Origin: Cellulomonas sp. APG4
GTDB taxonomy: Bacteria; Actinomycetota; Actinomycetes; Actinomycetales; Cellulomonadaceae
Length of the DNA: 64,000 nt
NCBI RefSeq assembly: GCF_009996735.1
Contig: NZ_JAACYI010000014.1
Span: 1-64,000 of the forward strand
Reading direction: 5' to 3'
The first letter of the stretch is position 1; every line of letters starts with the position of its first letter. Below are positions 1-64,000 of this stretch, piece by piece. The position numbers were made by a program, and so were the translations under genes. The notes beneath the pieces were generated by a model. The model was not told the origin of the DNA. It worked only from the letters and a program-made list of their open reading frames with translations, and searched no databases.

Positions 1-2
1 GG

Positions 3-71
3 GGTGTCGCGGCCGCGGCGGGGGTCGCCGCCCTGCTCGGGGCGGCCCGGCGGCGGTCAGCTCCGCGCTGA
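3..71 (+). CDS. 3' end of a possible membrane protein (partial)
   Basis: The third forward frame is open from the window edge to a TGA at 69-71. It reads as an Ala/Val/Gly/Leu-rich hydrophobic helix followed by an Arg-rich end (AARRRSAPR). That is how many actinobacterial membrane or secreted proteins end, and the stop lies about 100 bp before the next start. Only 22 codons are visible, so the family cannot be named. It could equally be chance open frame in GC-rich DNA. Confidence 0.3.
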   Translation, partial: GVAAAAGVAALLGAARRRSAPR

Positions 72-178
72 GGGCGGGCAGGTCGCTGGCCGCGGGGCCC
101 CGGATGGCGCAGGGCGTCGGCGGGGAGCACGCTGGACCGGACCCGCACGAGGCGCGCGAGACGAACCGAGGAGCGACC

Positions 179-592
179 GTGGCCGTACCCGCCTGGAGGA
201 CCGTCGTCCTCGACACGACGAACGCCCGTGGGCTCGCGGAGTTCTACCGCGAGCTCCTGGGGCTGACCTACCGCCCAGGTGACGAGCCGCCGCCCGCGGG
301 CGAGCCCGACCCGGACGGGGCCGACTGGCTCGTGCTCCGCGCGCCGTCGGGCCCGGGCCTGGCGTTCCAGCAGGTCGAGGAGCTGCCCCGCAGCACGTGG
401 CCCGAGCCCGGGGTGCCCCAGCAGCTGCACCTCGACCTCACCGTGGCCGACGCCGACGAGCTCGAGGCCGAGCGGGCGCGTGCGGAGCGCCTCGGGGCGA
501 CCCTGCTGCTGGACCGCACCGACGACCCGGACGAGCCCCTCTACGTGCTCGCCGACCCGGACGGCCACCCGTTCTGCATCTTCGTCGGCTGA
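179..592 (+). CDS. VOC (glyoxalase/bleomycin-resistance fold) protein
   Basis: The protein has 137 residues, the usual size of a single vicinal-oxygen-chelate domain pair. It opens with the beta-strand and helix pattern VVLDTTNARGLAEFYRELLGL, and the second half holds LHLDLTVAD and a C-terminal DPDGHPFCIFVG motif, both typical of the glyoxalase-like group. The GTG start is chosen because AGGAG lies just upstream and the protein begins at the first strand; an upstream ATG at 104 would add unrelated residues. Many VOC proteins bind a metal and modify or sequester small molecules. The substrate cannot be read from sequence. It stands 40 bp ahead of an aldo/keto reductase and may be cotranscribed with it. 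Confidence 0.85.
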   Translation: MAVPAWRTVVLDTTNARGLAEFYRELLGLTYRPGDEPPPAGEPDPDGADWLVLRAPSGPGLAFQQVEELPRSTWPEPGVPQQLHLDLTVADADELEAERARAERLGATLLLDRTDDPDEPLYVLADPDGHPFCIFVG

Positions 593-632
593 ACGCGCCT
601 AGGGTGGACGGACGACGACGAGGAGGCGCCTG

Positions 633-1685
633 ATGGCCGGGAGCGAGACGTCCGGGGCGGCCCCGGGGCGGTACGAGCGGATGACCTACCGCCGGTGCGG
701 CCGCAGCGGCCTGGACCTGCCGGCGATCTCCCTCGGGCTCTGGCACAACTTCGGTGACGACCGTCCGTTCGCGACCCAGCGCGACATCGTGCTGCGCGCC
801 TTCGACCTGGGCGTGACCCACCTCGACCTCGCCAACAACTACGGCCCGCCGCCCGGCGCCGCCGAGGCGAACCTCGGGCGCCTGCTCGCACGTGAGCTCC
901 GCCACCACCGCGACGAGCTCGTGATCTCCACCAAGGCCGGCTACCGCATGTGGCCCGGGCCCTACGGCGAGTGGGGCTCGCGCAAGTACCTGCTGCAGAG
1001 CCTCGACCGCTCGCTCGAGCGGCTCGGTCTCGACCACGTCGACATCTTCTACTCCCACCGCTTCGACCCGGCCACGCCGCTCGAGGAGACGATGGGCGCG
1101 CTCGACACGGCCGTGCGCTCGGGCCGCGCGCTCTACGCGGGCATCTCGTCCTACAGCCCGGCGGACACCCTGCGGGCCGCACAGATCCTCGCCGACCTGG
1201 GCACCCCGCTGCTCATCCACCAGCCCTCGTACTCGATGCTCAACCGCTGGATCGAGACCGAGGGGCTGCTCGACACGCTCGAGGAGGTGGGCGCCGGCTG
1301 CATCGGCTTCTCACCGCTCGCCCAGGGCATGCTCACCGACAAGTACCTCGACGGCGTCCCCGAGGGCTCGCGCGCGGCCGAGGGGACCTCGCTCGATCCC
1401 GCCCTGCTGACGGACGAGGCGCTCGCGCACGTGCGCGCCCTCGACGCGCTCGCGCGCGGGCGCGGTCAGTCGCTCGCGCAGATGGCCGTCGCGTGGGCGC
1501 TGCGCGACCCGCGCATGACGTCGCTCGTGCTGGGGGCGAGCAGCGTCGCGCAGCTCGAGCAGAACCTCGCGGCGCTCGGTAATGCCGACTTCGCGGACGA
1601 CGAGCTCGCGGCGATCGACGAGCACGCCGTGGACGCGGGCATCGACCTGTGGGCCGCGTCGCGCAAGCGCCTGCGGCACCGCTGA
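633..1685 (+). CDS. Aldo/keto reductase, YghZ (L-glyceraldehyde-3-phosphate reductase)-like
   Basis: This 350-residue cytoplasmic NADPH-dependent oxidoreductase has the full AKR catalytic tetrad: Asp65 and Tyr70 in LDLANNYG, Lys101 in STKAG, and His142 in YSHRFDP. The long N-terminus, NNYGPPPGAAE and the LLIHQPSYSMLNRW segment resemble E. coli YghZ/GprA, which reduces L-glyceraldehyde 3-phosphate and methylglyoxal. That makes a carbonyl-detoxifying role plausible. The ATG is preceded by GAGGAGG. It lies downstream of the VOC gene, another family often linked to aldehyde detoxification, but the link is inference. The exact substrate is unproven. Confidence 0.9.
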   Translation: MAGSETSGAAPGRYERMTYRRCGRSGLDLPAISLGLWHNFGDDRPFATQRDIVLRAFDLGVTHLDLANNYGPPPGAAEANLGRLLARELRHHRDELVISTKAGYRMWPGPYGEWGSRKYLLQSLDRSLERLGLDHVDIFYSHRFDPATPLEETMGALDTAVRSGRALYAGISSYSPADTLRAAQILADLGTPLLIHQPSYSMLNRWIETEGLLDTLEEVGAGCIGFSPLAQGMLTDKYLDGVPEGSRAAEGTSLDPALLTDEALAHVRALDALARGRGQSLAQMAVAWALRDPRMTSLVLGASSVAQLEQNLAALGNADFADDELAAIDEHAVDAGIDLWAASRKRLRHR

Positions 1686-1868
1686 GCAGGAGCGCCCCGC
1701 CGCCCGTGGGCGGCACGGCCGGCTCGGCCGGGCCCGCACCGTGCCGCCGCGCGGGTCGGTACGCCGACGGCGAATGAGGTCGACCCGTGTCGGTGGCCGG
1801 GAGCAGACTGACGCTCGCGCAGCGCCGCGCACACCCCTTGACCCGACGCGACCGGACCGGTGTGACCC

Positions 1869-3368
1869 ATGGCTGAGACCTCTTCTGCGGCGCCTGCGCC
1901 GTCCCCGCTGACCTCCGGGCCGACAGATCCCCCCGCACCCGCACGCATGGAGCCGGCCCACCGGCGGGCGGTCTCCCTGCTGCTGGTCTCGGCCTTCGTC
2001 GTCATCCTCAACGAGACGATGATGTCCGTCGCGGTGCCCCAGCTCATGGCCGACCTCGCGATCACCGCGAGCACCGCGCAGTGGGTCACGGCGGCGTTCA
2101 TGCTCACCATGGCGGTCGTCATCCCGATCACCGGGTTCGTGCTCCAGCGGGTCACGACCCGGGCGGCGTTCCTCACCGCGATGGGGCTGTTCTCCGTCGG
2201 CACGCTCGTGTGCGCGCTCGCGCCGGGCTTCGTCGTGCTCGTGCTCGGCCGAGTGGTCCAGGCCAGCGGCACGGCGATCATGATGCCGCTGCTCATGACG
2301 ACGGTCATGACCGTCACGCCCCCCGCGAGCCGTGGCCGCACGATGGGCAACATCTCGGTGGTCATCTCGGTCGCACCGGCCCTGGGCCCCACGGTCTCCG
2401 GCTTCGTGCTGGGCGTGCTGGACTGGCGCTGGCTGTTCGTGCTGGTGCTGCCGATCGCCCTGGGGGCGTTCGCGCTCGGCGCCGCCCGCCTCACCAACCT
2501 CACCGAGCCCCGCTACGCGCGTGTCGACGTGCTCTCGGTGGGTCTCGCGGCGCTCGCGTTCGGGGGGATCGTGTTCGGGCTCAGCCGGTTCGGCGAGGCC
2601 TCGCACGCCGCCGGCGGCCTCGTGGGCGCGTGGGCGCCCGTGGTGGTCGGGGCGGCGGCGCTCTCGCTCTTCATCGCGCGTCAGCTCTGGCTCCAGCGGC
2701 GTGACGCGGCGCTGCTCGACCTGCGCACCTTCACGTCCCCGGTGTTCTCGGTCGCGGTCGGCCTCATGGGCCTGAGCATGCTGGCGCTGTTCGGCACCCT
2801 CATCCTGCTGCCCTACTACACCCAGAACGTGCTCGGCCTCGCCGCCCTGACGACGGGACTCCTCGTGCTCCCGGGCGGCGTGCTCATGGGCGTGCTGGCG
2901 CCCGGCGTCGGCCGTGCCTACGACAGGTTCGGCGCGCGCCGACTGCTGGTGCCGGGCACCGTGCTCGTGAGCAGCGCGGTGTGGGGCATGACGACCCTCG
3001 ACGAGCGCTCGGCCGCCTGGCACGTGCTCGTGCTGCACGTGCTGCTGAGCCTCGGCCTCGCGCTCACCTTCACCCCGCTCTTCACGGCGTCGCTCGGCTC
3101 GCTCGCGCCGCGGCTCTACTCGCACGGCAGCGCGGTCGTCGGCACGGTCCAGCAGGTCGCGGGCGCGGCGGGCACGGCCCTGTTCGTGACCGTCATGACA
3201 GCCGGCGCGCTCGCGAGCACGCGCGGCCCCGCGACGGACGTCCTGGCCGTGGCCGACGGCGTGCACGACGCGTTCCTGGTCGGGGCGGTGCTCACGCTCC
3301 TGGCGATCCCGGCGGCCCTCGCGATGCGGACACCGCAGGGCCCGGCCGCCCACGGGGCCGGACACTGA
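1869..3368 (+). CDS. MFS drug exporter, DHA2 (EmrB/QacA) family
   Basis: The protein has 499 residues with about 12-14 hydrophobic helices after a 35-residue Pro/Ala-rich cytoplasmic tail. The helix 1 region carries NETMMSVAVPQL, a DHA2 signature (family form LDxTIVNVALP). WVTAAFMLTMAVVIPITGF and the antiporter-like segment APALGPTVSGF also fit H+-driven multidrug export. The drug range cannot be predicted. A TTGACC hexamer at 1838-1843 could be a -35 element, but no good -10 follows. The Nudix gene starts 3 bp after the stop, so the two are almost certainly one transcript. Confidence 0.88.
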   Translation: MAETSSAAPAPSPLTSGPTDPPAPARMEPAHRRAVSLLLVSAFVVILNETMMSVAVPQLMADLAITASTAQWVTAAFMLTMAVVIPITGFVLQRVTTRAAFLTAMGLFSVGTLVCALAPGFVVLVLGRVVQASGTAIMMPLLMTTVMTVTPPASRGRTMGNISVVISVAPALGPTVSGFVLGVLDWRWLFVLVLPIALGAFALGAARLTNLTEPRYARVDVLSVGLAALAFGGIVFGLSRFGEASHAAGGLVGAWAPVVVGAAALSLFIARQLWLQRRDAALLDLRTFTSPVFSVAVGLMGLSMLALFGTLILLPYYTQNVLGLAALTTGLLVLPGGVLMGVLAPGVGRAYDRFGARRLLVPGTVLVSSAVWGMTTLDERSAAWHVLVLHVLLSLGLALTFTPLFTASLGSLAPRLYSHGSAVVGTVQQVAGAAGTALFVTVMTAGALASTRGPATDVLAVADGVHDAFLVGAVLTLLAIPAALAMRTPQGPAAHGAGH

Positions 3369-3371
3369 CGC

Positions 3372-3845
3372 GTGGCGGAGAGTGCGGGCCTCCTGCTGTA
3401 CCGCCGGACGGCGGGCGGGGTCGAGGTGCTGCTCGGCCACATGGGCGGCCCGTTCTGGCGGAACAAGGACGCCGGGGCGTGGACCCTGCCCAAGGGCGAG
3501 CCCGGCGCGGGGGAGGACGCCCACGCGACCGCCCTGCGCGAGTTCGCCGAGGAGGTCGGCTCCCTGCCCGAGGGCAGCGGCCCGGACCTGCCGCTCGGCC
3601 GGGTGCGCCAGCGCAGCGGCAAGGTCGTGACGGCGTGGGCGCGCGAGGGTGACCTCGACCCGGCCGCGGCGGTCAGCAACCTCGTCGAGGTCGAGTGGCC
3701 GCCGCGCTCGGGGCGCAGCATCACGGTCCCGGAGCTCGACCGCGTCCGCTGGGTCGCGGCCGCCGAGGCGCCCGCACTCATGGTCACAGGTCAGGGCGAG
3801 CTCGTGACCAGGCTCGTCACGGCCCTCACCGGCGACGGCGCCTGA
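3372..3845 (+). CDS. Nudix hydrolase
   Basis: The 157-residue protein has the Nudix box at residues 42-64: Gly42, Glu48, Arg56-Glu57, Glu60-Glu61 and Gly63, the residues that hold the catalytic Mg2+ ions. The N-terminal SAGLLLYRR and WTLPKGE segments match bacterial MutT/ADP-ribose-pyrophosphatase-like members that hydrolyse nucleoside diphosphate-linked compounds. The GTG start is 3 bp after the exporter stop. The next gene is on the other strand, so this is the end of the unit. The substrate is unknown. Confidence 0.9.
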   Translation: MAESAGLLLYRRTAGGVEVLLGHMGGPFWRNKDAGAWTLPKGEPGAGEDAHATALREFAEEVGSLPEGSGPDLPLGRVRQRSGKVVTAWAREGDLDPAAAVSNLVEVEWPPRSGRSITVPELDRVRWVAAAEAPALMVTGQGELVTRLVTALTGDGA

Positions 3846-3867
3846 GCTGCCCGCGGCGCGGGTCGGT

Positions 3868-4659
3868 TCACCCGTCACACGTGGGTCGGACGCCGACGAC
3901 GACCGTGCCGTCGAGGTCGTCGTCCCGCACCACGCGCGTGCGCAGGCCCGCGCGGCGCAGGAGTCCCGCAGAGAGGTCGCGCTGCGTCGTGCTCGTCTCG
4001 AGCACGAGCACGCCGCCGGGCCGCAGCCAGACGGCGGCACCGTCCGCGACCCTGCGGTGCAGAGCGAGGCCGTCGGAGCCGCCGTCGAGCGCGGTGCGCG
4101 GCTCGTGCACGCGTGCCTCGGGTGGCATCGTCGCGATCGCCTCCGTCGGGACGTACGGTGCGTTGACCGCCAGGACGTCCACGTGACCGCGCAGGCGGGC
4201 GGGCAGCGCGTCGTACAGGTCGCCGCTGTGGACCTCGCCGGGCACGTTGCGGCGCGCGACCCGGGCCGCCGCCGGGTCGATGTCCGCAGCATGCACCTCG
4301 AGGGGTGCCCCCGGGGCCGCGAGCGTGGCGACCACCGCGGCGACCGCCCCGGTGCCGCAGCACAGGTCCACCAGCACGCGCACGCCCGCGCACCGGGTGT
4401 CGAGCGCGGTGACGGCCTCGCGCACCACGAGGCCGGTGCGGCGGCGCGGGACGAAGACCCCGGGGGCAACCTCGACCCGCACACCGCACAGCTCGGCCCA
4501 GCCGAGCACGAGCTCGAGCGGCTCGCCGGCCTCGCGCCGCTCGACGAGCCGCGCGAGGTCGGCCGGGTCCCGCCCGGCATCGACGAGGAGCGCCGCCTCG
4601 TCCTCCGCGAACACGGAGCCCGCGGCGCGCAGCCGCGTCACGACGTCGTCCGGGGTCAC
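3868..4659 (-). CDS. PrmC/HemK-related N5-glutamine methyltransferase paralog
   Basis: The 263-residue protein has an SAM-binding Rossmann fold: motif I DLCCGTG at residues 98-104 and the acidic loop AADID at about 125-129. The catalytic NPPY motif of amino-group methyltransferases appears as NAPY at 166-169. PrmC methylates the GGQ glutamine of release factors. The NAPY form and short N-terminal domain point to the PrmC-related group usually annotated as putative protein N5-glutamine methyltransferase, not to canonical PrmC. The GTG start is inferred from where homology begins, as no clear Shine-Dalgarno precedes it. It follows the ABC-2 genes on the same strand but is separated by a strong hairpin. 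Confidence 0.8.
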   Translation of the reverse strand: MTPDDVVTRLRAAGSVFAEDEAALLVDAGRDPADLARLVERREAGEPLELVLGWAELCGVRVEVAPGVFVPRRRTGLVVREAVTALDTRCAGVRVLVDLCCGTGAVAAVVATLAAPGAPLEVHAADIDPAAARVARRNVPGEVHSGDLYDALPARLRGHVDVLAVNAPYVPTEAIATMPPEARVHEPRTALDGGSDGLALHRRVADGAAVWLRPGGVLVLETSTTQRDLSAGLLRRAGLRTRVVRDDDLDGTVVVGVRPTCDG

Positions 4660-4673
4660 CCGGGGAGGGTACG

Positions 4674-4710
4674 CCGCGGCCGGCCGAGCCCTCCGCCCGG
4701 CCGGCCGCGG
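4674..4710 (-). terminator. Strong hairpin terminator after ABC-2 permease
   Basis: A perfect 12-bp GC stem (4674-4685 pairs with 4699-4710) with a 13-nt loop starts 5 bp beyond the permease stop codon. There is no T-run, which is common for actinobacterial intrinsic terminators. It should separate the ABC unit from the methyltransferase gene. Confidence 0.7.
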
Positions 4711-4715
4711 GAGGG

Positions 4716-5837
4716 TCAGGACTCGCGGAGCGCCTCGGCGAGCTTGACCCGGCCGCCGAGCCGGAGCAGCGACCGCTCGTAGATCTTGGCGCCCAGCGCG
4801 ATCACGGCGACCGTGGTGCCGGCGAGCACGACGAGGGCCACGAGCGGCTCCCACCACACCGCCTCGCCCAGGAACAGGCGCACCGGCATCGCGACCGGCG
4901 CGCTCACCGGGAAGAACGACGCGATACGCAGCACCAGGTCGTTGTCGTTGAAGAAGACGACCACGAAGTAGGGAGCCATCGTCAGCATCATGACGGGCGT
5001 CAGCACCGGGCCGGTGTCCTCGATGCGGGACACCAGCGAGGCGCTCGACGCGAAGATCGCCGCCAGCAGCACGAAGCCGACCACGAAGAAGATCGCGAAC
5101 CAGGCCATGGGCGCGCCGAGCGCCCCGAGCAGCTCGTCCTGCCCCGTGACCACCATGCCGACCACGGAGACCGCGGCGAGCGCGGCGGTCTCCGCGACCG
5201 CGAGCGCGCTGTTGCCGAGGATCTTGCCCGCGAGCAGGGCACGCGCCGAGACCGTCGACAGCAGGATCTCGACGATCCGCGACTGCTTCTCCTGGACGGT
5301 GTTCTGGGCGATCGTCGAGCCGAACGTCGTCGCGGTCATCATGAACACGAGGCCGAAGGCGAGCGACACCAGGAACCGGATGCCGAACTCGGGGTCCGGG
5401 TCGCCGAGGATCTCGACCTCGGGCGTGACGGTGAGCGCACCGAGCACACGCTCGGGCGCGCTGCCGAGCGCGATCACGCGCGCGTCGAGCACGGCGTCGG
5501 CCGAGGTGTCCGCGACGACGGCGGCCTCGACCTCCTCGGCCTCGACCGCGGCGCGGGCCTCGGCGACGTCGGCGACGCGCACGCCCTCCAGGTCGTCGGC
5601 CGCGTCGACCAGCGCGACGGTCTCGGGGACCACGGCGACCCGCACCGGATCGGTCGTCCGTCCGGAGAGGAGCGACCCGAGGACGATCGCGGCGAGCACG
5701 CCCACCAGGAGCACGCCGGCCGAGATCAGGAACGACTTGGAGCGCACCTGCGTGACGACCTCGCGCTCGGCGACGAGCAGCGTGGACTGGAGCGTCCCGG
5801 GGACGGCCGGGCGAGGGGACGGGGTACGGGCGTTCAT
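4716..5837 (-). CDS. ABC-2 type exporter permease (NatB-like)
   Basis: The 373-residue membrane protein has a first transmembrane helix near residue 40 (SFLISAGVLLVGVLAAIV), then an extracytoplasmic domain of about 140 residues. Five or more helices follow in the C-terminal half, including the FGLVFMMTATTFGSTIAQNTVQEKQSRIVEI loop region typical of the NatB/YhaP ABC-2 family. Its ATG overlaps the stop of the ATPase gene by 4 bp, so the two are translationally coupled and form one exporter. Homologs export Na+ or unknown substrates; the cargo here cannot be told. Confidence 0.88.
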   Translation of the reverse strand: MNARTPSPRPAVPGTLQSTLLVAEREVVTQVRSKSFLISAGVLLVGVLAAIVLGSLLSGRTTDPVRVAVVPETVALVDAADDLEGVRVADVAEARAAVEAEEVEAAVVADTSADAVLDARVIALGSAPERVLGALTVTPEVEILGDPDPEFGIRFLVSLAFGLVFMMTATTFGSTIAQNTVQEKQSRIVEILLSTVSARALLAGKILGNSALAVAETAALAAVSVVGMVVTGQDELLGALGAPMAWFAIFFVVGFVLLAAIFASSASLVSRIEDTGPVLTPVMMLTMAPYFVVVFFNDNDLVLRIASFFPVSAPVAMPVRLFLGEAVWWEPLVALVVLAGTTVAVIALGAKIYERSLLRLGGRVKLAEALRES

Positions 5838-6805
5838 CGGACCTGCTCCGGGGTGGGCTCGGCGGTACGGGGGGACGTCGCGTCGGCCTGCTCGGCCGCG
5901 GTCTGCTCGGCCTCGGCGGTCTCGTCACGGACGATGTCGCGGAAGATCTCCGCGAGGCTGGGTCGTACGGGTCGGAACTCGTGGACCGGGGCCTGGTCGA
6001 GCGCGGTGCGCAGCACGCGCTGCGCCGTCGTCTCGTCGGCGTCGAACTGCGCCCAACCCCCGGCGAAGTCGACCACCTGCACACCGGGCTCGGCGCGCAG
6101 CCACCCGGTGTCACCCGCGGTCGTGAGCTCGTAGCGGGGCTCCGCGAAACGGTCACGCAGCTCCTCGCGACCGCCGGCGGCACGGATCCGGCCGCCCGCG
6201 ATCACCACGACGTCGTCGCACAGGCGCTCGACGACGTCGAGCTGGTGGGACGAGAAGAGCACCGGGACACCGCGGGCGGCGTGCTCGGCGAGCACGCCGA
6301 CCACCACGTCGACCGCGAGCGGGTCGAGGCCGGAGAACGGCTCGTCGAGGATCAGCACCTCCGGGTCGTGCACCAGAGCGGCCGCGATCTGCACCCGCTG
6401 CTGGTTGCCGAGCGAGAGGTCCTCGAGCCGGTCGTCCGCACGCCCGCCCAGACCCAGCCGCTCGAGGAGGTCGCGCGCCCGGGCGTCGGCGTCCGCGCGG
6501 TCGTAGCCGTGCAGCCTGGCGAGGTAGGTGAGCTGCTCGGCCGCGCGCATCTTCGGGTAGAGCCCCCTCTCCTCGGGCATGTAGCCGAACGCGCGCCGTC
6601 CGGCTGCGTCGAGCGGGCGACCGTCCATCGTGACCTCGCCCGCATCGGCCGAGAGCACCCCGAGCATGATCCGCATGGTCGTCGTCTTGCCCGCGCCGTT
6701 GCCGCCCACGAATCCCGTGAGCCGGCCGCGTTCGACCGCGAACCCGACGTCGTCGAGCACGAGGCGGTCCCCGAAGGACCTGTGGATGCCGTCGAGGCGA
6801 AGCAT
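5834..6805 (-). CDS. ABC transporter ATP-binding protein (NatA-like)
   Basis: The 323-residue ATPase has Walker A GGNGAGKTT at residues 34-42, signature LSLGNQQR, Walker B LILDEPFSGLD and switch His in SSHQLD. About 70 C-terminal residues (rich in Glu/Ala) form the DUF4162-type extension found in NatA-like subunits. The ATG has AAGGAGCG upstream and is preferred over longer open frame. It sits downstream of a NarL-type two-component pair, which may control it; such HK/RR/ABC exporter clusters are common in actinobacteria and often respond to envelope-active compounds. Confidence 0.9.
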   Translation of the reverse strand: MLRLDGIHRSFGDRLVLDDVGFAVERGRLTGFVGGNGAGKTTTMRIMLGVLSADAGEVTMDGRPLDAAGRRAFGYMPEERGLYPKMRAAEQLTYLARLHGYDRADADARARDLLERLGLGGRADDRLEDLSLGNQQRVQIAAALVHDPEVLILDEPFSGLDPLAVDVVVGVLAEHAARGVPVLFSSHQLDVVERLCDDVVVIAGGRIRAAGGREELRDRFAEPRYELTTAGDTGWLRAEPGVQVVDFAGGWAQFDADETTAQRVLRTALDQAPVHEFRPVRPSLAEIFRDIVRDETAEAEQTAAEQADATSPRTAEPTPEQVR

Positions 6806-6998
6806 GGACGCTCCTTGTCGGTGGGGCCGCGCCGGTGCGCGCGGCTGCACCCTCGACGCTAGACGGCGCGCGGTGCGGCGACCTCGGGCGCGAGGCGGAA
6901 CCTCGGCCCCCGGTCCCCTCCACCTCGGGGCGGAGGGGTGGTCCGCCGTCGGGCGCGCGGGGGAGGCGCGCCGGCCCGGCACGCGCCGCGCGGGGAGG

Positions 6999-7709
6999 TC
7001 AGGGCCGGGCGAGCCCGTGCTCGTACGCGAAGACGACGGCCTGCACGCGGTCGCGCAGACCCAGCTTGGTCAGCACGTTCGAGACGTGCGTCTTGATCGT
7101 GGCGCGGCCCAGGAAGAGCTCGGCCGCGATCTCGTCGTTGGTGAGGCCGCGCGCCACGAGCTGGAGCACCTCGCGCTCGCGCTCGGTGAGCTCGGCGACG
7201 GCGGCGGCGTCCGTCTGCGCGTCGGTCGCGGCCCTGCCGCCCTCGACGGCGCGCGCGATCACCGCTCGCGTGACCTCGGGGGCGAGCAGCGCGTCGCCCG
7301 CCGCGACCGAGCGCACGCCCTCGACCAGCTGCTCGGCACGGGAGTTCTTGAGCAGGAACCCCTGGGCGCCGGCCTCGAGCGCCTCGACCAGGTAGTCCTC
7401 GCGCTGGAACGTCGTGAGGATGAGCACCGCGGCGTGGATGTCCGGGTCCGCCACCACCAGGCGGGTCGCCTCGAGGCCGTCCATGTCCGGCATCTGCACG
7501 TCCATGCAGATGACGTCGGGCCGTAGCGCGCGGGCCTGGCTGATCGCCTGGCGACCGGTGCGCGCCTCGCCCACCACCGTCAGGTCGGGCTGCGCGTCGA
7601 GGATCGTGCCGATGCCGGCGCGCACGAGCTCCTGGTCGTCCACCAGCAGCACGCGCCACGGCGGGCCGCCCCGCCCGGGGTCGACGACGGCGTCCTCACG
7701 GTCGTTCAC
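6999..7709 (-). CDS. Two-component response regulator, NarL/LuxR family
   Basis: The 236-residue protein has a receiver domain with acidic pocket Asp24-Asp25, phosphoacceptor Asp70 (MDVQMPDMDG) and conserved Lys121. A LuxR-type HTH follows (LTEREREVLQLVARGLTNDEIAAELFLGRATIKTHVSNVL region). Its start overlaps the kinase stop by 4 bp. It is phosphorylated by the adjacent kinase and probably acts on the downstream ABC-2 exporter genes, an inference from order alone. Confidence 0.93.
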   Translation of the reverse strand: MNDREDAVVDPGRGGPPWRVLLVDDQELVRAGIGTILDAQPDLTVVGEARTGRQAISQARALRPDVICMDVQMPDMDGLEATRLVVADPDIHAAVLILTTFQREDYLVEALEAGAQGFLLKNSRAEQLVEGVRSVAAGDALLAPEVTRAVIARAVEGGRAATDAQTDAAAVAELTEREREVLQLVARGLTNDEIAAELFLGRATIKTHVSNVLTKLGLRDRVQAVVFAYEHGLARP

Positions 7710-9082
7710 TTCTCGCTCCTCAGGGGGACGTGGGCGCGGACCAGGAACCCGCCGCGCTGTCGGGGGCCGGCCTCGAGCGTGCCGCCGTCGGCCGCGACAC
7801 GCTCACGCATGCCCACCAGGCCCAGGCCGGACGACGGCAGGCCCGTGGTGCGCCCGCCCGCGCCGTCGTCGGCGACCTCGAGCTCGACCGCGCCCGGCAG
7901 GTAGCGCAGGCGCACGTCGGCGCGCGCACGGACGCCGCCGTGCTTGCGCGTGTTGGTCAGCGCCTCCTGGGCGATCCGGTAGAGGTTGAGCGAGACGAGC
8001 GGGGGCAGGGGAACCGGCTCGCCGACCACCGTGTAGTCGGTGGGCAGGCCCGCGGCAGCCGCGCGCTCGACCAGCTCGGGGATGCGCTCGACGCTCAGGG
8101 AACCGACGCCGTCCTGCGCCGAGGGCAGCGCGTCACGCTCGCCCGGCAGGTCCGTCGCCGAGCTGCGGAGCATGCCGAGCATGCCCTGGAGCTCGTCGAT
8201 GCCCTGCCGCGCGGAGTCCTCGACCCGCGCGAGCGCCTGGCCCGCGCGGTCGAGGTCCGTCCCGAGCAGCGTGCGGGCGGCCGCGGCCTGCACGCCCATC
8301 ATCGAGACGTGGTGCGCGACGGCGTCGTGCAGCTCGCGCGCCATGCGCAGCCGCTCGAGCGCGACGGCCTGGCGCTCGACCACCTGCCGCTCGAGCTGCA
8401 GCAGCCGGCCGCGGTACGCGGTGCGGGCGCGCTCACGCGCCGAGCGCCACGCGTGGTCGCCGAACCAGTAGGCACCCGCGAAGTAGAGGATGTTGGTGAG
8501 CAGCTGGGTCAGCAGGAACGCGATGAGCGGCGAGAGCACGCCCGCCCGGGAGAAGTCCGGCATGGACTCGGGGTCGGTGACGGTGAGGAAGATCTGGATC
8601 AGCAGCCACCCGAGCATCACCACGACGACGGTGAGGCGCACCCACGTGGCGCGACGCCGGTCCGGCTCCCACGCACCCACCGAGTACAGCGCCATGAACA
8701 GCGCGATGTTGATCACCAGGGTCTCGGGCACCCGGAGCATCACGGTGACGATGAACATCACCGTCACGACGGCCACCACCACGCTCGGCAGCCGCCGTCG
8801 CAGGGCCAGCGGGAGCATGGTCGCCGCCAGGCACAGCAGAGAGACCCAGCCCGCCGCGGGCTCCTCGTACACACCAGCGATGCGCTGGAGCACCATGCTG
8901 AGCAGCGCGAGCACCAGCAGCCCGCCCGCGACGACGGCGTCGTTGCGCACCTCGTCGCGGCCCACGGGAGCCCGGCGCCAGCCGGGCTCGTCGGGGTCGG
9001 GGGCCGCCGTCACGACGCCGCCCGGGCCGGGGCGCGCGGGCGCGACGACGTCGGTCGAGGGTGCGGGGTCCACGAAGGACAC
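7706..9082 (-). CDS. Sensor histidine kinase, HisKA_3 (NarL-type partner)
   Basis: The 458-residue membrane kinase has six or so hydrophobic helices between residues 50 and 205. The HisKA_3 dimerisation helix carries the phosphoacceptor His252 in ARELHDAVAHHVS, and a HATPase_c domain follows with IAQEALTNTRKH (N box) and the G-box segments DDGAG and GLGLVGM. The GTG at 9082 is chosen since it lies 14 bp after the preceding aldo/keto reductase stop. Its stop overlaps the regulator start. There is no large extracellular domain, so it likely senses membrane or intramembrane cues. Confidence 0.92.
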   Translation of the reverse strand: MSFVDPAPSTDVVAPARPGPGGVVTAAPDPDEPGWRRAPVGRDEVRNDAVVAGGLLVLALLSMVLQRIAGVYEEPAAGWVSLLCLAATMLPLALRRRLPSVVVAVVTVMFIVTVMLRVPETLVINIALFMALYSVGAWEPDRRRATWVRLTVVVVMLGWLLIQIFLTVTDPESMPDFSRAGVLSPLIAFLLTQLLTNILYFAGAYWFGDHAWRSARERARTAYRGRLLQLERQVVERQAVALERLRMARELHDAVAHHVSMMGVQAAAARTLLGTDLDRAGQALARVEDSARQGIDELQGMLGMLRSSATDLPGERDALPSAQDGVGSLSVERIPELVERAAAAGLPTDYTVVGEPVPLPPLVSLNLYRIAQEALTNTRKHGGVRARADVRLRYLPGAVELEVADDGAGGRTTGLPSSGLGLVGMRERVAADGGTLEAGPRQRGGFLVRAHVPLRSEK

Positions 9083-9096
9083 GGTAGGGGCCGGCC

Positions 9097-10062
9097 TCAG
9101 TCGAAGGGCGCGTCGAGCCACGCGTGGACGGGCGGCACGAGCTGCTCGAGCTCGTCCCAGAGAGCGTCCGGCACCGGGGCCCGCGCCGCGTCGACCGTCT
9201 GGGCGATGCGCTCGGGCCGGCTCATGCCCACGACCGTCGACGCGAAGCGCGGGTCGCGCAGCGAGAACTGCAGGGCCGCGGTGCGCAGATCCGTCCCGTG
9301 CGCCTCGCACGCGGCCGCCATCGCGTCGATCGCCGCCCGCACCTCGGCTCGCACCTCGCGGTAGCCGTACGTGGAGCCCGAGCCGGCCAGGATCCCGCCG
9401 CCGTAGACCGCGGCGTTGAAGACGCCCAGACCCTGCTCGGCAGCCATGTCGAGCAGACGGCCCGCGCTGCGGTCCAGCAGCGTCCAGCGGTTGTGCACGA
9501 GCAGGCTGTCGAAGACGCCCGTCGCGAGGTAGCGCTCCATCTCCTGGACGCGGCCACCCGCGAGCCCGATCGCACCCACCTCGCCGTCGTCGCGCAGCGC
9601 GACGAGCGTCTCGAGTGCGCCGCCCGGCGCGGTGATCTCCTCGAACGCGAAGTTCTCCGGGTCGTGCAGGTGGACGAGCGGCAGGTGGTCGAGGCCCAGG
9701 CGCTCACGGCTCTCGGCGACGGAGGCGCGCACACGGGCCCCCGAGTAGTCGCGGTCGCGCGGGTCAACCTTGGTCACGACGACGTGGCCACGCGGCAGAC
9801 CCCCGGTGAGCCGGATCGCCTCGCCGATGCGGCGCTCGGACTCGCCGTCGCTGTAGCCGTTCGACGTGTCGAGGCAGCGGACCGGGCTGTCGAGTGCGGC
9901 GAGCACCGTGCGCACGCCCTCGTCGGCGGAGACCTCGCGGCCGTACAGGCGCGGGATGCTGCCGAGCGGGCTCGCGCCGAGGGTGAGGGCCGACACCTCG
10001 AGGCCGGTGCGGCCCAGCGGCCGCATCCAGTCGGGGGACTCCGGGGTGGGGGTGCTCGTCAT
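9097..10062 (-). CDS. Aldo/keto reductase (D-threo-aldose dehydrogenase-like)
   Basis: This 321-residue TIM-barrel oxidoreductase starts with RPLGRTGLEVSALTLGASPLG. It keeps the Asp/Tyr pair in CLDTSNGYSDGESE, the Lys in VVTKVDPR and the His in LVHLHDPEN. The ASPLG and SNGY forms resemble the D-threo-aldose/L-fucose 1-dehydrogenase and pyridoxal-reductase branch more than YghZ. The ATG at 10062 is used because the domain begins a few residues later. It is on the same strand and 14 bp ahead of the kinase gene, so cotranscription is likely, although a functional tie is not obvious. Confidence 0.88.
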   Translation of the reverse strand: MTSTPTPESPDWMRPLGRTGLEVSALTLGASPLGSIPRLYGREVSADEGVRTVLAALDSPVRCLDTSNGYSDGESERRIGEAIRLTGGLPRGHVVVTKVDPRDRDYSGARVRASVAESRERLGLDHLPLVHLHDPENFAFEEITAPGGALETLVALRDDGEVGAIGLAGGRVQEMERYLATGVFDSLLVHNRWTLLDRSAGRLLDMAAEQGLGVFNAAVYGGGILAGSGSTYGYREVRAEVRAAIDAMAAACEAHGTDLRTAALQFSLRDPRFASTVVGMSRPERIAQTVDAARAPVPDALWDELEQLVPPVHAWLDAPFD

Positions 10063-10129
10063 CGTCGCTCCGCTCGCGTCGGTGGCCGTGGCCGCTGCGT
10101 CACCATCACACCACTGCCAGGATGGCGGC

Positions 10130-11392
10130 GTGAGCACCGACACCACCGAGACCCCGCGGCGCCTGCGCTGCGCCCTGTTCGTCGACTTCGACAACGTCTA
10201 CATCGGGCTGCAGAAGCTCGACGCGAGCGCGGCGGAGGCCTTCGCGAGCTCGCCCGGGCACTGGCTCAGTGCGCTCGAGCAGGGCAGCGACGCCGACGGC
10301 GAGTTCACGCGGCGCTTCCTCGTGCGCTCGTGCTACCTCAACCCGTCCGTGTTCTCGCAGTTCCGGCCCAACTTCACGCGCGCGGGCTTCGCGGTCGTCG
10401 ACTGCCCGTCGCTCACCCAGCAGGGCAAGAGCAGCGCCGACATCAACCTCGTGCTCGACGCCGTGGACGCGCTCGCGGCCGAGACGCGCTACGACGAGTT
10501 CGTGATCCTCTCGGCCGACGCCGACTTCACGCCGCTCGCGCTGCGCTGGCGGGCCGCCGACCGCCGGGTCACAGTCGTGACGGCGAGCCCCGCGGCGAGC
10601 GCGTACCGGGCGGTCGCGGACACCGTGGTCACCGCGGACGAGCTCGCGGAGCTGGTCAAGCACCCCGAGGTCGACCTCGCCGAGGGTGCACTGCCCGACG
10701 CGGCAGGAGCGTCGGCCGAGGGCACCGACGAGCCCGCCCCCGCGACGTCGTCGGGCCCGGGGACCGCTGCCGCGCGCCGTGCGGTGCTGCGGACGGTGCG
10801 CGGCGCGGACCGCCCGCTCACCGGCGGCGCGGTCGCCGCCGCGGCGCAGAAGGCCGACCCGGGACTGCCGTCGAGCGGGTGGGACGGCACGGGCGGGTTC
10901 TTCGCGTGGCTCTCGGCGCACGTACCCGAGCTGGGCTACGCGTCGCGTCCGAGCCCGGGCTTCGTCTGGGATGCCCGCCGCTTCAGCGAGGCCGACCTGC
11001 CGGGCCGTGAGCCGGTGGACCTGCCGCCGCTCCAGCGCCAGGTGGTCGAGGTCACCGACATCCCCAACCTCACGCCCGAGCGCTACCGGCTGCTGCTCAC
11101 CACGCTCGCCGAGGACGTGAGCTCGACGTCGTTCGACCGGCCCGAGACCGCCAAGCGCGTGTGGACCGCGTGCCAGGCGGCGGGCGAGGCGATCGGCCGG
11201 GGGTCGGTCAACACGGTGATCCAGGGCATCCTCTATGCGGGCCTCGACCTGACCCGGGCCACCACCGCCGAGCAGGTCGCCGAGACGTGGGCGCAGAACG
11301 TCGTCGGGCTCTGCCGCGGCGCGCGCATGGAGCTGCGGCCCGAGGACGTCGCCGCGATCCGCTCGTGGGTGGGCGGCGGACTCGTCAGGTGA
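10130..11392 (+). CDS. NYN-domain putative RNase with LOTUS/OST-HTH-like domain
   Basis: The 420-residue protein begins with a NYN (LabA/PIN-like) nuclease domain, residues 14-175. Its acidic residues are Asp19, Asp21-Asn22 (FVDFDNVYIG), Asp104 and Asp130/Asp132 (LSADADFTPL). A low-complexity Ala/Glu linker (180-212) leads to a winged-helix-like segment of about 70 residues (RRAVLRTVRG to GFVWDARRF) that fits a LOTUS/OST-HTH domain. A third helical domain fills 300-420. NYN proteins cut or bind RNA; the RNA target is unknown. The GTG has AGGA upstream. Its stop overlaps the start of the phosphatase gene (GTGA), so they are coupled. Confidence 0.85.
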   Translation: MSTDTTETPRRLRCALFVDFDNVYIGLQKLDASAAEAFASSPGHWLSALEQGSDADGEFTRRFLVRSCYLNPSVFSQFRPNFTRAGFAVVDCPSLTQQGKSSADINLVLDAVDALAAETRYDEFVILSADADFTPLALRWRAADRRVTVVTASPAASAYRAVADTVVTADELAELVKHPEVDLAEGALPDAAGASAEGTDEPAPATSSGPGTAAARRAVLRTVRGADRPLTGGAVAAAAQKADPGLPSSGWDGTGGFFAWLSAHVPELGYASRPSPGFVWDARRFSEADLPGREPVDLPPLQRQVVEVTDIPNLTPERYRLLLTTLAEDVSSTSFDRPETAKRVWTACQAAGEAIGRGSVNTVIQGILYAGLDLTRATTAEQVAETWAQNVVGLCRGARMELRPEDVAAIRSWVGGGLVR

Positions 11393-12174
11393 GCCCGGAC
11401 CCGTCGTCGGCCGCCGCGCCCCACGGGGCGGGTGGCGTGCTCGTGCTGCTGCGGCACGGCGAGAGCGTGCACAACGCGGCGCAGGTGTTCACGGGCCTGC
11501 TCGACGTCGGGCTCACCGAGCGTGGCCGGGAGCAGGCCCGTGACGCGGCTCGGCTGCTCGTGGCGCACGGGCTGCGGCCCGACGTCGTCGTGACCTCGCC
11601 CATGGTGCGCACGCGCCGCACGGCCGAGCTGGTGATCGACGCAGCGGGCCTCGACGGCGTGCAGGTCGAGAGCACATGGCGGCTCGCCGAGCGGGACTAC
11701 GGCAGCCTCACGGACGTGCCGAAGGCGGTCGCGCGCGAGAGGTACGGGCCCGATCGGTTCATCACCGTGCGCCGCACGCTCGACGGCACCCCCGCACCGG
11801 CGAGCCCCGCGCAGGTCTCCGCGTTCGGGCCGGTGTACCGCGAGCCGGGATCCGGCCTGCCGGAACCGGGCGCGGGGGAGTCGTTGCGTGACGTCGTCGG
11901 GCGCGTGCGGCCGTGCTGGGAGGACCTGCTGGCGCGCGTGCACGCGGGTGAGCGCGTGCTCGTCGTCGGGCACGGGAACTCGCTGCGGGCGCTGTGCACG
12001 CTGGTCGACGGTCTCGCGCCCGAGGAGGTCGTGGACCTCAACCTGCCGCCCGCCCAGCCGCTGCGCTACGACCTCGACGGCGACGGTGGGCTGGTCCCGC
12101 GCGGCGGCCGCTACCTCGACCCGGCGACGGCCCACGCCCACGCGACCCGCATCGCCCACGAGGGCGGCACCTGA
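11389..12174 (+). CDS. Histidine phosphatase, phosphoglycerate mutase type
   Basis: The 261-residue protein carries the catalytic LRHGESVHN motif, the acid/base segment WRLAERDYG and the second histidine in VVGHGNSLRAL. The LAERDYGSLT and NLPPAQPLRYDL segments match 2,3-bisphosphoglycerate-dependent mutases (GpmA type), but the segment between differs (TLDGTPAPASP). A general phosphatase is therefore possible. It starts inside the stop codon of the NYN gene. If it is the glycolytic mutase, its location next to an RNA-binding protein is not the usual one. Confidence 0.85.
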   Translation: MSPDPSSAAAPHGAGGVLVLLRHGESVHNAAQVFTGLLDVGLTERGREQARDAARLLVAHGLRPDVVVTSPMVRTRRTAELVIDAAGLDGVQVESTWRLAERDYGSLTDVPKAVARERYGPDRFITVRRTLDGTPAPASPAQVSAFGPVYREPGSGLPEPGAGESLRDVVGRVRPCWEDLLARVHAGERVLVVGHGNSLRALCTLVDGLAPEEVVDLNLPPAQPLRYDLDGDGGLVPRGGRYLDPATAHAHATRIAHEGGT

Positions 12175-12205
12175 CCCACCCCCCTCCCGCCCTCCCCGGT
12201 GCCCA

Positions 12206-12378
12206 AAGGTTCGAAGGCGAACCTCTGCGCGGGTGGGCTGGTACTGAACCGCCGTTTGCGCACGCGAGCTCGCATCTGCCCACCGTTCGCATCCGAACGT
12301 CTGGACGGATGCGAGCTTGCGTGCGCGGAGGCCCGTTCTGGACGCGCCCAAACGCTGAGACGTTCGCCTTCGAACCTT
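12206..12378. repeat. Large nested intergenic palindrome (173 bp)
   Basis: Three nested inverted repeats share one centre. The outer 17-bp arms are perfect (12206-12222 and 12362-12378). The middle 19-bp arms have one mismatch (12258-12276 and 12308-12326). The inner 6-bp stem has a 4-nt loop (12284-12299). The element fills most of the gap between two convergent genes, so it could end transcription from both sides, but it is far longer than a simple terminator. It is unlike the other palindromes in the window in sequence. Confidence 0.85.
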
Positions 12379-12439
12379 CGGGAGCTGGAGGTGGCGCGGA
12401 GCGACGACGGCGTCCTGCCTCGGACCAACGTCCTCGGGC

Positions 12440-13693
12440 TCAGGCCGCCACAGCAGGACGCGCCCGCCGCCGGAGCACCACCACGGTCACGCCGGCGACG
12501 GCGACCGCCAGCACACCACCCGCGAGTGCGAGCGCGGCGAAGCTCGCACCTGCGACGACGAGGCCGGAGGCGGCTCCGCCGAGCGCGCCTGCGAGCGCGA
12601 TCGCGAGGTCGACGGTGCCCTGGGTCCGTGCTCGTGTGGTCAGGGGGAGCGCGGCCGTCAGCAACGCGGTGCCGCTCACGAGGCCGAAGCTCCAGCCGAG
12701 GCCCAGCAGCGCCAGGCCGACCGCGAGCAGCGGCACCGACTCCACGGGGGCGGCAGCCGTCAGCACCCCCGAGACCAGCAGCGTGACCCCCGCAGCCGCC
12801 GCGACCGTCTCGGCGCCGTAGCGGTCGACGAGCCAGCCCGAGAGCGGAGACGGCAGGAACATGCCCGCCACGTGCACCGCGATGACGAACCCGGCTGCGC
12901 CGACCGAGTGGCCGTGGCCGGTCATGTGCACCGGGGTCATGGTCATCACGGCGACCATCACGAGCTGGGTCACGACCATCACGACCGCGGCGAAGCCGAT
13001 CGCCCGACGCCGTTCCCGCGAGCTCAGCCCGGGCGCGCCGTCGGCCGCCGTGCCGGAACCCGAGGCCCCGGTACGCGCCGCGAGGCTGCGCGCGAGGAGC
13101 AGCGGGTCCGGCCGCAGAAGGACGGCGAGGGCGATGGCGGCAGCGGCGTACGCGACCCCCGCGAGCACGAACGGACCCGCGAGGGCGGGGATGCCCCACG
13201 ACTCGGCGAGATCGCCCGTCACGGTCACGAGGTTGGGCCCGACGACGGCGCCCAGCGTGGTCGCGACCAGCACGGTGCTGACGGCGCGGCCGCGGTGCTC
13301 GGGTGCCGCGAGGTCCGCGCCCGCGTAGCGCGCCTGGAGGTTGGTCGCCGACCCCGAGCCGTACACGAGCAGGGCCGCGAAGAGCAGGGGGACGTGGTCC
13401 CACAGCGCGGCGAGCACGACGCCGAGTGCCCCGAGCGCGCCGACGCCGTAGCCGAGCGCGAGCCCGGGCCGTCGGCCCGAACGGTGCGAGATGCGCCCCA
13501 CGGCCACGGCGGCGCCGGCCGAGCCGAGGGTGAACAGTCCGCTCGGCAGACCCGCGAGGCTCGTCGACCCGAGCATCTGCTGGGCGAGGAGCGCGCCCAC
13601 GGTGATCCCGGCCGCGAGACCGGCACCGCTCAGCAGCTGGGCGAGGACGAGCACGACGAGCGTGCGGCGCTGCTCGGGAACGGGTGCGCTCAC
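12440..13693 (-). CDS. MFS transporter
   Basis: The 417-residue protein has about 12 transmembrane helices. The loop between helices 2 and 3 carries GRISHRSGRRPGL (MFS motif A form GxxxDRxGRR), and the duplicate in the second half is SGWLVDRYGAE. A cytoplasmic loop of about 35 residues separates the two halves. Such proteins export drugs or small metabolites; the substrate is unknown. A His/Met-rich segment (TMTPVHMTGHGH) precedes helix 8. The GTG overlaps the stop of the DUF1905 gene by 4 bp, so the pair is cotranscribed. Confidence 0.87.
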   Translation of the reverse strand: MSAPVPEQRRTLVVLVLAQLLSGAGLAAGITVGALLAQQMLGSTSLAGLPSGLFTLGSAGAAVAVGRISHRSGRRPGLALGYGVGALGALGVVLAALWDHVPLLFAALLVYGSGSATNLQARYAGADLAAPEHRGRAVSTVLVATTLGAVVGPNLVTVTGDLAESWGIPALAGPFVLAGVAYAAAAIALAVLLRPDPLLLARSLAARTGASGSGTAADGAPGLSSRERRRAIGFAAVVMVVTQLVMVAVMTMTPVHMTGHGHSVGAAGFVIAVHVAGMFLPSPLSGWLVDRYGAETVAAAAGVTLLVSGVLTAAAPVESVPLLAVGLALLGLGWSFGLVSGTALLTAALPLTTRARTQGTVDLAIALAGALGGAASGLVVAGASFAALALAGGVLAVAVAGVTVVVLRRRARPAVAA

Positions 13694-14007
13694 ACGTCGC
13701 GCAACCGGAGCTCGATCGACGCGCTCCGACCCACCTCGAGGCCCTCGGCCCGGCGCACGGCCTTCTTGACGGGGAGCACGTACGTCCCGGCGTCCTTGCT
13801 CGGGAACAGCGACGTGTGCCACGTGGTCGCGCCCACGGTGACCTCGACCCGGACCGAGCCGAACCCTCGCGCGACGGGCGCCGCGAGCTCGAGCACCTCG
13901 TCGGCGACCTCCTCGGGCAGGCTCACGAAGGTCCAGCCCTCGCCCTGGCGCGCCTCCCAGAGCCACAACGGGGCGTCGAACGCGTACGTCACGGGTGTGC
14001 GGGTCAC
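13690..14007 (-). CDS. DUF1905 domain protein
   Basis: The 105-residue protein matches the small DUF1905 beta-barrel family: SLPEEVADEV near the start, GFGSVRVEVTVG, then TSLFPSKDAGTYVLPVKKAVR and a final polar strand. Members often occur alone or fused to a YdeI-like domain, and their role is not established. The GTG at 14007 is chosen from the family start. The gene ends within the start of the MFS transporter, suggesting a shared transcript. There is no signal peptide, so it is cytoplasmic. Confidence 0.8.
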   Translation of the reverse strand: MTRTPVTYAFDAPLWLWEARQGEGWTFVSLPEEVADEVLELAAPVARGFGSVRVEVTVGATTWHTSLFPSKDAGTYVLPVKKAVRRAEGLEVGRSASIELRLRDV

Positions 14008-14090
14008 CCGCGCAGTCTGCCGCGTGGGCCCGACACGCGACAGGACCGCCACCGTGAGGTGACGGCCCTGGCGCGCATGGTCCGGCGTGC

Positions 14091-15119
14091 TCAGCCCTTG
14101 GCCTCGACCGCGGCGGCCAGCTGGGTCACGACGTCGTCCAGACCCCACGGCAGCGAGAGCGCGGTGGGCGGCGAGACGGACGCGATGAACTCGGCGCCGA
14201 CCAGGGGCGCGACGGCGCCCTCGGTCACCTGCGGCATGACCTGGGCGTACGGCGCCTCGAGGAACGTGTCGGCCTCCTCCTGCGTGGTGCCGTAGACGAC
14301 GAGCACGTCGCTCGTCAGCTCGTCCAGGCGCTCGTGGCTCAGCGTGAAGTAGAACGGCGACTCGTCGGTGTCGAGCGTGTCCACGGCCTCGGCGTTGGTG
14401 AAGCCCAGGTCGAGCATGAACTCGACGCGCGGGTCCTCGTCCGCGTACACGTAGAACGTCCCCGCCATGTCCCACACGGCGGCGAGGCTCAGGCCCTCGA
14501 ACTCGGGGTGCGCCTCGGCGGCCGCGGCGAGCTCGGCGTCGATGTCCGCGAGCACCGTCTCCGCCTCGTCCTGCTTGCCGAGGGCCTCGCCCGCGATGGT
14601 GACGACGTCACGCCACGGCGTGGACCACGCCTCGCCCGGGTAGGCCACCACGGGCGCGATCTCGCTGAGGGTCGTGTACTGCTCCTGCGTGAGGCCCGAG
14701 TAGTGCGCGAGGATCACGTCGGGCTCGGCGGCCGAGATCTCCTCGAACGGCACGTCCTCGCCCGAGTCGGGCAGCACGGTCGGCATCTCCTCGCCGGCCT
14801 CGTCGAGGGCCTCGGAGATCCAGGGCAGGACACCCTGCTCGTCGCCGCCGTAGGCCTGGAAGGGGATCGCCACGGGGGTCACGCCGAGGGCGATGGCGGC
14901 GTCGGCCGCGCCCCAGCCCCAGGCGACGACGCGCGTGGGCTCCTCCTCGATCGTGGTCTCGCCGAAGGCGTGCTCGATCGTCACGGGGAACGCGGCGTCG
15001 TCGGCCGCGGCCTCCTCGGTCTCGGGCGCCTCGGGCTCGGCCTCGCTGCTGCACGCGGCGAGGCTCAGGGCGGTGAGGGCGGCGACGGCGAGGGCGGCGT
15101 GCCGGCGGGCTCGTGTCAC
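14091..15119 (-). CDS. Iron-siderophore ABC transporter substrate-binding lipoprotein
   Basis: The 342-residue protein has a Sec signal with lipobox LSLAAC, so it is anchored to the outer face of the membrane. An acidic linker follows, then a class III (FepB/FhuD-type) binding domain: VTIEHAFGETTIEEEPTRVV, ISAAEPDVILAHYSGL and APVVAYPG. It captures a ferric siderophore and delivers it to the permease pair encoded just upstream. The GTG has AGGAG 8 bp ahead. An iron box at 15200-15214 lies 81 bp before the start, so this gene probably has its own iron-regulated promoter although it follows the ATPase gene. Confidence 0.92.
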   Translation of the reverse strand: MTRARRHAALAVAALTALSLAACSSEAEPEAPETEEAAADDAAFPVTIEHAFGETTIEEEPTRVVAWGWGAADAAIALGVTPVAIPFQAYGGDEQGVLPWISEALDEAGEEMPTVLPDSGEDVPFEEISAAEPDVILAHYSGLTQEQYTTLSEIAPVVAYPGEAWSTPWRDVVTIAGEALGKQDEAETVLADIDAELAAAAEAHPEFEGLSLAAVWDMAGTFYVYADEDPRVEFMLDLGFTNAEAVDTLDTDESPFYFTLSHERLDELTSDVLVVYGTTQEEADTFLEAPYAQVMPQVTEGAVAPLVGAEFIASVSPPTALSLPWGLDDVVTQLAAAVEAKG

Positions 15120-15199
15120 GGGATCTGCTCCTGGGGTGAAGGACCGGGCACGCCCGGGCACGTGCCCGGCGGGGAACCCCCGCTCCGGTGCGGCGTGCG

Positions 15200-15214
15200 A
15201 GGTAAGGCTAGCCT
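15200..15214. promoter_or_regulatory. DtxR/IdeR-type iron box upstream of the binding-protein gene
   Basis: The 15-mer AGGTAAGGCTAGCCT matches 14 of 15 positions of the known iron-box core AGGTWAGSCTWACCT. It lies inside a wider near-palindrome, GGTRAGGCTAGCCTYACC, between the ATPase stop and the lipoprotein start. In actinobacteria, iron-loaded DtxR/IdeR binds such sites and represses uptake genes. The regulator gene itself is not in this window. Confidence 0.8.
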
Positions 15215-15261
15215 CACCAACCCTGCGCGACCAAGCCGGCGCCGACGGCGGCACCCGGGTG

Positions 15262-16056
15262 CTACTCCCGGTCGCCCGCCGAGCGCGGCAGCACCACGGG
15301 CCGGCCGGTGTCCGGGTCCTCGAGCAGGCGCGCCCGCACGCCGAACGCCGTGTGCACGACGTCCTCGGTGAGCGTGACGACCGGTTCGCCCCGCGCCACC
15401 ACTCGGCCGCCCGCCATCACCACCAGCTCGTCCGCGTAGCGCGCCGCGAGCGTGAGGTCGTGGATCACGAGCACCACGGTGGTGCCACGACGCACCTCGG
15501 CGCGCAGCACGTCGAGCACCTCGACCTGGTGCGCGACGTCGAGCGCGCTCGTGGGCTCGTCCAGCAGCAGGATCTGCGGCTGCTGCGCGAGCGCCATCGC
15601 GACCCACACGCGCTGCCGCTGGCCGCCGCTGAGCTCGTCGACCCGGCGGCCTGCGAGCTCGGCCGTGTCGGTCGCCTCGAGCGCGGCCGCGACCACCTCG
15701 TCGTCGTCGCTGCGGTGCCCGCGGAAGAACGACCGGTGCGGGTAGCGGCCGTGCGCCACCAGGTCGGCGACGGCGATCCCCTCGGGCGCCACCGGGTGCT
15801 GGGGGAGGATCCCGAGGGTGCGCGCGACCTGGCGGGTGGGCAGGCGGTGCAGGTCGGTGCCGTCGAGCGTGATGCGCCCCGAGGAGGGGTGCAGCAGGCG
15901 CGCGAGCCCGCGCACGAGCGTCGACTTCCCGCTCGCGTTCGCTCCGACGAGCACGGTGAGCGCACCTGGTCGCACGGCCAGGTCGACGTCGTGCACGACG
16001 GCGCGCTGCCCGTACCCGAGCGTGACGCCCTCGGCCGCGAGGAGGGGGGAGGTCAT
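15262..16056 (-). CDS. Iron-siderophore ABC transporter ATP-binding protein (FepC/FhuC-like)
   Basis: The 264-residue ATPase has Walker A GANASGKST, the FepC-type segment ARTLGILPQHPVAPEGIAV, signature LSGGQRQRVW, Walker B LLLDEPTSALD and switch VIHDLT. It energises uptake through the two FecCD permeases. The ATG overlaps the preceding permease stop by 4 bp, and GGAGCTCC lies ahead. The C-terminal part runs about 20 residues past the usual end (GVRARLLEDPDTGRPVV), a feature shared by many siderophore ATPases. Confidence 0.93.
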   Translation of the reverse strand: MTSPLLAAEGVTLGYGQRAVVHDVDLAVRPGALTVLVGANASGKSTLVRGLARLLHPSSGRITLDGTDLHRLPTRQVARTLGILPQHPVAPEGIAVADLVAHGRYPHRSFFRGHRSDDDEVVAAALEATDTAELAGRRVDELSGGQRQRVWVAMALAQQPQILLLDEPTSALDVAHQVEVLDVLRAEVRRGTTVVLVIHDLTLAARYADELVVMAGGRVVARGEPVVTLTEDVVHTAFGVRARLLEDPDTGRPVVLPRSAGDRE

Positions 16057-17111
16057 GCGGGGAGCTCCTTCTTCTGCTCGCCCCGGACGAGGAGCCAGAC
16101 GAGGAACGGCGCGCCGAGCGCACCGGTGACGAGGCCCGCGGGCGGGCTGAGGCTGCCCGGGACGAGGTGCTGCGCGGCGAGGTCCGCGGCCACGACGACG
16201 ACGGCGCCCACGAGCGGTGCCGTGACGAGCGCGGGCCCGCGGCCGCGCAGGCGGCGGGCGATCGGGCCGGAGACGAACGCGACGAAGGCGACGGGACCCG
16301 CGACGGCGACGGCGACCGCTGCGAGCGCGCTCGAGAGCGTGATCGCGCCCACCCGGGTCCCGACGGGGCGGGCGCCGACCGCGCGGGCCGTGTCGTCGTC
16401 GAGCGCGAGGGCGCCGAGCGGGCGGTGGGCGAGGCCGAGGAGCGCGCCTGCGGCCAGCACGGTGCCACCCACGCGTCCCACGTCGGCCCACGCGGCCGTG
16501 CCCACGCTCCCGACCAGCCAGAACCACGCGCTCTCGGCCTGCGTCAGGCTCGCGCGCGTGAGGGCGTAGCCGAGGAAGCCCTGGGCGAGGAAGGCCACGG
16601 CCACGCCGACGACGACGAACCTGGTGCCCGTCACCCCGCGGCCGCTCAGCGCGAACACCGCGACGGCCGCGCCCAGCGCACCCACGAGGGCGGCCCCCTC
16701 GACCGCTCGCCCCGTCGCACCGAGCGAGATCGCGAGCACGGCGGCCGCGCTCGCGCCGCCGGTGAGGCCCACGATGTCCGGGCTCGCCAGCGGGTTGCGC
16801 ACGACCGACTGGAGCAGGGCCCCGGCCAGGCCGAGGGCCGCGCCCACGACGGCGCCGAGCGCGAACCGCGGCAGCCGCAGGCCCGTCACCACGAAGCGCC
16901 CCTCGGTGCCTGGCCCGCCGACGAGGGCCTCGACGACCTGGCCGGGCGACAGCGCGACGGCCCCCACGGACAGGGCCACGACGGCGAGCCCCACGAGACC
17001 CACGCCGAGGCATGCGACCACGAGCAGGCCGCGCCGTCGGTCGCTGCGCCGGAGCTCGGGCAGCCCGGTGGCGCGGTCTACCTCGCCCACCTGCACGGCT
17101 GCGGCGGTCAC
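16053..17111 (-). CDS. Iron-siderophore ABC permease, FecCD family (second subunit)
   Basis: The 352-residue FecCD permease has about 9-10 helices. Family landmarks include LRLPRFALGAVVGAALGLAGALLQ, RNPLASPDIVGLTGGASAAAV and the late loop VGARPVGTRVGA. The Glu/Asp-rich cytoplasmic loop that docks the ATPase lies near DDDTARAVG. It overlaps both neighbours (4 bp each), so stoichiometric expression of both permeases and the ATPase is likely. A polar 30-residue N-terminus precedes helix 1. Confidence 0.92.
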   Translation of the reverse strand: MTAAAVQVGEVDRATGLPELRRSDRRRGLLVVACLGVGLVGLAVVALSVGAVALSPGQVVEALVGGPGTEGRFVVTGLRLPRFALGAVVGAALGLAGALLQSVVRNPLASPDIVGLTGGASAAAVLAISLGATGRAVEGAALVGALGAAVAVFALSGRGVTGTRFVVVGVAVAFLAQGFLGYALTRASLTQAESAWFWLVGSVGTAAWADVGRVGGTVLAAGALLGLAHRPLGALALDDDTARAVGARPVGTRVGAITLSSALAAVAVAVAGPVAFVAFVSGPIARRLRGRGPALVTAPLVGAVVVVAADLAAQHLVPGSLSPPAGLVTGALGAPFLVWLLVRGEQKKELPA

Positions 17112-18166
17112 AGCGCGACTCTCCTCGACCGCACGAGCCCCACGAGGAGCGGGGCGCCCGCCGCGGCGACGACGATGCCCACCTCGAGCTCGCCCGGCGG
17201 CGTGACCACGCGCCCGAGCGCGTCGGCGAGGAGCACGAGCGTGGCGCCCAGCATGGCGGCGACGGGCAGCAGCCGGGCGTGCGCCCCGCCCACCAGGGCA
17301 CGAGCCCCGTGCGCCCCCACGAGCCCGACGAACACGAGGGGCCCGGCCATGGCGGTCGCGGTGCCGCAGAGGAGGACGACGGCGGCCATCGCGGCGGCGC
17401 GCGTGCGGGGGAGGCGGAAGCCGAGGCCCCGTGCGACGTCGTCGCCGAGCGCGAGGGCGTCGAGCGCCCGGGCCAGCGCGACGGCGACCAGGGCACCTAC
17501 GGCGAGCACGGGTGTGAGCGCGAGGGCGTCGTCGAGGGCTCGGCCCGTGAGGGAGCCCACGGTCCAGAAGCGGTAGCGGTCGAGCGCCGCGGGGTCGCCG
17601 AGCAGCACGAGGGTGGTCAGCGAGGTGAGTCCCGCGGTGACGGCGGCGCCCGCGACCACGAGGAGGGCCGGCGACGAGCCTGCGCGTGCGGACGCGGCGA
17701 CGGCCGCGATGAGCCCCGCCGCGGCCAGCGCGCCGAGCAGTGCGAGCCCGGCCAGCCCGAGGACCGAGGTCACGCCCAGCAGGCTCAGCCCGAGGACGAC
17801 GGCGAACGCCGCGCCGGCGTTGACGCCGAGCAGCCCGGGATCCGCGACCGGGTTGCGGGTGACCCCCTGCATCACGACGCCCGCCACGCCGAGGGACGCG
17901 CCCACGAGCAGACCGATGACGGTGCGCGGGACCCGCAGCTCGCGGATCACGACGACGTCGGGCGAGGTGGGCCCCCCGAGGGCGGCCGGGTCGAGCAGCG
18001 CGGTCAGCGCCGTGAGGGGGCTCGTGCCGCGTGCGCCGACGGCGAGGCTGAGCGCGACGGCGAGCACCAGGGTCGCGACCAGGACGACGAGGCCGACGGC
18101 GGGGTGCGCGCCGGACGGCCGGGCCTGCTCCGGGGCCCCGGCCCGGGAGGTCCCGGAGGTAAGCAC
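17108..18166 (-). CDS. Iron-siderophore ABC permease, FecCD family (first subunit)
   Basis: The 352-residue partner permease has the same family landmarks: IRELRVPRTVIGLLVGASLGVAGVVMQGVTRNPVADPGLLGVNAGA and LGDDVARGLGFRLPRTR. Together the two form the inner-membrane channel for ferric siderophore. The GTG start lies within the iron box at 18158-18176, so the transcript would be leaderless or the true start slightly downstream. The family length favours the start given. It is the first gene of the permease-permease-ATPase unit. Confidence 0.9.
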   Translation of the reverse strand: MLTSGTSRAGAPEQARPSGAHPAVGLVVLVATLVLAVALSLAVGARGTSPLTALTALLDPAALGGPTSPDVVVIRELRVPRTVIGLLVGASLGVAGVVMQGVTRNPVADPGLLGVNAGAAFAVVLGLSLLGVTSVLGLAGLALLGALAAAGLIAAVAASARAGSSPALLVVAGAAVTAGLTSLTTLVLLGDPAALDRYRFWTVGSLTGRALDDALALTPVLAVGALVAVALARALDALALGDDVARGLGFRLPRTRAAAMAAVVLLCGTATAMAGPLVFVGLVGAHGARALVGGAHARLLPVAAMLGATLVLLADALGRVVTPPGELEVGIVVAAAGAPLLVGLVRSRRVAL

Positions 18167-18176
18167 TGCCTTACCT
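18158..18176. promoter_or_regulatory. Iron box at the start of the siderophore permease operon
   Basis: This 19-bp site matches 15 of 19 positions of TWAGGTWAGSCTWACCTWA, and the right half (GCCTTACCTTA) matches all 11. A second AGGTAAG half-site overlaps on the left (18157-18163). It lies across the start of the permease gene and touches the stop codon of the marR gene, so iron control would begin exactly at the operon head. Confidence 0.72.
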
Positions 18177-18685
18177 TATGCCCGTGCGGACCCCTGGTCG
18201 GAACCGTCCGCGTGCCGGTCGGCGGCCCCGGAGCCTGCGCGGGCGCGCATGACGCGCAGGAGGGCGGCCGCGCCGAGCGCGAGGTGCTCGAGGTCGGCGT
18301 CGTCGAGCGCGTCGAGCACCTCGGCCTCCGCCGGTGGGCGGGTCGCGACGAGGTCGCGCAGCGCGTCCACCGCAGCGTCGGTCGCGACCACGCGACGCAC
18401 CCGGCCGTCGTCGGGGTCGCTGCGACGCATGACCATCCCGGCCGCCTCGAGGCGGTCGACGAGACCCGAGACGGTGGGGCCGGAGACGCCGAGCACGCTC
18501 GCGAGCTCGGACGGCGTGTGCGGTCCGCGCAGGTGCAGCAGCGCGAGCACGCGCAGCTGCTGCGCGGTCAGCCGGCTGTGGGCGAGGTGGTCCATCGAGT
18601 ACGCGACCAGCAGGTCGCTCAGCTCGTCGTGCGTGCGCAGGAACTCCGCGACGAGAGCGGCGCGCCGCGGGTCGGGGGTGGGCAC
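18176..18685 (-). CDS. MarR family transcriptional regulator
   Basis: The 169-residue winged-helix regulator shows LTAQQLRVLALLHLRGPHTPSELASVLGVSGPTVSGLVDRLEAAGMVMRRSDPDDGRVRRV as the DNA-binding core, with an extended Ala-rich C-terminus. It is divergent from the RND exporter gene with 103 bp between starts, and a small inverted repeat lies there. MarR proteins in this layout usually repress the exporter and themselves until a ligand binds. It ends where the siderophore operon begins, so readthrough into the iron genes is possible. Confidence 0.88.
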   Translation of the reverse strand: MPTPDPRRAALVAEFLRTHDELSDLLVAYSMDHLAHSRLTAQQLRVLALLHLRGPHTPSELASVLGVSGPTVSGLVDRLEAAGMVMRRSDPDDGRVRRVVATDAAVDALRDLVATRPPAEAEVLDALDDADLEHLALGAAALLRVMRARAGSGAADRHADGSDQGSARA

Positions 18686-18714
18686 GCCGCGAGGGTAGCG
18701 AACTCCTGAGCCTG

Positions 18715-18732
18715 AGGCTAAGCATGTAGCCT
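18715..18732. promoter_or_regulatory. Candidate MarR operator between marR and RND exporter
   Basis: An inverted repeat AGGCTA-6-TAGCCT sits in the 103-bp divergent promoter region. Its 18-bp size fits a MarR dimer site. The arms are short, so the assignment rests on location. Confidence 0.45.
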
Positions 18733-18788
18733 GGACGCCCCGCGACGGCGATGTCGCTGCCCCTGCTGCTGCTCCTCCGGAGGACGTC

Positions 18789-21700
18789 GTGCACCGACTC
18801 GCCAGGCTCTCGCTCGGCATGCGTGCCGTGACCGCGCTGCTGACCCTCGCCGTGACCGCCCTGGGCGTCGTGAGCCTCGGGGCGCTCAAGCAGGAGCTCA
18901 TCCCGTCCGTCCAGCTGCCCGCAGCCTTCGTGCTCGGCGTGTACCCCGGGTCGTCGCCCGACGTCGTCGAGGCGCAGGTCACCGAGCCCGTCGAGACCGC
19001 GGCGCGCGCCGTGCGCGGCGTCGAGGAGATCACCTCGACGTCGTCCACGAGCCTCTCGGTCACGACGGCGACCTTCGAGTACGGCACGGACATGGACCTC
19101 GCCGCGCAGCAGCTGACCACTGCGGTGAACCGTGCCGGCACCGGGCTCCCCGCCGACGTCGAGCCGCAGGTGCTCACGGGATCCGTCGACGACCTTCCGG
19201 TGGTCCAGCTCGCGGTCGCGGGCGGCTCCGACGACGCCGCGCTGACCGCGACCGTCGAGGACGTGCTGGTGCCCGCGCTCGAGGACGTGCCCGACGTGCG
19301 CACCGTCGCCCTCACGGGCGTGGCGGAGCAGGAGATCGTGCTCGACGTCGATCTCGCCCGCCTGGCCGCGCTCGGCCTCACGCCCGACGTCGTGCTCGGC
19401 GTGCTCGACGCGCACGGCCTCACCCTGCCCGCGGGCACGATCACCGAGGGCGCCCAGACGTACTCCGTCCAGGTGGGCACGCCCGTCACCTCGGTCGACG
19501 AGCTCGCCGCCCTTCCGCTGATCCCGCCGGACGGCACGGCCCCCGCCGGCGGGGTCGTGCTGTCCGACGTCGCCGAGGTGGTCGACACGCAGGCCGCAGC
19601 CACTTCGCTCTCGCGGCTCGACGGCGAGCCCGCGCTCGCGGTCGCCCTGACCAAGACCCCTGCCGGCAACACGGTCGACGTGTCGCACGCGGTACAGGAG
19701 GCGATCGCGGACGTCGAGGACGCCCTCGCTGCCCAGGACGTGCGCGTGAGCGTCGTCTTCGACCAGGCGCCCTTCATCGAGGAGTCGATCGAGGGGCTCG
19801 CGACCGAGGGCGCGCTGGGCCTCGTGTTCGCCGTCGTCGTGATCCTGCTCTTCCTCGCCTCGCTGCGCTCGACCCTCGTCTCCGCGGTCTCGATCCCGCT
19901 GTCGCTGCTGGTCGCCTTCACGGTGATGCGCGTGACGGGCTACACGCTCAACCTCCTCACCCTCGCGGCGCTGACCATCTCGATCGGCCGCGTGGTCGAC
20001 GACTCGATCGTGGTGATCGAGAACATCAAGCGGCACCTGTCCTACGGCGAGTCCAAGCGCGACGCGATCCTCACCGCGGTGCGTGAGGTGGGCGGCGCGA
20101 TCACCTCCTCGACCGTCGCGACGGTCGCGGTGTTCGTGCCGATCGGCCTCGTCGGCGGGATCGTGGGCGAGCTCTTCCGCCCGTTCGCGATGACCGTCGC
20201 GATCGCGATGGGAGCCTCCCTGTTCGTGGCCCTGACCATCGTGCCGGTGCTCGCGTACTGGTTCGTGCGCGCGCCGCGAGCGGCCGACGGCGACCTCGCC
20301 GCGGTGCGCGACGCTGCCGAGGAGCGTGAGCGTCGCGGGGTGTGGCAGCGCGCGTACGTGCCGACGCTCGCGGCCGCGCTGCGGCACCCGTGGGTCACGC
20401 TGACCACGGCCGTCGCGGTGCTCGGCGGGACGCTCGCGCTGGTGCCGCAGCTCGAGACCAACCTGCTGGGCGACTCGGGTCAGGACACCGTCACGGTCAC
20501 GCAGGACTTCGCCCCCGGCACGTCGCTCGAGGCCCAGGACGCCGCCGCGCGCGAGGTCGAGGACGCGCTGCGCGAGCTGCCCGAGGTCGCCACCGTGCAG
20601 ACCACCGTGGGCTCGGACCCGACGACGGCGGCCTTCACCGGTGGGGGAGAGCAGGCCTCGTTCGCGGTGACGCTCGACCCCGACGTCGACGGCGTCGCCG
20701 CGCAGGACACCGTGCGACGCACGGTCGCGGACCTGGGCGGCGACCGCACCACGGCCCTGACCGTCTCAGGTGGGGATGCCGCGTTCGGCAGCTCGACGAT
20801 CGACCTCGTCGTCACCGCGCCCGAGGTCGACGTGCTGGGGGAGGCCGCAGGACTCGTGGCCGACGCCGCGGCCGAGGTGGACGGCGTTCTGTCGGCGGTC
20901 AACAACCTCGCGAGCGACCAGGAGATCGTCGACGTCACGGTCGACCGGGACGCCGCGGCGCGCGCGGGCCTCACGGAGAACCAGGTGGCCCAGGCGGTCG
21001 CGGGCCTCATGCAGCCCGTGCCCGTGGGCACGGTCGACCTGGGCGACGGGCCCGTCGACGTGCGGGCGACGCTCGGCGACGCGCCGCTCACCGTCGACGA
21101 GCTGCGGGCCGCGCCCCTGCTGACGGCCCAGGGACCCGTGCCGGTCTCGGCGCTCGCGAGCGTCGAGGTGGTGCAGGTGCCCTCGGCGATCACGCGGCTC
21201 GACGGGGCGCGCAGCGCCACCATCGCCGTGACGCCCGAGGGCCAGGACATCGGCTCGCTCTCGGCCGAGCTCGAGCAGGTGGTCGCCGAGCTCGACCTCC
21301 CGGCGGGTACCGACGTGACGCTGGGCGGTGTCGCGGCCGACCAGGAGGAGGCGTTCGCCGACCTCGGTCTGGCCCTGCTGCTCGCGGTCGCGATCGTCTA
21401 CATCGTGATGGTCGCGACGTTCAACAGCCTCGTCCAGCCGCTGATCCTGCTGGTCTCGGTCCCCTTCGCGGCCACGGGCGCGCTGCTCGCGCTGCTGGTC
21501 ACGGGCACGCCCCTGGGCGTCCCCGCGCTCATCGGTCTGCTCATGCTCGTGGGTGTGGTGGTCTCGAACGCGATCGTGCTCATCGACCTGATCAACCAGT
21601 ACCGCGAGCGCGGGCGCGGCCTGGACGACGCCGTGCGCGAGGGGGCCCGCAAGCGCCTGCGCCCCATCGTCATGACCGCGGCCGCGACGATCTTCGCGCT

Positions 21701-21884
21701 GGTGCCGATGGCGCTGGGACTCACCGGCGGTGGCGCCTTCATCTCGCGGCCGCTCGCCCTCGTGGTGATCGGCGGCCTGCTCACCTCCACGCTGCTCACG
21801 CTCGTCGTGGTGCCCGTGCTCTACACGCTCCAGGCGCGTCGGGGTGAGCGGCGCAGGCTCGCGGCCGAGGGCCTACGCGCCTGA
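18789..21884 (+). CDS. RND (AcrB/MMPL-type) efflux transporter
   Basis: This 1031-residue transporter has the RND duplication. Helix 1 (MRAVTALLTLAVTALGVVSL) is followed by a large extracytoplasmic loop, helices 2-6, a second loop and helices 8-12. The proton-relay pair in helix 4 is present as Asp404-Asp405 (GRVVDDSIVVIENI). LIPSVQLPAAFVLGVYPGSSPDVVE is typical of the HAE1-like group found without outer-membrane partners in Gram-positives. It probably exports lipophilic drugs or lipids by proton antiport. GGAGG precedes the GTG. No membrane-fusion gene is adjacent, unlike Gram-negative systems. Confidence 0.93.
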   Translation: MHRLARLSLGMRAVTALLTLAVTALGVVSLGALKQELIPSVQLPAAFVLGVYPGSSPDVVEAQVTEPVETAARAVRGVEEITSTSSTSLSVTTATFEYGTDMDLAAQQLTTAVNRAGTGLPADVEPQVLTGSVDDLPVVQLAVAGGSDDAALTATVEDVLVPALEDVPDVRTVALTGVAEQEIVLDVDLARLAALGLTPDVVLGVLDAHGLTLPAGTITEGAQTYSVQVGTPVTSVDELAALPLIPPDGTAPAGGVVLSDVAEVVDTQAAATSLSRLDGEPALAVALTKTPAGNTVDVSHAVQEAIADVEDALAAQDVRVSVVFDQAPFIEESIEGLATEGALGLVFAVVVILLFLASLRSTLVSAVSIPLSLLVAFTVMRVTGYTLNLLTLAALTISIGRVVDDSIVVIENIKRHLSYGESKRDAILTAVREVGGAITSSTVATVAVFVPIGLVGGIVGELFRPFAMTVAIAMGASLFVALTIVPVLAYWFVRAPRAADGDLAAVRDAAEERERRGVWQRAYVPTLAAALRHPWVTLTTAVAVLGGTLALVPQLETNLLGDSGQDTVTVTQDFAPGTSLEAQDAAAREVEDALRELPEVATVQTTVGSDPTTAAFTGGGEQASFAVTLDPDVDGVAAQDTVRRTVADLGGDRTTALTVSGGDAAFGSSTIDLVVTAPEVDVLGEAAGLVADAAAEVDGVLSAVNNLASDQEIVDVTVDRDAAARAGLTENQVAQAVAGLMQPVPVGTVDLGDGPVDVRATLGDAPLTVDELRAAPLLTAQGPVPVSALASVEVVQVPSAITRLDGARSATIAVTPEGQDIGSLSAELEQVVAELDLPAGTDVTLGGVAADQEEAFADLGLALLLAVAIVYIVMVATFNSLVQPLILLVSVPFAATGALLALLVTGTPLGVPALIGLLMLVGVVVSNAIVLIDLINQYRERGRGLDDAVREGARKRLRPIVMTAAATIFALVPMALGLTGGGAFISRPLALVVIGGLLTSTLLTLVVVPVLYTLQARRGERRRLAAEGLRA

Positions 21885-21894
21885 GCGGTGCGGG

Positions 21895-23613
21895 TCAGCC
21901 GCGTCCGCGGCCCTTCCCGGGGGCAGGCGCGGGCGGCCCACCGTCCTTCGGTTCCGGTGCCTCGGGCTTGCCCGGGCCCGACGGCGGGGTCGGACGTCCG
22001 TTCCCTCCCGCGGGCTTGCCCGGCGGAGTCGCGGGCGGGCCGTCGTCGGCAGGGCTGCTCGGTGCGTCCGCCGGCTTGCCGGGGGTTCCGGCGGGCTTGC
22101 CCGGCGTGCCAGCGGGCGTGCCGGGGGTCCCGGCGGGCGTGCCGGGGGTGCCGGCGGGTTTGCCGGGGGTCCCGGGGGTGCCGGCGGGCTTGCCGGACGA
22201 CCCCGACGTCGCGGGGTCCGGCAGGTCGTCGGGTGGGCCTGCCCCGCGGTCGGCCGCGGCCGGCAGCTCCGGCGGACCCGGGATGCGCTCGGCGCCGGCC
22301 GGGGCCGTCGGTGTGGGCAGGACGGTCGGGGTCGGCAGGCTCCTCGGCGGTGCGGTGGGCGGCCACGTGGTCGGCGACCACGGCACACCCGCCGGGGCGT
22401 CGTCGGCGGTGTCGGTCACGGTTCGGTCCACCTGCTCGACCACCGTGTCCTGCGCCACCTCGGCGGCTGCGGGGAGCGGGGCGATCGCGCCGGTCACCGC
22501 GAGGGTCGCGCCCACGGCGGCCGACGTCGCGGCGGCGCTCGAGACCGGGAGGGCCGAGGCGACGGTGGTCGCCGCGGAGCCGAGGTCCGGCGTCGGGACG
22601 TGGCGCAGGCCCGGCAGCCCCGAGAGCACCGAGAGCGGTCCGGCCACGATCCGCAGGCGACCCAGACCCACGCGCAGGAACGCGTGGACGACGTCGGGGT
22701 CGAACTGCGTCCCCGCGCAGCGCGCGAGCTCCTCGCGTGCCGCCGCGGCCGAGAGGGGCTCCTTGTAGGACCGTGCGGAGGTGATCACGTCGTACGCGTC
22801 CGCGACGGCGACCACGCGGGCACCGAGCGAGATCGACGTCCCCGCGAGGCCCGCGGGGTAGCCCCCGCCGTCCCAGCGCTCGTGGTGCTGACCGATCGCG
22901 TCGAGCCACGGCCCGAGCCACTCGGCGAGCGGACGCGCGAGCTCCATCCCCTCGTGCGGGTGGGTCGTGAGCACCGCCCACTCGCCGGGGCTCGGCCGGC
23001 TGGTGCTCGTCAGCACGTCGGCCGGCACGTGCAGCTTGCCGACGTCGTGCAGCAACGCGGCCCAGCCGAGCTTGGCCGCGTCCTCGCGCGAGAGGCCCAT
23101 CTCGGTCGCGACGAGCGCGGCGTAGGCCTGCACGCGCTCGCTGTGCTTGAACGTCACCTCGTCGTGCGCGCCGAGCGCGGCGACCAGCTCGAGCACGAGC
23201 GCTGCCGGGTCAGGGGCCTCGCCGGGCTGCCGCGCGGACCGGGTGCGTTCGAGCCAGGTCTCGAGCACCTCGGGGGACCACGTGCGTCGCGCCACCGCGA
23301 AGCGGGAGGGCGCACGGTCGGGAAAGACGAGGGTCATCCGCAGGAGCGTGCTGAGCGGGAGCAGCCTGCGGGTCCAGCGCGTCGCGAGCAGCACGAGCGC
23401 CGTCGACAGCGCGACCTGCGCGAGCAGCCACAGCCACGGGTGCATCCCGAGGCGCTCGGGCGGGAGCCAGCGTGCCGTGGCGAGCCCGACGGCGAGCGCG
23501 AGGAGCGCGGGCAGCAGCGGCGCGAGCACGCGCACGGTCCCGGCGAGGAGCGGGCGGGGCTGCCAGGTGCCGAGGGTGGCGTCGTCGTAGTTCTGTGTGG
23601 GACCCGACGCCAT
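21895..23613 (-). CDS. Membrane HD-GYP phosphodiesterase with long Pro/Gly tail
   Basis: The 572-residue protein has two N-terminal helices (28-49 and 58-78) and an HD-GYP domain (about 145-320). Metal ligands are His157, His189-Asp190, Lys193, His220 and His243-His244, with GYP at 251-253, so it should cleave cyclic di-GMP or a related signal. A weakly hydrophobic Ala/Val segment (345-382) may cross the membrane again. The last 190 residues are Pro/Thr/Gly-rich, with seven-residue repeats like GTPGKPA at 475-515. If that topology holds, the tail is outside the cell, perhaps in the wall. It ends 10 bp from the convergent RND gene. Confidence 0.87.
   Translation of the reverse strand: MASGPTQNYDDATLGTWQPRPLLAGTVRVLAPLLPALLALAVGLATARWLPPERLGMHPWLWLLAQVALSTALVLLATRWTRRLLPLSTLLRMTLVFPDRAPSRFAVARRTWSPEVLETWLERTRSARQPGEAPDPAALVLELVAALGAHDEVTFKHSERVQAYAALVATEMGLSREDAAKLGWAALLHDVGKLHVPADVLTSTSRPSPGEWAVLTTHPHEGMELARPLAEWLGPWLDAIGQHHERWDGGGYPAGLAGTSISLGARVVAVADAYDVITSARSYKEPLSAAAAREELARCAGTQFDPDVVHAFLRVGLGRLRIVAGPLSVLSGLPGLRHVPTPDLGSAATTVASALPVSSAAATSAAVGATLAVTGAIAPLPAAAEVAQDTVVEQVDRTVTDTADDAPAGVPWSPTTWPPTAPPRSLPTPTVLPTPTAPAGAERIPGPPELPAAADRGAGPPDDLPDPATSGSSGKPAGTPGTPGKPAGTPGTPAGTPGTPAGTPGKPAGTPGKPADAPSSPADDGPPATPPGKPAGGNGRPTPPSGPGKPEAPEPKDGGPPAPAPGKGRGRG
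22080..22200. repeat. In-frame tandem repeat encoding PAGTPGT/PGKPAG units
   Basis: Five to six copies of a 15-21 bp unit (core GCCGGGGGTGCCGGCGGG on the plus strand) encode collagen-like Pro-Ala-Gly-Thr-Pro-Gly repeats in the HD-GYP tail. All length differences are multiples of three. Such tracts change copy number easily, so tail length may vary between strains. Confidence 0.85.
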
Positions 23614-23779
23614 GTCCTGACTATCGGCACGTCGGGACCATCCCTGTAAAGCCGGGCGGTCGCACGTTCGGGTGATCCTCCGTCCGTCGGCGCCCCGATC
23701 GAGTTCCCAGCCTGCACACAGGTTCGAGGTGCACCCTGGAGGCGGAGCCGCCGGAGGCGCGGCGACGAGGAGGCGCATC

Positions 23780-24400
23780 ATGAGCACGTCGAGGCGCAGG
23801 TGGGTGCTGGGTGCGGCCGGGGTCGCGGGCGCCGTCGGGGTGGCCGTCGCTGCCGGGGCGGTGGCTCCTGCGGTCGCCGCGGAGGAGGACGACGAGCGGC
23901 TCGCGCTCCGCGAGCAGCGCATCGTCGAGGCTCTCGACGAGCTGGTCGAGGACGGGACGATCGAGACGGACCAGGCGGAGGCGGTGGCGCAGACGCTCGC
24001 CGGCTCCGACGCGCTGGGTCCCCGTGCCGGAGGGCACATGCGTGGCGACGCGGTGGGCGTGGACGCGGCGGCGGAGGTGCTCGGCCTGACCACCGAGGAG
24101 CTGCTGACGCGCCTGCACGACGGCGACACGCTCGCGGACGTGGCGCGCGACGAGGGTGTCGAGGTCGACGCGCTGGTGGACGCCCTCGTCGCGGCGGCCC
24201 GCGAGCGCCTGGACGACGCCGTGACCGACGGACGCCTCACGCAGGCCGAGGCGGACGAGCGCGCCGCCGACCTCGAGGACCGCATCGCCGAGCGCGTCGA
24301 GGAGGGCGGGGCGCTGGGCCGCGGCCCGCTCGGGCGGTCGACCGGTGAGCGGGGGCACGGTCCGCACGGCCCGGCCGACTGGTCGGGCACCGGCGCCTGA
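23780..24400 (+). CDS. Secreted helical protein of unknown function
   Basis: The 206-residue protein has an Arg-rich start, a hydrophobic core and an Ala-rich cleavage region (APAVAA/EED), so it is exported by Sec or possibly Tat (TSRRRWVLG). The mature part is strongly acidic and helical. It contains two short repeats of the pattern VEDGTIETDQAEAVAQ and VTDGRLTQAEADERAADL, a module seen in many actinobacterial secreted hypotheticals. A His/Gly-rich tail (RGHGPHGPADWSG) could bind metal. GAGGAGG precedes the ATG. It is divergent from the HD-GYP gene. No function is assigned. Confidence 0.72.
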   Translation: MSTSRRRWVLGAAGVAGAVGVAVAAGAVAPAVAAEEDDERLALREQRIVEALDELVEDGTIETDQAEAVAQTLAGSDALGPRAGGHMRGDAVGVDAAAEVLGLTTEELLTRLHDGDTLADVARDEGVEVDALVDALVAAARERLDDAVTDGRLTQAEADERAADLEDRIAERVEEGGALGRGPLGRSTGERGHGPHGPADWSGTGA

Positions 24401-24418
24401 CCCCGGGCCGACCCATCT

Positions 24419-24455
24419 CCCGGACCCGCGGCGCCCCCCTCGCCGCGGGTCCGGG
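24419..24455. terminator. Bidirectional terminator
   Basis: A perfect 15-bp stem (24419-24433 with 24441-24455) with a 7-nt C-rich loop lies between two convergent genes, followed on the plus side by TCCTCCTC. It should serve both. Confidence 0.85.
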
Positions 24456-24461
24456 TCCTCC

Positions 24462-25118
24462 TCAGGGGCGCGCACCCTCGTCGAGGTAGGTGAGCACCGC
24501 GAGCACGCGGCGGTGGTCGTCGTCCGACGGCGGCAGGTCGAGCTTGGCCAGGATGTTGTTGATGTGCTTGCTCACGGCCTTCTCGGTGACGACCAGTCGC
24601 TCGGCGATCGCGGCGTTGGAGCGTCCCTCGGCCATGACCGCGAGCACCTCGCGCTCGCGTGGTGTGAGCGGGGACAGCCTGTCGTGCTGGCGGCCGCCCC
24701 CGAGGATCTGCGCGATCACCTCGGGGTCCATCACGGTGCCTCCCGCTGCGACGCGGCGCACGGCCTCCACGAAGTCGCGCACGTCGCCCACCCGGTCCTT
24801 GAGCAGGTAGCCGACCCCGCCCGTGCGGTCGGACAGCAGCTCGGACGCGTACACCTGCTCGACGTACTGCGACAGGATCAGCACCGGCAGGCCGGGCACC
24901 TCGCGGCGCGCGAGGACGGCGGCTCGCAGGCCCTCGTCGGTGAACCCCGGTGGCAGCCGCACGTCCACCACCGCGACGTCGGGCCGCAGCTCGACGAGCC
25001 GGTCGGCCAGGGCCGTGCCCTCCTCGAGCGCGGCGACCACCTCCATGCCGTGAGCCTCGAGCATGCGGACCAGCCCGTCGCGGAGCAGGGCGAGGTCCTC
25101 GGCGATCAGGACGCGCAC
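24462..25118 (-). CDS. Two-component response regulator, NarL/LuxR family
   Basis: The 218-residue protein has a receiver with acidic Glu/Asp pair (IAEDLALLRDG), phosphoacceptor Asp in VVDVRLPPGFTDEG, conserved Lys in YLLKDRVGD, and a LuxR HTH (LTPREREVLAVMAEGRSNAAIAERL). The LPPGFTDEG loop marks the LiaR/DesR-like branch often found in actinobacteria. The start overlaps the kinase 3' end by 13 bp. Targets are not known; the MFS gene upstream on the same strand is a candidate. Confidence 0.92.
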   Translation of the reverse strand: MRVLIAEDLALLRDGLVRMLEAHGMEVVAALEEGTALADRLVELRPDVAVVDVRLPPGFTDEGLRAAVLARREVPGLPVLILSQYVEQVYASELLSDRTGGVGYLLKDRVGDVRDFVEAVRRVAAGGTVMDPEVIAQILGGGRQHDRLSPLTPREREVLAVMAEGRSNAAIAERLVVTEKAVSKHINNILAKLDLPPSDDDHRRVLAVLTYLDEGARP

Positions 25119-26311
25119 GGCAGCACCGCCTCGACGGTCGTCGGCCCCCCGGCGGGGCTCGTGAGCTCGAGCGCGCCGTCGAACGCCTCGATCCGGCGCG
25201 CGATCCCGCGCAGCCCGGTGCCGAGCGCCGGGTCCGCTCCGCCGCGCCCGTCGTCGTGCACGCGCAGCACGAGGGCGTCGCCCGTGTCGTGCAGGCTCGC
25301 GACGATGCGCGCGGCGCCCGCGTGCTTGACGGCGTTGGTCAGCAGCTCGGCGGCGGTGAAGTAGGCGGCGGACTCGACCGGGGCGGGCAGGCGTCGTCCG
25401 AGCCTCACGTCGAGCTCGACCGGCACGGGGCTCGCGAGAGCCAGGGCCTCGAGGGCGTCGCCCACCCCACGGTCGGCCAGCAGCGGCGGGTGGATGCCGC
25501 GCACCAGCGCGCGCAGGTCCGCGATCGCGTCGTGCGCCGCAGAGCGGGCCTCCCGCACGAGGCCGCGCGCAGCGGCGGGGTCGGTGTCGAGCAGCTCCTC
25601 GGCCATGCCCAGGTGCAGGGTGACCGCGACGAGCCGCGCCTGGGCGCCGTCGTGCAGGTCGCGCTCGATCCGCCGCAGCTCGGCGGCCGAGGAGTCCACG
25701 GCCTCGCTGCGGGTCTCGGCGAGACGCGCGACCTCGCCCGCGAGCCTGCGCGCAGTCGTCGGGCCGAGCAACGCCTGCGTGAAGCGTGCCTCGACGTCGA
25801 GGAACGCCTGCGGTGCCAGGGCCGCGAGCACGCCCACGCCCACGCCGATCGGCACGCCGAGCAACGACACGCCAAGGCCCGTGACGGGGACGCCGTTGTA
25901 GACCACACCGGAGTCCGGGGCGATCAGGTGGATCACGGGCAGCAGGAGGCCCTGCAGGGCGGTGAGGGTGAGCAGCACGGTCAGCAGCGCGAGCCACGTC
26001 TGCGTCGGCAGGACGAGCCACACGAGATCCCGCCATGTCGCCTGGTCACGGAGGAGGGTGCGCACGTCCGCGTCGCCACGCGAAGGGAGGTAGGGGCTCG
26101 ACACGGGTGGCTGCGTCCGGAGCCGTTGGTGGTCGGCGAGGCGACGTTGCAGCCCGATCGCCCGGACGAGCACCCGCCGCCCTGACGGTGCCACCGCCAG
26201 GACCGCCGCGACCACCAGGAGGGCGAGCACGAGGAGCCCTGCGACGTCGGCGAGCACCCCGACGAGCAGGTGCTGCACGTCGCGCATCCACCGCCGGGTC
26301 GCTCGTCCCAC
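25106..26311 (-). CDS. Sensor histidine kinase (HisKA_3)
   Basis: The 401-residue kinase has an N-terminal helix, a cytoplasmic linker, then two or three helices around 115-190 resembling the putative-sensor domain of actinobacterial kinases. HisKA_3 follows with phosphoacceptor His in ERDLHDGAQARLV, then HATPase_c (ELLTNAVKHAG, DDGRGGADPALGTGLRGI). The GTG at 26311 is favoured because a GATACT -10-like hexamer ends 6 nt before it, the usual spacing for leaderless actinobacterial genes. ATG at 26287 is the alternative. It is paired with the overlapping regulator gene. Confidence 0.88.
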   Translation of the reverse strand: MGRATRRWMRDVQHLLVGVLADVAGLLVLALLVVAAVLAVAPSGRRVLVRAIGLQRRLADHQRLRTQPPVSSPYLPSRGDADVRTLLRDQATWRDLVWLVLPTQTWLALLTVLLTLTALQGLLLPVIHLIAPDSGVVYNGVPVTGLGVSLLGVPIGVGVGVLAALAPQAFLDVEARFTQALLGPTTARRLAGEVARLAETRSEAVDSSAAELRRIERDLHDGAQARLVAVTLHLGMAEELLDTDPAAARGLVREARSAAHDAIADLRALVRGIHPPLLADRGVGDALEALALASPVPVELDVRLGRRLPAPVESAAYFTAAELLTNAVKHAGAARIVASLHDTGDALVLRVHDDGRGGADPALGTGLRGIARRIEAFDGALELTSPAGGPTTVEAVLPCAS

Positions 26312-26385
26312 CGGTCGAGTATCGCGAGGCGTCGTCCCGGGTGGCGAGGGTGTCCGCACCCGGGGGACGGTGGTGCTGGCACCCC

Positions 26386-27621
26386 TCACGACGTGCGGAC
26401 GTCGGCGGTGTGGGCCTCGCGTCGGCTGAGCCACAGGAACGGCACGGCGAGCAGCTGGACGCCCGCGCCCACCAGGTACGAGGCGCCGTAGCCGCCCAGG
26501 TCGGCGACACGTCCGAGCGCGGGCTGGACCACCACGCCGCCGCTGCTGCCCATGAGCGAGTCGAACGAGAGCACCGTGGCCCGCTCGCTCGAGGGGATCA
26601 GGTCGTTGAGGTAGGCCTGCCGCACCGGGGTGGCCGCGGCGTCGAGCAGGCCCCACAGCACGAGGACGCCGACGGCGACCCAGACCGTGGTGAGGGTCGC
26701 GAGGACCGCGAGCGTGAGCGCCGAGACCGCGGTCGCCAGGATGATCGCCGTCGTGCGTCTGCGGAACGCGCGACGCAGGCGCGGGGCGAGGACGCCACCC
26801 GCGACCTGGGAGCCCGCGACCACCGCGGCCGCCAGCCCGGCGACCGAGTAGGCCTCCGTGTCGCCGTACAGCTCGAGGAGGAAGGGCTGCATCGCGTAGA
26901 AGGCGTAGAAGCCCACTCCCGAGACGAAGGGCGCGGCGAGCATGAGCCAGCGCACCGGCCGGTGGCCCAGGCCGTGCCGGAGGGACGCCCGAAGCACCCC
27001 GCGCACGGCCTCGCCCGGGCGCGCCGTCGTCGGTGTGAAGCCCAGGTCGCGCATCGCGGCGAGGGCGACGGCGGTCATCACGGTCAGGGCGGCGACCCGC
27101 ACGAGGAAGGGCGCGCCGAGGTCCGTGACCTGGGCGAGCACGCCGCCGCCCACCGCGCCGACGAGCATCGCGACCCCGCCGACCACCTGAGCGCGGCCGA
27201 ACACCTGCTCGAGGTCCCCGGTCCAGCCCGTCGCGGTGAGCGCGTCGACGAGCCAGGCCTCGAGCGCGCCCGAGAAGAACGTGAACCCGAGCCCCAGCAG
27301 CACCGAGACCACGGCCCACTGCCAGAACGGGGCGCGTCCGAGCCAGAGCGCCCAGTAGGCGAGCGTCGTCGCCGCGAGCACGACGGTGCCGAGCACGTAC
27401 GACAGCCGCCGGCCCCAGGCATCGGCGACCACGCCCGTGGGGATCTCGAAGAGCACCATGCCCACGGTGAAGAAGGCGTTCGCGGCGAAGGCCTCGAGGT
27501 TGCTCAGACCGGCGTCGAGCAGGAAGAGCGTGTTGACGCCCCAGACGAGCGACGCCGCGAGGGTGTTGCCGGCCACGAGCACCAGGTAGGTGCCCTCGAC
27601 CCGATGCGGGGTGGTGACCAC
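26386..27621 (-). CDS. MFS transporter
   Basis: The 411-residue, 12-helix transporter begins with YLVLVAGNTLAASLVWGVNTLFLLDAGLS, and motif A appears as IPTGVVADAWGRRLSY. The pattern (FEIPTG, DALTATG) fits the large group of Gram-positive MFS proteins related to tetracycline/drug exporters. It lies 74 bp upstream of the kinase gene on the same strand. The GTG start is the first that gives helix 1 in full. Substrate is unknown. Confidence 0.86.
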   Translation of the reverse strand: MVTTPHRVEGTYLVLVAGNTLAASLVWGVNTLFLLDAGLSNLEAFAANAFFTVGMVLFEIPTGVVADAWGRRLSYVLGTVVLAATTLAYWALWLGRAPFWQWAVVSVLLGLGFTFFSGALEAWLVDALTATGWTGDLEQVFGRAQVVGGVAMLVGAVGGGVLAQVTDLGAPFLVRVAALTVMTAVALAAMRDLGFTPTTARPGEAVRGVLRASLRHGLGHRPVRWLMLAAPFVSGVGFYAFYAMQPFLLELYGDTEAYSVAGLAAAVVAGSQVAGGVLAPRLRRAFRRRTTAIILATAVSALTLAVLATLTTVWVAVGVLVLWGLLDAAATPVRQAYLNDLIPSSERATVLSFDSLMGSSGGVVVQPALGRVADLGGYGASYLVGAGVQLLAVPFLWLSRREAHTADVRTS

Positions 27622-27655
27622 GCGTCGAGCATGGCACCACCCACTGACGTGGGGG

Positions 27656-29251
27656 TCAGCGGTCCTCGGCCGGCGCGGGCCGGTGCGGCTCGAGCGTCGT
27701 GCGCAGCGGGATGCTGCGCACGAGCAACGAGGCGACGACCGCGACGAGCGCGATGGGGATCGAGGCCAGGAACACGCTGTGCAGCGCGTCCGCGAGGCCC
27801 TGACGCACGGCCGTCGCGACGGCGTCGGGCAGTGTCGCGAGCGTGCTCGCGTCGAGCACGGAGCCCGCGTCGAGCCCGCCGTCGGGCAGGTGCGCCGCGG
27901 CGCCCGCCGGCAGGTGTGCGGGGATGGTGGTGACCAGGCGCGAGGTCATGATCGTGCCGAGCACCGCGATGCCCACGGTGGCACCCGCGTTGCGGAAGAA
28001 CTGCAGGGTCGCGGTCGCGACGCCCAGGTCGCGGCGGTCCACGGCGTTCTGCACCACGAGCGTGAAGGTCTGCATCGCGCCGCCCAGCCCCACGCCGATC
28101 ACCACCATGGCGAGGGTGAGCTGGAGCTCGCTCGAGCCGTGGTGCATGCGCGTGAGCAGCCAGAAGCCCGCGGTCATGATCACCGTGCCGCCCACGATGA
28201 ACGGCTTGTAGTGGCCCCAGCGGGTGATGAGCAGACCGACGAGGATGCCCACGCCGATCATCGACACGCTCATGGGGATGACGATCGCGCCCGAGCTGGT
28301 CGCGTCGACGCCCAGCACGCCCTGCGCGTACACGGGGATGTAGAAGACCGCGCCGAACATGGCCATCGCGACGGCGAGGGCCGCGAGGTTGGAGAACGTG
28401 ACCACCGAGCTGCGGAACAGGCGCAGCGGGATGACGGGCTCGTCCGCGCGCAGCTCGATCGGCACGAAGATCGCGAGCAGCGCCGCCCCGGCGAGGAACA
28501 GGCCGAGGATCTGGGGTGAGGCCCACGGGTAGGTGGTGCCGCCCCACGACGTCGCGAGCAGGATCGCGATGAGCGCGGCCGAGAGCGTGAGGATGCCCGC
28601 GACGTCGATCCGGGCGTCGCGCCGAGCGTGCGGCAGGTGCAGGTACCGCGCAACGAACACGAGCGCCACGACGCCGATCGGCAGGGCCGCGAAGAACAGC
28701 CAGCGCCAGCCGACGGTGTCCGTGATCCAGCCACCCGCGAGCGGTCCGGCCACCGAGGTGAGGCCGAAGACGGCGCCCATGTAGCCCTGGTAGGTGCCGC
28801 GCTGCCGCGGCGGGATGATGTCGCCGATGATGGTCTGGGAGAGCGTCATGAGCGCGCCCATGCCGAGCCCCTGCACCGCGCGGGCACCCACGAGCCACCA
28901 GAAGTCCTGCGCGAGCCCGGCGAGCACCCCGCCCAGCATGAAGACGACGAGCCCGCCCAGGTAGAAGGTGCGTCGGCCGTAGAGGTCGGAGAGCTTGCCG
29001 ATCACCGGCACCACCACCGCGGCCGCGAGCATGGCCGCCGTCGCGAGCCAGCTGTAGTGCGCCATGCCGCCGAGCTCGGCCACGATCACGGGGAGCGCGG
29101 GGGAGACGATCGTCTGGCTGATCGAGGCGACGAGCATGCCGAGCATGAGTCCGATGAAGACGAGGCGGGACTCGGGGCTCAGGCGTGCCCTCGGGGGAGC
29201 CGGCGTACCCAGGGCAGGAGCGTTCTCGGCGGTGGTGGTGCGTCGCGGCAC
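27656..29251 (-). CDS. MFS multidrug exporter, DHA2 family (TetR-controlled)
   Basis: The 531-residue, 14-helix exporter has SQTIVSPALPVIVAELGG in helix 1, IGKLSDLYGRRTFYLGG as motif A, and GPLAGGWITDTVGWRWLFF as the antiporter motif C region. The family includes EmrB, LfrA and QacA. GAGGAGACC stands before the GTG. It is divergent from a TetR gene, with a 23-bp perfect operator between them, so expression should rise when the TetR ligand, likely an exported drug, is present. Confidence 0.92.
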   Translation of the reverse strand: MPRRTTTAENAPALGTPAPPRARLSPESRLVFIGLMLGMLVASISQTIVSPALPVIVAELGGMAHYSWLATAAMLAAAVVVPVIGKLSDLYGRRTFYLGGLVVFMLGGVLAGLAQDFWWLVGARAVQGLGMGALMTLSQTIIGDIIPPRQRGTYQGYMGAVFGLTSVAGPLAGGWITDTVGWRWLFFAALPIGVVALVFVARYLHLPHARRDARIDVAGILTLSAALIAILLATSWGGTTYPWASPQILGLFLAGAALLAIFVPIELRADEPVIPLRLFRSSVVTFSNLAALAVAMAMFGAVFYIPVYAQGVLGVDATSSGAIVIPMSVSMIGVGILVGLLITRWGHYKPFIVGGTVIMTAGFWLLTRMHHGSSELQLTLAMVVIGVGLGGAMQTFTLVVQNAVDRRDLGVATATLQFFRNAGATVGIAVLGTIMTSRLVTTIPAHLPAGAAAHLPDGGLDAGSVLDASTLATLPDAVATAVRQGLADALHSVFLASIPIALVAVVASLLVRSIPLRTTLEPHRPAPAEDR

Positions 29252-29305
29252 GTGGGTCTCCTCGCGGTGATGTGCCGGGCCCACCCGGCCGGTCGACGCT
29301 ACGTC

Positions 29306-29328
29306 GAACTTGCAGAGGCTGCAAGTTC
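29306..29328. promoter_or_regulatory. TetR operator
   Basis: A perfect inverted repeat, GAACTTGCA-5-TGCAAGTTC, lies 41 bp upstream of the tetR start and 55 bp from the exporter start. A partial copy (ACTGCA-3-TTGCAG) follows at about 29335-29349. Size and position match TetR-family operators that control both divergent genes. Confidence 0.85.
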
Positions 29329-29368
29329 GCACAGACTGCACAGTTGCAGGATGTGTAGCCTCGTACCC

Positions 29369-30016
29369 ATGGTCGCCGCCCCCGCGCCCCTCGCCCCCTC
29401 CGGACCCGCCTCGGCCGCGAAGGACGAGGGTCTGCGCGAGCGCAAGAAGCGCGCGACACGGCGCGCCCTGCGGCTCGCGGGCCTCGAGCTGGTCGCCGAG
29501 CGTGGGCTCGACGCCGTCACCACCGAGGAGATCGCGGCCGCCGCCGGCGTCTCCCCGCGCACGTTCTTCAACTACTTCACGGGCAAGGAGGACGCGCTCG
29601 TCGGCAACGACCCCGAGCTGCTGCCGCGGCTGCTCGCCGGGCTCGCGGCCCGGCCGGTCGACGAGCCCGTGCTGGACTCCCTGCGCGCCGTCTTCGTGGC
29701 CTACGCGGACGACGTCGTGGTCGACCGTGACCTGTGGCGGCTGCGCATGCGCGTGGTCGAGCAGAACCCGTCCCTGCGTGCCGCGATGCTCGGCGCGACG
29801 GCCGAGCTCGAGCGCCGGCTCGCAGCGGCCGTGGCCGAGCGCCTGGGCATGGACCCGACCGAGCACCCCTACCCGCGCCTCGCCGCCAACCTCGCCGTCG
29901 CCGCCGCGCGTGCCTCGCTGCTGCACGTCGGCACGGGCCGGCCTGGCAGGGAGCTCGCGGAGGTCCTGGCCGAGTCGTTCGACGCGATCGCGGCCGGCCT
30001 GCCCGCGCCGGGCTGA
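29369..30016 (+). CDS. TetR family transcriptional repressor
   Basis: The 215-residue protein has a Pro/Ala-rich start, then the TetR HTH: RRALRLAGLELVAERGLDAVTTEEIAAAAGVSPRTFFNYFTGKEDAL. The ligand domain has the TetR_C_17-like helical pattern used by regulators of DHA2 exporters. The ATG at 29369 is used; ATG at 29351 would add six residues. It probably represses itself and the divergent exporter through the operator at 29306-29328. Confidence 0.9.
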   Translation: MVAAPAPLAPSGPASAAKDEGLRERKKRATRRALRLAGLELVAERGLDAVTTEEIAAAAGVSPRTFFNYFTGKEDALVGNDPELLPRLLAGLAARPVDEPVLDSLRAVFVAYADDVVVDRDLWRLRMRVVEQNPSLRAAMLGATAELERRLAAAVAERLGMDPTEHPYPRLAANLAVAAARASLLHVGTGRPGRELAEVLAESFDAIAAGLPAPG

Positions 30017-30048
30017 GCCCGAGGACGCCGTCGGGCACGTCGTGCGCG

Positions 30049-31173
30049 TCAGCCGCGCGCGAGGAGGGTCAGCAGCTCGCTGTGCGCCGTGTGGGGGAAC
30101 ATGTCGAGCAGGCGTGCCCGTACGGGTCGCAGCGACGGCATCGCGGCGAGGTCGCGCGCGAGCGTGGTGGGGTTGCAGCTCGAGTAGAGGACGTGCCGTG
30201 TGCGCGAGGCCTCGAGCCAGGTCGCCAGCTCTGTCCCGATCCCGCGTCGGGGCGGGTTGACCACCACGAGGTCGGGGGCCTCCCCGGGCGGCGTCGCGAG
30301 CACGTGCGCCGTGGCGTCCGCGGCGACGAACGTGGCGTCGACGGCCGCCTCCGCGGCGGACTCGCGCGCGGCCGCGACGGCCTCGTCGCTCAGCTCGACC
30401 CCCGTGACCTCGCGGTCCGTGCGTGCGAGGTGGAGGGCGAAGCCACCCACCCCGCAGTACAGGTCCCACACCGACGACGGCGCCGCGTCGTCCGCCCAGG
30501 CGCGCGCCTGGCGGTAGAGCTCGACGGCCACCTGCGTGTTCGTCTGGAAGAAGCTCTGCGGCCGCAGGCGCAACGGGACGTCGAGCCGCATGGGCAGCAC
30601 GGCCTGCTCGGTCAGCACGATCTCGTGCTCGCCCTCGAGCACCGCCTTGTGCTCAGGCAGCAGGTTGACCGACACCACGCGGGTGGTCGGTAGCTCGCCG
30701 AGGAGCCAGGGCAGGTGCTTGCGGATCCGCGCGAGCGACTCCTGCGAACGCAGCACGAACCGCACCATGAGCTCGCCGTCGGGCGAGACGCTCACGACGA
30801 CGTTCTTGAGCTCACCGCGACGCGTCGGGACGTCGTAGGGCGTGAGGCTCGCCCGGCCCACGAACTCGGCGAGCGGGTCGAACGACCTCGCGAGGGTGGC
30901 GGGGTAGAGCGGGCAGGTGCGCAGGTCGACGCCGACGCCGCCGGGATCGAGGATGCCCAGGGTCGGCTGCTGGACGGTGCCTCCGACGGCGAGCTTCGCC
31001 TTGTTGCGGAACCCCTGCTCGGCGCTCGCGACCACGGGTGCCCACGCCAGCCCGGGCGGGTCGCCCAGCACGGTCCGGACGTGCTGCTCCTTGGCGGCGA
31101 GCTGCTCCCCGTACGGCCGCGACAGCCACGTGCACGACCGGCACACCTCGGCGTCGAACAGGGCGCACTGCAC
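30049..31173 (-). CDS. rlmC: 23S rRNA (uracil-C5)-methyltransferase RlmC/RumB-like
   Basis: This 374-residue enzyme methylates uracil C5 in rRNA (U747 in E. coli). Four Fe-S ligand cysteines are present: Cys3, Cys11, Cys14 and Cys87. SAM motif I is DLYCGVGGFAL, motif IV is VVNPPRRGIG, and the catalytic Cys is in YSSCNPTTLARD, near residue 333. The N-terminus (QCALFDAEVCRSC) matches RumB and lacks the TRAM domain of RumA, which separates the two. The start is GTG. It is convergent with tetR, and a palindromic element occupies its upstream region. Confidence 0.93.
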   Translation of the reverse strand: MQCALFDAEVCRSCTWLSRPYGEQLAAKEQHVRTVLGDPPGLAWAPVVASAEQGFRNKAKLAVGGTVQQPTLGILDPGGVGVDLRTCPLYPATLARSFDPLAEFVGRASLTPYDVPTRRGELKNVVVSVSPDGELMVRFVLRSQESLARIRKHLPWLLGELPTTRVVSVNLLPEHKAVLEGEHEIVLTEQAVLPMRLDVPLRLRPQSFFQTNTQVAVELYRQARAWADDAAPSSVWDLYCGVGGFALHLARTDREVTGVELSDEAVAAARESAAEAAVDATFVAADATAHVLATPPGEAPDLVVVNPPRRGIGTELATWLEASRTRHVLYSSCNPTTLARDLAAMPSLRPVRARLLDMFPHTAHSELLTLLARG

Positions 31174-31265
31174 CCCACCACCCTAGGCGCGCCCGAGCCT
31201 CCCCACCCCACCTCCCTGGTACCCCCCGGGCCTCCACCCCCGCCCCCTGGCCCCCGGGCTCCCGC

Positions 31266-31335
31266 CGAGATCGTGACTCCGGTGGCGAGATCGTCGGCCG
31301 TAGCCCCCCATCTCGGCGCACAGGTCACGATCTCG
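31266..31335. repeat. Nested palindromic element A (GAGATCGTGAC type)
   Basis: The outer 12-bp arms CGAGATCGTGAC/GTCACGATCTCG are perfect. Inside, a second GAGATCG faces ATCTCGG around a C-rich centre, giving a repeat-repeat-inverse-inverse plan. The left flank (31190-31264) is C-rich and the right flank (31340-31396) G-rich. It lies between the divergent rlmC and DinB genes, so it is not a terminator by position. Confidence 0.85.
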
Positions 31336-31400
31336 ACAGTGTGGGTGGGGTCGGGGAGCGGGGGTGGTGGGGTGTCGGAGGGGTCGGACAGGATCTGGGC

Positions 31401-32105
31401 ATGGAGGACGTCGGTGGGCTCGACCATCTCGCGGAGCTCGTGCGGGTGCAGGACGCGTTCCTCGCGTCGATCGACGAGGTCGACCCGGACACGCGCGTGC
31501 CCTGGTGCGGGCGCTGGCGCGTGCGCGACGTCGTCGTGCACCTGGGCCGCATCCACCACTGGGCTGCGGCGCAGGCGCGGCGCACGCGCGAGGTGCCGCT
31601 CGGCCGCGGGCCCTTCGACCTCGCGCCCTTCTACGCCGAGCACGCGCACGAGCTGCGGACGGCGCTCGTGGAGCTCGGTCCTGACGCGATCGGCTCGACC
31701 TTGCTGGGGCCGGGGCCGGCGTCGTTCTGGCGGCGCCGCCAGCTCCACGAGACGCTCGTGCACCTGTGGGACGTGCGCACGGCGGGCGGGCTCCCGACGT
31801 CCGCGCCCGCGCCGGTGTGGGCGGACACCGTGGACGAGGTGGTCACCGTGATGCAGCCACGTCAGGTGCGCATGGGGCGGATGCCACCGCTCGAGGTCAC
31901 CGTCCGGCTGGTCGCCGACGACGCGGATCTCACCTGGGACATGGCAGGGGAGACCGGGCGGTCGCCGGACGTCACGGTGACCTCGTCGGCCGAGCGTCTG
32001 GCCCTGATGCTCTGGAAGCGCGTCCCCACCGGTGACGGCTCCCTGGTGGTCGCCGGGGACGCGCACGTGCTCGCCCAGGTGATCGGGCAGCGGATCACGC
32101 CGTAG
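31401..32105 (+). CDS. DinB/mycothiol-dependent maleylpyruvate isomerase-like protein
   Basis: The 234-residue protein belongs to the TIGR03083-type family. The N-terminal four-helix bundle has VQDAFLASIDEVDP, WRVRDVVVHLGRIHHWAA (metal ligand His) and the second His in LHETLVHLWDV, and a C-terminal SCP2-like domain follows (VTSSAERLALMLWKRVP...VVAGD). Relatives act as mycothiol S-transferases or maleylpyruvate isomerases, which fits an actinomycete. The substrate is not predictable. Its end overlaps the convergent WYL gene by 11 bp. Confidence 0.86.
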   Translation: MEDVGGLDHLAELVRVQDAFLASIDEVDPDTRVPWCGRWRVRDVVVHLGRIHHWAAAQARRTREVPLGRGPFDLAPFYAEHAHELRTALVELGPDAIGSTLLGPGPASFWRRRQLHETLVHLWDVRTAGGLPTSAPAPVWADTVDEVVTVMQPRQVRMGRMPPLEVTVRLVADDADLTWDMAGETGRSPDVTVTSSAERLALMLWKRVPTGDGSLVVAGDAHVLAQVIGQRITP

Positions 32106-33087
32106 GGGGACTGGCGGCCTGGTCCGTGCCCGTGTGGCCGACGGAGGCCAGCAGCCGTTGCGCGAGGCCGGCGATCGCGGCCGTGAGCTCGGGGCCGCCC
32201 TGCACGTGGAACGCAGCGGGCACGACGGCGAGCTGCTGGGCGTACCACTCGGGGTTGTTGGTCGTGGCCACGAGCCTGCAGCGCGACGGCCCGTCGGGCT
32301 CGACACGCCCCAGGGCGCGCGGCAGCCACGGGCGCACGACGTCCGCGGGGGCGTCGATCCGCACGTCGACGTCGTGGGGCCAGCCCACGGCCAGGTGCTC
32401 CTCGAGCACCGCGACCGGGTCCAGGCCGTCCGGCGGGACGAACGTCGTCTCGAGCGTGGTGCACCCCGCGACGCGATCCACGCGGTAGGTGCGCACGGCG
32501 TCGGCGTGGTGGGAGCGGCACACGAGGTACCAGCGGCCGTGGCGCACGACGACGGCCCAGGGGTCGACGTCGAGGTCTCGCGGCACGCCACGCTCGGGTC
32601 GGTAGGCCACGCGCACCTGACGACGGTCGGCACACGCCTGGACGAGCGCCGCAGTGGTCGCGGGGTCCGGCCGGGCGGCGCCCCGATCGGGAGCTGCGGC
32701 CGCGGTGCTCCGCACCAGCTCGGCCTGCGCCGCGACAGCCGGAGGGAGGGCGCGTACGAGCTTCGCGAGGCCGCTGCCCACCGGGGTCGCGGGGTCGTTC
32801 GTGTCGTGGTGCCCGTCGAGGGCCGCCATCACCAGGCCGAGGGCCTCGGTGCCCGAGAACACGACGGGTGGCAGGCGAAGGCCCCGCCCCACCCGGTAGC
32901 CGCCGTAGGGCCCGCGCACCGACTCGATCGGGATGCCGGCCTCGCGCAGCACGCCCACGTAGCGCCGGGCCGCGCGCTCGGTGACGCCCAGCCGTTCGCC
33001 CAGCCGGGTCGCCGTCATCCCTGGGTTGCCGTGGAGCAGCTCGAGCGCGCGCAACGCGCGTGCGGTGGGGCTCGACTCGACAGTCAC
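32095..33087 (-). CDS. WYL-domain HTH transcriptional regulator
   Basis: The 330-residue protein has a DeoR-type HTH_11 (ARALRALELLHGNPGMTATRLGERLGVTERAARRYVGVLREAG) with the wing GPYGGYRVGRG. A WYL domain (about 160-230, GRWYLVCRSHHADAVRTYRVDRV) and a C-terminal extension follow. WYL domains sense nucleotides or other small ligands. The GTG at 33087 has GAGAGG 5 nt ahead. It is divergent from the isochorismatase-like gene and may control it, since two TCCGGAA repeats lie between them. Confidence 0.88.
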   Translation of the reverse strand: MTVESSPTARALRALELLHGNPGMTATRLGERLGVTERAARRYVGVLREAGIPIESVRGPYGGYRVGRGLRLPPVVFSGTEALGLVMAALDGHHDTNDPATPVGSGLAKLVRALPPAVAAQAELVRSTAAAAPDRGAARPDPATTAALVQACADRRQVRVAYRPERGVPRDLDVDPWAVVVRHGRWYLVCRSHHADAVRTYRVDRVAGCTTLETTFVPPDGLDPVAVLEEHLAVGWPHDVDVRIDAPADVVRPWLPRALGRVEPDGPSRCRLVATTNNPEWYAQQLAVVPAAFHVQGGPELTAAIAGLAQRLLASVGHTGTDQAASPPTA

Positions 33088-33102
33088 GCGCACCTCTCGG
33101 GA

Positions 33103-33124
33103 TCCGGAAGCACAACGTCCGGAA
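33103..33124. promoter_or_regulatory. Candidate WYL-regulator site
   Basis: Two TCCGGAA copies start 15 bp apart (33103 and 33118), each containing the palindrome TCCGGA, in the 79-bp divergent region. Position suggests a binding site for the adjacent regulator; no family consensus is available to test it. Confidence 0.35.
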
Positions 33125-33166
33125 CCGACCCTAGCGTGGGCGCAACCGCCGGAGAGGGAGCCGCAG

Positions 33167-33724
33167 ATGACCACGCTCGAGAACCGCCCCGCCACCGCCC
33201 TGCTCGTGATCGACGTCCAGAACGACGTCGTCGCGGGCGCGTACGAGCGCGACTCCGTCGTCGCTAACGTCGCGAGCCTCGTCGACCGCGCCCGGGCGCA
33301 GGCCGTTCCGGTGGTCTGGGTCCAGCATGCCGACGAGGGCCTCGAGCGGGGGAGCGAGGGCTGGCAGCTCGTGCCCGAGCTCGCCCCGGCCGACGGCGAG
33401 CCGCTGGTCGAGAAGGCCTACGGCGACTCGTTCGAGGGCACCACGCTCGAGCAGGTGCTCGCTGGCCTGGGTGTGGGGAGGCTGGTGGTCGCGGGTGCGC
33501 AGACGGACATGTGCGTGCGCTCGACCCTGCACGGCGCGCTCACGCGCGGCTACGACGCGCTGCTGGTGAGCGACGCCCACACCACCGAGGACCTCACCGC
33601 CTGGGGCGCACCGAGCCCGGCCGACGTCGTGGCGCACACCAACCTCTACTGGGGCTTCCAGAAGGCACCCGGCCGCACGGCGGGCACGGTCACCACCGCG
33701 GAGGTCGACTTCGCACCGGCGTGA
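33167..33724 (+). CDS. Cysteine hydrolase, isochorismatase family
   Basis: The 185-residue hydrolase has the triad of the family: Asp in LVIDVQND, Lys in VEKAYGDSFEGT and Cys in GAQTDMCVRSTLHGAL. This group includes nicotinamidase, isochorismatase and various amidohydrolases. The length and the GAQTDMCVRST motif fit the YcaC/RutB-like small members. The reaction is C-N or ether hydrolysis, substrate unknown. GGAGAGGGAG precedes the ATG. It is divergent from a WYL regulator. Confidence 0.9.
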   Translation: MTTLENRPATALLVIDVQNDVVAGAYERDSVVANVASLVDRARAQAVPVVWVQHADEGLERGSEGWQLVPELAPADGEPLVEKAYGDSFEGTTLEQVLAGLGVGRLVVAGAQTDMCVRSTLHGALTRGYDALLVSDAHTTEDLTAWGAPSPADVVAHTNLYWGFQKAPGRTAGTVTTAEVDFAPA

Positions 33725-33764
33725 GACGGGCCGGCTGGGCTGATCCGCAGCTGGGCCGCGCGCC

Positions 33765-34985
33765 TCAGCCCTGGGCCAGGCGGTCCAGGGCGAGGCCCGC
33801 GAGGAGGGCGGCCGAGATCGGCAGGGCACCGTCGTCGAAGCGCGCGTGGGCCGAGTGGTTGTAGGGCGCCGTGGCGGGGTCGAGCTCGGGCGGCGTCGCG
33901 CCCACGAACACGAAGGCGCCGGGCACCTGCTCGAGGACGTACGAGAAGTCCTCGGCGCCGGCGACCGGTCGCGGCGCGGGCTCCCAGGCCGAGTCGCCGA
34001 GCAGGGCGCGCGTGACGTCCGCGACGCGTGCGGCCTCGGCCTCGTCGTTGACCGTGACCGGGTAGCCGCGCACGTAGCGGGCCTCGGCCTCGAGGCCGTG
34101 CGCCGCCGCGACGTGGGTCGCCACGCGCTCGAGGATCTCGGGGATCGCCTCCCAGTGCTCGCGCGAGAACGTGCGCACGGTCGCGTCGAGCTCCGCCGTG
34201 GCCGGGATGACGTTGTCGATGGTGCCGGCCGCGATCCGGCCCACCGAGACGACCACCGGGTCCTGCGCGTCGAGCTGGCGCGTGATCGCGGTCTGGAAGG
34301 CGAGCACGATCTCGGCCGCGACGGGCACCGGGTCCGCCGCGTTGTGCGGGGTCGAGCCGTGGCCGCCCCGGCCGCGCACGGTCACGTAGAGCTGGTCGGA
34401 GGCCGCCATCTGCGTGCCCGGACGCCCGGTGACCACGCCCACCGGGGTGAGCGACGAGATCACGTGCACGCCGTACGCAGCGACCACGCGCTCGCCCGCG
34501 GCGTCGAGCACGCCCTGCTCGATCATGCGCTCGGCGCCGTGGTAGCCCTCCTCGCCGGGCTGGAACATGAAGACCACCGAACCGGCGATCTCCTCGCGCC
34601 GCTCGACCAGCAGCCGGGCTGCGCCCACGAGGCCCGCGATGTGCAGGTCGTGACCGCACGCGTGCATCGCCCCGGGGTGCTCGCTGCTGAACTCCTCACC
34701 CGACTCCTCGGTCACGGGCAGCCCGTCCATGTCTCCGCGCAGCAGCACCGCAGGGCCCGGACGCGCGCCCCGCAGCACGGCCGTCACCGAGGTCAGCCCG
34801 GTCCCCGTCGACACCTCGAGGTCGAGGGGCTCGAGCGCCTCGAGCACACGCTGCTGGGTGAGCGGCAGATCGAGCTCGAGCTCGGGGATGCGGTGCAGGT
34901 CGTGGCGCAGCGCCGCGAGCTCGGGTGCGAGGGCGCGTGCGTCCTCGAGCAGGCGGGCCGAGACGTCGTCGGGCAGCAGGGTCAT
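33765..34985 (-). CDS. M20 family amidohydrolase
   Basis: The 406-residue metallohydrolase has HACGHDLH, the catalytic Glu in FMFQPGEEGYHGA, the dimerisation-domain HGSTPHNAADP and the late ligand in VAGAEDFSYVLEQVPG. These match the hippurate hydrolase/N-acyl-L-amino acid amidohydrolase branch (peptidase M20D), which removes acyl groups from amino acids. It is cytoplasmic with no signal peptide. It is convergent with the isochorismatase-like gene. Confidence 0.92.
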   Translation of the reverse strand: MTLLPDDVSARLLEDARALAPELAALRHDLHRIPELELDLPLTQQRVLEALEPLDLEVSTGTGLTSVTAVLRGARPGPAVLLRGDMDGLPVTEESGEEFSSEHPGAMHACGHDLHIAGLVGAARLLVERREEIAGSVVFMFQPGEEGYHGAERMIEQGVLDAAGERVVAAYGVHVISSLTPVGVVTGRPGTQMAASDQLYVTVRGRGGHGSTPHNAADPVPVAAEIVLAFQTAITRQLDAQDPVVVSVGRIAAGTIDNVIPATAELDATVRTFSREHWEAIPEILERVATHVAAAHGLEAEARYVRGYPVTVNDEAEAARVADVTRALLGDSAWEPAPRPVAGAEDFSYVLEQVPGAFVFVGATPPELDPATAPYNHSAHARFDDGALPISAALLAGLALDRLAQG

Positions 34986-35060
34986 GGGGCGCTCCGGGGC
35001 GGTCGGGACGGGCGGTGCCTCCGACGCTAGTGCCTCGACGCCGTTCCCGGTGCGGGGACG

Positions 35061-36155
35061 TCAGCCCAGCTGGCGCGCCCCCAGCCACGGCTCGAGCACG
35101 TCCTCGGCGCCGAGCCAGGGACCGAGTCCCTCGGCCATCTCGGCGTCGGTGAGCAGCAGGTGCTCGAACGGCGTCCGCAGGTCGGGCGCGTGGCCCCCGG
35201 CGCCGGTCACGACCAGGTGCGTCTCGGGACGACGTCGGCCCCACGTCCCGAGGGCGCCGATCGACAGCTGGCCCCCCGCCGCGTCCCAGACGCAGACGGT
35301 GTCGGGACGGTTGGCCACCCAGAACACGCCGCGCCCGCGGAACGGCCCTGCCGCGAGCTGCTCGACGTCCTCGACGAAGCGTTCGGGGTGGAACGGGCGG
35401 GACGAGCGCAGCTCGACGGTCCAGGCTCCCGGCGCCGACCGGTGGCGAGGCGCGGAGACCTGCAGCGGGTCGAGCCTCGCCTCACCCGCGCGCGCGTCGT
35501 GGTGGCCGGCCAGCAGCCGTCGCACGTCGAGCTCGTGCAGGCCGTCCACCCGGCGGCCGTCGAGCGCGCGCACGTGCTCGAGGAGCGCCGAGCCCGTCGC
35601 GTCGGTCCCGTGCGTCACGACGACGTCGGCGTGGGCGAGCTGGGCGGCGACCGCCTCACCCACCGCGCGCCGGTCGTCCTGCGTCAGGGCGAGACCGCGC
35701 TCGTCGATCAGGTCGTCGCCCAGGAGGTCGTCGTGCAGCGCGTCCAGGTCGACGCCGGCCGTCACGGCGGACAGGCGCAGCCGGGTGAGCAGCCCACCGC
35801 GGCGCACCTCGGCGTCGAGCGCGCGGGCGACGGGCAACGACTCGGCCGAGACCGGCAGCGCGAGGGCGACGGCGTCCCACCGTCCGTCGGCGGCGAGCTC
35901 ACGCAGCCGGGGGACGGCGTCCTCGCGCACGGCGCAGCTCAGGCACGCGTGCTCGAGCGGCACGCGCGCGTCCTCGACCACGCCGTCGCGGTCCAGCACG
36001 AGGCGCCGGATCTCGCCGCCGCCCACGCCGTCGTCGTGGATGTCGTGCTGCAGCACGACGCCGGACGGGACGTCCATGAGGAAGCCGAGCACGAGCGAGT
36101 CGCGCAGCACGGGGTCGACGGAGGTGAGCACCGTGAGCGGCAGCCGGTGGGACAT
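35061..36155 (-). CDS. CobW/COG0523-family protein without P-loop, Mrf-like
   Basis: The 364-residue protein has the CobW strand order and a C-terminal CobW_C domain ([35 protein letters not shown]). However, the N-terminal GxxGxGKTT is replaced by [15 protein letters not shown], and the metal motif CxCC by ACLSCAV. GTP hydrolysis is therefore unlikely. AGGGAGAA precedes the ATG. It is divergent from the zinc-free ribosomal protein operon and shares its Zur-like promoter. In mycobacteria a COG0523 protein in this regulon (Rv0106, Mrf) recruits the hibernation factor to zinc-free ribosomes, so a similar role is the best inference. A zinc chaperone is the alternative. Confidence 0.78.
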
Positions 36156-36222
36156 GCGGTTCTCCCTGCGGTCGGGGACGGGGTAGGGGCCGGCTCGGAA
36201 CCGGACCCGAGCACGGTACGCC

Positions 36223-36252
36223 TTGACGAGAACGATTATCAATCTCTAGTTT
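36223..36252 (+). promoter_or_regulatory. Promoter of the zinc-free ribosomal operon with Zur-like box
   Basis: A -35 TTGACG (36223-36228) and -10 TAGTTT (36247-36252) are 18 bp apart. Between them lies GAGAACGATTATCAATCTC (36228-36246), whose centre GAACGATTATCA resembles the Zur consensus TGAAAATGATTATCA and whose ends GAGA/TCTC are inverted. Zinc-bound Zur sitting here would block the operon and perhaps the divergent CobW-like gene. AT content is clearly above the surroundings. Confidence 0.75.
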
Positions 36253-36278
36253 CGAGGCCCTACCCACAGGAGGTCCGC

Positions 36279-36515
36279 ATGTCCGCCGTCTGCCAGGTCC
36301 TGGGCACCACACCCGGGTTCGGCCACTCGATCTCGCACTCCCACGTGCGCACCAAGCGCCGCTTCGACCCGAACATCCAGCGCAAGCGCTACTGGGTGCC
36401 CTCGCTCGGGCGGCACGTGCGCCTCCGGGTGAGCGCCCGGGGCATCCGCACGATCGACCGGCGCGGGATCGACGCCGTGGTGGCCGAGATCCTCGCCCGC
36501 GGGGAGAGGCTCTGA
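36279..36515 (+). CDS. rpmB: Ribosomal protein L28, zinc-independent paralog
   Basis: This 78-residue L28 has [22 protein letters not shown], the family core. Zinc-binding L28 has two CxxC pairs; here only Cys5 remains (SAVCQVLG) and the C-terminal pair is gone, so it is the C-minus type used when zinc is scarce. A strong AGGAGG lies 4 nt before the ATG. It is the first gene after the Zur-like promoter and overlaps L33 by TGATG. Confidence 0.93.
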
Positions 36516-36685
36516 TGGCCGCCCGGCGACAGGACCAGCGCCCGATCATCACCCTGCGCTCCGCAGCCGGGACCGGCGCGTCATACGTCACGCGGAAGAA
36601 CCGACGCACCACGCCCGAGCGGCTCGTGCTGCGCAAGTACGACCCGGTGCTGCGGCGCCACGTCGAGTTCAAGGAGAGCCGCTGA
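36515..36685 (+). CDS. rpmG: Ribosomal protein L33, zinc-independent paralog
   Basis: This 56-residue L33 of the 50S subunit shows [39 protein letters not shown], close to E. coli-type L33, and contains no cysteine. Start and stop both lie in TGATG overlaps with L28 and S14, so translation is coupled. It replaces a CxxC form during zinc limitation. Confidence 0.92.
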
Positions 36686-36990
36686 TGGCCAAGGCGAGCA
36701 AGATCGCGCGCGACGCCCACCGCCGCGCCGTCGTCGCCCGGCACGCCGAGCGCCGTCGCGAGCTCAAGGCCGCGGCCGTGGACGTCCACGCGACCCCCGA
36801 GGAGCGCGCCCGTGCCATGGCGGAGCTGCACGCCCTGCCGCGCGACGCGAGCCCCACCCGCGTGCGCAACCGGGACGTCGTCGACGGTCGACCGCGCGGT
36901 CACCTGCGCGCGTTCGGGCTCTCGCGGGTGCGCATGCGGCAGATGGCGCTGCGCGGCGAGCTGCCCGGGATCACGAAGTCGAGCTGGTAG
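36685..36990 (+). CDS. rpsN: Ribosomal protein S14, zinc-independent (long) paralog
   Basis: The 101-residue S14 is the long cysteine-free type, in contrast to the about 61-residue zinc form. [67 protein letters not shown] matches the family. It belongs to the 30S head. Coupled to L33 by TGATG; L31 begins 12 bp after the stop. Confidence 0.95.
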
Positions 36991-37002
36991 GAGGCCAGAG
37001 CC

Positions 37003-37266
37003 ATGCGCAAGGACATCCATCCGCCGTACCACCCGGTCGTGTTCCGCGACCTCACCACGGACACGGCGTTCCTCACGCGGTCCACCGTGACGTCCGAGCG
37101 GACGACGACCTGGACGGACGGCCGCACGTACCCCGTGGTCGACGTCGACGTGTCGAGCGCGAGCCACCCGTTCTGGACGGGCCGCACGCGCGTGCTCGAC
37201 ACCGAGGGCCGCGTCGAGCAGTTCCGTCGCCGCTACGGCCAGCGGCCCGACGGCGGTGCGCGATGA
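37003..37266 (+). CDS. rpmE2: Ribosomal protein L31 type B
   Basis: The 87-residue protein begins [16 protein letters not shown] and ends with [26 protein letters not shown], diagnostic of type B L31, which has no zinc-binding CxxC pairs. It replaces type A L31 in the central protuberance under zinc limitation. Its last codon overlaps the start of L36 (ATGA). Confidence 0.95.
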
Positions 37267-37385
37267 AGGTGCGTGCGTCGCTCGCCTCGCTCGCGAAGAA
37301 GGACGGCGCGATCGTCGTGCGTCGTCGCGGGCGGGTCTACGTGCTCAACAAGCGCAACCCGCGCTGGAAGGGGCGGCAGGGCTGA
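37263..37385 (+). CDS. rpmJ: Ribosomal protein L36 type B (zinc-independent)
   Basis: This 40-residue protein reads [15 protein letters not shown] then [23 protein letters not shown], matching the YkgO-like type B L36. The Cys3-His zinc site of ordinary L36 is absent. It overlaps L31 (ATGA) and L32 (TGATG), which confirms that it is a real coupled gene despite its size. Confidence 0.93.
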
Positions 37386-37573
37386 TGGCCGTCCCCAAGC
37401 GACGCATGTCCCGCTCCCGCACGCGCTCGCGGCGTGCGCAGTGGAAGGCCGAGCCCGTGCGGCTCGTCGAGGTGGTCGTCGACGGCCGCTCCGTGCACGT
37501 CCCGCGCCGCCTCGCACGAGCGGTGCAGCGCGGGCTGATCGATCCGTGGAACCCCGAACGAGGAGAGACATGA
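37385..37573 (+). CDS. rpmF: Ribosomal protein L32, zinc-independent paralog
   Basis: The first 23 residues ([23 protein letters not shown]) are typical L32. After that, the usual CxxC...CxxC zinc ribbon is replaced by [31 protein letters not shown] with no cysteine. The 62-residue length equals normal L32. It is coupled to L36 and to the HU gene (ATGA). Confidence 0.9.
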
Positions 37574-37851
37574 CCCTGAACCGCCCCGACGTCGTCGAGC
37601 GCGTGGCCGAGCGCGCCCAGCTGTCCCGTGCACAGGCAGACGCCGCCCTGACCGCCGTGCAGGACGTGCTCGCCGACGCGCTGCGCGACGGCGTCGCCGT
37701 GCGCATCCCCGGCCTGCTGGTCGCCGAGCCCACCGAGCGTGCGGCGCGCACCGGGCGACACCCGCGCACGGGGGAGCCGCTCGAGATCCCCGCCGGTCGT
37801 GGGGTGCGCCTCGCGCCCGGCTCGGTGCTCAAGGCCGCCGTCCGCGCGTGA
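37570..37851 (+). CDS. HU/IHF-like DNA-binding protein ending the zinc operon
   Basis: The 93-residue protein has the HU fold: [37 protein letters not shown] for the dimerising helices, and [37 protein letters not shown] for the arm and last helix. The GFGTFEV turn of HU is altered to [10 protein letters not shown] binds and bends DNA or structured RNA. It starts within the L32 stop, so it is made along with the zinc-free ribosomal proteins. The reason is not known; it may replace a housekeeping HU or protect DNA/RNA under zinc stress. Confidence 0.85.
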
Positions 37852-37858
37852 GCTGCCG

Positions 37859-37892
37859 TCGGGGCCCCGCAGGAAGGTCTGCGGGGCCCCGA
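37859..37892 (+). terminator. Terminator of the zinc-free ribosomal operon
   Basis: A perfect 14-bp stem (37859-37872 with 37879-37892; TCGGGGCCCCGCAG and its inverse) with loop GAAGGT starts 7 bp after the HU stop. It closes the seven-gene unit. Confidence 0.88.
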
Positions 37893-37961
37893 TGAGTTCG
37901 GCCGTCCCCGCGTGTCAGACCTGAGGTGCAGGGTGCACACGTCCGGACTCTGGGAGCCAGC

Positions 37962-38846
37962 ATGACCACGCCGACCATCCTCACCACGCACACGCTCGAC
38001 GTGCCGGGCGCGACGCTCACCTACGACGTGCGCGGCTCGCTCCCGGCCGCCGGCGGGCACCCGCCGCTGCTCGCGATCGGCCAGCCCATGGACGCGAGCG
38101 GCTTCGGCACGCTCGCCTCCTACCTGACGGACCGGACCGTCGTCACCTACGACCCGCGCGGGATCTCGCGCAGCACCCGGCACGACGGCGGCACGACGCA
38201 CGACCCGGAGCAGCAGGCGGACGACCTGCACCTGCTCATCGAGGAGCTCGGCGCCGGGCCCGTGGACCTGTTCGGCTCGAGCGGTGGGGCCGTGACCGGC
38301 CTCGCTCTCGTCGCGCGGCACCCGCAGGACGTGCGCACGCTCGTCGCGCACGAGCCACCCGCGCTGTCGGTTCTCCCCGATGCCGCACAGGCGTTCGCCG
38401 CTGCGCGCAAGGTCGACGAGACCTACGCCGAGCGGGGGTGGGGAGCGGGCATGGCGATGTTCATCGCGCTGACCTCGTGGCAGGGCGAGTTCACGTCCGA
38501 CTTCGGTGACCCCGCACCCGACCCCGCGGCCTTCGGCCTGCCCGCCGAGGACAACGGCTCGCGCGACGACCCTCTGATGTCCGGGGCCTCTGCCGCGGTG
38601 ACTGCCTACCGGCCCGACGTCGAGGCCCTGCGCGCCGCTCCGACCAGGGTGGTGATCGCCGCAGGCATCGAGAGCAAGGGGATCCTCACCTGGCGCACCT
38701 CCGAGGCGATCGCGGCCGCGCTCGGCACCCAGCTCGCGGTGTTCCCGAGCAACCACGGCGGGTTCCTCGGCGACGAGTTCGGCCAGCCGGGCGAGCCCGA
38801 GGCCTTCGCGGCACGCCTGCGCGAGGTGCTCGACGGCGAGTCCTGA
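37962..38846 (+). CDS. Alpha/beta hydrolase
   Basis: The 294-residue hydrolase has the nucleophile elbow LFGSSGGAVTG (Ser in GSSGG), the oxyanion region AIGQPMDASGF, the acid region VVIAAGIESKG and the last His in SNHGGF. Such proteins are esterases, peptidases or haloperoxidase-like enzymes. GGGAG precedes the ATG at 37962, preferred over an ATG 36 bp upstream. Substrate is unknown and there is no signal peptide. Confidence 0.87.
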   Translation: MTTPTILTTHTLDVPGATLTYDVRGSLPAAGGHPPLLAIGQPMDASGFGTLASYLTDRTVVTYDPRGISRSTRHDGGTTHDPEQQADDLHLLIEELGAGPVDLFGSSGGAVTGLALVARHPQDVRTLVAHEPPALSVLPDAAQAFAAARKVDETYAERGWGAGMAMFIALTSWQGEFTSDFGDPAPDPAAFGLPAEDNGSRDDPLMSGASAAVTAYRPDVEALRAAPTRVVIAAGIESKGILTWRTSEAIAAALGTQLAVFPSNHGGFLGDEFGQPGEPEAFAARLREVLDGES

Positions 38847-38855
38847 CGACGGGTA

Positions 38856-38874
38856 CCGGACGCGGATCGTCCGG
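38856..38874 (+). terminator. Possible hairpin terminator
   Basis: A 7-bp stem CCGGACG/CGTCCGG with a 5-nt loop starts 10 bp past the hydrolase stop, and a new gene with its own ribosome site starts 50 bp later. Confidence 0.4.
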
Positions 38875-38924
38875 ACCGGGTCCTACCGTTCCACGCAGGA
38901 CGACGTCGCGTGGGAGGGACTGAG

Positions 38925-39710
38925 ATGGCCGAGGAGTACGTGCGCACAGGGCAGTTCCGGGGGGCGACGTTCCGGCAGGCGAGCTTCGCGGGTGCGGAGT
39001 TCCGCGAGGTCGACCTGAGCGGAGTGGCGGTTCGCGACAGCGACCTGCGCGGCGTGCGCCTGGCGAGCTGTGCCGTGGACGGCCTGGTGATCACCGGGAT
39101 CGACGGGATGGCCGGCGAGGTGGTGGTCGACGATGTGCCCGTGGGCGCGTTCGTCGCCTCGGAGCTCGACCGGCGCTTCCCCGAACGCGTGCGGCTGCGC
39201 GCGGTGCGCACGGCCGACGACGTGCGCGCGATGTGGGCACAGGTCGAGGAGCTGTGGGCGGGCACGCTCGGACACGCCGCGGCCTTGCCCGACGACGCGT
39301 TGCACAGGCGGGTGGACGGCGAGTGGTCGTTCGTCGAGACGCTGCGCCACCTCGTCTACGTGGTCGACACGTGGGTGGGGCTGGCCCTGCAGGGCCGCGC
39401 TGACTCGTTCCACCCGTGGGCGCTGCCGCAGAGCGACCTGCCCGACGACGCCGCGGCGGCGGTGGGGCTCGACCGTGACGCGCGCCCCGCGTTCGACGAC
39501 GTCGTCGCTCTTGTGCGGGAGCGCTGGGGCGCCGTCCGGCACGCGCTCGACGAGGTCACCGACGGGTCGCTCGACGAGCAACGCACGGTCCGACTGCCCG
39601 GTGAGGACGACGCACCGGTCACCGTGCGGCGCTGCGTCGGCACGGTGCTGCGCGAGCACGTGGAGCACCGCCGCTTCGCCGAGCGCGACCTCGCCGCACT
39701 CGCCCGCTGA
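38925..39710 (+). CDS. Pentapeptide-repeat and DinB-domain fusion protein
   Basis: The 261-residue protein opens with about six pentapeptide units (GATFR, QASFA, GAEFR, EVDLS, DSDLR, GVRLA; residues 12-47). After a linker, a DinB_2 helical bundle (95-260) carries metal-type histidines in FVETLRHLVYVVDTWVG and LREHVEHRRFAE. DinB-like proteins are often metal-dependent thiol transferases (mycothiol or bacillithiol). The fusion is known in actinobacteria but its role is not. GGAGGG precedes the ATG. Confidence 0.85.
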   Translation: MAEEYVRTGQFRGATFRQASFAGAEFREVDLSGVAVRDSDLRGVRLASCAVDGLVITGIDGMAGEVVVDDVPVGAFVASELDRRFPERVRLRAVRTADDVRAMWAQVEELWAGTLGHAAALPDDALHRRVDGEWSFVETLRHLVYVVDTWVGLALQGRADSFHPWALPQSDLPDDAAAAVGLDRDARPAFDDVVALVRERWGAVRHALDEVTDGSLDEQRTVRLPGEDDAPVTVRRCVGTVLREHVEHRRFAERDLAALAR

Positions 39711-39770
39711 GCGCACCACGCCGCTGCGCTGAACCTGCGGCTCGATCCGTCACCACCGAGAGGACAGACC

Positions 39771-40160
39771 ATGGCACTGCCCGTTCCCATCGACCCCGAA
39801 GGGCTCCTGCGCAGCCCGGCGTTCGCCCACGGCATGCTCGCTCCACCCGGCCCCACGCTGTACGTCGGCGGGCAGAACGGCGTCGACGTGCGGGGCGAGC
39901 TGCTCCAGGGCCTCCGGGCCCAGACCGAGCAGGCGCTGCGCAACGTGCTCGCCGTTCTCGACGCGGCGGGCACCGACGCCGACCACGTGGTCCGGATGAC
40001 CATCTACCTCGCCCCTGACGTGGACCCTGACGAGGCCTACGCCGCGTCGGCCGAGGTGTGGGGCGTGCGCCGCACCGCGGTGTCCGTGCTGTCCCTGGCT
40101 CCCGCGCGCCCTGGCGCCCTCGTCGAGATCGACGCCATCGCAATCGTCCCGACGGACTGA
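39771..40160 (+). CDS. RidA (YjgF/YER057c/UK114) family protein
   Basis: The 129-residue protein has the RidA landmarks LYVGGQNGVDVRGELL, QTEQALRNVLAVLDAAGTDADHVVRMTIYL and ALVEIDAIA. RidA hydrolyses reactive enamine/imine intermediates from PLP enzymes; the Arg that binds the carboxylate in archetypal RidA (near residue 105) appears here in APARPGALVEID. Subfamily is uncertain. GAGAGGACAG precedes the ATG. A palindromic element lies 40 bp downstream. Confidence 0.88.
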   Translation: MALPVPIDPEGLLRSPAFAHGMLAPPGPTLYVGGQNGVDVRGELLQGLRAQTEQALRNVLAVLDAAGTDADHVVRMTIYLAPDVDPDEAYAASAEVWGVRRTAVSVLSLAPARPGALVEIDAIAIVPTD

Positions 40161-40200
40161 TCGAGCCCGGCGTGCGCCGGCGCCCCGCCGACAGCCCGCC

Positions 40201-40266
40201 GAGATCGCACTCCCGCACCGAGATCGCACTCTCGACGGTGCGATCTCGGTGCGGCAGTGCGATCTC
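40201..40266. repeat. Nested palindromic element B (GAGATCGCACT type)
   Basis: This 66-bp near-perfect palindrome contains GAGATCGCACT at 40201-40211 and again at 40220-40230, then the inverse at 40237-40247 (one mismatch) and 40256-40266. The spacers CCGCACC and GGTGCGG also pair. It is about 94% identical to element C, 2.6 kb away. It lies between two genes on the plus strand. Confidence 0.92.
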
Positions 40267-40337
40267 ACGCTCGAGTCCGGGCGTCCGGGTGCCGATGTCT
40301 ACATCGAGCGGGGCATCGCCCGCGTAGGGGGGCAGCC

Positions 40338-41021
40338 GTGGTTGCTGAGCAGGGGACGCGTGGCGCCGAGCAGCGGGTCACGCGTCGATCGCTGCACCGG
40401 CCCGGCCGCGCCGCCCCCGACCCTCCCGGCGTCCCCCGCCTGCCGGTGACGTGGCGCCCCCGCCGGAGGCTCGTCGTCCTCATCGCCGTCGTCGCAGTGG
40501 TCCAACCGGGACGGCGGGGCAGCCTCCTGCTGCTTGCGATTCAGGAGGGTCCGGGCTCGCGGGCCGCCCTCGTGAGCCTCGCCTTCGCGGTGGCAGGGCT
40601 GGCCCTCGCGGTTCTCTTCGCGCGCGGCTCCCTGAGCCTGAGATCTGACGTGCACGGGAGGACCGTGCTGGTCCACCAGGGCCTGCTGCGTCGCCGCGAG
40701 GTGCGACTCTCCGACATCGGTGAGGTGTGCGTGGTCGACGGTCCGGCGAGGCGTGTCCTTCTTCTCGACCGACGCGGTGGCGTCATCGCAGTGCTCGGCG
40801 CCTGCCCCGAGTTCTGGCAGCGTCCCGACGTCCATGCCCTGCTCGGCGACGAGGGAGTCGCGGTGCGTCGCGAGATCCTCCTTGACCGCGCGGTCGACAT
40901 CGAGGCCGCGTACCCGGGGTCGACGGCCTGGGTCGAGCGCAGCAAGCTCCGTCTGTTCGGAGTCGTCGCCCCGCTGGTGCTGCTCGGTGTCTTCCTGCTC
41001 GCCTGGCTTCTCGAGGCCTGA
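40338..41021 (+). CDS. Membrane protein with PH-like domain
   Basis: The 227-residue protein has a basic N-terminal tail of about 40 residues, two helices (VVLIAVVAVVQ and LVSLAFAVAGLALAVLFARG) and a bacterial PH-like domain (LSLRSDVHGRTVLVHQGLLRRREVRLSDIGEV...VLLLDRRGGVIAVLG). A C-terminal helix (LRLFGVVAPLVLLGVFLLAWLLEA) follows. Function is not known. The GTG at 40338 with GGGGGG upstream is the best start; the longer open frame runs back through palindrome B and is not credible. Confidence 0.65.
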   Translation: MVAEQGTRGAEQRVTRRSLHRPGRAAPDPPGVPRLPVTWRPRRRLVVLIAVVAVVQPGRRGSLLLLAIQEGPGSRAALVSLAFAVAGLALAVLFARGSLSLRSDVHGRTVLVHQGLLRRREVRLSDIGEVCVVDGPARRVLLLDRRGGVIAVLGACPEFWQRPDVHALLGDEGVAVRREILLDRAVDIEAAYPGSTAWVERSKLRLFGVVAPLVLLGVFLLAWLLEA

Positions 41022-41146
41022 CGCAACTGCGCCGGCCGTGGTGCGGGTCCTCGCGCTGTCGCGATGATGTCGAGACCGGCGTGCCGGCTCCGTCCCAGGG
41101 GTGTCACGTCGACGACGGCGTGGCCGGACCGAGAAGGAGACGGACG

Positions 41147-41560
41147 ATGGCGAAGTTCTTGCTGCTCAAGCACTACCGCGGCGGCCCTCAGCAGCGACCC
41201 AACGCGCGCACGCCGATGGAGGAGTGGACGCCGGCGGAGATCGCCGCGCACCTGCGCTTCATGGAGGACATGGCGGACGACCTGCGTCGCCGCGGCGAGT
41301 GGGTGGGTGGCGAGGCCCTCGCTCCCGAGGGGGCGTTCGTGCGGTACGACGGCGAGGGGAGGCCGCCGGTGACCGACGGGCCGTTCGCCGAGACCAAGGA
41401 CCTCATCGCGGGCTGGATGATGATCGACGTCGAGTCGCTCGAGCGTGCCCACGAGACCGCCGCGTACCTCTCGTCCGCACCGGGGCCAGGTGGCCGCCCG
41501 CTCGAGGAGTGGATCGAGGTGCGGCCCTTCCTGGAGTACACGCCGCCGGTGGTCGACTGA
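41147..41560 (+). CDS. DGPF-domain (YCII-related) protein
   Basis: The 137-residue protein has the family motif TDGPFAETKDLIAGWMMIDVESLERA and a MAKFLLLKHYRG start. YCII/DGPF proteins are encoded beside ECF42-type sigma factors, as here (2 bp before the sigma gene). Their biochemical role is unsettled; a dehydration or isomerase-like reaction has been suggested. AAGGAGA precedes the ATG. Confidence 0.9.
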   Translation: MAKFLLLKHYRGGPQQRPNARTPMEEWTPAEIAAHLRFMEDMADDLRRRGEWVGGEALAPEGAFVRYDGEGRPPVTDGPFAETKDLIAGWMMIDVESLERAHETAAYLSSAPGPGGRPLEEWIEVRPFLEYTPPVVD

Positions 41561-41562
41561 CC

Positions 41563-42708
41563 GTGGACGAGCTGCTGAGGCCACTCGTGCCCCAGGTGCT
41601 CGGCGTCCTCGTCCGTCGCGGGGCCGACCTCGCGACGGCCGAGGACGCCGTCCAGGACGCCCTGGTCGAGGCCGTGCGCCGGTGGCCCGACGGGTTCCCG
41701 GAGGACCCGAAGGGCTGGCTCGTCACGGTCGCGTGGCGCAAGCTCGTCGACGCGCACCGCTCGGAGGCGTCCCGCCGGACGCGCGAGGTGCGGGTGCTGC
41801 ACGACGTCGCCCAGGGGCCCGTCGAGCAGCGGGACGACACGCTCCAGCTGCTCTTCTGGTGCTGCCACCCGGCGCTCACCTCCGCGTCCGCGGTGGCCCT
41901 GACCCTGCGCGCCGTCGGCGGCCTGACGACGCGCCAGATCGCCGAGGCGTACCTGGTGCCCGAGGCGACCATGGCGCAGCGCATCTCGCGTGCCAAGCGC
42001 ACCGTCTCCGAGCACGGGGTGGGCGCCGACGGCGACCTCGGCGCGGTGCTGCGCGTGCTGTACCTCGTGTTCAACGAGGGGTACACGGGGGAGGTGGATC
42101 TCGCTGCCGAGGCGATCCGGCTCACGCGCTTGCTCGCCCGGCTCAGCCCCGAGCCCGAGGTGGGTGGGTTGCTCGCACTGATGCTGCTGCACCACGCGCG
42201 TCGCCCCGCGCGCCGGGACGCCGACGGCATGCTCGTGCCGCTCGGCCGCCAGGACCGCAGCCTCTGGGGCACCAGCCTGATCGCCGAGGGTGTCGACGTG
42301 CTCCAGACCGCGCTCGCGCAGGACAGGCTCGGGGAGTACCAGGCGCAGGCGGCGATCGCGGCGCTGCACTGCGATGCGCGTTCGGCCGACGAGACGGACT
42401 GGCCCCAGGTGCTCGAGTGGTACGACGAGCTGCTGCGGATCAACCCCTCGCCCGTGGTCGCGCTCAACCGCGCGGTCGCGGTCGGCGAGGTGGACGGCGC
42501 TCGCGCGGGGCTCGCTGCGCTCGCGTCCGTGCCCGACGACGTGCCACGCAGGGCGGCGGTCGCGGCCTGGCTGCACGAACGCGCCGGCGAGCCGGCCACG
42601 GCCGCCGAGCTCTACGCGCACGCGGCGTCGTCGGCCGCCAACCTCGCCGAGCGCCACCACCTGTTGCGCGAGGCCGCCCGCCTCGCGCCAGACGCCCCAG
42701 GAACCTGA
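41563..42708 (+). CDS. ECF sigma factor, ECF42-like, with C-terminal helical extension
   Basis: The 381-residue protein has sigma region 2 (DLATAEDAVQDALVEAVRRWPDGFPEDPKGWLVTVAWRKLVDAHRSE) and region 4 (LTLRAVGGLTTRQIAEAYLVPEATMAQRISRAKRTV). About 200 residues of helical repeats follow (LVFNEGYTG, WYDELLRINPSPVVALNRAVAV, AAELYAHAAS). This long extension and the adjacent DGPF gene define ECF42. There is no anti-sigma gene; the extension is thought to govern activity in this group. Start GTG is 2 bp after the partner stop. Confidence 0.92.
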   Translation: MDELLRPLVPQVLGVLVRRGADLATAEDAVQDALVEAVRRWPDGFPEDPKGWLVTVAWRKLVDAHRSEASRRTREVRVLHDVAQGPVEQRDDTLQLLFWCCHPALTSASAVALTLRAVGGLTTRQIAEAYLVPEATMAQRISRAKRTVSEHGVGADGDLGAVLRVLYLVFNEGYTGEVDLAAEAIRLTRLLARLSPEPEVGGLLALMLLHHARRPARRDADGMLVPLGRQDRSLWGTSLIAEGVDVLQTALAQDRLGEYQAQAAIAALHCDARSADETDWPQVLEWYDELLRINPSPVVALNRAVAVGEVDGARAGLAALASVPDDVPRRAAVAAWLHERAGEPATAAELYAHAASSAANLAERHHLLREAARLAPDAPGT

Positions 42709-42719
42709 CCCGCCCGCGC

Positions 42720-42790
42720 CTGCCCGCCGCCCCCACCCGCCCCCTCCCACCTGCCCCCTCCCACCCGCCCCCTCCCACACGCCGCGCCCC
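42720..42790. repeat. C-rich tandem repeats left of element C
   Basis: Three copies of a 12-14 bp unit, core GCCCCCTCCCACC, lie in the gap after the sigma gene. The opposite side of the following palindrome is G-rich, so the whole gap is a weak long palindrome. Confidence 0.7.
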
Positions 42791-42817
42791 GGCCCCATCC
42801 ACCCCCACCCGGGTGTT

Positions 42818-42883
42818 GAGATCGCACTTCTGCACCGAGATCGCACTCTCGACAGTGCGATCTCGGTGCGGGAGTGCGATCTC
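42818..42883. repeat. Nested palindromic element C (GAGATCGCACT type)
   Basis: This 66-bp element has the direct copies GAGATCGCACT at 42818 and 42837, and perfect inverse copies at 42854 and 42873. It differs from element B at only four positions, three of them in spacers. It lies between the sigma factor gene and the lipoprotein gene, both on the plus strand. Confidence 0.93.
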
Positions 42884-42981
42884 ACGGCGGTGGGTGGCTG
42901 CGCCGGGGGATGGGCGATGGGGGCGGGGGCTGGCGGCCGCCGTGGGGTGCCGCGCGGAGGGGGCCGTGCGAGGGTGAGGTG

Positions 42982-43698
42982 ATGCGACGTTCCATGCGGA
43001 TCCTGCTGACCGGGCTCGTCGTCGGGGCCACCGCCGCGTGTGCGGGTGGCACCCCCGAGGCTCCGGAGACCACGACCCCGACCATCTCCGAGCCGGATGA
43101 GACGCAGCCGGTCGAGACCTCTGAGCCGGAGCCCGAGCCGAGCGCCGAGGTGCCCGACGACGTGACCGAGGACGTCCTGCTGCCCGCGGAGGCGCTCGGC
43201 ACCGCGGACGAGCCGCGCGAGGTCGACGACGCCGTCGGGCCCTGGCAGCTGCCGCAGGCATGCGAGCCGGTGACCCCGGACGCCTCGGCGATGCTCACCC
43301 TCACGCAGGGGACCGGGGAGTTCGAGATGGCCGTGGGGCTGCACCAGGTGGCCGTCTTCCCGGACGCCGACGCCGCGGTCGAGGCGGCCGACGCCCTCGT
43401 GGCCGAGCTCACCCGGTGCGCCGAGGCCGGCGCGGACGGCGGGATCCTGGTGCTCGAGGAGATCCCGGTGGGTGCCCAGGGCCACGGTCTCGCCATCGAC
43501 TACTACGGGGCCTCGGCCGACGGCGACCTCGACACCGCGATCGGCCGCTACCTCGCGCTCACCCGCCGCGGCGCGGCCGTGACGCTCACCGGGACGCTCG
43601 GTGGCGAGGCGAACGTGGCCGCCGCGCGCGAGGAGGTCGTCGGTTGGGCGCAGCAGGCCTGGGAGCTGCTCTGCGCCCACGACGTGGACGGCTGCTGA
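42982..43698 (+). CDS. Lipoprotein of unknown function
   Basis: The 238-residue protein has a signal peptide with lipobox-like ATAAC (Cys near residue 20), a 50-residue Glu/Pro/Thr-rich linker and a globular domain (95-238) with VGPWQLPQACEP and LCAHDVDGC. That domain resembles the PknH-like extracellular sensor fold in strand order and paired cysteines, but the match is weak. GAGGTG precedes the ATG. No clear operon partner. Confidence 0.75.
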   Translation: MRRSMRILLTGLVVGATAACAGGTPEAPETTTPTISEPDETQPVETSEPEPEPSAEVPDDVTEDVLLPAEALGTADEPREVDDAVGPWQLPQACEPVTPDASAMLTLTQGTGEFEMAVGLHQVAVFPDADAAVEAADALVAELTRCAEAGADGGILVLEEIPVGAQGHGLAIDYYGASADGDLDTAIGRYLALTRRGAAVTLTGTLGGEANVAAAREEVVGWAQQAWELLCAHDVDGC

Positions 43699-43791
43699 CC
43701 CGTTCGAGCGACGCGGGTTCGCCTCGAGGAGGACACTGGAGGTGGGCCGGCGGCCCGACGGCGGCCGTCGCGCGTGCGAGAGGTGGTCGGC

Positions 43792-44679
43792 ATGGACGCG
43801 GAGCAGCTCCACAAGATCGAGAGCGCGCAGGGGTTCGTCGCCGCGCTGGACCAGAGCGGTGGCAGCACACCCAAGGCGCTGCGCCTGTACGGCCTGGGCG
43901 AGGACGCCTACGCCGACGAGGCGCAGATGTTCGACCTGATCCACACGATGCGCGCGCGGATCATGACCAGCCCGACGTTCACGGGCGAGCGCATCCTCGC
44001 GACGATCCTGTTCGAGCAGACGATGGAGCGCGACGTCGGCGGCAAGGGGACGGCCGAGTACCTGTGGCAGGACAAGGGGATCGTCCCCGTGGTCAAGGTC
44101 GACAAGGGACTGGCCGACGAGGCCGACGGCGTGCGGCTGATGAAGCCGATGCCGGCCCTCGACGGCCTGCTCGAGCGCGCGCTCGGCCACGGGGTGTTCG
44201 GCACCAAGATGCGCTCGGTGGTGCTGCGGGCGCACGAGGCCGGGATCGAGGCGAACGTCGCCCAGCAGTTCGACGTCGCACGGCGCATCCTCGCGGCGGG
44301 GCTGGTGCCGATCATCGAGCCCGAGGTCGACATCCGCAGCCCCGAGAAGACCGCGGCCGAGGAGCTCGTGACCGCGGCGATCCTGGCGCACCTCGACGCC
44401 CTGGGCAACGGCGAGCGCGTCATGCTCAAGCTCACGCTCCCCGAGCAGGACGACCTGTACGCGCCCCTGGTCGCGCACCCGCACGTGCTGCGGGTCGTGG
44501 CGCTCTCGGGTGGCTACTCGCGCGAGGAGGCGAACGCGCGGCTGGCGCGGCAGCACGGCGTCGTCGCGAGCTTCTCGCGCGCCCTCACCGAGGGTCTGAC
44601 GGCGCAGCAGACCGACGCCGAGTTCGACGCGACCCTCGACGCCGCCATCCAGTCGATCTACGACGCGTCCCTGACCTGA
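43792..44679 (+). CDS. fda: Class I fructose-bisphosphate aldolase
   Basis: The 295-residue enzyme matches the bacterial class I aldolase of the Staphylococcus type: GFVAALDQSGGSTPKALRLYG, GKGTAEYLWQDKGIVPVVKVDKGL (Lys residues of the active site) and LPIIEPEVDI-like VPIIEPEVDIRSPEK. It forms a Schiff base and cleaves fructose 1,6-bisphosphate in glycolysis. GAGAGG precedes the ATG at 43792. It probably forms its own transcript, closed by the hairpin just downstream. Confidence 0.93.
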   Translation: MDAEQLHKIESAQGFVAALDQSGGSTPKALRLYGLGEDAYADEAQMFDLIHTMRARIMTSPTFTGERILATILFEQTMERDVGGKGTAEYLWQDKGIVPVVKVDKGLADEADGVRLMKPMPALDGLLERALGHGVFGTKMRSVVLRAHEAGIEANVAQQFDVARRILAAGLVPIIEPEVDIRSPEKTAAEELVTAAILAHLDALGNGERVMLKLTLPEQDDLYAPLVAHPHVLRVVALSGGYSREEANARLARQHGVVASFSRALTEGLTAQQTDAEFDATLDAAIQSIYDASLT

Positions 44680-44683
44680 TCCC

Positions 44684-44707
44684 GGCCGGCCACGACATTG
44701 GCCGGCC
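44684..44707 (+). terminator. Terminator after aldolase
   Basis: A perfect 9-bp stem GGCCGGCCA/TGGCCGGCC with loop CGACAT starts 5 bp past the aldolase stop. Confidence 0.8.
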
Positions 44708-44708
44708 A

Positions 44709-44770
44709 GGCCGTACATCGACAGCGGGGCCGTACATGCGCATGTACGCCCTCGCGGCAGATGTACGGCC
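44709..44770. repeat. Nested palindromic element D (GGCCGTACAT type)
   Basis: It has the same plan as elements A-C and E but a different core: GGCCGTACAT at 44709-44718 and 44728-44737, then the inverse at 44742-44751 (one mismatch) and 44761-44770. The central part is a palindrome around GTACATGCGCATGTAC. It lies immediately after a terminator hairpin. Confidence 0.88.
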
Positions 44771-44898
44771 TCGCGAACGACGGCGCCGCCGCGTCCGTCG
44801 TCGACGGCCCGGAGCGGAGGGCGGCCTAGCGCCGTCCTGGTGTGTGCGCGGCTACGCTCGTCGTCGCGCCGGGGCGGGCCCGGCACCGAGGAGGGGCC

Positions 44899-45246
44899 GT
44901 GGGGCACCGGATCTTCGCGACACCGTTCGCCGCGATCTACCCGCACTACGTCGCCAAGGCCGAGCGCAAGGGCCACACGAAGGCAGAGGTGGACCAGGTC
45001 ATCGCCTGGCTGACCGGCTACGACGAGGCCGGCCTCGAGCAGGTGCTGAAGGCCGAGACCGACCTCGAGACCTTCTTCGCCGAGGCACCCGCGATGAACC
45101 CGAACGCGCACCTCATCACCGGGGTGATCTGCGGTCACCGCGTCGAGGAGATCGAGGATCCCCTCATGCAGCAGATCCGCTGGATGGACAAGCTCGTGGA
45201 CGAGGTCGCGCGAGGCAAGAAGATGTCGTCGATCCTGCGGGCCTGA
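44899..45246 (+). CDS. DUF2200 protein
   Basis: The 115-residue protein matches DUF2200: GHRIFATPFAAIYPHYVAKAERKG, VIAWLTGYDEAGL, FFAEAPAMNPNAHLITGVICGHRVEEIEDPLMQQIRWMDKLVDE. This small cytoplasmic family is widespread and conserved but has no known function. The GTG has GAGGAGG upstream; an earlier start at 44842 would add residues outside the family. Confidence 0.88.
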   Translation: MGHRIFATPFAAIYPHYVAKAERKGHTKAEVDQVIAWLTGYDEAGLEQVLKAETDLETFFAEAPAMNPNAHLITGVICGHRVEEIEDPLMQQIRWMDKLVDEVARGKKMSSILRA

Positions 45247-45299
45247 GCGCGCGGCTGCGGGCGCAGGCGCCCGGGCCTCCCGGGTCACATACTGGGTCG

Positions 45300-46076
45300 A
45301 TGGTGAGCCAGCGGGGGAGGACGGCGGCGCTGCTGGCGATCGTGGCGCCGCTCGCTGCGGGGTGCGGCGCGCCCGAGCCGACACCCTTGGCGACGTCGGT
45401 GCCGATCCCGTCCGTCCGGGCCTCCGCCCCCGCGGTGACGCCGCGCGCGACACCAGAGCCCACGGCGAGCCCGGCCGCGGCCCCCGAAGCCGCCGAGCCG
45501 GTGACGCCACGCTTCGAGGCGGGCATCCAGCAGATCGGCCCGGAGCTGGAGCAGCGCATGTCGGCGTCCTGGCGTCCTGGGTGTCCCGTCCCGCTCGGCG
45601 ACCTGAGGTACCTGACCTTGACGCACCACAGGTTCTCCGGCGACGTCGCGACGGGTGAGCTGGTGGTGCACGCCGATCTGGCCGAGGGAATGGTCGAGGT
45701 GTTCCGCATGCTGTTCGAGGTCGGCTACCCGATCGAGAGCATGCGTCTGGTCGACGACTTCGGCGCGGACGACAACGCGTCGATGGCCGCCAACAACACC
45801 TCGGCCTTCAACTGCCGCGCGATCACGGGTGGTAGCAGCTGGTCGGAGCACGCCTACGGGCGGGCGATCGACCTCAACCCCGTCCACAACCCGTACGTCC
45901 GGGGGACCGCGGTCTACCCGCCGGCGGGGGCGGAGTACGCGGGACGCCCCGACGTGCCCGGCGTGCTGCATGCCGACGACGAGGTGGTTGCCGCGTTCGC
46001 AGCCGAGGGGTGGCAGTGGGGCGGCCTGTGGACCAGCCCGATCGACTACCAGCACTTCTCGACCACGGGGCGCTGA
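45300..46076 (+). CDS. M15-family (VanY-like) peptidase lipoprotein
   Basis: The 258-residue protein has a signal peptide with lipobox LAAGC, a Pro/Thr/Ala linker and an M15C-type peptidase domain: SEHAYGRAIDLNPVHNPYV (Zn ligands His and Asp) and the final PIDYQHFS His. It should cut D-Ala-containing peptides of peptidoglycan outside the cell. CATACT 6 nt before the ATG suggests a leaderless transcript. It is convergent with the azoreductase gene. Confidence 0.88.
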   Translation: MVSQRGRTAALLAIVAPLAAGCGAPEPTPLATSVPIPSVRASAPAVTPRATPEPTASPAAAPEAAEPVTPRFEAGIQQIGPELEQRMSASWRPGCPVPLGDLRYLTLTHHRFSGDVATGELVVHADLAEGMVEVFRMLFEVGYPIESMRLVDDFGADDNASMAANNTSAFNCRAITGGSSWSEHAYGRAIDLNPVHNPYVRGTAVYPPAGAEYAGRPDVPGVLHADDEVVAAFAAEGWQWGGLWTSPIDYQHFSTTGR

Positions 46077-46096
46077 CTCCGCGCGGCGCCGAACGT

Positions 46097-46738
46097 TCAG
46101 GCTGCCCGGCGTCGGGCGAGGGTGGCACCGGCGTCCACGGCGGCCTGTTCCGCCTCGGCGCGCATGCGCTGGGCCAGGTCGCTGAACTCGTTCAGGGCCG
46201 GGTTCACGCCGACCAGGGTGAACTCGCGCTCGACGACCGTCAGGTCTGCGCCCCACACGTCCGCGAGGATCCTTCGCAGGTATGCCGTGTTGTGGTCCCA
46301 GCCCTCGCGCGGGGTCCCCGGGCCGTACGCGCCTCCGCGGGTGGTGACGAGCACGGTCGGTGTGCCCTCGAGGAGGGGCGTGCCGGTGGGCGCGCCCGCG
46401 ATCGCGAGGTCGATCCAGGTCTTGACGTGCTGGGAGACGCCCCAGTTGTAGAGCGGCAGGGCGAGCACCGCGCTCGAGGCCTGCCGGAGCTCGTCGGCGA
46501 GGCCGGCGGCGATCGCGACGGCCTCTCGCTGCTCGGGCGTGCGGTCGTCCTCTGCCGTGAACCCGCCGGAGATCGCGTTCGCCCAGGTCTCCGCCGCCAG
46601 CGGCTGCTGCGCCAGGTGCCGCGTCACCACCGGGAGGTCGGGCTGCGACGCGCGGGCCTGGTCGAGCACGAGGTCGGCGAGCGCGCTGCTGGCGGAGCGC
46701 GCCCCCTGGATGCTGGAGTCGACGCGGAGCAGGTACAT
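46097..46738 (-). CDS. azoR: FMN-dependent NADH azoreductase (AzoR-like)
   Basis: The 213-residue flavodoxin-like enzyme shows MYLLRVDSSIQGARSASSALAD (FMN phosphate loop), PLYNWGVSQHVKTWIDLAI and TTRGGAYG, landmarks of AzoR. It reduces quinones or azo compounds with NADH, protecting against thiol-reactive stress. GGGAG precedes the ATG. Twin 14-bp palindromes lie between it and the divergent marR gene, so a MarR/DUF24-like quinone response is probable. Confidence 0.9.
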   Translation of the reverse strand: MYLLRVDSSIQGARSASSALADLVLDQARASQPDLPVVTRHLAQQPLAAETWANAISGGFTAEDDRTPEQREAVAIAAGLADELRQASSAVLALPLYNWGVSQHVKTWIDLAIAGAPTGTPLLEGTPTVLVTTRGGAYGPGTPREGWDHNTAYLRRILADVWGADLTVVEREFTLVGVNPALNEFSDLAQRMRAEAEQAAVDAGATLARRRAA

Positions 46739-46760
46739 GGGATCTCCCGGGTAGGTGCGA

Positions 46761-46774
46761 CTTGAACGTTCAAG
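46761..46774. promoter_or_regulatory. MarR operator 1 (CTTGAACGTTCAAG)
   Basis: A perfect 14-bp palindrome 22 bp upstream of the azoR start. Its centre is 31 bp from that of operator 2, three helical turns, so two dimers could bind on one face. Confidence 0.85.
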
Positions 46775-46791
46775 CAATTTAGGGTGCACGA

Positions 46792-46805
46792 CTTGAACAT
46801 TCAAG
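46792..46805. promoter_or_regulatory. MarR operator 2 (CTTGAACATTCAAG)
   Basis: A second 14-bp palindrome with one central change, ending 11 bp before the marR ATG. It should cover the marR promoter, giving autoregulation. Confidence 0.85.
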
Positions 46806-46816
46806 CGACGAGTACC

Positions 46817-47368
46817 ATGGCGCCTGTGACGTCCGACACGAACCGCGCAGTGCCAGCACCGGCCGACGAGGTCCGGTGGCTGTCCGCGGAGCAGCTGCGC
46901 AACTGGCGTGACCTCATGGAGATGCTCTCGTTCCTCCCCGCGGCGTTGGACTCCCAGCTCAAGCACGACGCCGGTCTCAACGGGTTCGAGTACCACGTGC
47001 TCGCCGCGCTCTCGGAGGCCCCGGGCGGCGAGCTCGGGCTCAGCACGCTCGCCGAGATGTCGCGAGGGTCGCTCTCGCGCCTGTCGCATGCGGTCACCCG
47101 GCTCGAGCGCGCCGGCTGGGTGGAACGTCGCCGCCTCTCGGATGAGGCCGGCCGGCGCGGCGTCGCTGTGCTCACCGAGGCCGGGCAGGCCAAGCTCGAG
47201 GAGACCGCTCCGGGTCACGTGCGTGAGGTACGCCGCCTCGTCGTCGACGTGCTGACTCCCGAGCAGCTCACCTCGATCGCCGGGTCCGCGCGAGAGATCA
47301 CCGCGGCGATCCTCGCGGACCCGCCGGCGGAGTGCACCGAGGGCTGCGTCGAGCCGCCGGACTGTTGA
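46817..47368 (+). CDS. MarR family regulator of the azoreductase
   Basis: The 183-residue winged-helix protein has LNGFEYHVLAALSEAP, LSTLAEMSRGSLSRLSHAVTRLERAGWVERRRLSDEAGRRGVAVLTEAG. Two cysteines near the C-terminus (AECTEGCVEPPDC) could be redox sensors, as in other quinone-responsive MarR proteins, though there they are usually N-terminal. It is divergent from azoR with twin operators between. It probably represses both. Confidence 0.88.
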   Translation: MAPVTSDTNRAVPAPADEVRWLSAEQLRNWRDLMEMLSFLPAALDSQLKHDAGLNGFEYHVLAALSEAPGGELGLSTLAEMSRGSLSRLSHAVTRLERAGWVERRRLSDEAGRRGVAVLTEAGQAKLEETAPGHVREVRRLVVDVLTPEQLTSIAGSAREITAAILADPPAECTEGCVEPPDC

Positions 47369-47378
47369 GGGCGGTCCG

Positions 47379-48713
47379 GTGCTGCCGTCGTTCACCGGGC
47401 CCGTCCGGTGGCCCCTGGGCGGGCTCGCGCTCGCCGACGACGTCGCGTCGCTCCTCGAGCTCGAGGCCGCGGAGTTCGCGGCCGTGCTCGGTACCCCCGT
47501 CCACATCGATCTCGATGGCGCCGACGACGGCGGTCCGGACACCTGGGCGGTGCGGGTGGACCCGCACGTCGCCGCGGCGACCCTCGAGGCGGAGGCCCGG
47601 TCGCGCAGGCTCGTGCTCGCGCTGCCCACGCCGTCGGACCTCCTCGACGGCGTGAACCTGCTCCACAGCCTCGCCCACGCCCCGACCGCCGTCGTGCAGG
47701 ACGTCGAGGCAGCGACGTATGCCGAGACGGCCGACCGGATCCGGGCCGAGCTCGCCCACGTCTACCCGTACGCGGAGCTGCGGGGCCTCGACCTGGTCCG
47801 CGTCGCCGAGCGGTACGACCACCTGCGCGGCCTCGAGGGAGTGGAGTTCTGGGACGAGGCGGCGCGGTGGGTTGCCGAGCTGGGTGACGCGCACACGCAG
47901 CTGATCACGCCGGGGCCTCGGTTCCATCCGCCGTACGTCGCGCAGATGCGAGCCGACGGCGCGGTGCTGCTCGAGGTCCCCGACGACACCGCGGCCTGGG
48001 CGGCGGGCGTCCGGCCGGGTCATGTGCTCACCGTCGCCGACCCAGGTGCCTGGCTGGCGCGCACCGGCGCGTCCCCGCACCAGCACGCGCTCGTGGCAGG
48101 ACGGCGGTTCCTGGCGGCCGAGGGCGCCGCCCGCCGCTTCGAGGCTTATGGGCCCGACGGCGTCCGCCGCGCATGGACCGAGGAGCGCCGGGCCCGGCCG
48201 AGCGTGGTCGCCCGCGGCAACCAGGTGCACATCCGGTCGTTCGCCCCTGAGGTGCCGAACCGCCTCCGCGAGGCACTCGCCCGCGCGAACCCGGACGAGG
48301 AGCTGGTGCTCGACCTGCGGGGCAACGTCGGGGGGTCCCTCGTGGCCGCCGCCGAGGCTCGCCGGCTCTTCGTGCGACGGGCCGCGACCTTCGGTTCGAT
48401 CGCGTTCACCACGGGCCGGGGGACGCTCGCCCCGGCGCAGCCGCTCACGATCCGGCCCGACGACGAACCGTGGCCGGGGCGGGTGCGCGTGCTCGTCGAC
48501 GCGCTCACCTACTCGGCCGCCGAGGACTTCCTGCACCCGCTGGTCGGGCTGCCGCACGTCGAGGTCGTCGGGGGACCGACCGGCGGGGGCTCGGGGAGGC
48601 CGCACACCCGCCTGCTCAAGGACGGTGTGCGGCTCTCCGTGAGCACCGCGATCACGTTCACCCGCGACGGTCGTCCGATCGAGTTCCGCGGCATCAGCGG
48701 CTGCAGTCGCTGA
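47379..48713 (+). CDS. S41-family (C-terminal processing) peptidase-like protein
   Basis: The 444-residue protein has an S41 core in its C-terminal half: VLDLRGNVGGSLVAAAE, VLVDALTYSAAEDFLHPL (Ser nucleophile in TYSAAED) and RLLKDGVRLSVSTA. The N-terminal half is a helical region and a degenerate PDZ-like segment (AAWAAGVRPGHVLTVADPG). There is no signal peptide, so it is likely cytoplasmic, unlike most CtpA proteases. The start lies 10 bp after the marR stop, so readthrough is likely. Target unknown. Confidence 0.8.
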   Translation: MLPSFTGPVRWPLGGLALADDVASLLELEAAEFAAVLGTPVHIDLDGADDGGPDTWAVRVDPHVAAATLEAEARSRRLVLALPTPSDLLDGVNLLHSLAHAPTAVVQDVEAATYAETADRIRAELAHVYPYAELRGLDLVRVAERYDHLRGLEGVEFWDEAARWVAELGDAHTQLITPGPRFHPPYVAQMRADGAVLLEVPDDTAAWAAGVRPGHVLTVADPGAWLARTGASPHQHALVAGRRFLAAEGAARRFEAYGPDGVRRAWTEERRARPSVVARGNQVHIRSFAPEVPNRLREALARANPDEELVLDLRGNVGGSLVAAAEARRLFVRRAATFGSIAFTTGRGTLAPAQPLTIRPDDEPWPGRVRVLVDALTYSAAEDFLHPLVGLPHVEVVGGPTGGGSGRPHTRLLKDGVRLSVSTAITFTRDGRPIEFRGISGCSR

Positions 48714-48811
48714 GACGACGCAGCAAGGTGCTGCCGGAGGGCGTACGGGGCATCCGAAAGGTCGTTCTTGCGGGGGATGGGCTACCCCCGCGATCGCGGG
48801 ACGATCGGGGC

Positions 48812-49342
48812 ATGAGCGGCACCACGGGCACAAAGGGCGCGACGTCGGACGGGGGTGCGCCCCGTGTCCCACCGCGGTGGTTCGTGCGCACGGCGTGGCG
48901 CGTCCACCGCGCGCTTCACCGGCTCAGCGGCGGACGCTTCTTGTGGACCACCGAGAGCAAGCGAGGGTGGGGGACGCTGCGTCTGACCACCGTGGGACGT
49001 CGTTCCGGTCAGGAGCGGAGCGTGATCCTCGGGTACCTCGAGGACGGTCCGAACCTCGTGACGCTCGCGATGAACGGCTGGCAGGAGGGCCACCCCGCGT
49101 GGTGGGTGAACCTGCGGGAGCGGCCGGAGGCGATGGTGCGCCTTGCGGATGGTGAGCCGCGCCGGTACCGCGCGAGGGCCGCCGTCGGCGCGGAGCGCGA
49201 CTGCTTGTGGGGCCGCTGGACCGCGGTCAACGGCGACCTCGACGGCTACGCCGCGCAGCGCACGACGACGGCGCCGGTGGTGGTGCTCGAGCCCGTGTCC
49301 GGCTGCGCTGCGGCGCACCCGACCGATGGCGCTGGCCGATGA
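48812..49342 (+). CDS. Deazaflavin (F420)-dependent nitroreductase family protein
   Basis: The 176-residue protein matches the Ddn/Rv3547-like split barrel: LRLTTVGRRSGQERSVILGYLEDG, LVTLAMNGWQEGHPAWWVNLRERPEAMV. This family uses F420H2 to reduce quinones or nitro compounds, and F420 is common in actinomycetes. The substrate is unknown. Weak Shine-Dalgarno (GGGG) before the ATG. No clear operon. Confidence 0.87.
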   Translation: MSGTTGTKGATSDGGAPRVPPRWFVRTAWRVHRALHRLSGGRFLWTTESKRGWGTLRLTTVGRRSGQERSVILGYLEDGPNLVTLAMNGWQEGHPAWWVNLRERPEAMVRLADGEPRRYRARAAVGAERDCLWGRWTAVNGDLDGYAAQRTTTAPVVVLEPVSGCAAAHPTDGAGR

Positions 49343-49413
49343 GTTCGCGCCGCACGGGCTGTCTACCGTGACGCAGCAGTCCGTAGTCACGCGCTTGGGA
49401 AGGATCACCCTCG

Positions 49414-50058
49414 ATGTCGATGACCCGTGTGCAGAACTTCTCGCTCTCCCTCGACGGCTTCGCCACCGGCGAGGGGCTCCGCCTCGAGGAACCGTTCGGC
49501 CACGCCGGGCACCGGCTGCACGAGTGGATGGTCGCGACCCGCGCGGGCGGCGAGATGTTCGGGCGGGAGGGCGGTACCCGAGGCGTCGACGACGCGTTCG
49601 TGCGGCTCTTCGACGTGGGTGTGGGCGCCGAGATCATGGGTGCGGGGAAGTTCGGCCCGCCCGGGTGGCAGGACGACCCTGCCTGGCGGGGCTGGTGGGG
49701 ACCCAACCCGCCGTTTCACACACCTGTGTTCGTGCTGACCCACCGGCCGCGGGCATCCGTCGAGATGGAGGGCGGCACGACGTTCCACTTCGTCGACCGC
49801 CCGCCCGCCGAGGCGCTCGACCTGGCCCGCGAGGCCGCGGACGGGCACGACGTGCGCATCGGCGGAGGCCCGACGACGGTCCGCGCGTTCCTGGCCGCCG
49901 GGCTCGTGGACCACCTGCACGCCGTCGTCGTGCCGATCGTGCTCGGTCGGGGCGTGCGCCTGTGGGACGGGCTCGAGGGGCTCGAGCAGCAGTACGACGT
50001 CGAGGCCGTCACGTCACCCGGTGGCGTGGTCCACCTGACGTTCTCGCGCGCCGCCTGA
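49414..50058 (+). CDS. Dihydrofolate reductase/RibD C-terminal-like protein
   Basis: The 214-residue protein shows VQNFSLSLDGFATGEG, GREGGTRGVDDAF, PVFVLTHRPRASVEM, VRIGGGPTTVRAFLAAGLVDHLHAVVVPIVLGRGVRLWDG. It is the RibD_C fold used in many actinobacterial reductases of unknown substrate, probably NADPH-dependent. The ATG has GGAAGGA upstream. It lies alone between the nitroreductase-like and ImmA-like genes. Confidence 0.88.
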   Translation: MSMTRVQNFSLSLDGFATGEGLRLEEPFGHAGHRLHEWMVATRAGGEMFGREGGTRGVDDAFVRLFDVGVGAEIMGAGKFGPPGWQDDPAWRGWWGPNPPFHTPVFVLTHRPRASVEMEGGTTFHFVDRPPAEALDLAREAADGHDVRIGGGPTTVRAFLAAGLVDHLHAVVVPIVLGRGVRLWDGLEGLEQQYDVEAVTSPGGVVHLTFSRAA

Positions 50059-50126
50059 GACGGCGAGACCCGCCCGCGCGTGTCTGCCGTCGACGCGCCG
50101 CGGCTCGGTGTGCGGCCATCGCTGCC

Positions 50127-51122
50127 ATGATCACCTCGGTGGATCGGACGGCGGGGGGACGTGTGGCGGTGGACGATGCCGAGCTCGACGTGCACGAGAG
50201 CGCGATCGGAGCCGCGAACGCGGTGCTCGCCCGCTACTGGCCCGAGGAGTCAGTCCCGCTCGACGCCGAGCTGCTCGCAGCACGGATGGGCATCGACGTC
50301 GTGCTCGGAACGCCGGCGCGCGACGCCGCCGTCGTCGCCGTGCGCGACGAGCGCGGTGCGCGGGTGGTGATCGCAGCTCACCTGCACCCGTCCGTCCGGT
50401 CGGCGCTGCTGGTCCGGGCGATCGGCCACCTGAGTCGGCCGGACGTACCAGCGGCATCGGAGAACGTCACGGACGCGTTCACCCTGAGCTTCCGGCGGGC
50501 GTTGCTCGTGCCCGAGCACGTGCTCGACACCTTGCGGCGGTCCGGCCTGTCATGGCCGCAGATCGACGCGCACCTCGGTGTCGACCGAGGCACGGCCCTC
50601 GAGCAGTGGGGTCTCTACGCGGCCCTGTGGCGAACGTTCCAGCGCACGAACGTCGGCGGTGCCCAGCCGCCCTGGCGCGTCGCGGCGCTGCGTCGCGAAC
50701 CACCCCGCCCCCGTGCGGTCAGCCCTGCGGAACGCGAGCGGCGCTACCTGCTGGAGTCGGTCGCCGCGGCCGTCCGGCAGGTCATCGCGCGCGGTGGGAC
50801 GACCGCCGTCCCGCGTCGCCCGGTCCCCGTCGACGTCGAGCTGAGTGCCGGCGTCGAGGCCTACCTGCGTCGCCCGCTCCGCGTCACGAGCGAGAGGCGG
50901 GACGACGTCGGCCGCGTGGCGGTGCGCCGTTCCCCTGAACAGCTGCTCGCCGAGGTCACGGCCGTGGTCGCCGAGCTGGGCCGGATCCCCTTGGGCGCCG
51001 CACGCGGCGACTACTCCGCGGAGATCCGGCTCGTGGGTGCCCACGTCGACAGACGGCACCCTGAGCTCAGCCGTGAGGCGCGCAGCGCCCTGGTCAACGA
51101 CTGGGCGTTCGCGAACCGCTGA
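50127..51122 (+). CDS. ImmA/IrrE-like protein with degenerate metal site
   Basis: The 331-residue protein has the ImmA/IrrE layout in residues 25-160: AANAVLARYWPEESVPLDAELLAARMGIDVVLG, then VRAIGHLS where HExxH is expected, so only the second His (101) remains. NVTDAFTLSFRRALLVPEHVL and WPQIDAHLGVDRGTALEQWG fit the rest. A second helical region (205-331) is unlike known domains. It is therefore probably not an active metalloprotease and may be a regulatory relative. Its end overlaps the convergent ATP-grasp gene by 29 bp. Confidence 0.65.
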   Translation: MITSVDRTAGGRVAVDDAELDVHESAIGAANAVLARYWPEESVPLDAELLAARMGIDVVLGTPARDAAVVAVRDERGARVVIAAHLHPSVRSALLVRAIGHLSRPDVPAASENVTDAFTLSFRRALLVPEHVLDTLRRSGLSWPQIDAHLGVDRGTALEQWGLYAALWRTFQRTNVGGAQPPWRVAALRREPPRPRAVSPAERERRYLLESVAAAVRQVIARGGTTAVPRRPVPVDVELSAGVEAYLRRPLRVTSERRDDVGRVAVRRSPEQLLAEVTAVVAELGRIPLGAARGDYSAEIRLVGAHVDRRHPELSREARSALVNDWAFANR

Positions 51123-51969
51123 GCCCGCGCGGAACGATCGCGGCGAGGAGGTCCTCCGCCGGGGTGCTCGAGGGCCGGTCGCTCACCTGTCCGTCGCCCA
51201 GCTCGACCACGCGCCACGCGCCGTCGTCGCGCAGCACCACGTCGAGGGTGACGAACGCGAGCCCGAGCCTGGCGACCAGCGGCGCGACGGCCGTGAGGGC
51301 CGGGGCCGGCGGCACGTCCGACGGGGTGTCCGGGTGGGCGGTGACGAGCCTGCACTCGCCGTCGACCCACCACGTCCGTGCCTCGGCCGAGACGAACCGT
51401 TCGAACCGCCGCAGCACGAGACCGCCCACCAGGTCGTCGCCGCGCAGCTCGAGGAACTTCGCAGCGACTGCGCGCGCGGTCGGGACGTCCGCGACGTCGG
51501 GGACGTACGCGGCCTCGTCCCAGTGGTGCTTGAGGGACCTGGTGAAGTCGCGCAGCACGGCCGCACCCGAGCCCAGATCGCGGCAGCAGCGCTCGAACGC
51601 GTCGAGATCCGGCCCGTCGGTCCACACGGACTCGGGGGTGACGTCCGCGAGCGCCGTGGCCCAGCCGGGCAGCTCATGGGCCGCACGGAAGTGCTCGACC
51701 GACGTGCGCAGCCGGACGTCGCGTCGCCCCAGCTGCTCCTCGAGCCGGGCGTACTGCTCCGAACGCAGCATCCAGCCCCGGTACACGGCGTCGTCCGAAG
51801 GCCCCGGAAGGCGGACGACGGCGTCCTCCCAGCGGCCGGCCGCGAGCGCGTCGTGGTCCACCAGCCCGACGGCGTGCCCCGCGGCACGCGCGGCGACGCC
51901 CTCGGCACGGAAGTGCTCATCGGCACGTCGAGGATCGAGCGGATCGGCGGGGAGCAGCAGCAGCAGCAT
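51094..51969 (-). CDS. ATP-grasp domain protein
   Basis: The 291-residue protein begins with LLLLLPADPLDPRRADEHF, and the ATP-grasp core shows RDFTRSLKHHWDEAAYVPDV, VGGLVLRRFERF, EARTWWVDGECRLVTAHPD and LAFVTLDVVLRDDGAWRVVELGDGQVSDRP (Mg2+/ATP residues). It matches the DUF4343-type ATP-grasp group, probably an amide or peptide ligase, with unknown product. It overlaps the ImmA-like gene end to end, which implies antisense contact between the transcripts. Confidence 0.82.
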   Translation of the reverse strand: MLLLLLPADPLDPRRADEHFRAEGVAARAAGHAVGLVDHDALAAGRWEDAVVRLPGPSDDAVYRGWMLRSEQYARLEEQLGRRDVRLRTSVEHFRAAHELPGWATALADVTPESVWTDGPDLDAFERCCRDLGSGAAVLRDFTRSLKHHWDEAAYVPDVADVPTARAVAAKFLELRGDDLVGGLVLRRFERFVSAEARTWWVDGECRLVTAHPDTPSDVPPAPALTAVAPLVARLGLAFVTLDVVLRDDGAWRVVELGDGQVSDRPSSTPAEDLLAAIVPRGLSGSRTPSR

Positions 51970-52197
51970 GCGCCGATCCTCGCCCAGATCCCTGCGTGCC
52001 TCGCAGTCGTCCACAGGCCCCACGCGGACGCTGTTCGGCTCGTCGCGGAAGCCGGGCGACAGCCTCGGCCGAGCGACACAGCGCGCCCCACGCCATCCTC
52101 CCGCCAGGGCGCCGCGCAGGTGGACCTCATCCCCGGCGCGCCGTGTGCCGATGCCCTCAGGGAGCCCTCTCAGCCCCCCACCCGAGGAGCCGCGTCG

Positions 52198-53127
52198 ATG
52201 GCACGCCCGGCGAGTCCCACCGTTCGAAGCCAGACACGCGCGCTCGCGGTGATCTGCGCGCTGACGGGGATGATCTCGCTCGCCGCGGTCGTCCTGCCCT
52301 ACAGCCCGACCTCCCCGCTGGCGTACTGGGGGAGCGCGGGGGGCGTGCTGCTCGCCGTGGCGACCGCGCTGCTCGTCGGCCAGGAACGCATCCGTCCCTG
52401 GCACCTGCATGCCGCGCTCGTGCTGCTGACCCTCGCGGTCACGGCAGGGGTGGCGCTGTCGACCACGCCGTCGGGTGTCGTGATGACGGCCATCTGCTTC
52501 CTCTGGATCGCGGCCTACAGCGCCGTGCAGCACTCACCGCGGGTGCTCGCGCGGTACCTGGTGGCGATCGCCGTCGGGTTGGCCGTGGCTCTCGGGTACG
52601 CCGACGCCTTCTCACCTGTGCTGACGTGGCTCCTCGTGGTCGGGACGTACGCCGCCGTCGCGGTCGTGCTGAACCGGACGGTCCAGGCGCTGCGGCGCGA
52701 GGCCTCGACGGACCCGCTGACGGGGACCCTCAACCGCCGCGCCTTCACGGGCGCCGTCGAGCTCGCGATCCGGCGCGCACGTCGCACCGGCGGCACCGTC
52801 GCGCTCGCGACCATCGACCTCGACGACTTCAAGGCCGTCAACGACGTCCACGGCCACGCAGCCGGTGATGCCGTGCTCGTGGACCTCACCCGTGCGTGGC
52901 AGCAGACGCTGCCGCCCGAGGGGTCACTCGGCCGGCTCGGCGGGGACGAGTTCGCCATCCTGCTGCCACAGGCCACCGCCGACGACGCCCGAGTGGCGCT
53001 GGCAGCTCTGGCTGCGGAACCCTGCGGCTGGTCGGCAGGCGTCGCGCAGTGGGACGGCCACGACGTGACTGCCCTGCTCCATGCAGCCGACGTCGACCTG
53101 TACGCGGCGAAGGTCTCCCGCGGCTGA
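52198..53127 (+). CDS. Membrane diguanylate cyclase (GGDEF), no I-site
   Basis: The 309-residue protein has six helices (residues 15-160) and a GGDEF domain: TDPLTGTLNRRAF, ALATIDLDDFKAVNDVHGHAAGDAVL and intact GGDEF. The RxxD inhibitory site expected five residues before GGDEF is replaced by PPEG, so product inhibition should be lost. It makes cyclic di-GMP. CGAGGAG precedes the ATG. It resembles the 309-residue GGDEF protein 1.3 kb downstream in every segment. Confidence 0.92.
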   Translation: MARPASPTVRSQTRALAVICALTGMISLAAVVLPYSPTSPLAYWGSAGGVLLAVATALLVGQERIRPWHLHAALVLLTLAVTAGVALSTTPSGVVMTAICFLWIAAYSAVQHSPRVLARYLVAIAVGLAVALGYADAFSPVLTWLLVVGTYAAVAVVLNRTVQALRREASTDPLTGTLNRRAFTGAVELAIRRARRTGGTVALATIDLDDFKAVNDVHGHAAGDAVLVDLTRAWQQTLPPEGSLGRLGGDEFAILLPQATADDARVALAALAAEPCGWSAGVAQWDGHDVTALLHAADVDLYAAKVSRG

Positions 53128-53174
53128 CACTCTCGGGCCATCGGGGTCCGGCGCCGACCGATAACGTGCGGCTC

Positions 53175-53819
53175 ATGCGATTCGACCTCGAGGCCGTGCT
53201 CTTCGACATCGACGGAACGCTGGTCGACTCCACTCCCGCGGTCGAGCGGACGTGGCGCACGTGGGCGTCACGACGCGACGTCGACGCGGCCGAGGTCTTG
53301 CGCGTGTGCCACGGCAGGCGAACCCAGGACACCGTCGCGCTCTTCGTCCCTCCCGAGCAGCGGGCGGAGGCCGTCCTCGAGCTCGAGCGACTCGAGCTCG
53401 AGGACCTGGACGACGTCGTCGCGCTGCCCGCGGCAGGTTCTCTGCTGGCTCGGCTGCCTGCTGATCGGTGGGCGGCCGTGACGTCCGGGTCGCAGCGGCT
53501 GATGCGTGCGCGCCTCGCCGCCGCCGGGCTGCCCGTGCCACGGGTCCTGATCGCGGCCGAGGACGTCACCGCCGGCAAGCCGGACCCGGACGGGTACCTG
53601 AAGGCGGCCGCCGCCCTCGGCGTCGACCCGCGACGGTGCCTCGTGGTCGAGGACGCGCCCGTGGGCGTCCGCGCCGGCAAGGCCGCCGGTGCGCGGACGC
53701 TCGCCGTCACCACGTCGCACGACGCCGCCGAGCTCGGCGAAGCGGACGCGATAGCGCCGGACCTGGCCTCCGTGACCGTGGCGCCGGCACAAGGCGGGCT
53801 CGTCGCGACGGTCCGCTGA
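53175..53819 (+). CDS. HAD phosphatase, beta-phosphoglucomutase-like
   Basis: The 214-residue protein has HAD motif I LFDIDGTLVDS, motif II TSGS, motif III/Lys in TAGKPDPDGYL and motif IV VVEDAPVGVRAGKAAG. It belongs to the sugar-phosphatase/beta-PGM branch, with a small helical cap. GATAAC 9 nt before the ATG suggests a promoter very near the start. A hairpin (53869-53900) closes it before ssrA. Confidence 0.9.
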   Translation: MRFDLEAVLFDIDGTLVDSTPAVERTWRTWASRRDVDAAEVLRVCHGRRTQDTVALFVPPEQRAEAVLELERLELEDLDDVVALPAAGSLLARLPADRWAAVTSGSQRLMRARLAAAGLPVPRVLIAAEDVTAGKPDPDGYLKAAAALGVDPRRCLVVEDAPVGVRAGKAAGARTLAVTTSHDAAELGEADAIAPDLASVTVAPAQGGLVATVR

Positions 53820-53868
53820 CGGGCTGGACGACGCCGTGTACCGGCGGTCTGGCCTTGACGGGCAGCAC

Positions 53869-53900
53869 GAAGGCCGCCGCCCTGGTGGGCGACGGCCTTC
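53869..53900. terminator. Bidirectional terminator between HAD gene and ssrA
   Basis: The stem GAAGGCCG.CGCCC pairs with GGGCG.CGGCCTTC around a 4-nt loop, with one internal mismatch pair. It lies 50 bp after the HAD stop and 10 bp past the tmRNA 3' end on the other strand. Confidence 0.8.
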
Positions 53901-53909
53901 GCGATGGGG

Positions 53910-54273
53910 TGGAGGTGGCGGGAATCGAACCCGCGTCCGATGGCAGTGAAACAGGTCTTCTCCGGGCGCAGCTTGCTACGAGTTTCTCGGCCCCAGCGAT
54001 CACGCAAGCAAGTCGCTGACAGGCCCAGTCGTCTGAAAGTCCCCCCAACCCCGACGACGAGGGTTGGGAGCAGTGGCTCTCTAGATGACGCCAGACACTG
54101 AGTCGAGAGCTAGCTCAGGCTGACGGACTTCGGGACTCGCTCAGGCGGCGAGTGCGAAGTCGGTGCGCTTGGAATCGGCACCTATGGGTTTGCGGGGAGC
54201 GTTAACGAGATAACCCCACATCCTCGGCCCGCTTCTCCTGGAACGACGGCCACCGTCGAAACCGATCACCCCC
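53910..54273 (-). ncRNA. ssrA: tmRNA (SsrA)
   Basis: The 364-nt transfer-messenger RNA rescues stalled ribosomes. The 5' GGGGGTG pairs with 3' CACCTCC as acceptor stem (54267-54273 with 53911-53917). The T-arm GGGTTCGATTCCCGC and GATCGGTTTCGAC start are canonical. The tag frame at 54179-54141 reads ADSKRTDFALAA then stop. The base at 53910 is the discriminator A; CCA is not encoded (CCC follows), so it must be added. The smpB partner is encoded 3.1 kb upstream on the same strand. Confidence 0.97.
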
Positions 54274-54395
54274 TGTGCAGTTGTCAACCACCCGCCGCAG
54301 CACCGTGGCGCCTCGGACGAGCAGGTCAAGCATACGTCCCAACGGAGCCGCACTCCCACCTATTCCCGCAGGCCGTCGCGGCACGGACGGGCAGG

Positions 54396-55325
54396 TCAGG
54401 AGGCCGACTTCACCTGGTACAGGTCGTCGTCGGCCCTGGAGAACCACTCGTCGAACGGTTCGCCCCGCCAGGTCGCCATGCCGGCGGACCACGAGCAGAG
54501 CTCGTCGCTCAGGCGGCCGACGACGGCGGTGGCCGTCGCGCGGTCGGCGCGGGGGAGGAGGAGCGTGAACTCGTCCCCTCCGAATCTCCCCAGCACGTCC
54601 TCCGCGCGCAGGTCGCCGCGCCAGCTGCGCGCCAGGCCACGCAGCACGTCGTCGCCCGTGGCGTGGCCGCGCTCGTCGTTGATGAGCTTGAAGTCGTCGA
54701 GGTCGAGCACCACGAGCGTCAGCGGCGCACCGGTGCGCCGCGCCCGGGCCATCTCGAGCTCCGCGACGGTGCGGAACGCCCGTCGGGACAGCGCGCCGGT
54801 GAGGGCGTCGGTGGTCGCCTCCTGGCGCAGGCGGACCACCCGGTGGTTGAGCACCACGGCAACAGAGCAGAACGTCGCGGACAGGAAGAACCACGACTGC
54901 ACGGGGGACGGAGCCCCGGACCACCACAGCCCTAGGCCGAGGCCGACGACGATCCCGTAGAGGTAGCGGACCATCACGCGCGTGCGGTGGTGCAGCGCGC
55001 TGAACAGGGCCACCCACAGGAACGAGACGGACGTGATCAGCGTGCCGCTCGGTGTGGTCGACGCCCCGACGCACGCGGCGATCGCGACGGTCGCGATGCC
55101 CAGCGCGGTGTGGATGTGCGCGGCGCGTGCGCTGTCGGCGATCGTCCACAGGCCGCCGGCGAGGGCGAGCGCGAGGACCGCGAAGCCGATGCCGAGCGTG
55201 CGCGGCGCGGTGGGGCTGAACGGGAAGACCACCGTGGTGCCGACCACGCCTGCGGTCACGAGGCAGGCGAGGGCCAGCGTGCGGGCCTCTTCTCGCCGAC
55301 CTGCGGTGCCGTGGGCACGGGGCAT
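54396..55325 (-). CDS. Membrane diguanylate cyclase (GGDEF) with I-site
   Basis: The 309-residue protein has the same plan as the neighbouring cyclase: six helices, then TDALTGALSRRAF, VVLDLDDFKLINDERGHATGDDVL and GGDEF. Here the inhibitory RxxD (RAED) stands five residues before GGDEF, so product inhibition should work. The segment ASTTPSGTLITSVSFLWVALFSALHH matches the other protein closely. GGAGGTG precedes ATG at 55325. It sits between DUF2207 and ssrA. Confidence 0.92.
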   Translation of the reverse strand: MPRAHGTAGRREEARTLALACLVTAGVVGTTVVFPFSPTAPRTLGIGFAVLALALAGGLWTIADSARAAHIHTALGIATVAIAACVGASTTPSGTLITSVSFLWVALFSALHHRTRVMVRYLYGIVVGLGLGLWWSGAPSPVQSWFFLSATFCSVAVVLNHRVVRLRQEATTDALTGALSRRAFRTVAELEMARARRTGAPLTLVVLDLDDFKLINDERGHATGDDVLRGLARSWRGDLRAEDVLGRFGGDEFTLLLPRADRATATAVVGRLSDELCSWSAGMATWRGEPFDEWFSRADDDLYQVKSAS

Positions 55326-55488
55326 CGCCACACCTCCGGGGGATTCGTCGCCCACGTCGTCATCGGCAGCCGGGCTCCGAGGCGAGACCCTAGCGAAGGA
55401 TGATCTTGCTCACGTCCACGCCAGGTCCCGCGTGTCGCTCACACCCCGGGGAGTGGTGCAGGCACCGGGCCGGTCGTCGCGATCGACC

Positions 55489-57384
55489 TCACCACGTGCC
55501 TCCGCCGCCTCCGCTCACGCCGCCGCCGGAGAACGTCGAGCCGCCCGAGCCCGACGAGCCGGGGGTGGGCGCAGAGATCGCGCTGTCGGCCATCGCCGTG
55601 AAGCCGGTGAGGTCGCGCGTGAACGCGCCGGCGTCGTGCCAGAACCCGCCGTGCAGGTAGGCCGCGCCCACGTACCAGGTGGGCTCGGGCATCGCCTGGC
55701 CGCGCGCCGCGAGATCGGCGAAGACCTTTGCCCACCGCTCGGCAAGGCCGAAGGCGATCGCGAACGGGAGGTACCGGCTGAACAGGTCCTCACCCTCCTC
55801 GAACCGGATCTGGTCCGCCTCTGCCGTCTCGAGGTACTGACGGAAACCCTGCGCCTGCACCAGCACGGCGGTGCCGGCAGCGGTGCGGGCGGGGGCCATG
55901 CCCGTGAGCGCCGCCGCGACGATCCCCACGGCGACGACGGCCACCCCGGTGAGCGCCCACGTGGTCCACACGGCGAGCACGACGGTCGTCACGACGCCGA
56001 GGGCGATGAGACCGGCTGCGGCGAGCCCCCAGGTGGTACGCACGTGCTTGGGGTTCGAGCGGAACCAGCCCTGCGTGGTCACGTCGTCGTACAACGCGTC
56101 CTGCACCTTCGCCATGGACGCTGCGAAGGTCGTGCGCAGGTCCGACAGTGCGATCACGTCGCGGCCCTCGAACAGCTCGTCGAGCAGCAGCCGCTCGAAG
56201 GCGAGGAGGCCGGCCTGGTCCGTGCCGCCCAGCAGCACGAGCCGCCAGTCACCCCCGCTGCCGTCCTCCTCGGGTGACTCGACCTGCTCGATGCGCAGGT
56301 AGCCGCGCACGGCGAGGTCGACGAGCGTCGCGGTCACGTCGTGCGGGTCGGCCACCTCGTCGACGAGCGTGCCCAGCTGGCCGGGGCGCAGCCCGTCGGG
56401 CGGTGTGAACCGCACCGGGACGGGGGCCTTCGTGCGCGGACCGACGTCGGCCTGCTGCCCCGGCACCGGAGCGAGGCCCGGCGTGAGCCCGCGGAACTCC
56501 TCGTCCTGGCCTCGCCGTCGGGCACGACGCACGACGGCGGCCGTGCCGCCCAGGCCGAGCACCGCCGCGAGGGCGAGCGGTCCTGGCTCGGTCGCGAACG
56601 CCTGTCCTGCCGTCCAGCGGTCCTGGAGCAGGGGAGCGGCGTCGGCGAACGTCCCCGCGGGGTAGGTGACCCGCACCGTCATGGGCTCGCCGGCGTCGAG
56701 CTCGTCCTGGGTGAACTCGGCAGTGGTCCCGGCGTGGTCGGCGTCGGTGCACGGTTCGTCCCCCTCGGAGACCACGCACTCCGCACCGGTCGCGTCGACC
56801 GGGCCGATCACGGTCACCCGCACGTCCTCCAGCGGGACCTGCCACGCCGAGCCGATCGCGTTGAGGTACAGCTCGTCCTCGTCGAGGCGCGGGAAGTGCT
56901 CGGTCGAGCTGACCCAGCCCTCGACCTCGTAGGTGACGCGGTAGGAGTGCACGCCCGTGAAGTCGTCGCGGTCCTCGTCGCCGATGCGGACCTCGAGGTA
57001 CGCGCCCTCCTCGCTGGTCTCGACGGCCGTCTCGGCGCCCGTGCTGCTGGTCACGAAGAAGTCCGTCATGCGGTAGACGCGGTCCGTCGGCTCCTCGGCC
57101 TCGACGGGCTGCTTCACGAGGTACCACAGCACGGGGCCGCGGTTGGGGTCGTTGCCGAAGTCGACGTCGAGCTCGAGGGTCACGCCTGCGTGCCCGTCCG
57201 GCCGCAGCTCGATCGTCTGGTCGTAGCGGACGATGCGGTCTTCCGGGTCCGACGACGCGTCGGCCGGCGTCGCGAGCAGCAGCGGGACGCCGATGAGGAC
57301 GGCGGCGACCACGAGCGCGCAGCGCAGCGGGGCGAGTCGCTCACGCAGACGAGCCCCGCGGGGCGCCGGGGTGCAGCAGCTCAT
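55489..57384 (-). CDS. DUF2207 membrane protein
   Basis: The 631-residue protein has a signal peptide and an extracytoplasmic DUF2207 domain ([28 protein letters not shown]). A transmembrane helix near 285 ([16 protein letters not shown]) precedes a cytoplasmic helical part ([17 protein letters not shown]). Two helices around 455-500 follow, and the protein ends in a Gly/Ser-rich tail ending [12 protein letters not shown], typical of the family. Function is unknown. Its start overlaps the smpB stop by 4 bp. Confidence 0.88.
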
Positions 57385-57854
57385 CGCTGACGACGCAGGC
57401 TCATCGCCGCCTGGGCCTCGCGGTTCTCCTGGCGCTCACGCAGCGTGTGTCGCTTGTCGTACTCCTTCTTGCCGCGAGCGAGTGCGATCTCGACCTTGGC
57501 CCGGCCGTCCACGAAGTACAGCGCGAGCGGCACGATCGTGCGGCCCTTGGCCTGCGACTCGCGCTCGAGCTCGTCGATCTGACGCCGGTGCAGCAGCAGC
57601 TTGCGCTTGCGCCGCGGTGCGTGGTTGGTCCACGTGCCCTCGGTGTACTCGGGGATGTGCACGCCCTCGAGCCAGGCCTCGCCGCGGTCCACCGACGCGA
57701 AGCCGTCGACGAGAGAGGCGCGACCGGCGCGCAGCGCCTTGACCTCGGTACCGGTCAGGACGAGGCCGGCCTCGTACGTCTCGTCGATGTGGTAGTCGTG
57801 CCGGGCCTTCTTGTTGCTCGCGACGAGCTTGCGCCCCGAGGTGTCCTTGGCCAT
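57381..57854 (-). CDS. smpB: SsrA-binding protein SmpB
   Basis: The 157-residue protein starts [34 protein letters not shown] and has the C-terminal tail [20 protein letters not shown] that enters the empty mRNA channel. It delivers tmRNA to stalled ribosomes. It follows the ftsE-ftsX-M23 genes and couples with DUF2207. ssrA lies further downstream on the same strand. Confidence 0.97.
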
Positions 57855-57889
57855 GTCCCCAGGCTAGGGGATCGGTGCGACAGGGCCGG

Positions 57890-59251
57890 TCAGAAATACC
57901 CCATCGGGTTGACCGTGGCCCCGTTGCGGTAGACCTCGAAGTGCAGGTGGCACGCCGTCGAGGTGCCCGTGGTACCGGAGTAGCCGACCACCTGGCCTCG
58001 GCTCACCGACTGCCCCGCGCGCACCGCGAACCGGGACAGGTGGTTGTAGCTCGTCATGAGCGACTTCCCGGCCGAGTAGCCGTGGTCCAGCATCACCTGG
58101 TTGCCGTACCCGCCCCGGCCGGTGGCCCACACGACGGTGCCGGGTGCGGCCGCCAGGATCGCCGTGCCGCAGTAGGCGCGGAAGTCCGTGCCCGCGTGGA
58201 GCTTGCGGTACCCGTACACCGGGTGGATCCGGTACCCGTACGACGACGTGATGACCCAGGGGTTGAGCGGGGTCGGGTTGGTGAGCTTGCCGGCGGCGGG
58301 CGCCGACGAGCCGCCACCGCCTCCACCGCTCGAGCCGCCGTTGTTCTTGGCGGCTTCCTCCTGGCGGCGCCGCTCCTCCTCCTCGGCCTTCTTGCGCGCG
58401 GCTTCCTGGCGTGCGATGACGTCCTTGAGGTCGGCCTCGAGCTGCTCCTGCTGCTGCTCGAGCTCGGCCTGCTTGGCCAGGTGCGCGGCCTTCTGGTCCT
58501 CGATCGCGACGAGCTTGGCCTGCTGCTGCGCCTGGAGGTCCTCGAGCGCGTTCTTGGCGTCCTCCGCGGCCTGCCGCGCCTGCTCGGCCTCGACGACCTT
58601 CGCGTCGGCCTCGGTCTTCAGGCGGTCGATCTCCTCGCGCACCGCGGTGAGCCGTGCCTGCCGGTTGCGGTTGACGCCCGTGAGCTGCTCGAGGTCACGC
58701 AGGGCCTGGGTCTGGGTGCGCAGCGCGGTCGACGCGAGCGCGCTCTCCTCGACGAACTCCTCGGTGGTCGACGCGTCGAGCACCGCCGCGAGGGACGACG
58801 TCGTCATCTCGCCCTTGTAGGCCTCACGCGCCACCTGCCCGACGGCGGACCGCAGCTCCTCGGCGCGCGCGGTGTCCGTGGAGATGTCCTCGGTGATCGT
58901 GGCCTCCTCGCCCTGCGCCACCTCGAGGCGGTCGGCGAGCAGCTGGGCCTCGATCTGGAGCTGGGCCAGCCTGTCCTCGGCGGCCGTGAGCTCGGCCTCG
59001 GCGACGGGGATCTGCGCCTGGACCTCCTCGAGCTCGGCCTGGGTCTGCAGCAGCGCGGCGTCGGTGCTCTCGAGGTCCGCGTGGACGTCCTCGAGCGCCT
59101 CCTGGTTGTTCTGGGCGCGCTGCTCGGCCCGCCGCCGCTCGTCGTCGAGGTTGCCAGCGACGGCGGGGCTGACGGCTCCCGCGGCCATCAGCGCGGCCAG
59201 GAGGGTCGCGACCAGGGCGGTGGCACGGCGGCGGGGGGAGGGGCGAGTCAT
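57890..59251 (-). CDS. M23 peptidoglycan hydrolase, EnvC-like (FtsEX partner)
   Basis: The 453-residue exported protein has a signal peptide (ALVATLLAALMAAGAVSPAVA) and about 280 residues of coiled coil in two blocks. A Gly/Ser linker leads to a LytM/M23 domain: YRIHPVYGYRKLHAGTDF (Zn ligands His, Asp), RGGYGNQVMLDHG and STACHLHFEV (HxH). Both catalytic histidines are kept, so it should be an active endopeptidase. The coiled coil would dock on FtsX outside the cell, as EnvC or RipC do. It starts 1 bp after the ftsX stop. Confidence 0.92.
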   Translation of the reverse strand: MTRPSPRRRATALVATLLAALMAAGAVSPAVAGNLDDERRRAEQRAQNNQEALEDVHADLESTDAALLQTQAELEEVQAQIPVAEAELTAAEDRLAQLQIEAQLLADRLEVAQGEEATITEDISTDTARAEELRSAVGQVAREAYKGEMTTSSLAAVLDASTTEEFVEESALASTALRTQTQALRDLEQLTGVNRNRQARLTAVREEIDRLKTEADAKVVEAEQARQAAEDAKNALEDLQAQQQAKLVAIEDQKAAHLAKQAELEQQQEQLEADLKDVIARQEAARKKAEEEERRRQEEAAKNNGGSSGGGGGGSSAPAAGKLTNPTPLNPWVITSSYGYRIHPVYGYRKLHAGTDFRAYCGTAILAAAPGTVVWATGRGGYGNQVMLDHGYSAGKSLMTSYNHLSRFAVRAGQSVSRGQVVGYSGTTGTSTACHLHFEVYRNGATVNPMGYF

Positions 59252-59252
59252 C

Positions 59253-60167
59253 TCAGACCTTCGTGTAGCGGCTCAGGGTGACGACGCTCGAGATCGCGGC
59301 GAGCACGATCGCGACGGCGACGAGCAGGGGGGCGAGCGTCCAGACGGCCTCGGAGCCCACCCACGGGATGAACTCGAGCGAGCCGGCGAGCCAGTCCTCG
59401 ACGAGGTAGCGCATGCCGAACCACAGGCCGCCGACCGCGAGGCCCGCGCCGATGGTCGCCGCAATGGCCCCCTCGAGCATGAACGGGAGCTGGATGAACA
59501 GGTTGGACGCCCCGACCAGGCGCATGATGCCGGTCTCGCGCCGCCTGCTCATCGCCGAGAGGCGGATCGTCGTGGTGATCAGCAGCACCGCGGCGAGCAG
59601 CATCACACCCGCGAGCCCTGCCGAGACGAGGCTGAGCCGGTTCATCGCGAGGATGATCGGCTCGATCAGGCGCTTCTGGTCGAAGACCTCCTCGACGCCC
59701 TGCCGCCCGGTGAAGTGGTCGTCGACCACCTGGTACTGCTCGGGATTCACGAGCGCGACGCGCAGCGAGGCCTGCATCTGGTCGGCCGTGACGCCGCGCG
59801 CCCACTCCTCGTCGGCGAACCGCTCCTGGAACGAGGCGAAGGCCTGCTCCTTGGTCTCGACGTAGTACTGCTCGACGTACGGCTCCATCGCCTCGCCCTC
59901 GAGCTCGGCGACCAGGGCGTCCATCTGCTCCTCGCTCACCTCGCCCGCGGCGCACGTGGGGACGTCGGAGTCCTGCGGGCACAGGTAGATCGAGACCTCG
60001 ACGCGGTCGTACCACTCGTCGGTGGTCTGCCCGATCTGGATCTGCAGCAGGCCCGCGGCACCCACGAACGTGAGCGACACGAAGGTCACGAGGATCACGG
60101 AGATCGTCATCGCGAGGTTGCGACGCAGGCCGATGCCGATCTCGGCGAGGATGAACTGGAGGCGCAC
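59253..60167 (-). CDS. ftsX: Cell division protein FtsX
   Basis: The 304-residue permease-like protein has a first helix (TISVILVTFVSLTFVGAAGLLQ) and a 120-residue external domain with two cysteines (YLCPQDSDVPTCAAG). Three C-terminal helices follow around VSAGLAGVMLLAAVLLITTTIRLSAMSRRRETGIMRLVGASN. It pairs with FtsE and controls the adjacent M23 hydrolase. Start is GTG. The whole unit is compact and likely an operon. Confidence 0.95.
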   Translation of the reverse strand: MRLQFILAEIGIGLRRNLAMTISVILVTFVSLTFVGAAGLLQIQIGQTTDEWYDRVEVSIYLCPQDSDVPTCAAGEVSEEQMDALVAELEGEAMEPYVEQYYVETKEQAFASFQERFADEEWARGVTADQMQASLRVALVNPEQYQVVDDHFTGRQGVEEVFDQKRLIEPIILAMNRLSLVSAGLAGVMLLAAVLLITTTIRLSAMSRRRETGIMRLVGASNLFIQLPFMLEGAIAATIGAGLAVGGLWFGMRYLVEDWLAGSLEFIPWVGSEAVWTLAPLLVAVAIVLAAISSVVTLSRYTKV

Positions 60168-60180
60168 GGTCCCGGCCCCC

Positions 60181-60870
60181 TCAGCGCGTCGAGCCGTAGA
60201 CGCCGCGCGACTGGTCGCGCACCATCCGGCCGTTCTCGAGCTCGACCACACGCTTGCGCATCTGGTCGACGATCTCGTCGTCGTGCGTGGCCATGACCAC
60301 GGTGGTGCCGGTCCGGTTGATGCGGTCGAGCAGGCGCATGATCCCCACGGAGGTGGTCGGGTCGAGGTTGCCGGTGGGCTCGTCGGCGAGCAGGATCGCG
60401 GGCCGGTTGACGAAGGCACGCGCGATCGCGACGCGTTGCTGCTCACCGCCCGAGAGCTCGTGCGGGCGACGCTTCTCCTTGCCGCCCAGGCCCACGAGCT
60501 CGAGCGTGTCCGGCACGGTGGTCAGGATGTGGTGGCGGGGCTTGCCGATCACCTGGAGGGCGAACGCGACGTTCTCGAAGACGGTCTTGTTGGGCAGCAG
60601 GCGGAAGTCCTGGAACACCGCGCCGATCTGCCGGCGCAGGTGCGGCACCTTCCACGTCGAGAGGCTGCCGAGGTCGCGGCCGGCGACGAACACGCGGCCC
60701 GCCGACGGGCGTTCCTCGCGCAGCGCGAGGCGCAGGAAGGTGGACTTGCCCGAGCCCGACGCGCCGACGAGGAAGACGAACTCGCCGCGCTCGACCTCGA
60801 GGTCCACGCCGTCGAGCGCTGGCCGGGCACCGCGGGCGTAGACCTTGGTGACGTTCTCGAAGCGGATCAC
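60181..60870 (-). CDS. ftsE: Cell division ATP-binding protein FtsE
   Basis: The 229-residue ATPase has [43 protein letters not shown] (Walker A), [40 protein letters not shown] and [11 protein letters not shown]. It is the motor of the FtsEX complex that activates septal peptidoglycan cleavage. The GTG is preceded by TGAGGAC. In many actinobacteria prfB lies immediately upstream; here that place holds a palindromic element and a divergent glucosidase gene. Confidence 0.96.
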
Positions 60871-61045
60871 GAGGGTCCTCAGGGTCGACGACGGCGCCGT
60901 GCGGCGCCGGGGGCAGGCGTCACCCCGCGGCGAGCGTAAGCAGTGCGCGCCGTCGGCCCCGCCCCAACACGCCGCACGCCCGTAGCCCGGCGCGGCCCGG
61001 CGCCCCTCAACCCGGACAACCCGGACACGCCCGCCGTGCCCACCC

Positions 61046-61110
61046 CGCCTGCCCGGCCCCACCCCCTCCCTGCCCGGCCCCACCCCCCTCCCTGCCCGGC
61101 CCCACCCCCT
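61046..61110. repeat. C-rich tandem repeats left of element E
   Basis: Three copies of a 21-22 bp unit with core CCTGCCCGGCCCCACCCC stand in the 393-bp ftsE-glucosidase gap. The right side of the following palindrome (61182-61245) is G-rich with many GGGG runs. Confidence 0.8.
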
Positions 61111-61114
61111 TCGC

Positions 61115-61181
61115 GAGATCGTGACACTTGCGGCGACCTCGTCAGCGGCAGGAGCGATCTCGGCACAAGAGTCACGATCCC
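61115..61181. repeat. Nested palindromic element E (GAGATCGTGAC type)
   Basis: The outer arms GAGATCGTGAC (61115-61125) and GTCACGATCCC (61171-61181) match element A, with one mismatch. The inner copies are decayed (CGACCTCGTC facing GAGCGATCTCG). It lies between divergent ftsE and glucosidase genes. Apart from this and the repeats, the 393-bp gap shows only the two genes' start regions. Confidence 0.85.
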
Positions 61182-61263
61182 GGGGAATGGGGGTGGCGGG
61201 GGCTGGGGGGCGGGCAGGGGGTGGAGGGTGGTTGGGTGGAGGGAGGCGAGAGAGAGGGTCGCG

Positions 61264-63684
61264 ATGGTGCCGTCGACGGAGCACTACCTGAGGTTCGAGC
61301 GCGTCGTGGGGGTCGAACGTACGCCGTCCGGCGTGCTGGTGGACCTGGGGCGCGAGCGCATGCGGGTGGACGTGGTGCGCGACGACGTCGTGCGGTTCAT
61401 GGCGAGCCGTGGCGGCCGGTTCGACGAGGCGCCCACGCACGCGGTGTGCGTGGACCCGCTCGGGCTCGAGGTGCCGTTCGAGGTCGAGGAGGACGACGAC
61501 GCCGTCCGCGTTCGTACCGCGGGCCTGGTCGCCACGGTGCACCTCGACCCGTTCCGCCTCGACGTGCACCGGCCCGACGGCAGCCCCGTGGTCGAGACCG
61601 CGCAGGACGCGGACGGGCGCTGGTGGCCCTACGCGGTGCTCAACGACTCTTTCGTGCTGCGCAGACGCTCGCGGCCCGACGACGCGCTGCTGGGCCTGGG
61701 CGAGAAGACGGGCACCTTCGAGCGTGGCGGGCGCGACTTCGCCCTGTGGAACTCCGACGTGCTGGACCAGGACGCCTCGGCGCGCTTCCACGGTCACCGG
61801 CCCGAGGGCGACCCGCGGACGGACCCCACGAGCACCGAGTTCGACCCGTACTACATGTCGATTCCGCTGCTGCACCACCAGCGCTGGCCGGGCGGGGCGG
61901 TGAGCGCCTCGTTCGTCGACAACGGCTACCGGCTCGACTACGACCTCACGGACCCGCGCGAGATCGTGGTACACGGCGCGGGCGGGCACTGGTGCGAGTA
62001 CGTCATCGCCGGCCCCGCGATGCGGGACGTGATCGAGGCGTACACCTGGCTCACCGGGCGTGCCGCGCTCCCGCCGCTGTGGGCGCTGGGCTACCACCAG
62101 TCCCGCTGGCATGCGTACACCCAGCCGCAGGTCGAGGCCCTCGCGCAGCGCCACCGCGAGCTCGAGGTGCCGTGCGACGGCATCTGGCTCGACATCGAGT
62201 ACATGGACGGCTTCCGCGTCTTCACGTGGGACGAGCACAAGTTCCCGGACCCGCCGGGCATGCTCGAACGTCTGCGTGAGCAGGGGTTCCGTGTGGTGAC
62301 GATCATCGACCCGGGCGTCAAGCACGATCCGGGCTACGCCGTGTTCGACGACGCCGTGGCGCAGGACGTGCTGTGCCGCACCGAGAGCGGCGACCTGTAC
62401 GTGGGTCAGGTGTGGCCGGGCGACACGGTCTTCCCGGACTTCGCGACGCCCGAGGCGCGCGCGTGGTGGGGCCGGCTCAACACCGAGCACGTGCGCTCGG
62501 GTGTCGCGGGCATCTGGAACGACATGAACGAGCCGGCCACGGGCCGCATCCCGCCCGACGCGATGCGGTTCGACCACGGCGCCGCGAGCCACGAGCGGTT
62601 CCACAACCAGTACGCGCTGCTCATGGCGATGGGCACGGTCGAGGGCCTGCGGGCCGAGATGCCGGAGCTGCGCACGTTCGTGCTGAGCCGCGCGGGCTCA
62701 CCGGGCATCCAGCGCTACGCGGCCAACTGGATGGGCGACAACCTCTCGCGCTGGGACCACCTCGCGCTGAGCATGCCGATGGCCGCGGGCCTGGGGATCT
62801 CGGGTCAGCCGTTCGTGGGTGCGGACGTGGGCGGGTTCTTCGGCAGCTCGAACGCCGAGCTGTTCGTGCGCTGGATGCAGTACGGCGCGCTCACGCCGTT
62901 CTTCCGCAACCACTCCGCGATCGGCAACGTGGACCAGTACGCGTGGGCGTTCGGCGACGTCGTCCTCGGGCTGGTGCGCGAGGCCGTGCGGCTGCGCTAC
63001 CGGCTCATGCCCTACCTGTACGCGGCGTTCGTCGAGGCCACGCGCACGGGCCTGCCGGTGCAGCGCCCGCTGGTGCTCGAGTTCCAGGGCGACCCGCTGG
63101 TGCGGGGGCGCGACGACCAGTTCCTCCTGGGCCGTGACCTGCTGGTGGCGCCCGTGACCGCGCAGGGCATGACCTCTCGGCAGGTCTACCTGCCGCCGGG
63201 GGACTGGTTCGACCTGCACACGGACGAGCGGCTCGCGGGTGGCCGGTTCGTGGTCGCACCCACGCCCATGGATCGCATCCCGATCTTCGTGCGCGCCGGT
63301 GCGGTGATCCCGCAGTGGCCCGAGGCGCCGGCGTCCACCGACGGCTACCGGCCCTCGGTGCTCGAGCTGCACGTCTACCCGCCCGCGGACGGCGACGGCG
63401 TCACGTCGACGTTCCAGGAGGACGACGGCGTCACGACGGCGGCCGAGCGCGGTGCGTTGCGTCGCACGACGGTCGAGGTGCGTCGCGACGGGACGCGGCT
63501 GGTGCTGCGGGCCGAGGTCGAGGGCGACGGGTTCGACGGTGACAGGCGCACCGGTACGCGCGTGGTGGTGCACGGGGTGGACGTGCGCGGTGCCGTGCTC
63601 GACGGTGACGCGGTGGCGGTCGGTGCGGGGGCGCTCGCGGTGCCGCACGCGGGTGGCTTCGAGCTGGTGCTCGAGACCGACTGA
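61264..63684 (+). CDS. Alpha-glucosidase, glycoside hydrolase family 31
   Basis: The 806-residue enzyme has the GH31 landmarks: an N-terminal beta-domain with [15 protein letters not shown], then the barrel with [11 protein letters not shown]. The nucleophile is Asp420 in WNDMNEP and the acid/base Asp492 in [16 protein letters not shown] and FFRNHS complete the site. It lacks a signal peptide, so it cleaves internalised alpha-glucosides (maltose or isomaltose type) in the cytoplasm. GAGAGGG precedes the ATG. No sugar transporter is in the window. Confidence 0.94.
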
Positions 63685-63697
63685 GTCCCGCGGGCGC

Positions 63698-63720
63698 GGC
63701 GCTTCCGGCTCTGGAGCGCC
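63698..63720 (+). terminator. Weak hairpin after glucosidase
   Basis: The arms GGCGCT and AGCGCC, with partial extension, begin 13 bp past the stop. It is short and may not be efficient. Confidence 0.35.
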
Positions 63721-63746
63721 GTATCTGCGGAGGTTAGGCTGCGCGT

Positions 63747-64000
63747 GTGCCGCACTTCCGGATCAGCGAGGCCGCGCGTCTGCTCGGCGTGAGCGACGAC
63801 ACCGTCCGTCGCTGGATCGATGCCGGGACGCTCACGGCGAGCCGGGACGACGTCGGCCTCCAGGTGGTCGACGGGCGCGAGCTGGCCGACCTCGCGCAGG
63901 CCCGCGCCGCGGCGCCCGCGGACCCCACGGGTGTGCGTCGCTCGGCGCGCAACCGGTTCGTGGGCCTGGTGACGCGGGTGACCGCCGGCGGCGTCATGGC
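63747..64000 (+). CDS. HTH-TOBE molybdate-type regulator (partial, runs off window)
   Basis: 84 codons are visible. Residues 1-45 form a MerR/excisionase-type HTH (FRISEAARLLGVSDDTVRRWIDAGTLTASRDDVGLQVVDGREL). After a short linker comes RSARNRFVGLVTRVTAGGVM, the start of a TOBE (Mop) domain, which binds molybdate. Such small proteins lie beside modABC in actinobacteria and probably regulate it. The modABC genes would be just past the edge. The GTG is inferred from the domain start. Confidence 0.85.
   Translation, partial: MPHFRISEAARLLGVSDDTVRRWIDAGTLTASRDDVGLQVVDGRELADLAQARAAAPADPTGVRRSARNRFVGLVTRVTAGGVM

Follow-up and report, generated by a model that had tools for sequence, protein, structure and literature searches.

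An HU gene within a putative Zur-controlled operon of zinc-independent ribosomal proteins in Cellulomonas sp. APG4

HU is normally a constant nucleoid protein, and spare ribosomal proteins under the control of Zur are well known. The locus described here, which lies in a 64,000-nt stretch of DNA from Cellulomonas sp. APG4 (referred to as the window), raises the question of what it means when genes of both kinds share one unit. It consists of seven plus-strand genes that, read from the sequence and its frames, form one putative transcription unit (Table 1). The initial annotation described a seven-gene zinc-starvation operon of ribosomal proteins; this is correct for six of the genes, the seventh, which had been left unnamed, coding for an HU (PF00216). 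The tight overlap reported for L28, L33, S14, L31B, L36B and L32 was confirmed: five of the six junctions are TGATG or ATGA overlaps, that of L32 and HU being ATGA, and the exception is a 12-nt gap between S14 and L31. The six ribosomal proteins have, as stated, a single cysteine between them, located in L28, and the zinc-binding cysteine pairs are missing. The 14-bp stem said to close the unit was also found (arms 37859-37872 and 37879-37892), though without a T run. This hairpin begins 7 nt from the HU stop codon, 3' of HU and not 3' of L32, and the unit therefore seems to finish with HU. A scan of positions 35900-38000 for T-run terminators and sigma-70 promoters returned no entries; as it missed even the putative Zur promoter, it carries little information here.

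Table 1. Features of the putative zinc-responsive unit and its divergent neighbour (positions are those of the window; gene coordinates include the stop codon)
Feature	Position	Strand	Evidence
Divergent CobW/MRF-like protein, Walker A motif absent	35061..36155	-	PF07683, PF02492, NF047431
Promoter-like site, TTGACG (-35, 36223-36228), 16-nt spacer, TCTAGT (-10, 36245-36250)	36223..36250	+	Read from sequence
Zur-like box CGAGAACGATTATCAAT, in promoter spacer	36227..36243	+	Footprint in relatives, leave-one-out matrix score, genome pattern search
rpmB2, L28 zinc-independent form, one cysteine	36279..36515	+	PF00830 E 4.4e-27
rpmG2, L33, cysteines 0	36515..36685	+	PF00471 E 2.7e-16
rpsN2, S14, 101 aa, cysteines 0	36685..36990	+	PF00253 E 1.4e-23
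rpmE2, L31 type B, cysteines 0	37003..37266	+	NF002462 132.5 bits, cut-off 86
rpmJ2, L36 type B, cysteines 0	37263..37385	+	PF00444 E 1.6e-16; NF002021 69 bits, slightly under cut-off 70
rpmF2, L32, cysteines 0	37385..37573	+	PF01783 E 2.1e-9
HU-family nucleoid DNA-binding protein, 93 aa	37570..37851	+	PF00216 E 3.1e-22; 1hue E 1e-15
Terminator-like hairpin, 14-bp perfect stem, 6-nt loop	37859..37892	+	Fold z -7.5

The protein encoded by the seventh gene matches PF00216 with 79.1 bits (cut-off 22.4) over profile positions 1-89 of 90, and every score against the NCBIfam HU and IHF equivalog models is below cut-off. Its best match among solved structures is the HU protein 1hue, to which it aligns without gaps, and the basic beta-arm and the intercalating proline are present. 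When the genome was searched with PF00216, allowing E values of up to 1, the operon HU was the single match, which rules out that it is one of several copies.

The reading of the unit as zinc-responsive depends on the region upstream of L28. A Zur-like box had been proposed between the -35 and -10 elements, and it does lie there, with two bases in common with the -35. In most relatives, a TTGAC -35 upstream of L28 is likewise followed by a GAATGATTnTCA-like palindrome. Using a matrix built from 21 sites from relatives, which were chosen by eye and included neither the window site nor any Demequina site, the window box scores 32.1, the next separate place in the 64 kb scores 10.5 and overlapping matches of the box with itself score 9.1-18.3. 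Simulated sequences of 64 kb gave a top score of 19.4 for 20 sequences searched on one strand and 14.3 for 20 others searched on both. One relative (G004) contributes a matrix site with the same letters as the window site, and dropping it lowers the window score to 31.4. In the whole genome, the box pattern with at most one mismatch gave seven rows, two from this operon, four from a pair of boxes at C33:204975-205011 and one, with a single mismatch, at C11:414629; the reversed-pattern control gave no forward match and one reverse match. Exact matches to the pattern are confined to this operon and C33:204975. The C33 pair is situated at the start of znuA, which is followed by genes for an ABC ATPase, an ABC-3 permease and a Fur-family protein. 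As the second of these boxes runs over the opening codons of the longest znuA frame, translation probably starts at an ATG further in. The Fur-family protein at the end of this run carries an HHHHLICRGC motif and scores 45.1 bits against the NCBIfam Zur model (cut-off 167), with higher scores for Fur and PerR, all of them below cut-off. Since the genome has two Fur-family genes and the Zur model stays below its cut-off, the name Zur rests on the neighbouring genes and the motif.

Promoter-like pairs upstream of L28 were scored in the window and 15 relatives, G013 being left out because its L28 is on another contig. The best pair starts with TTGACG or TTGACC in all 16 genomes and matches at 8-9 of 12 positions, a score that 18 of 340 random windows also attain. 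By eye, the box is missing from the L28 region in four genomes (G030, G041, G042 and G056), each of which has a single, cysteine-free S14, as one would predict for a box that goes with spare copies. We therefore regard the window box as a putative Zur operator at the operon promoter.

Spare copies are indeed what the unit encodes. The possibility that the genome has no further copies of the six proteins, in which case the initial annotation would have to be given up, was checked and ruled out, as L28, L33, S14, L31, L32 and L36 all have a second, cysteine-bearing copy elsewhere, with paired cysteines; the cysteine-bearing L36 is encoded in the main ribosomal cluster. S18 had been noted as missing from the unit. 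The genome has a single S18, which is cysteine-free, and this accounts for the absence of a spare S18; a loss of S18 from the zinc response is ruled out on the same grounds. The initial annotation further took the lack of S18 combined with the presence of both L36 and L32 as a peculiarity of this locus, which did not stand up: among the best 80 of at least 339 related loci, a set of close relatives, L36 and L32 are both present in 21, none of these showing a match to S18 within the stretch fetched, and S18 is present in 24 of the 80. L32 also belongs to the Zur regulon of Streptomyces coelicolor according to the accessible text of PMC6103462. What remains of that earlier comparison is its link to Zur-controlled, cysteine-free paralogs, which box and paralogs support in silico. 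The core reading, zinc-independent paralogs behind a Zur-like operator, thus holds at the level of sequence.

The upstream region is common to the operon and a divergent gene coding for an MRF-like protein, for which NF047431 (MRF) is the best NCBIfam model (E 2.8e-37; 128.6 bits, under the cut-off of 375); divergent orientation and lack of Walker A are as at mycobacterial loci. In Mycobacterium deserti, for example, the layout is also divergent and the MRF-type protein also has no Walker A. As far as the accessible part of PMC7174638 goes, the Mycobacterium smegmatis operon MSMEG_6065-6068 lies beside the MRF gene MSMEG_6069, with Zur boxes ahead of L28 as well as of MRF, and resembles the present unit in the order L28-L33-S14, the adjoining MRF-type gene and the existence of zinc-containing paralogs. 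It differs in that S18 is part of the unit and L31 lies beside MRF, and in that L36, L32 and HU are not among MSMEG_6065-6070 in the text available (PMC7174638), whereas in Cellulomonas sp. APG4 S14 is followed by L31, L36, L32 and HU, and S18 is absent. The Zur regulon of S. coelicolor (rpmE2, rpmF2, rpmB2, rpmG2, rpsN2 and rpsR2) covers the same class of proteins, including L32, and, unlike the present unit, has S18 (PMC6103462, accessible text).

How the HU gene is distributed was assessed in 19 genomes of the window's genus (Actinotalea/Cellulomonas). PF00216 is above its cut-off in nine of them, and in eight of these nine the HU gene comes after ribosomal genes; the HU of the ninth genome (G017) is a different, long-tailed one, and this genome lacks the cysteine-free S14. 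The remaining ten genomes are HU-less. Assembly gaps were ruled out as the reason, as a protein query and the Pfam model agree on the same ten, which include a one-contig and a three-contig genome. Cysteine-free S14 is found in nine of the 19 genomes, eight of which have the operon HU; G011 has the ribosomal operon and no HU, and G002 has an additional PF00216 match under the cut-off (E 0.8). HU was found in 17 of 18 genomes from the family's other genera and in 18 of 22 from the order's other families. In Demequina, it was found in 9 of 41 sampled genomes, some of the 32 absences possibly being gaps. The Demequina HU gene directly follows L28-L33-S14-L31-L36 in all nine, with L32 included in eight, and the box upstream of L28, scored with the matrix free of Demequina sites, reaches 29.5-31.8 in eight genomes and 24.0 in G080. 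Between HU and the ribosomal gene before it, the distance is -4 (window), 25, 75, 14, 15, 14, 57 (from L31) and 64 nt in the window's genus and 10, 10, 10, 233, 10, 54, -1, 194 (from L36) and -4 nt in Demequina; it is thus at most 75 nt in 15 of 17 genomes and 194 and 233 nt in the other two. The 194-nt gap is that of Demequina sediminicola NBRC 105855, and Cellulomonas bogoriensis 69B4 has 15 nt. The 233-nt gap, in G080, holds a 16-bp hairpin (-33.5 kcal/mol), so that HU may be separate from the ribosomal unit there.

A wider view is provided by the best 80 of at least 339 related loci, 17 of which have HU in the fetched stretch, four with a box upstream of L28 (28.0-31.8) and 13 without (-5.4 to 5.2); a further 32 of the 80 have the box and no HU. 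Two of the four loci with box and HU are from Demequina, and neither of these two genomes has another HU. Five Cellulomonas loci (L113, L114, L116, L118 and L119) consist of the ribosomal operon without HU, and each of these genomes has one HU elsewhere.

Based on this layout, we propose that a Zur-repressed zinc-starvation operon has captured the only HU of the genome and made it conditional, which we consider highly probable; we are similarly confident that the seven-gene unit as a whole is regulated by zinc. In the presence of zinc, Zur would occupy the promoter spacer and keep the unit off. Once zinc is gone, Zur would be released and a single transcript would be made for the zinc-free ribosomal proteins and HU, while an MRF-like protein would be produced from the opposite side of the common control region. 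The zinc-free L28, L33, S14, L31, L36 and L32 would then replace the zinc-binding forms, and ribosomal zinc would be spared or released. With no other HU found in the genome, HU would be made mainly alongside the alternative ribosomes during zinc starvation. Zur binding, derepression, co-transcription and the production of HU mainly at low zinc are what we infer from the arrangement of genes and sites, which suggests that chromosome packaging and ribosome remodelling may answer to zinc jointly. As to the function of this HU, the compaction and protection of DNA in slow-growing, zinc-starved cells is our best guess, for which we claim middling confidence. One might go further and speculate that HU has become a zinc-starvation protein and is no longer a housekeeping protein in the Actinotalea/Cellulomonas genus and in Demequina, that zinc-fed cells are free of HU and that chromosome architecture shifts via Zur together with ribosome composition; in our judgement, the case for and the case against this wider proposal are evenly balanced.

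The operon HUs are likely of single origin. In a phylogenetic tree, the 17 operon HUs are split by one branch (100/99) from 27 other HUs, the latter being a selection of the fetched ones from which the long-tailed HUs of G017, G061 and Isoptericola_a had been dropped beforehand; an earlier tree with these three, two Demequina HUs and altogether 10 operon HUs gave the same split. Given the length of some branches and the arbitrary root, single origin is likely and not proven. The order inside the unit varies, with L31 placed after HU in G004 and neither L36 nor L32 detected in G002. In Actinotalea ferrariae (G013), one locus (L122) contains the MRF-like gene, L28, L33 and S14, L31, L36, L32 and HU all being absent from the 5 kb that follow, and another contig carries L31-L36-L32-HU with a Zur-like box of its own (29.0), placed in the same way within a promoter-like site. 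The varied gene order and the A. ferrariae HU fragment with its own box suggest that HU and Zur control have stayed linked through rearrangement.

In other Micrococcales, HU is often close to zinc genes, one such place being shortly after L28-L33-S14 without a box. In G019, G030, G033, C. fimi HM71, C. algicola and Cellulomonas sp. ACRRI, it adjoins a zur-like gene, and in G027 it and a ZnuA-family gene are divergently oriented, with a box in between. It is therefore plausible that an old neighbourhood of zur, L28-L33-S14 and HU was put under one Zur-controlled promoter in both genera. The same neighbourhood could also be read in another way, namely that HU lay beside zur and L28-L33-S14 in an ancestor of these Micrococcales and that its place in the operon is a relic of gene order, the gene being expressed constantly from a promoter inside L36 or L32 and having no zinc-specific role. 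The zur-adjoining genes fit such a history, as do the 13 of 17 HU loci, among the best 80 of at least 339, in which HU lies about 330 nt or less after S14 and L28 has no box. These 13, in Subtercola, Frigoribacterium, Microcella, Cryobacterium and others of the family Microbacteriaceae, have HU as the next recognised gene after S14. In six loci of this type, about 75-319 nt were measured from S14 to the aligned HU start, so that HU probably has its own promoter there. In the operon genomes, by contrast, the best promoter-like score upstream of HU is 5-8 in 17 genomes, which is random-like, against the 8-9 found upstream of L28; the pair upstream of HU in G085 reaches 8 of 12, as do 18 of 340 random windows. 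The link of HU to the unit has also outlived changes of order in G004 and G002 and is seen again in the A. ferrariae fragment, which speaks against a mere relic. For these reasons we consider a constantly expressed relic unlikely, even if it is the best of the alternatives to a captured, conditional HU.

HU proteins bind RNA, and the main alternative to a role on DNA is a task of the operon HU at the alternative ribosome or its RNA, for instance as an RNA chaperone in the assembly of cysteine-free ribosomes. Its position at the end of a ribosomal operon, where its gene overlaps L32, would suit such a role. However, the arm motif for DNA binding, GR(N/H)Px(T/S)G, is conserved with its proline in 17 of 17 operon HUs, the window copy having His in place of the usual Asn, no sequence feature points to RNA, and G011 retains the ribosomal operon without HU. 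A ribosomal or RNA role hence appears rather improbable to us.

It is very unlikely that the genera simply ceased to need HU and that the operon copy is a last, disappearing remnant, because, in spite of its absence by the Pfam model from the 10 of 19 and 32 of 41 genomes, the long branches of some operon HUs and their low lysine content (1-5 in the 10 scored, compared with 5-10 for 27 other HUs, with three long-tailed ones at 1-2 left aside), all 17 frames are intact at 92-97 aa with the arm motif kept, the net charge shows no clear drop (+1 to +4, compared with +1 to +9) and the closest pair (G005 and G018) has a dN of 0.013, a dS of 0.198 and thus a dN/dS of about 0.07. The operon HU therefore appears to stay under selection. 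Across eight genomes, its median pN/pS is 0.52, compared with 0.20-0.43 for the six ribosomal genes and 0.54 for the MRF-like gene, and the higher value for HU could reflect relaxed constraint.

The ribosomal part of the unit is of a known kind, and HU in a Zur unit may be its new part. No description of HU or another nucleoid protein in a Zur operon was found in the open-licence literature, which was represented mostly by titles and the openings of abstracts and thus provides weak evidence of absence. The word "histone" does not occur in the main text of the review that lists the S. coelicolor regulon in its Table 3, of which a part was covered (PMC6103462), and the accessible part of PMC4219657 mentions HU solely for comparison. 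In M. smegmatis, hup (MSMEG_2389) has been studied under zinc limitation; according to the accessible part of the study, its transcript goes down (log2 -3.75) and the protein is unchanged (PMC8866557). This drop is the opposite of what is predicted here, and hup lies outside the operon in that organism.

Taken together, the unit in Cellulomonas sp. APG4 suggests that the actinobacterial zinc-starvation programme may reach the chromosome besides the ribosome. If expression follows the layout, these bacteria would provide a natural case in which HU is ordinarily absent and supplied on a metal signal. The purpose of HU could then be addressed by comparing cells with and without zinc, and by comparison with HU-less sister species.

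A Fur-family gene adjoins the gene for HU, the nucleoid protein encoded last in the window's operon, in six genomes (L081, L082, L088, L222, L223 and L224), with or without ribosomal genes next to HU, and its product is 60-68% identical to that of the window genome's zur candidate. In G028, the stretch from L36 to HU encodes two proteins, one of 499 aa that matches no Pfam family and one of the ZnuA family, and HU and L32 are followed by a gene for a YibE/F-family membrane protein, a relative of which is found, by protein cluster, behind HU in G025, G027 and G034; the Pfam scan of these proteins covered G028 and G025 only.

Gene order also varies within Actinotalea. The A. ferrariae operon is split, with L31-L36-L32-HU lying apart from the MRF-like gene and L28-L33-S14. 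In an Actinotalea MAG (L106, G004), L31 is placed after HU instead of before L36. No HU-family protein was found with the Pfam model in 32 of the 41 sampled genomes of Demequina, the genus of L144, for which completeness is not stated.

On the other side of the shared upstream region, the CobW/MRF-like protein had 13 matches from 12 loci, and 11 of these matches lack Walker A as well; the other two are additional CobW genes, whose loci also hold a copy without the motif. The Bifidobacterium locus had no match.

Coordinates of the operon's divergent neighbour and of HU loci in relatives (box score from a matrix built from relatives' sites)
Feature	Location	Strand	Remark
Divergent CobW/MRF-like protein	window 35061-36155	minus	no Walker A motif
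Separate L31-L36-L32-HU unit with its own Zur-like box	L112 1105-1125, Actinotalea ferrariae second contig		
HU divergent from ZnuA-family gene, Zur-like box in between	L076 7917-8440 (G027)		box score 25.6
Region with two protein genes between L36 and HU and a YibE/F-family gene beyond HU and L32	L077 3500-9700 (G028)		

HU in G027 may thus be under Zur control by another route.
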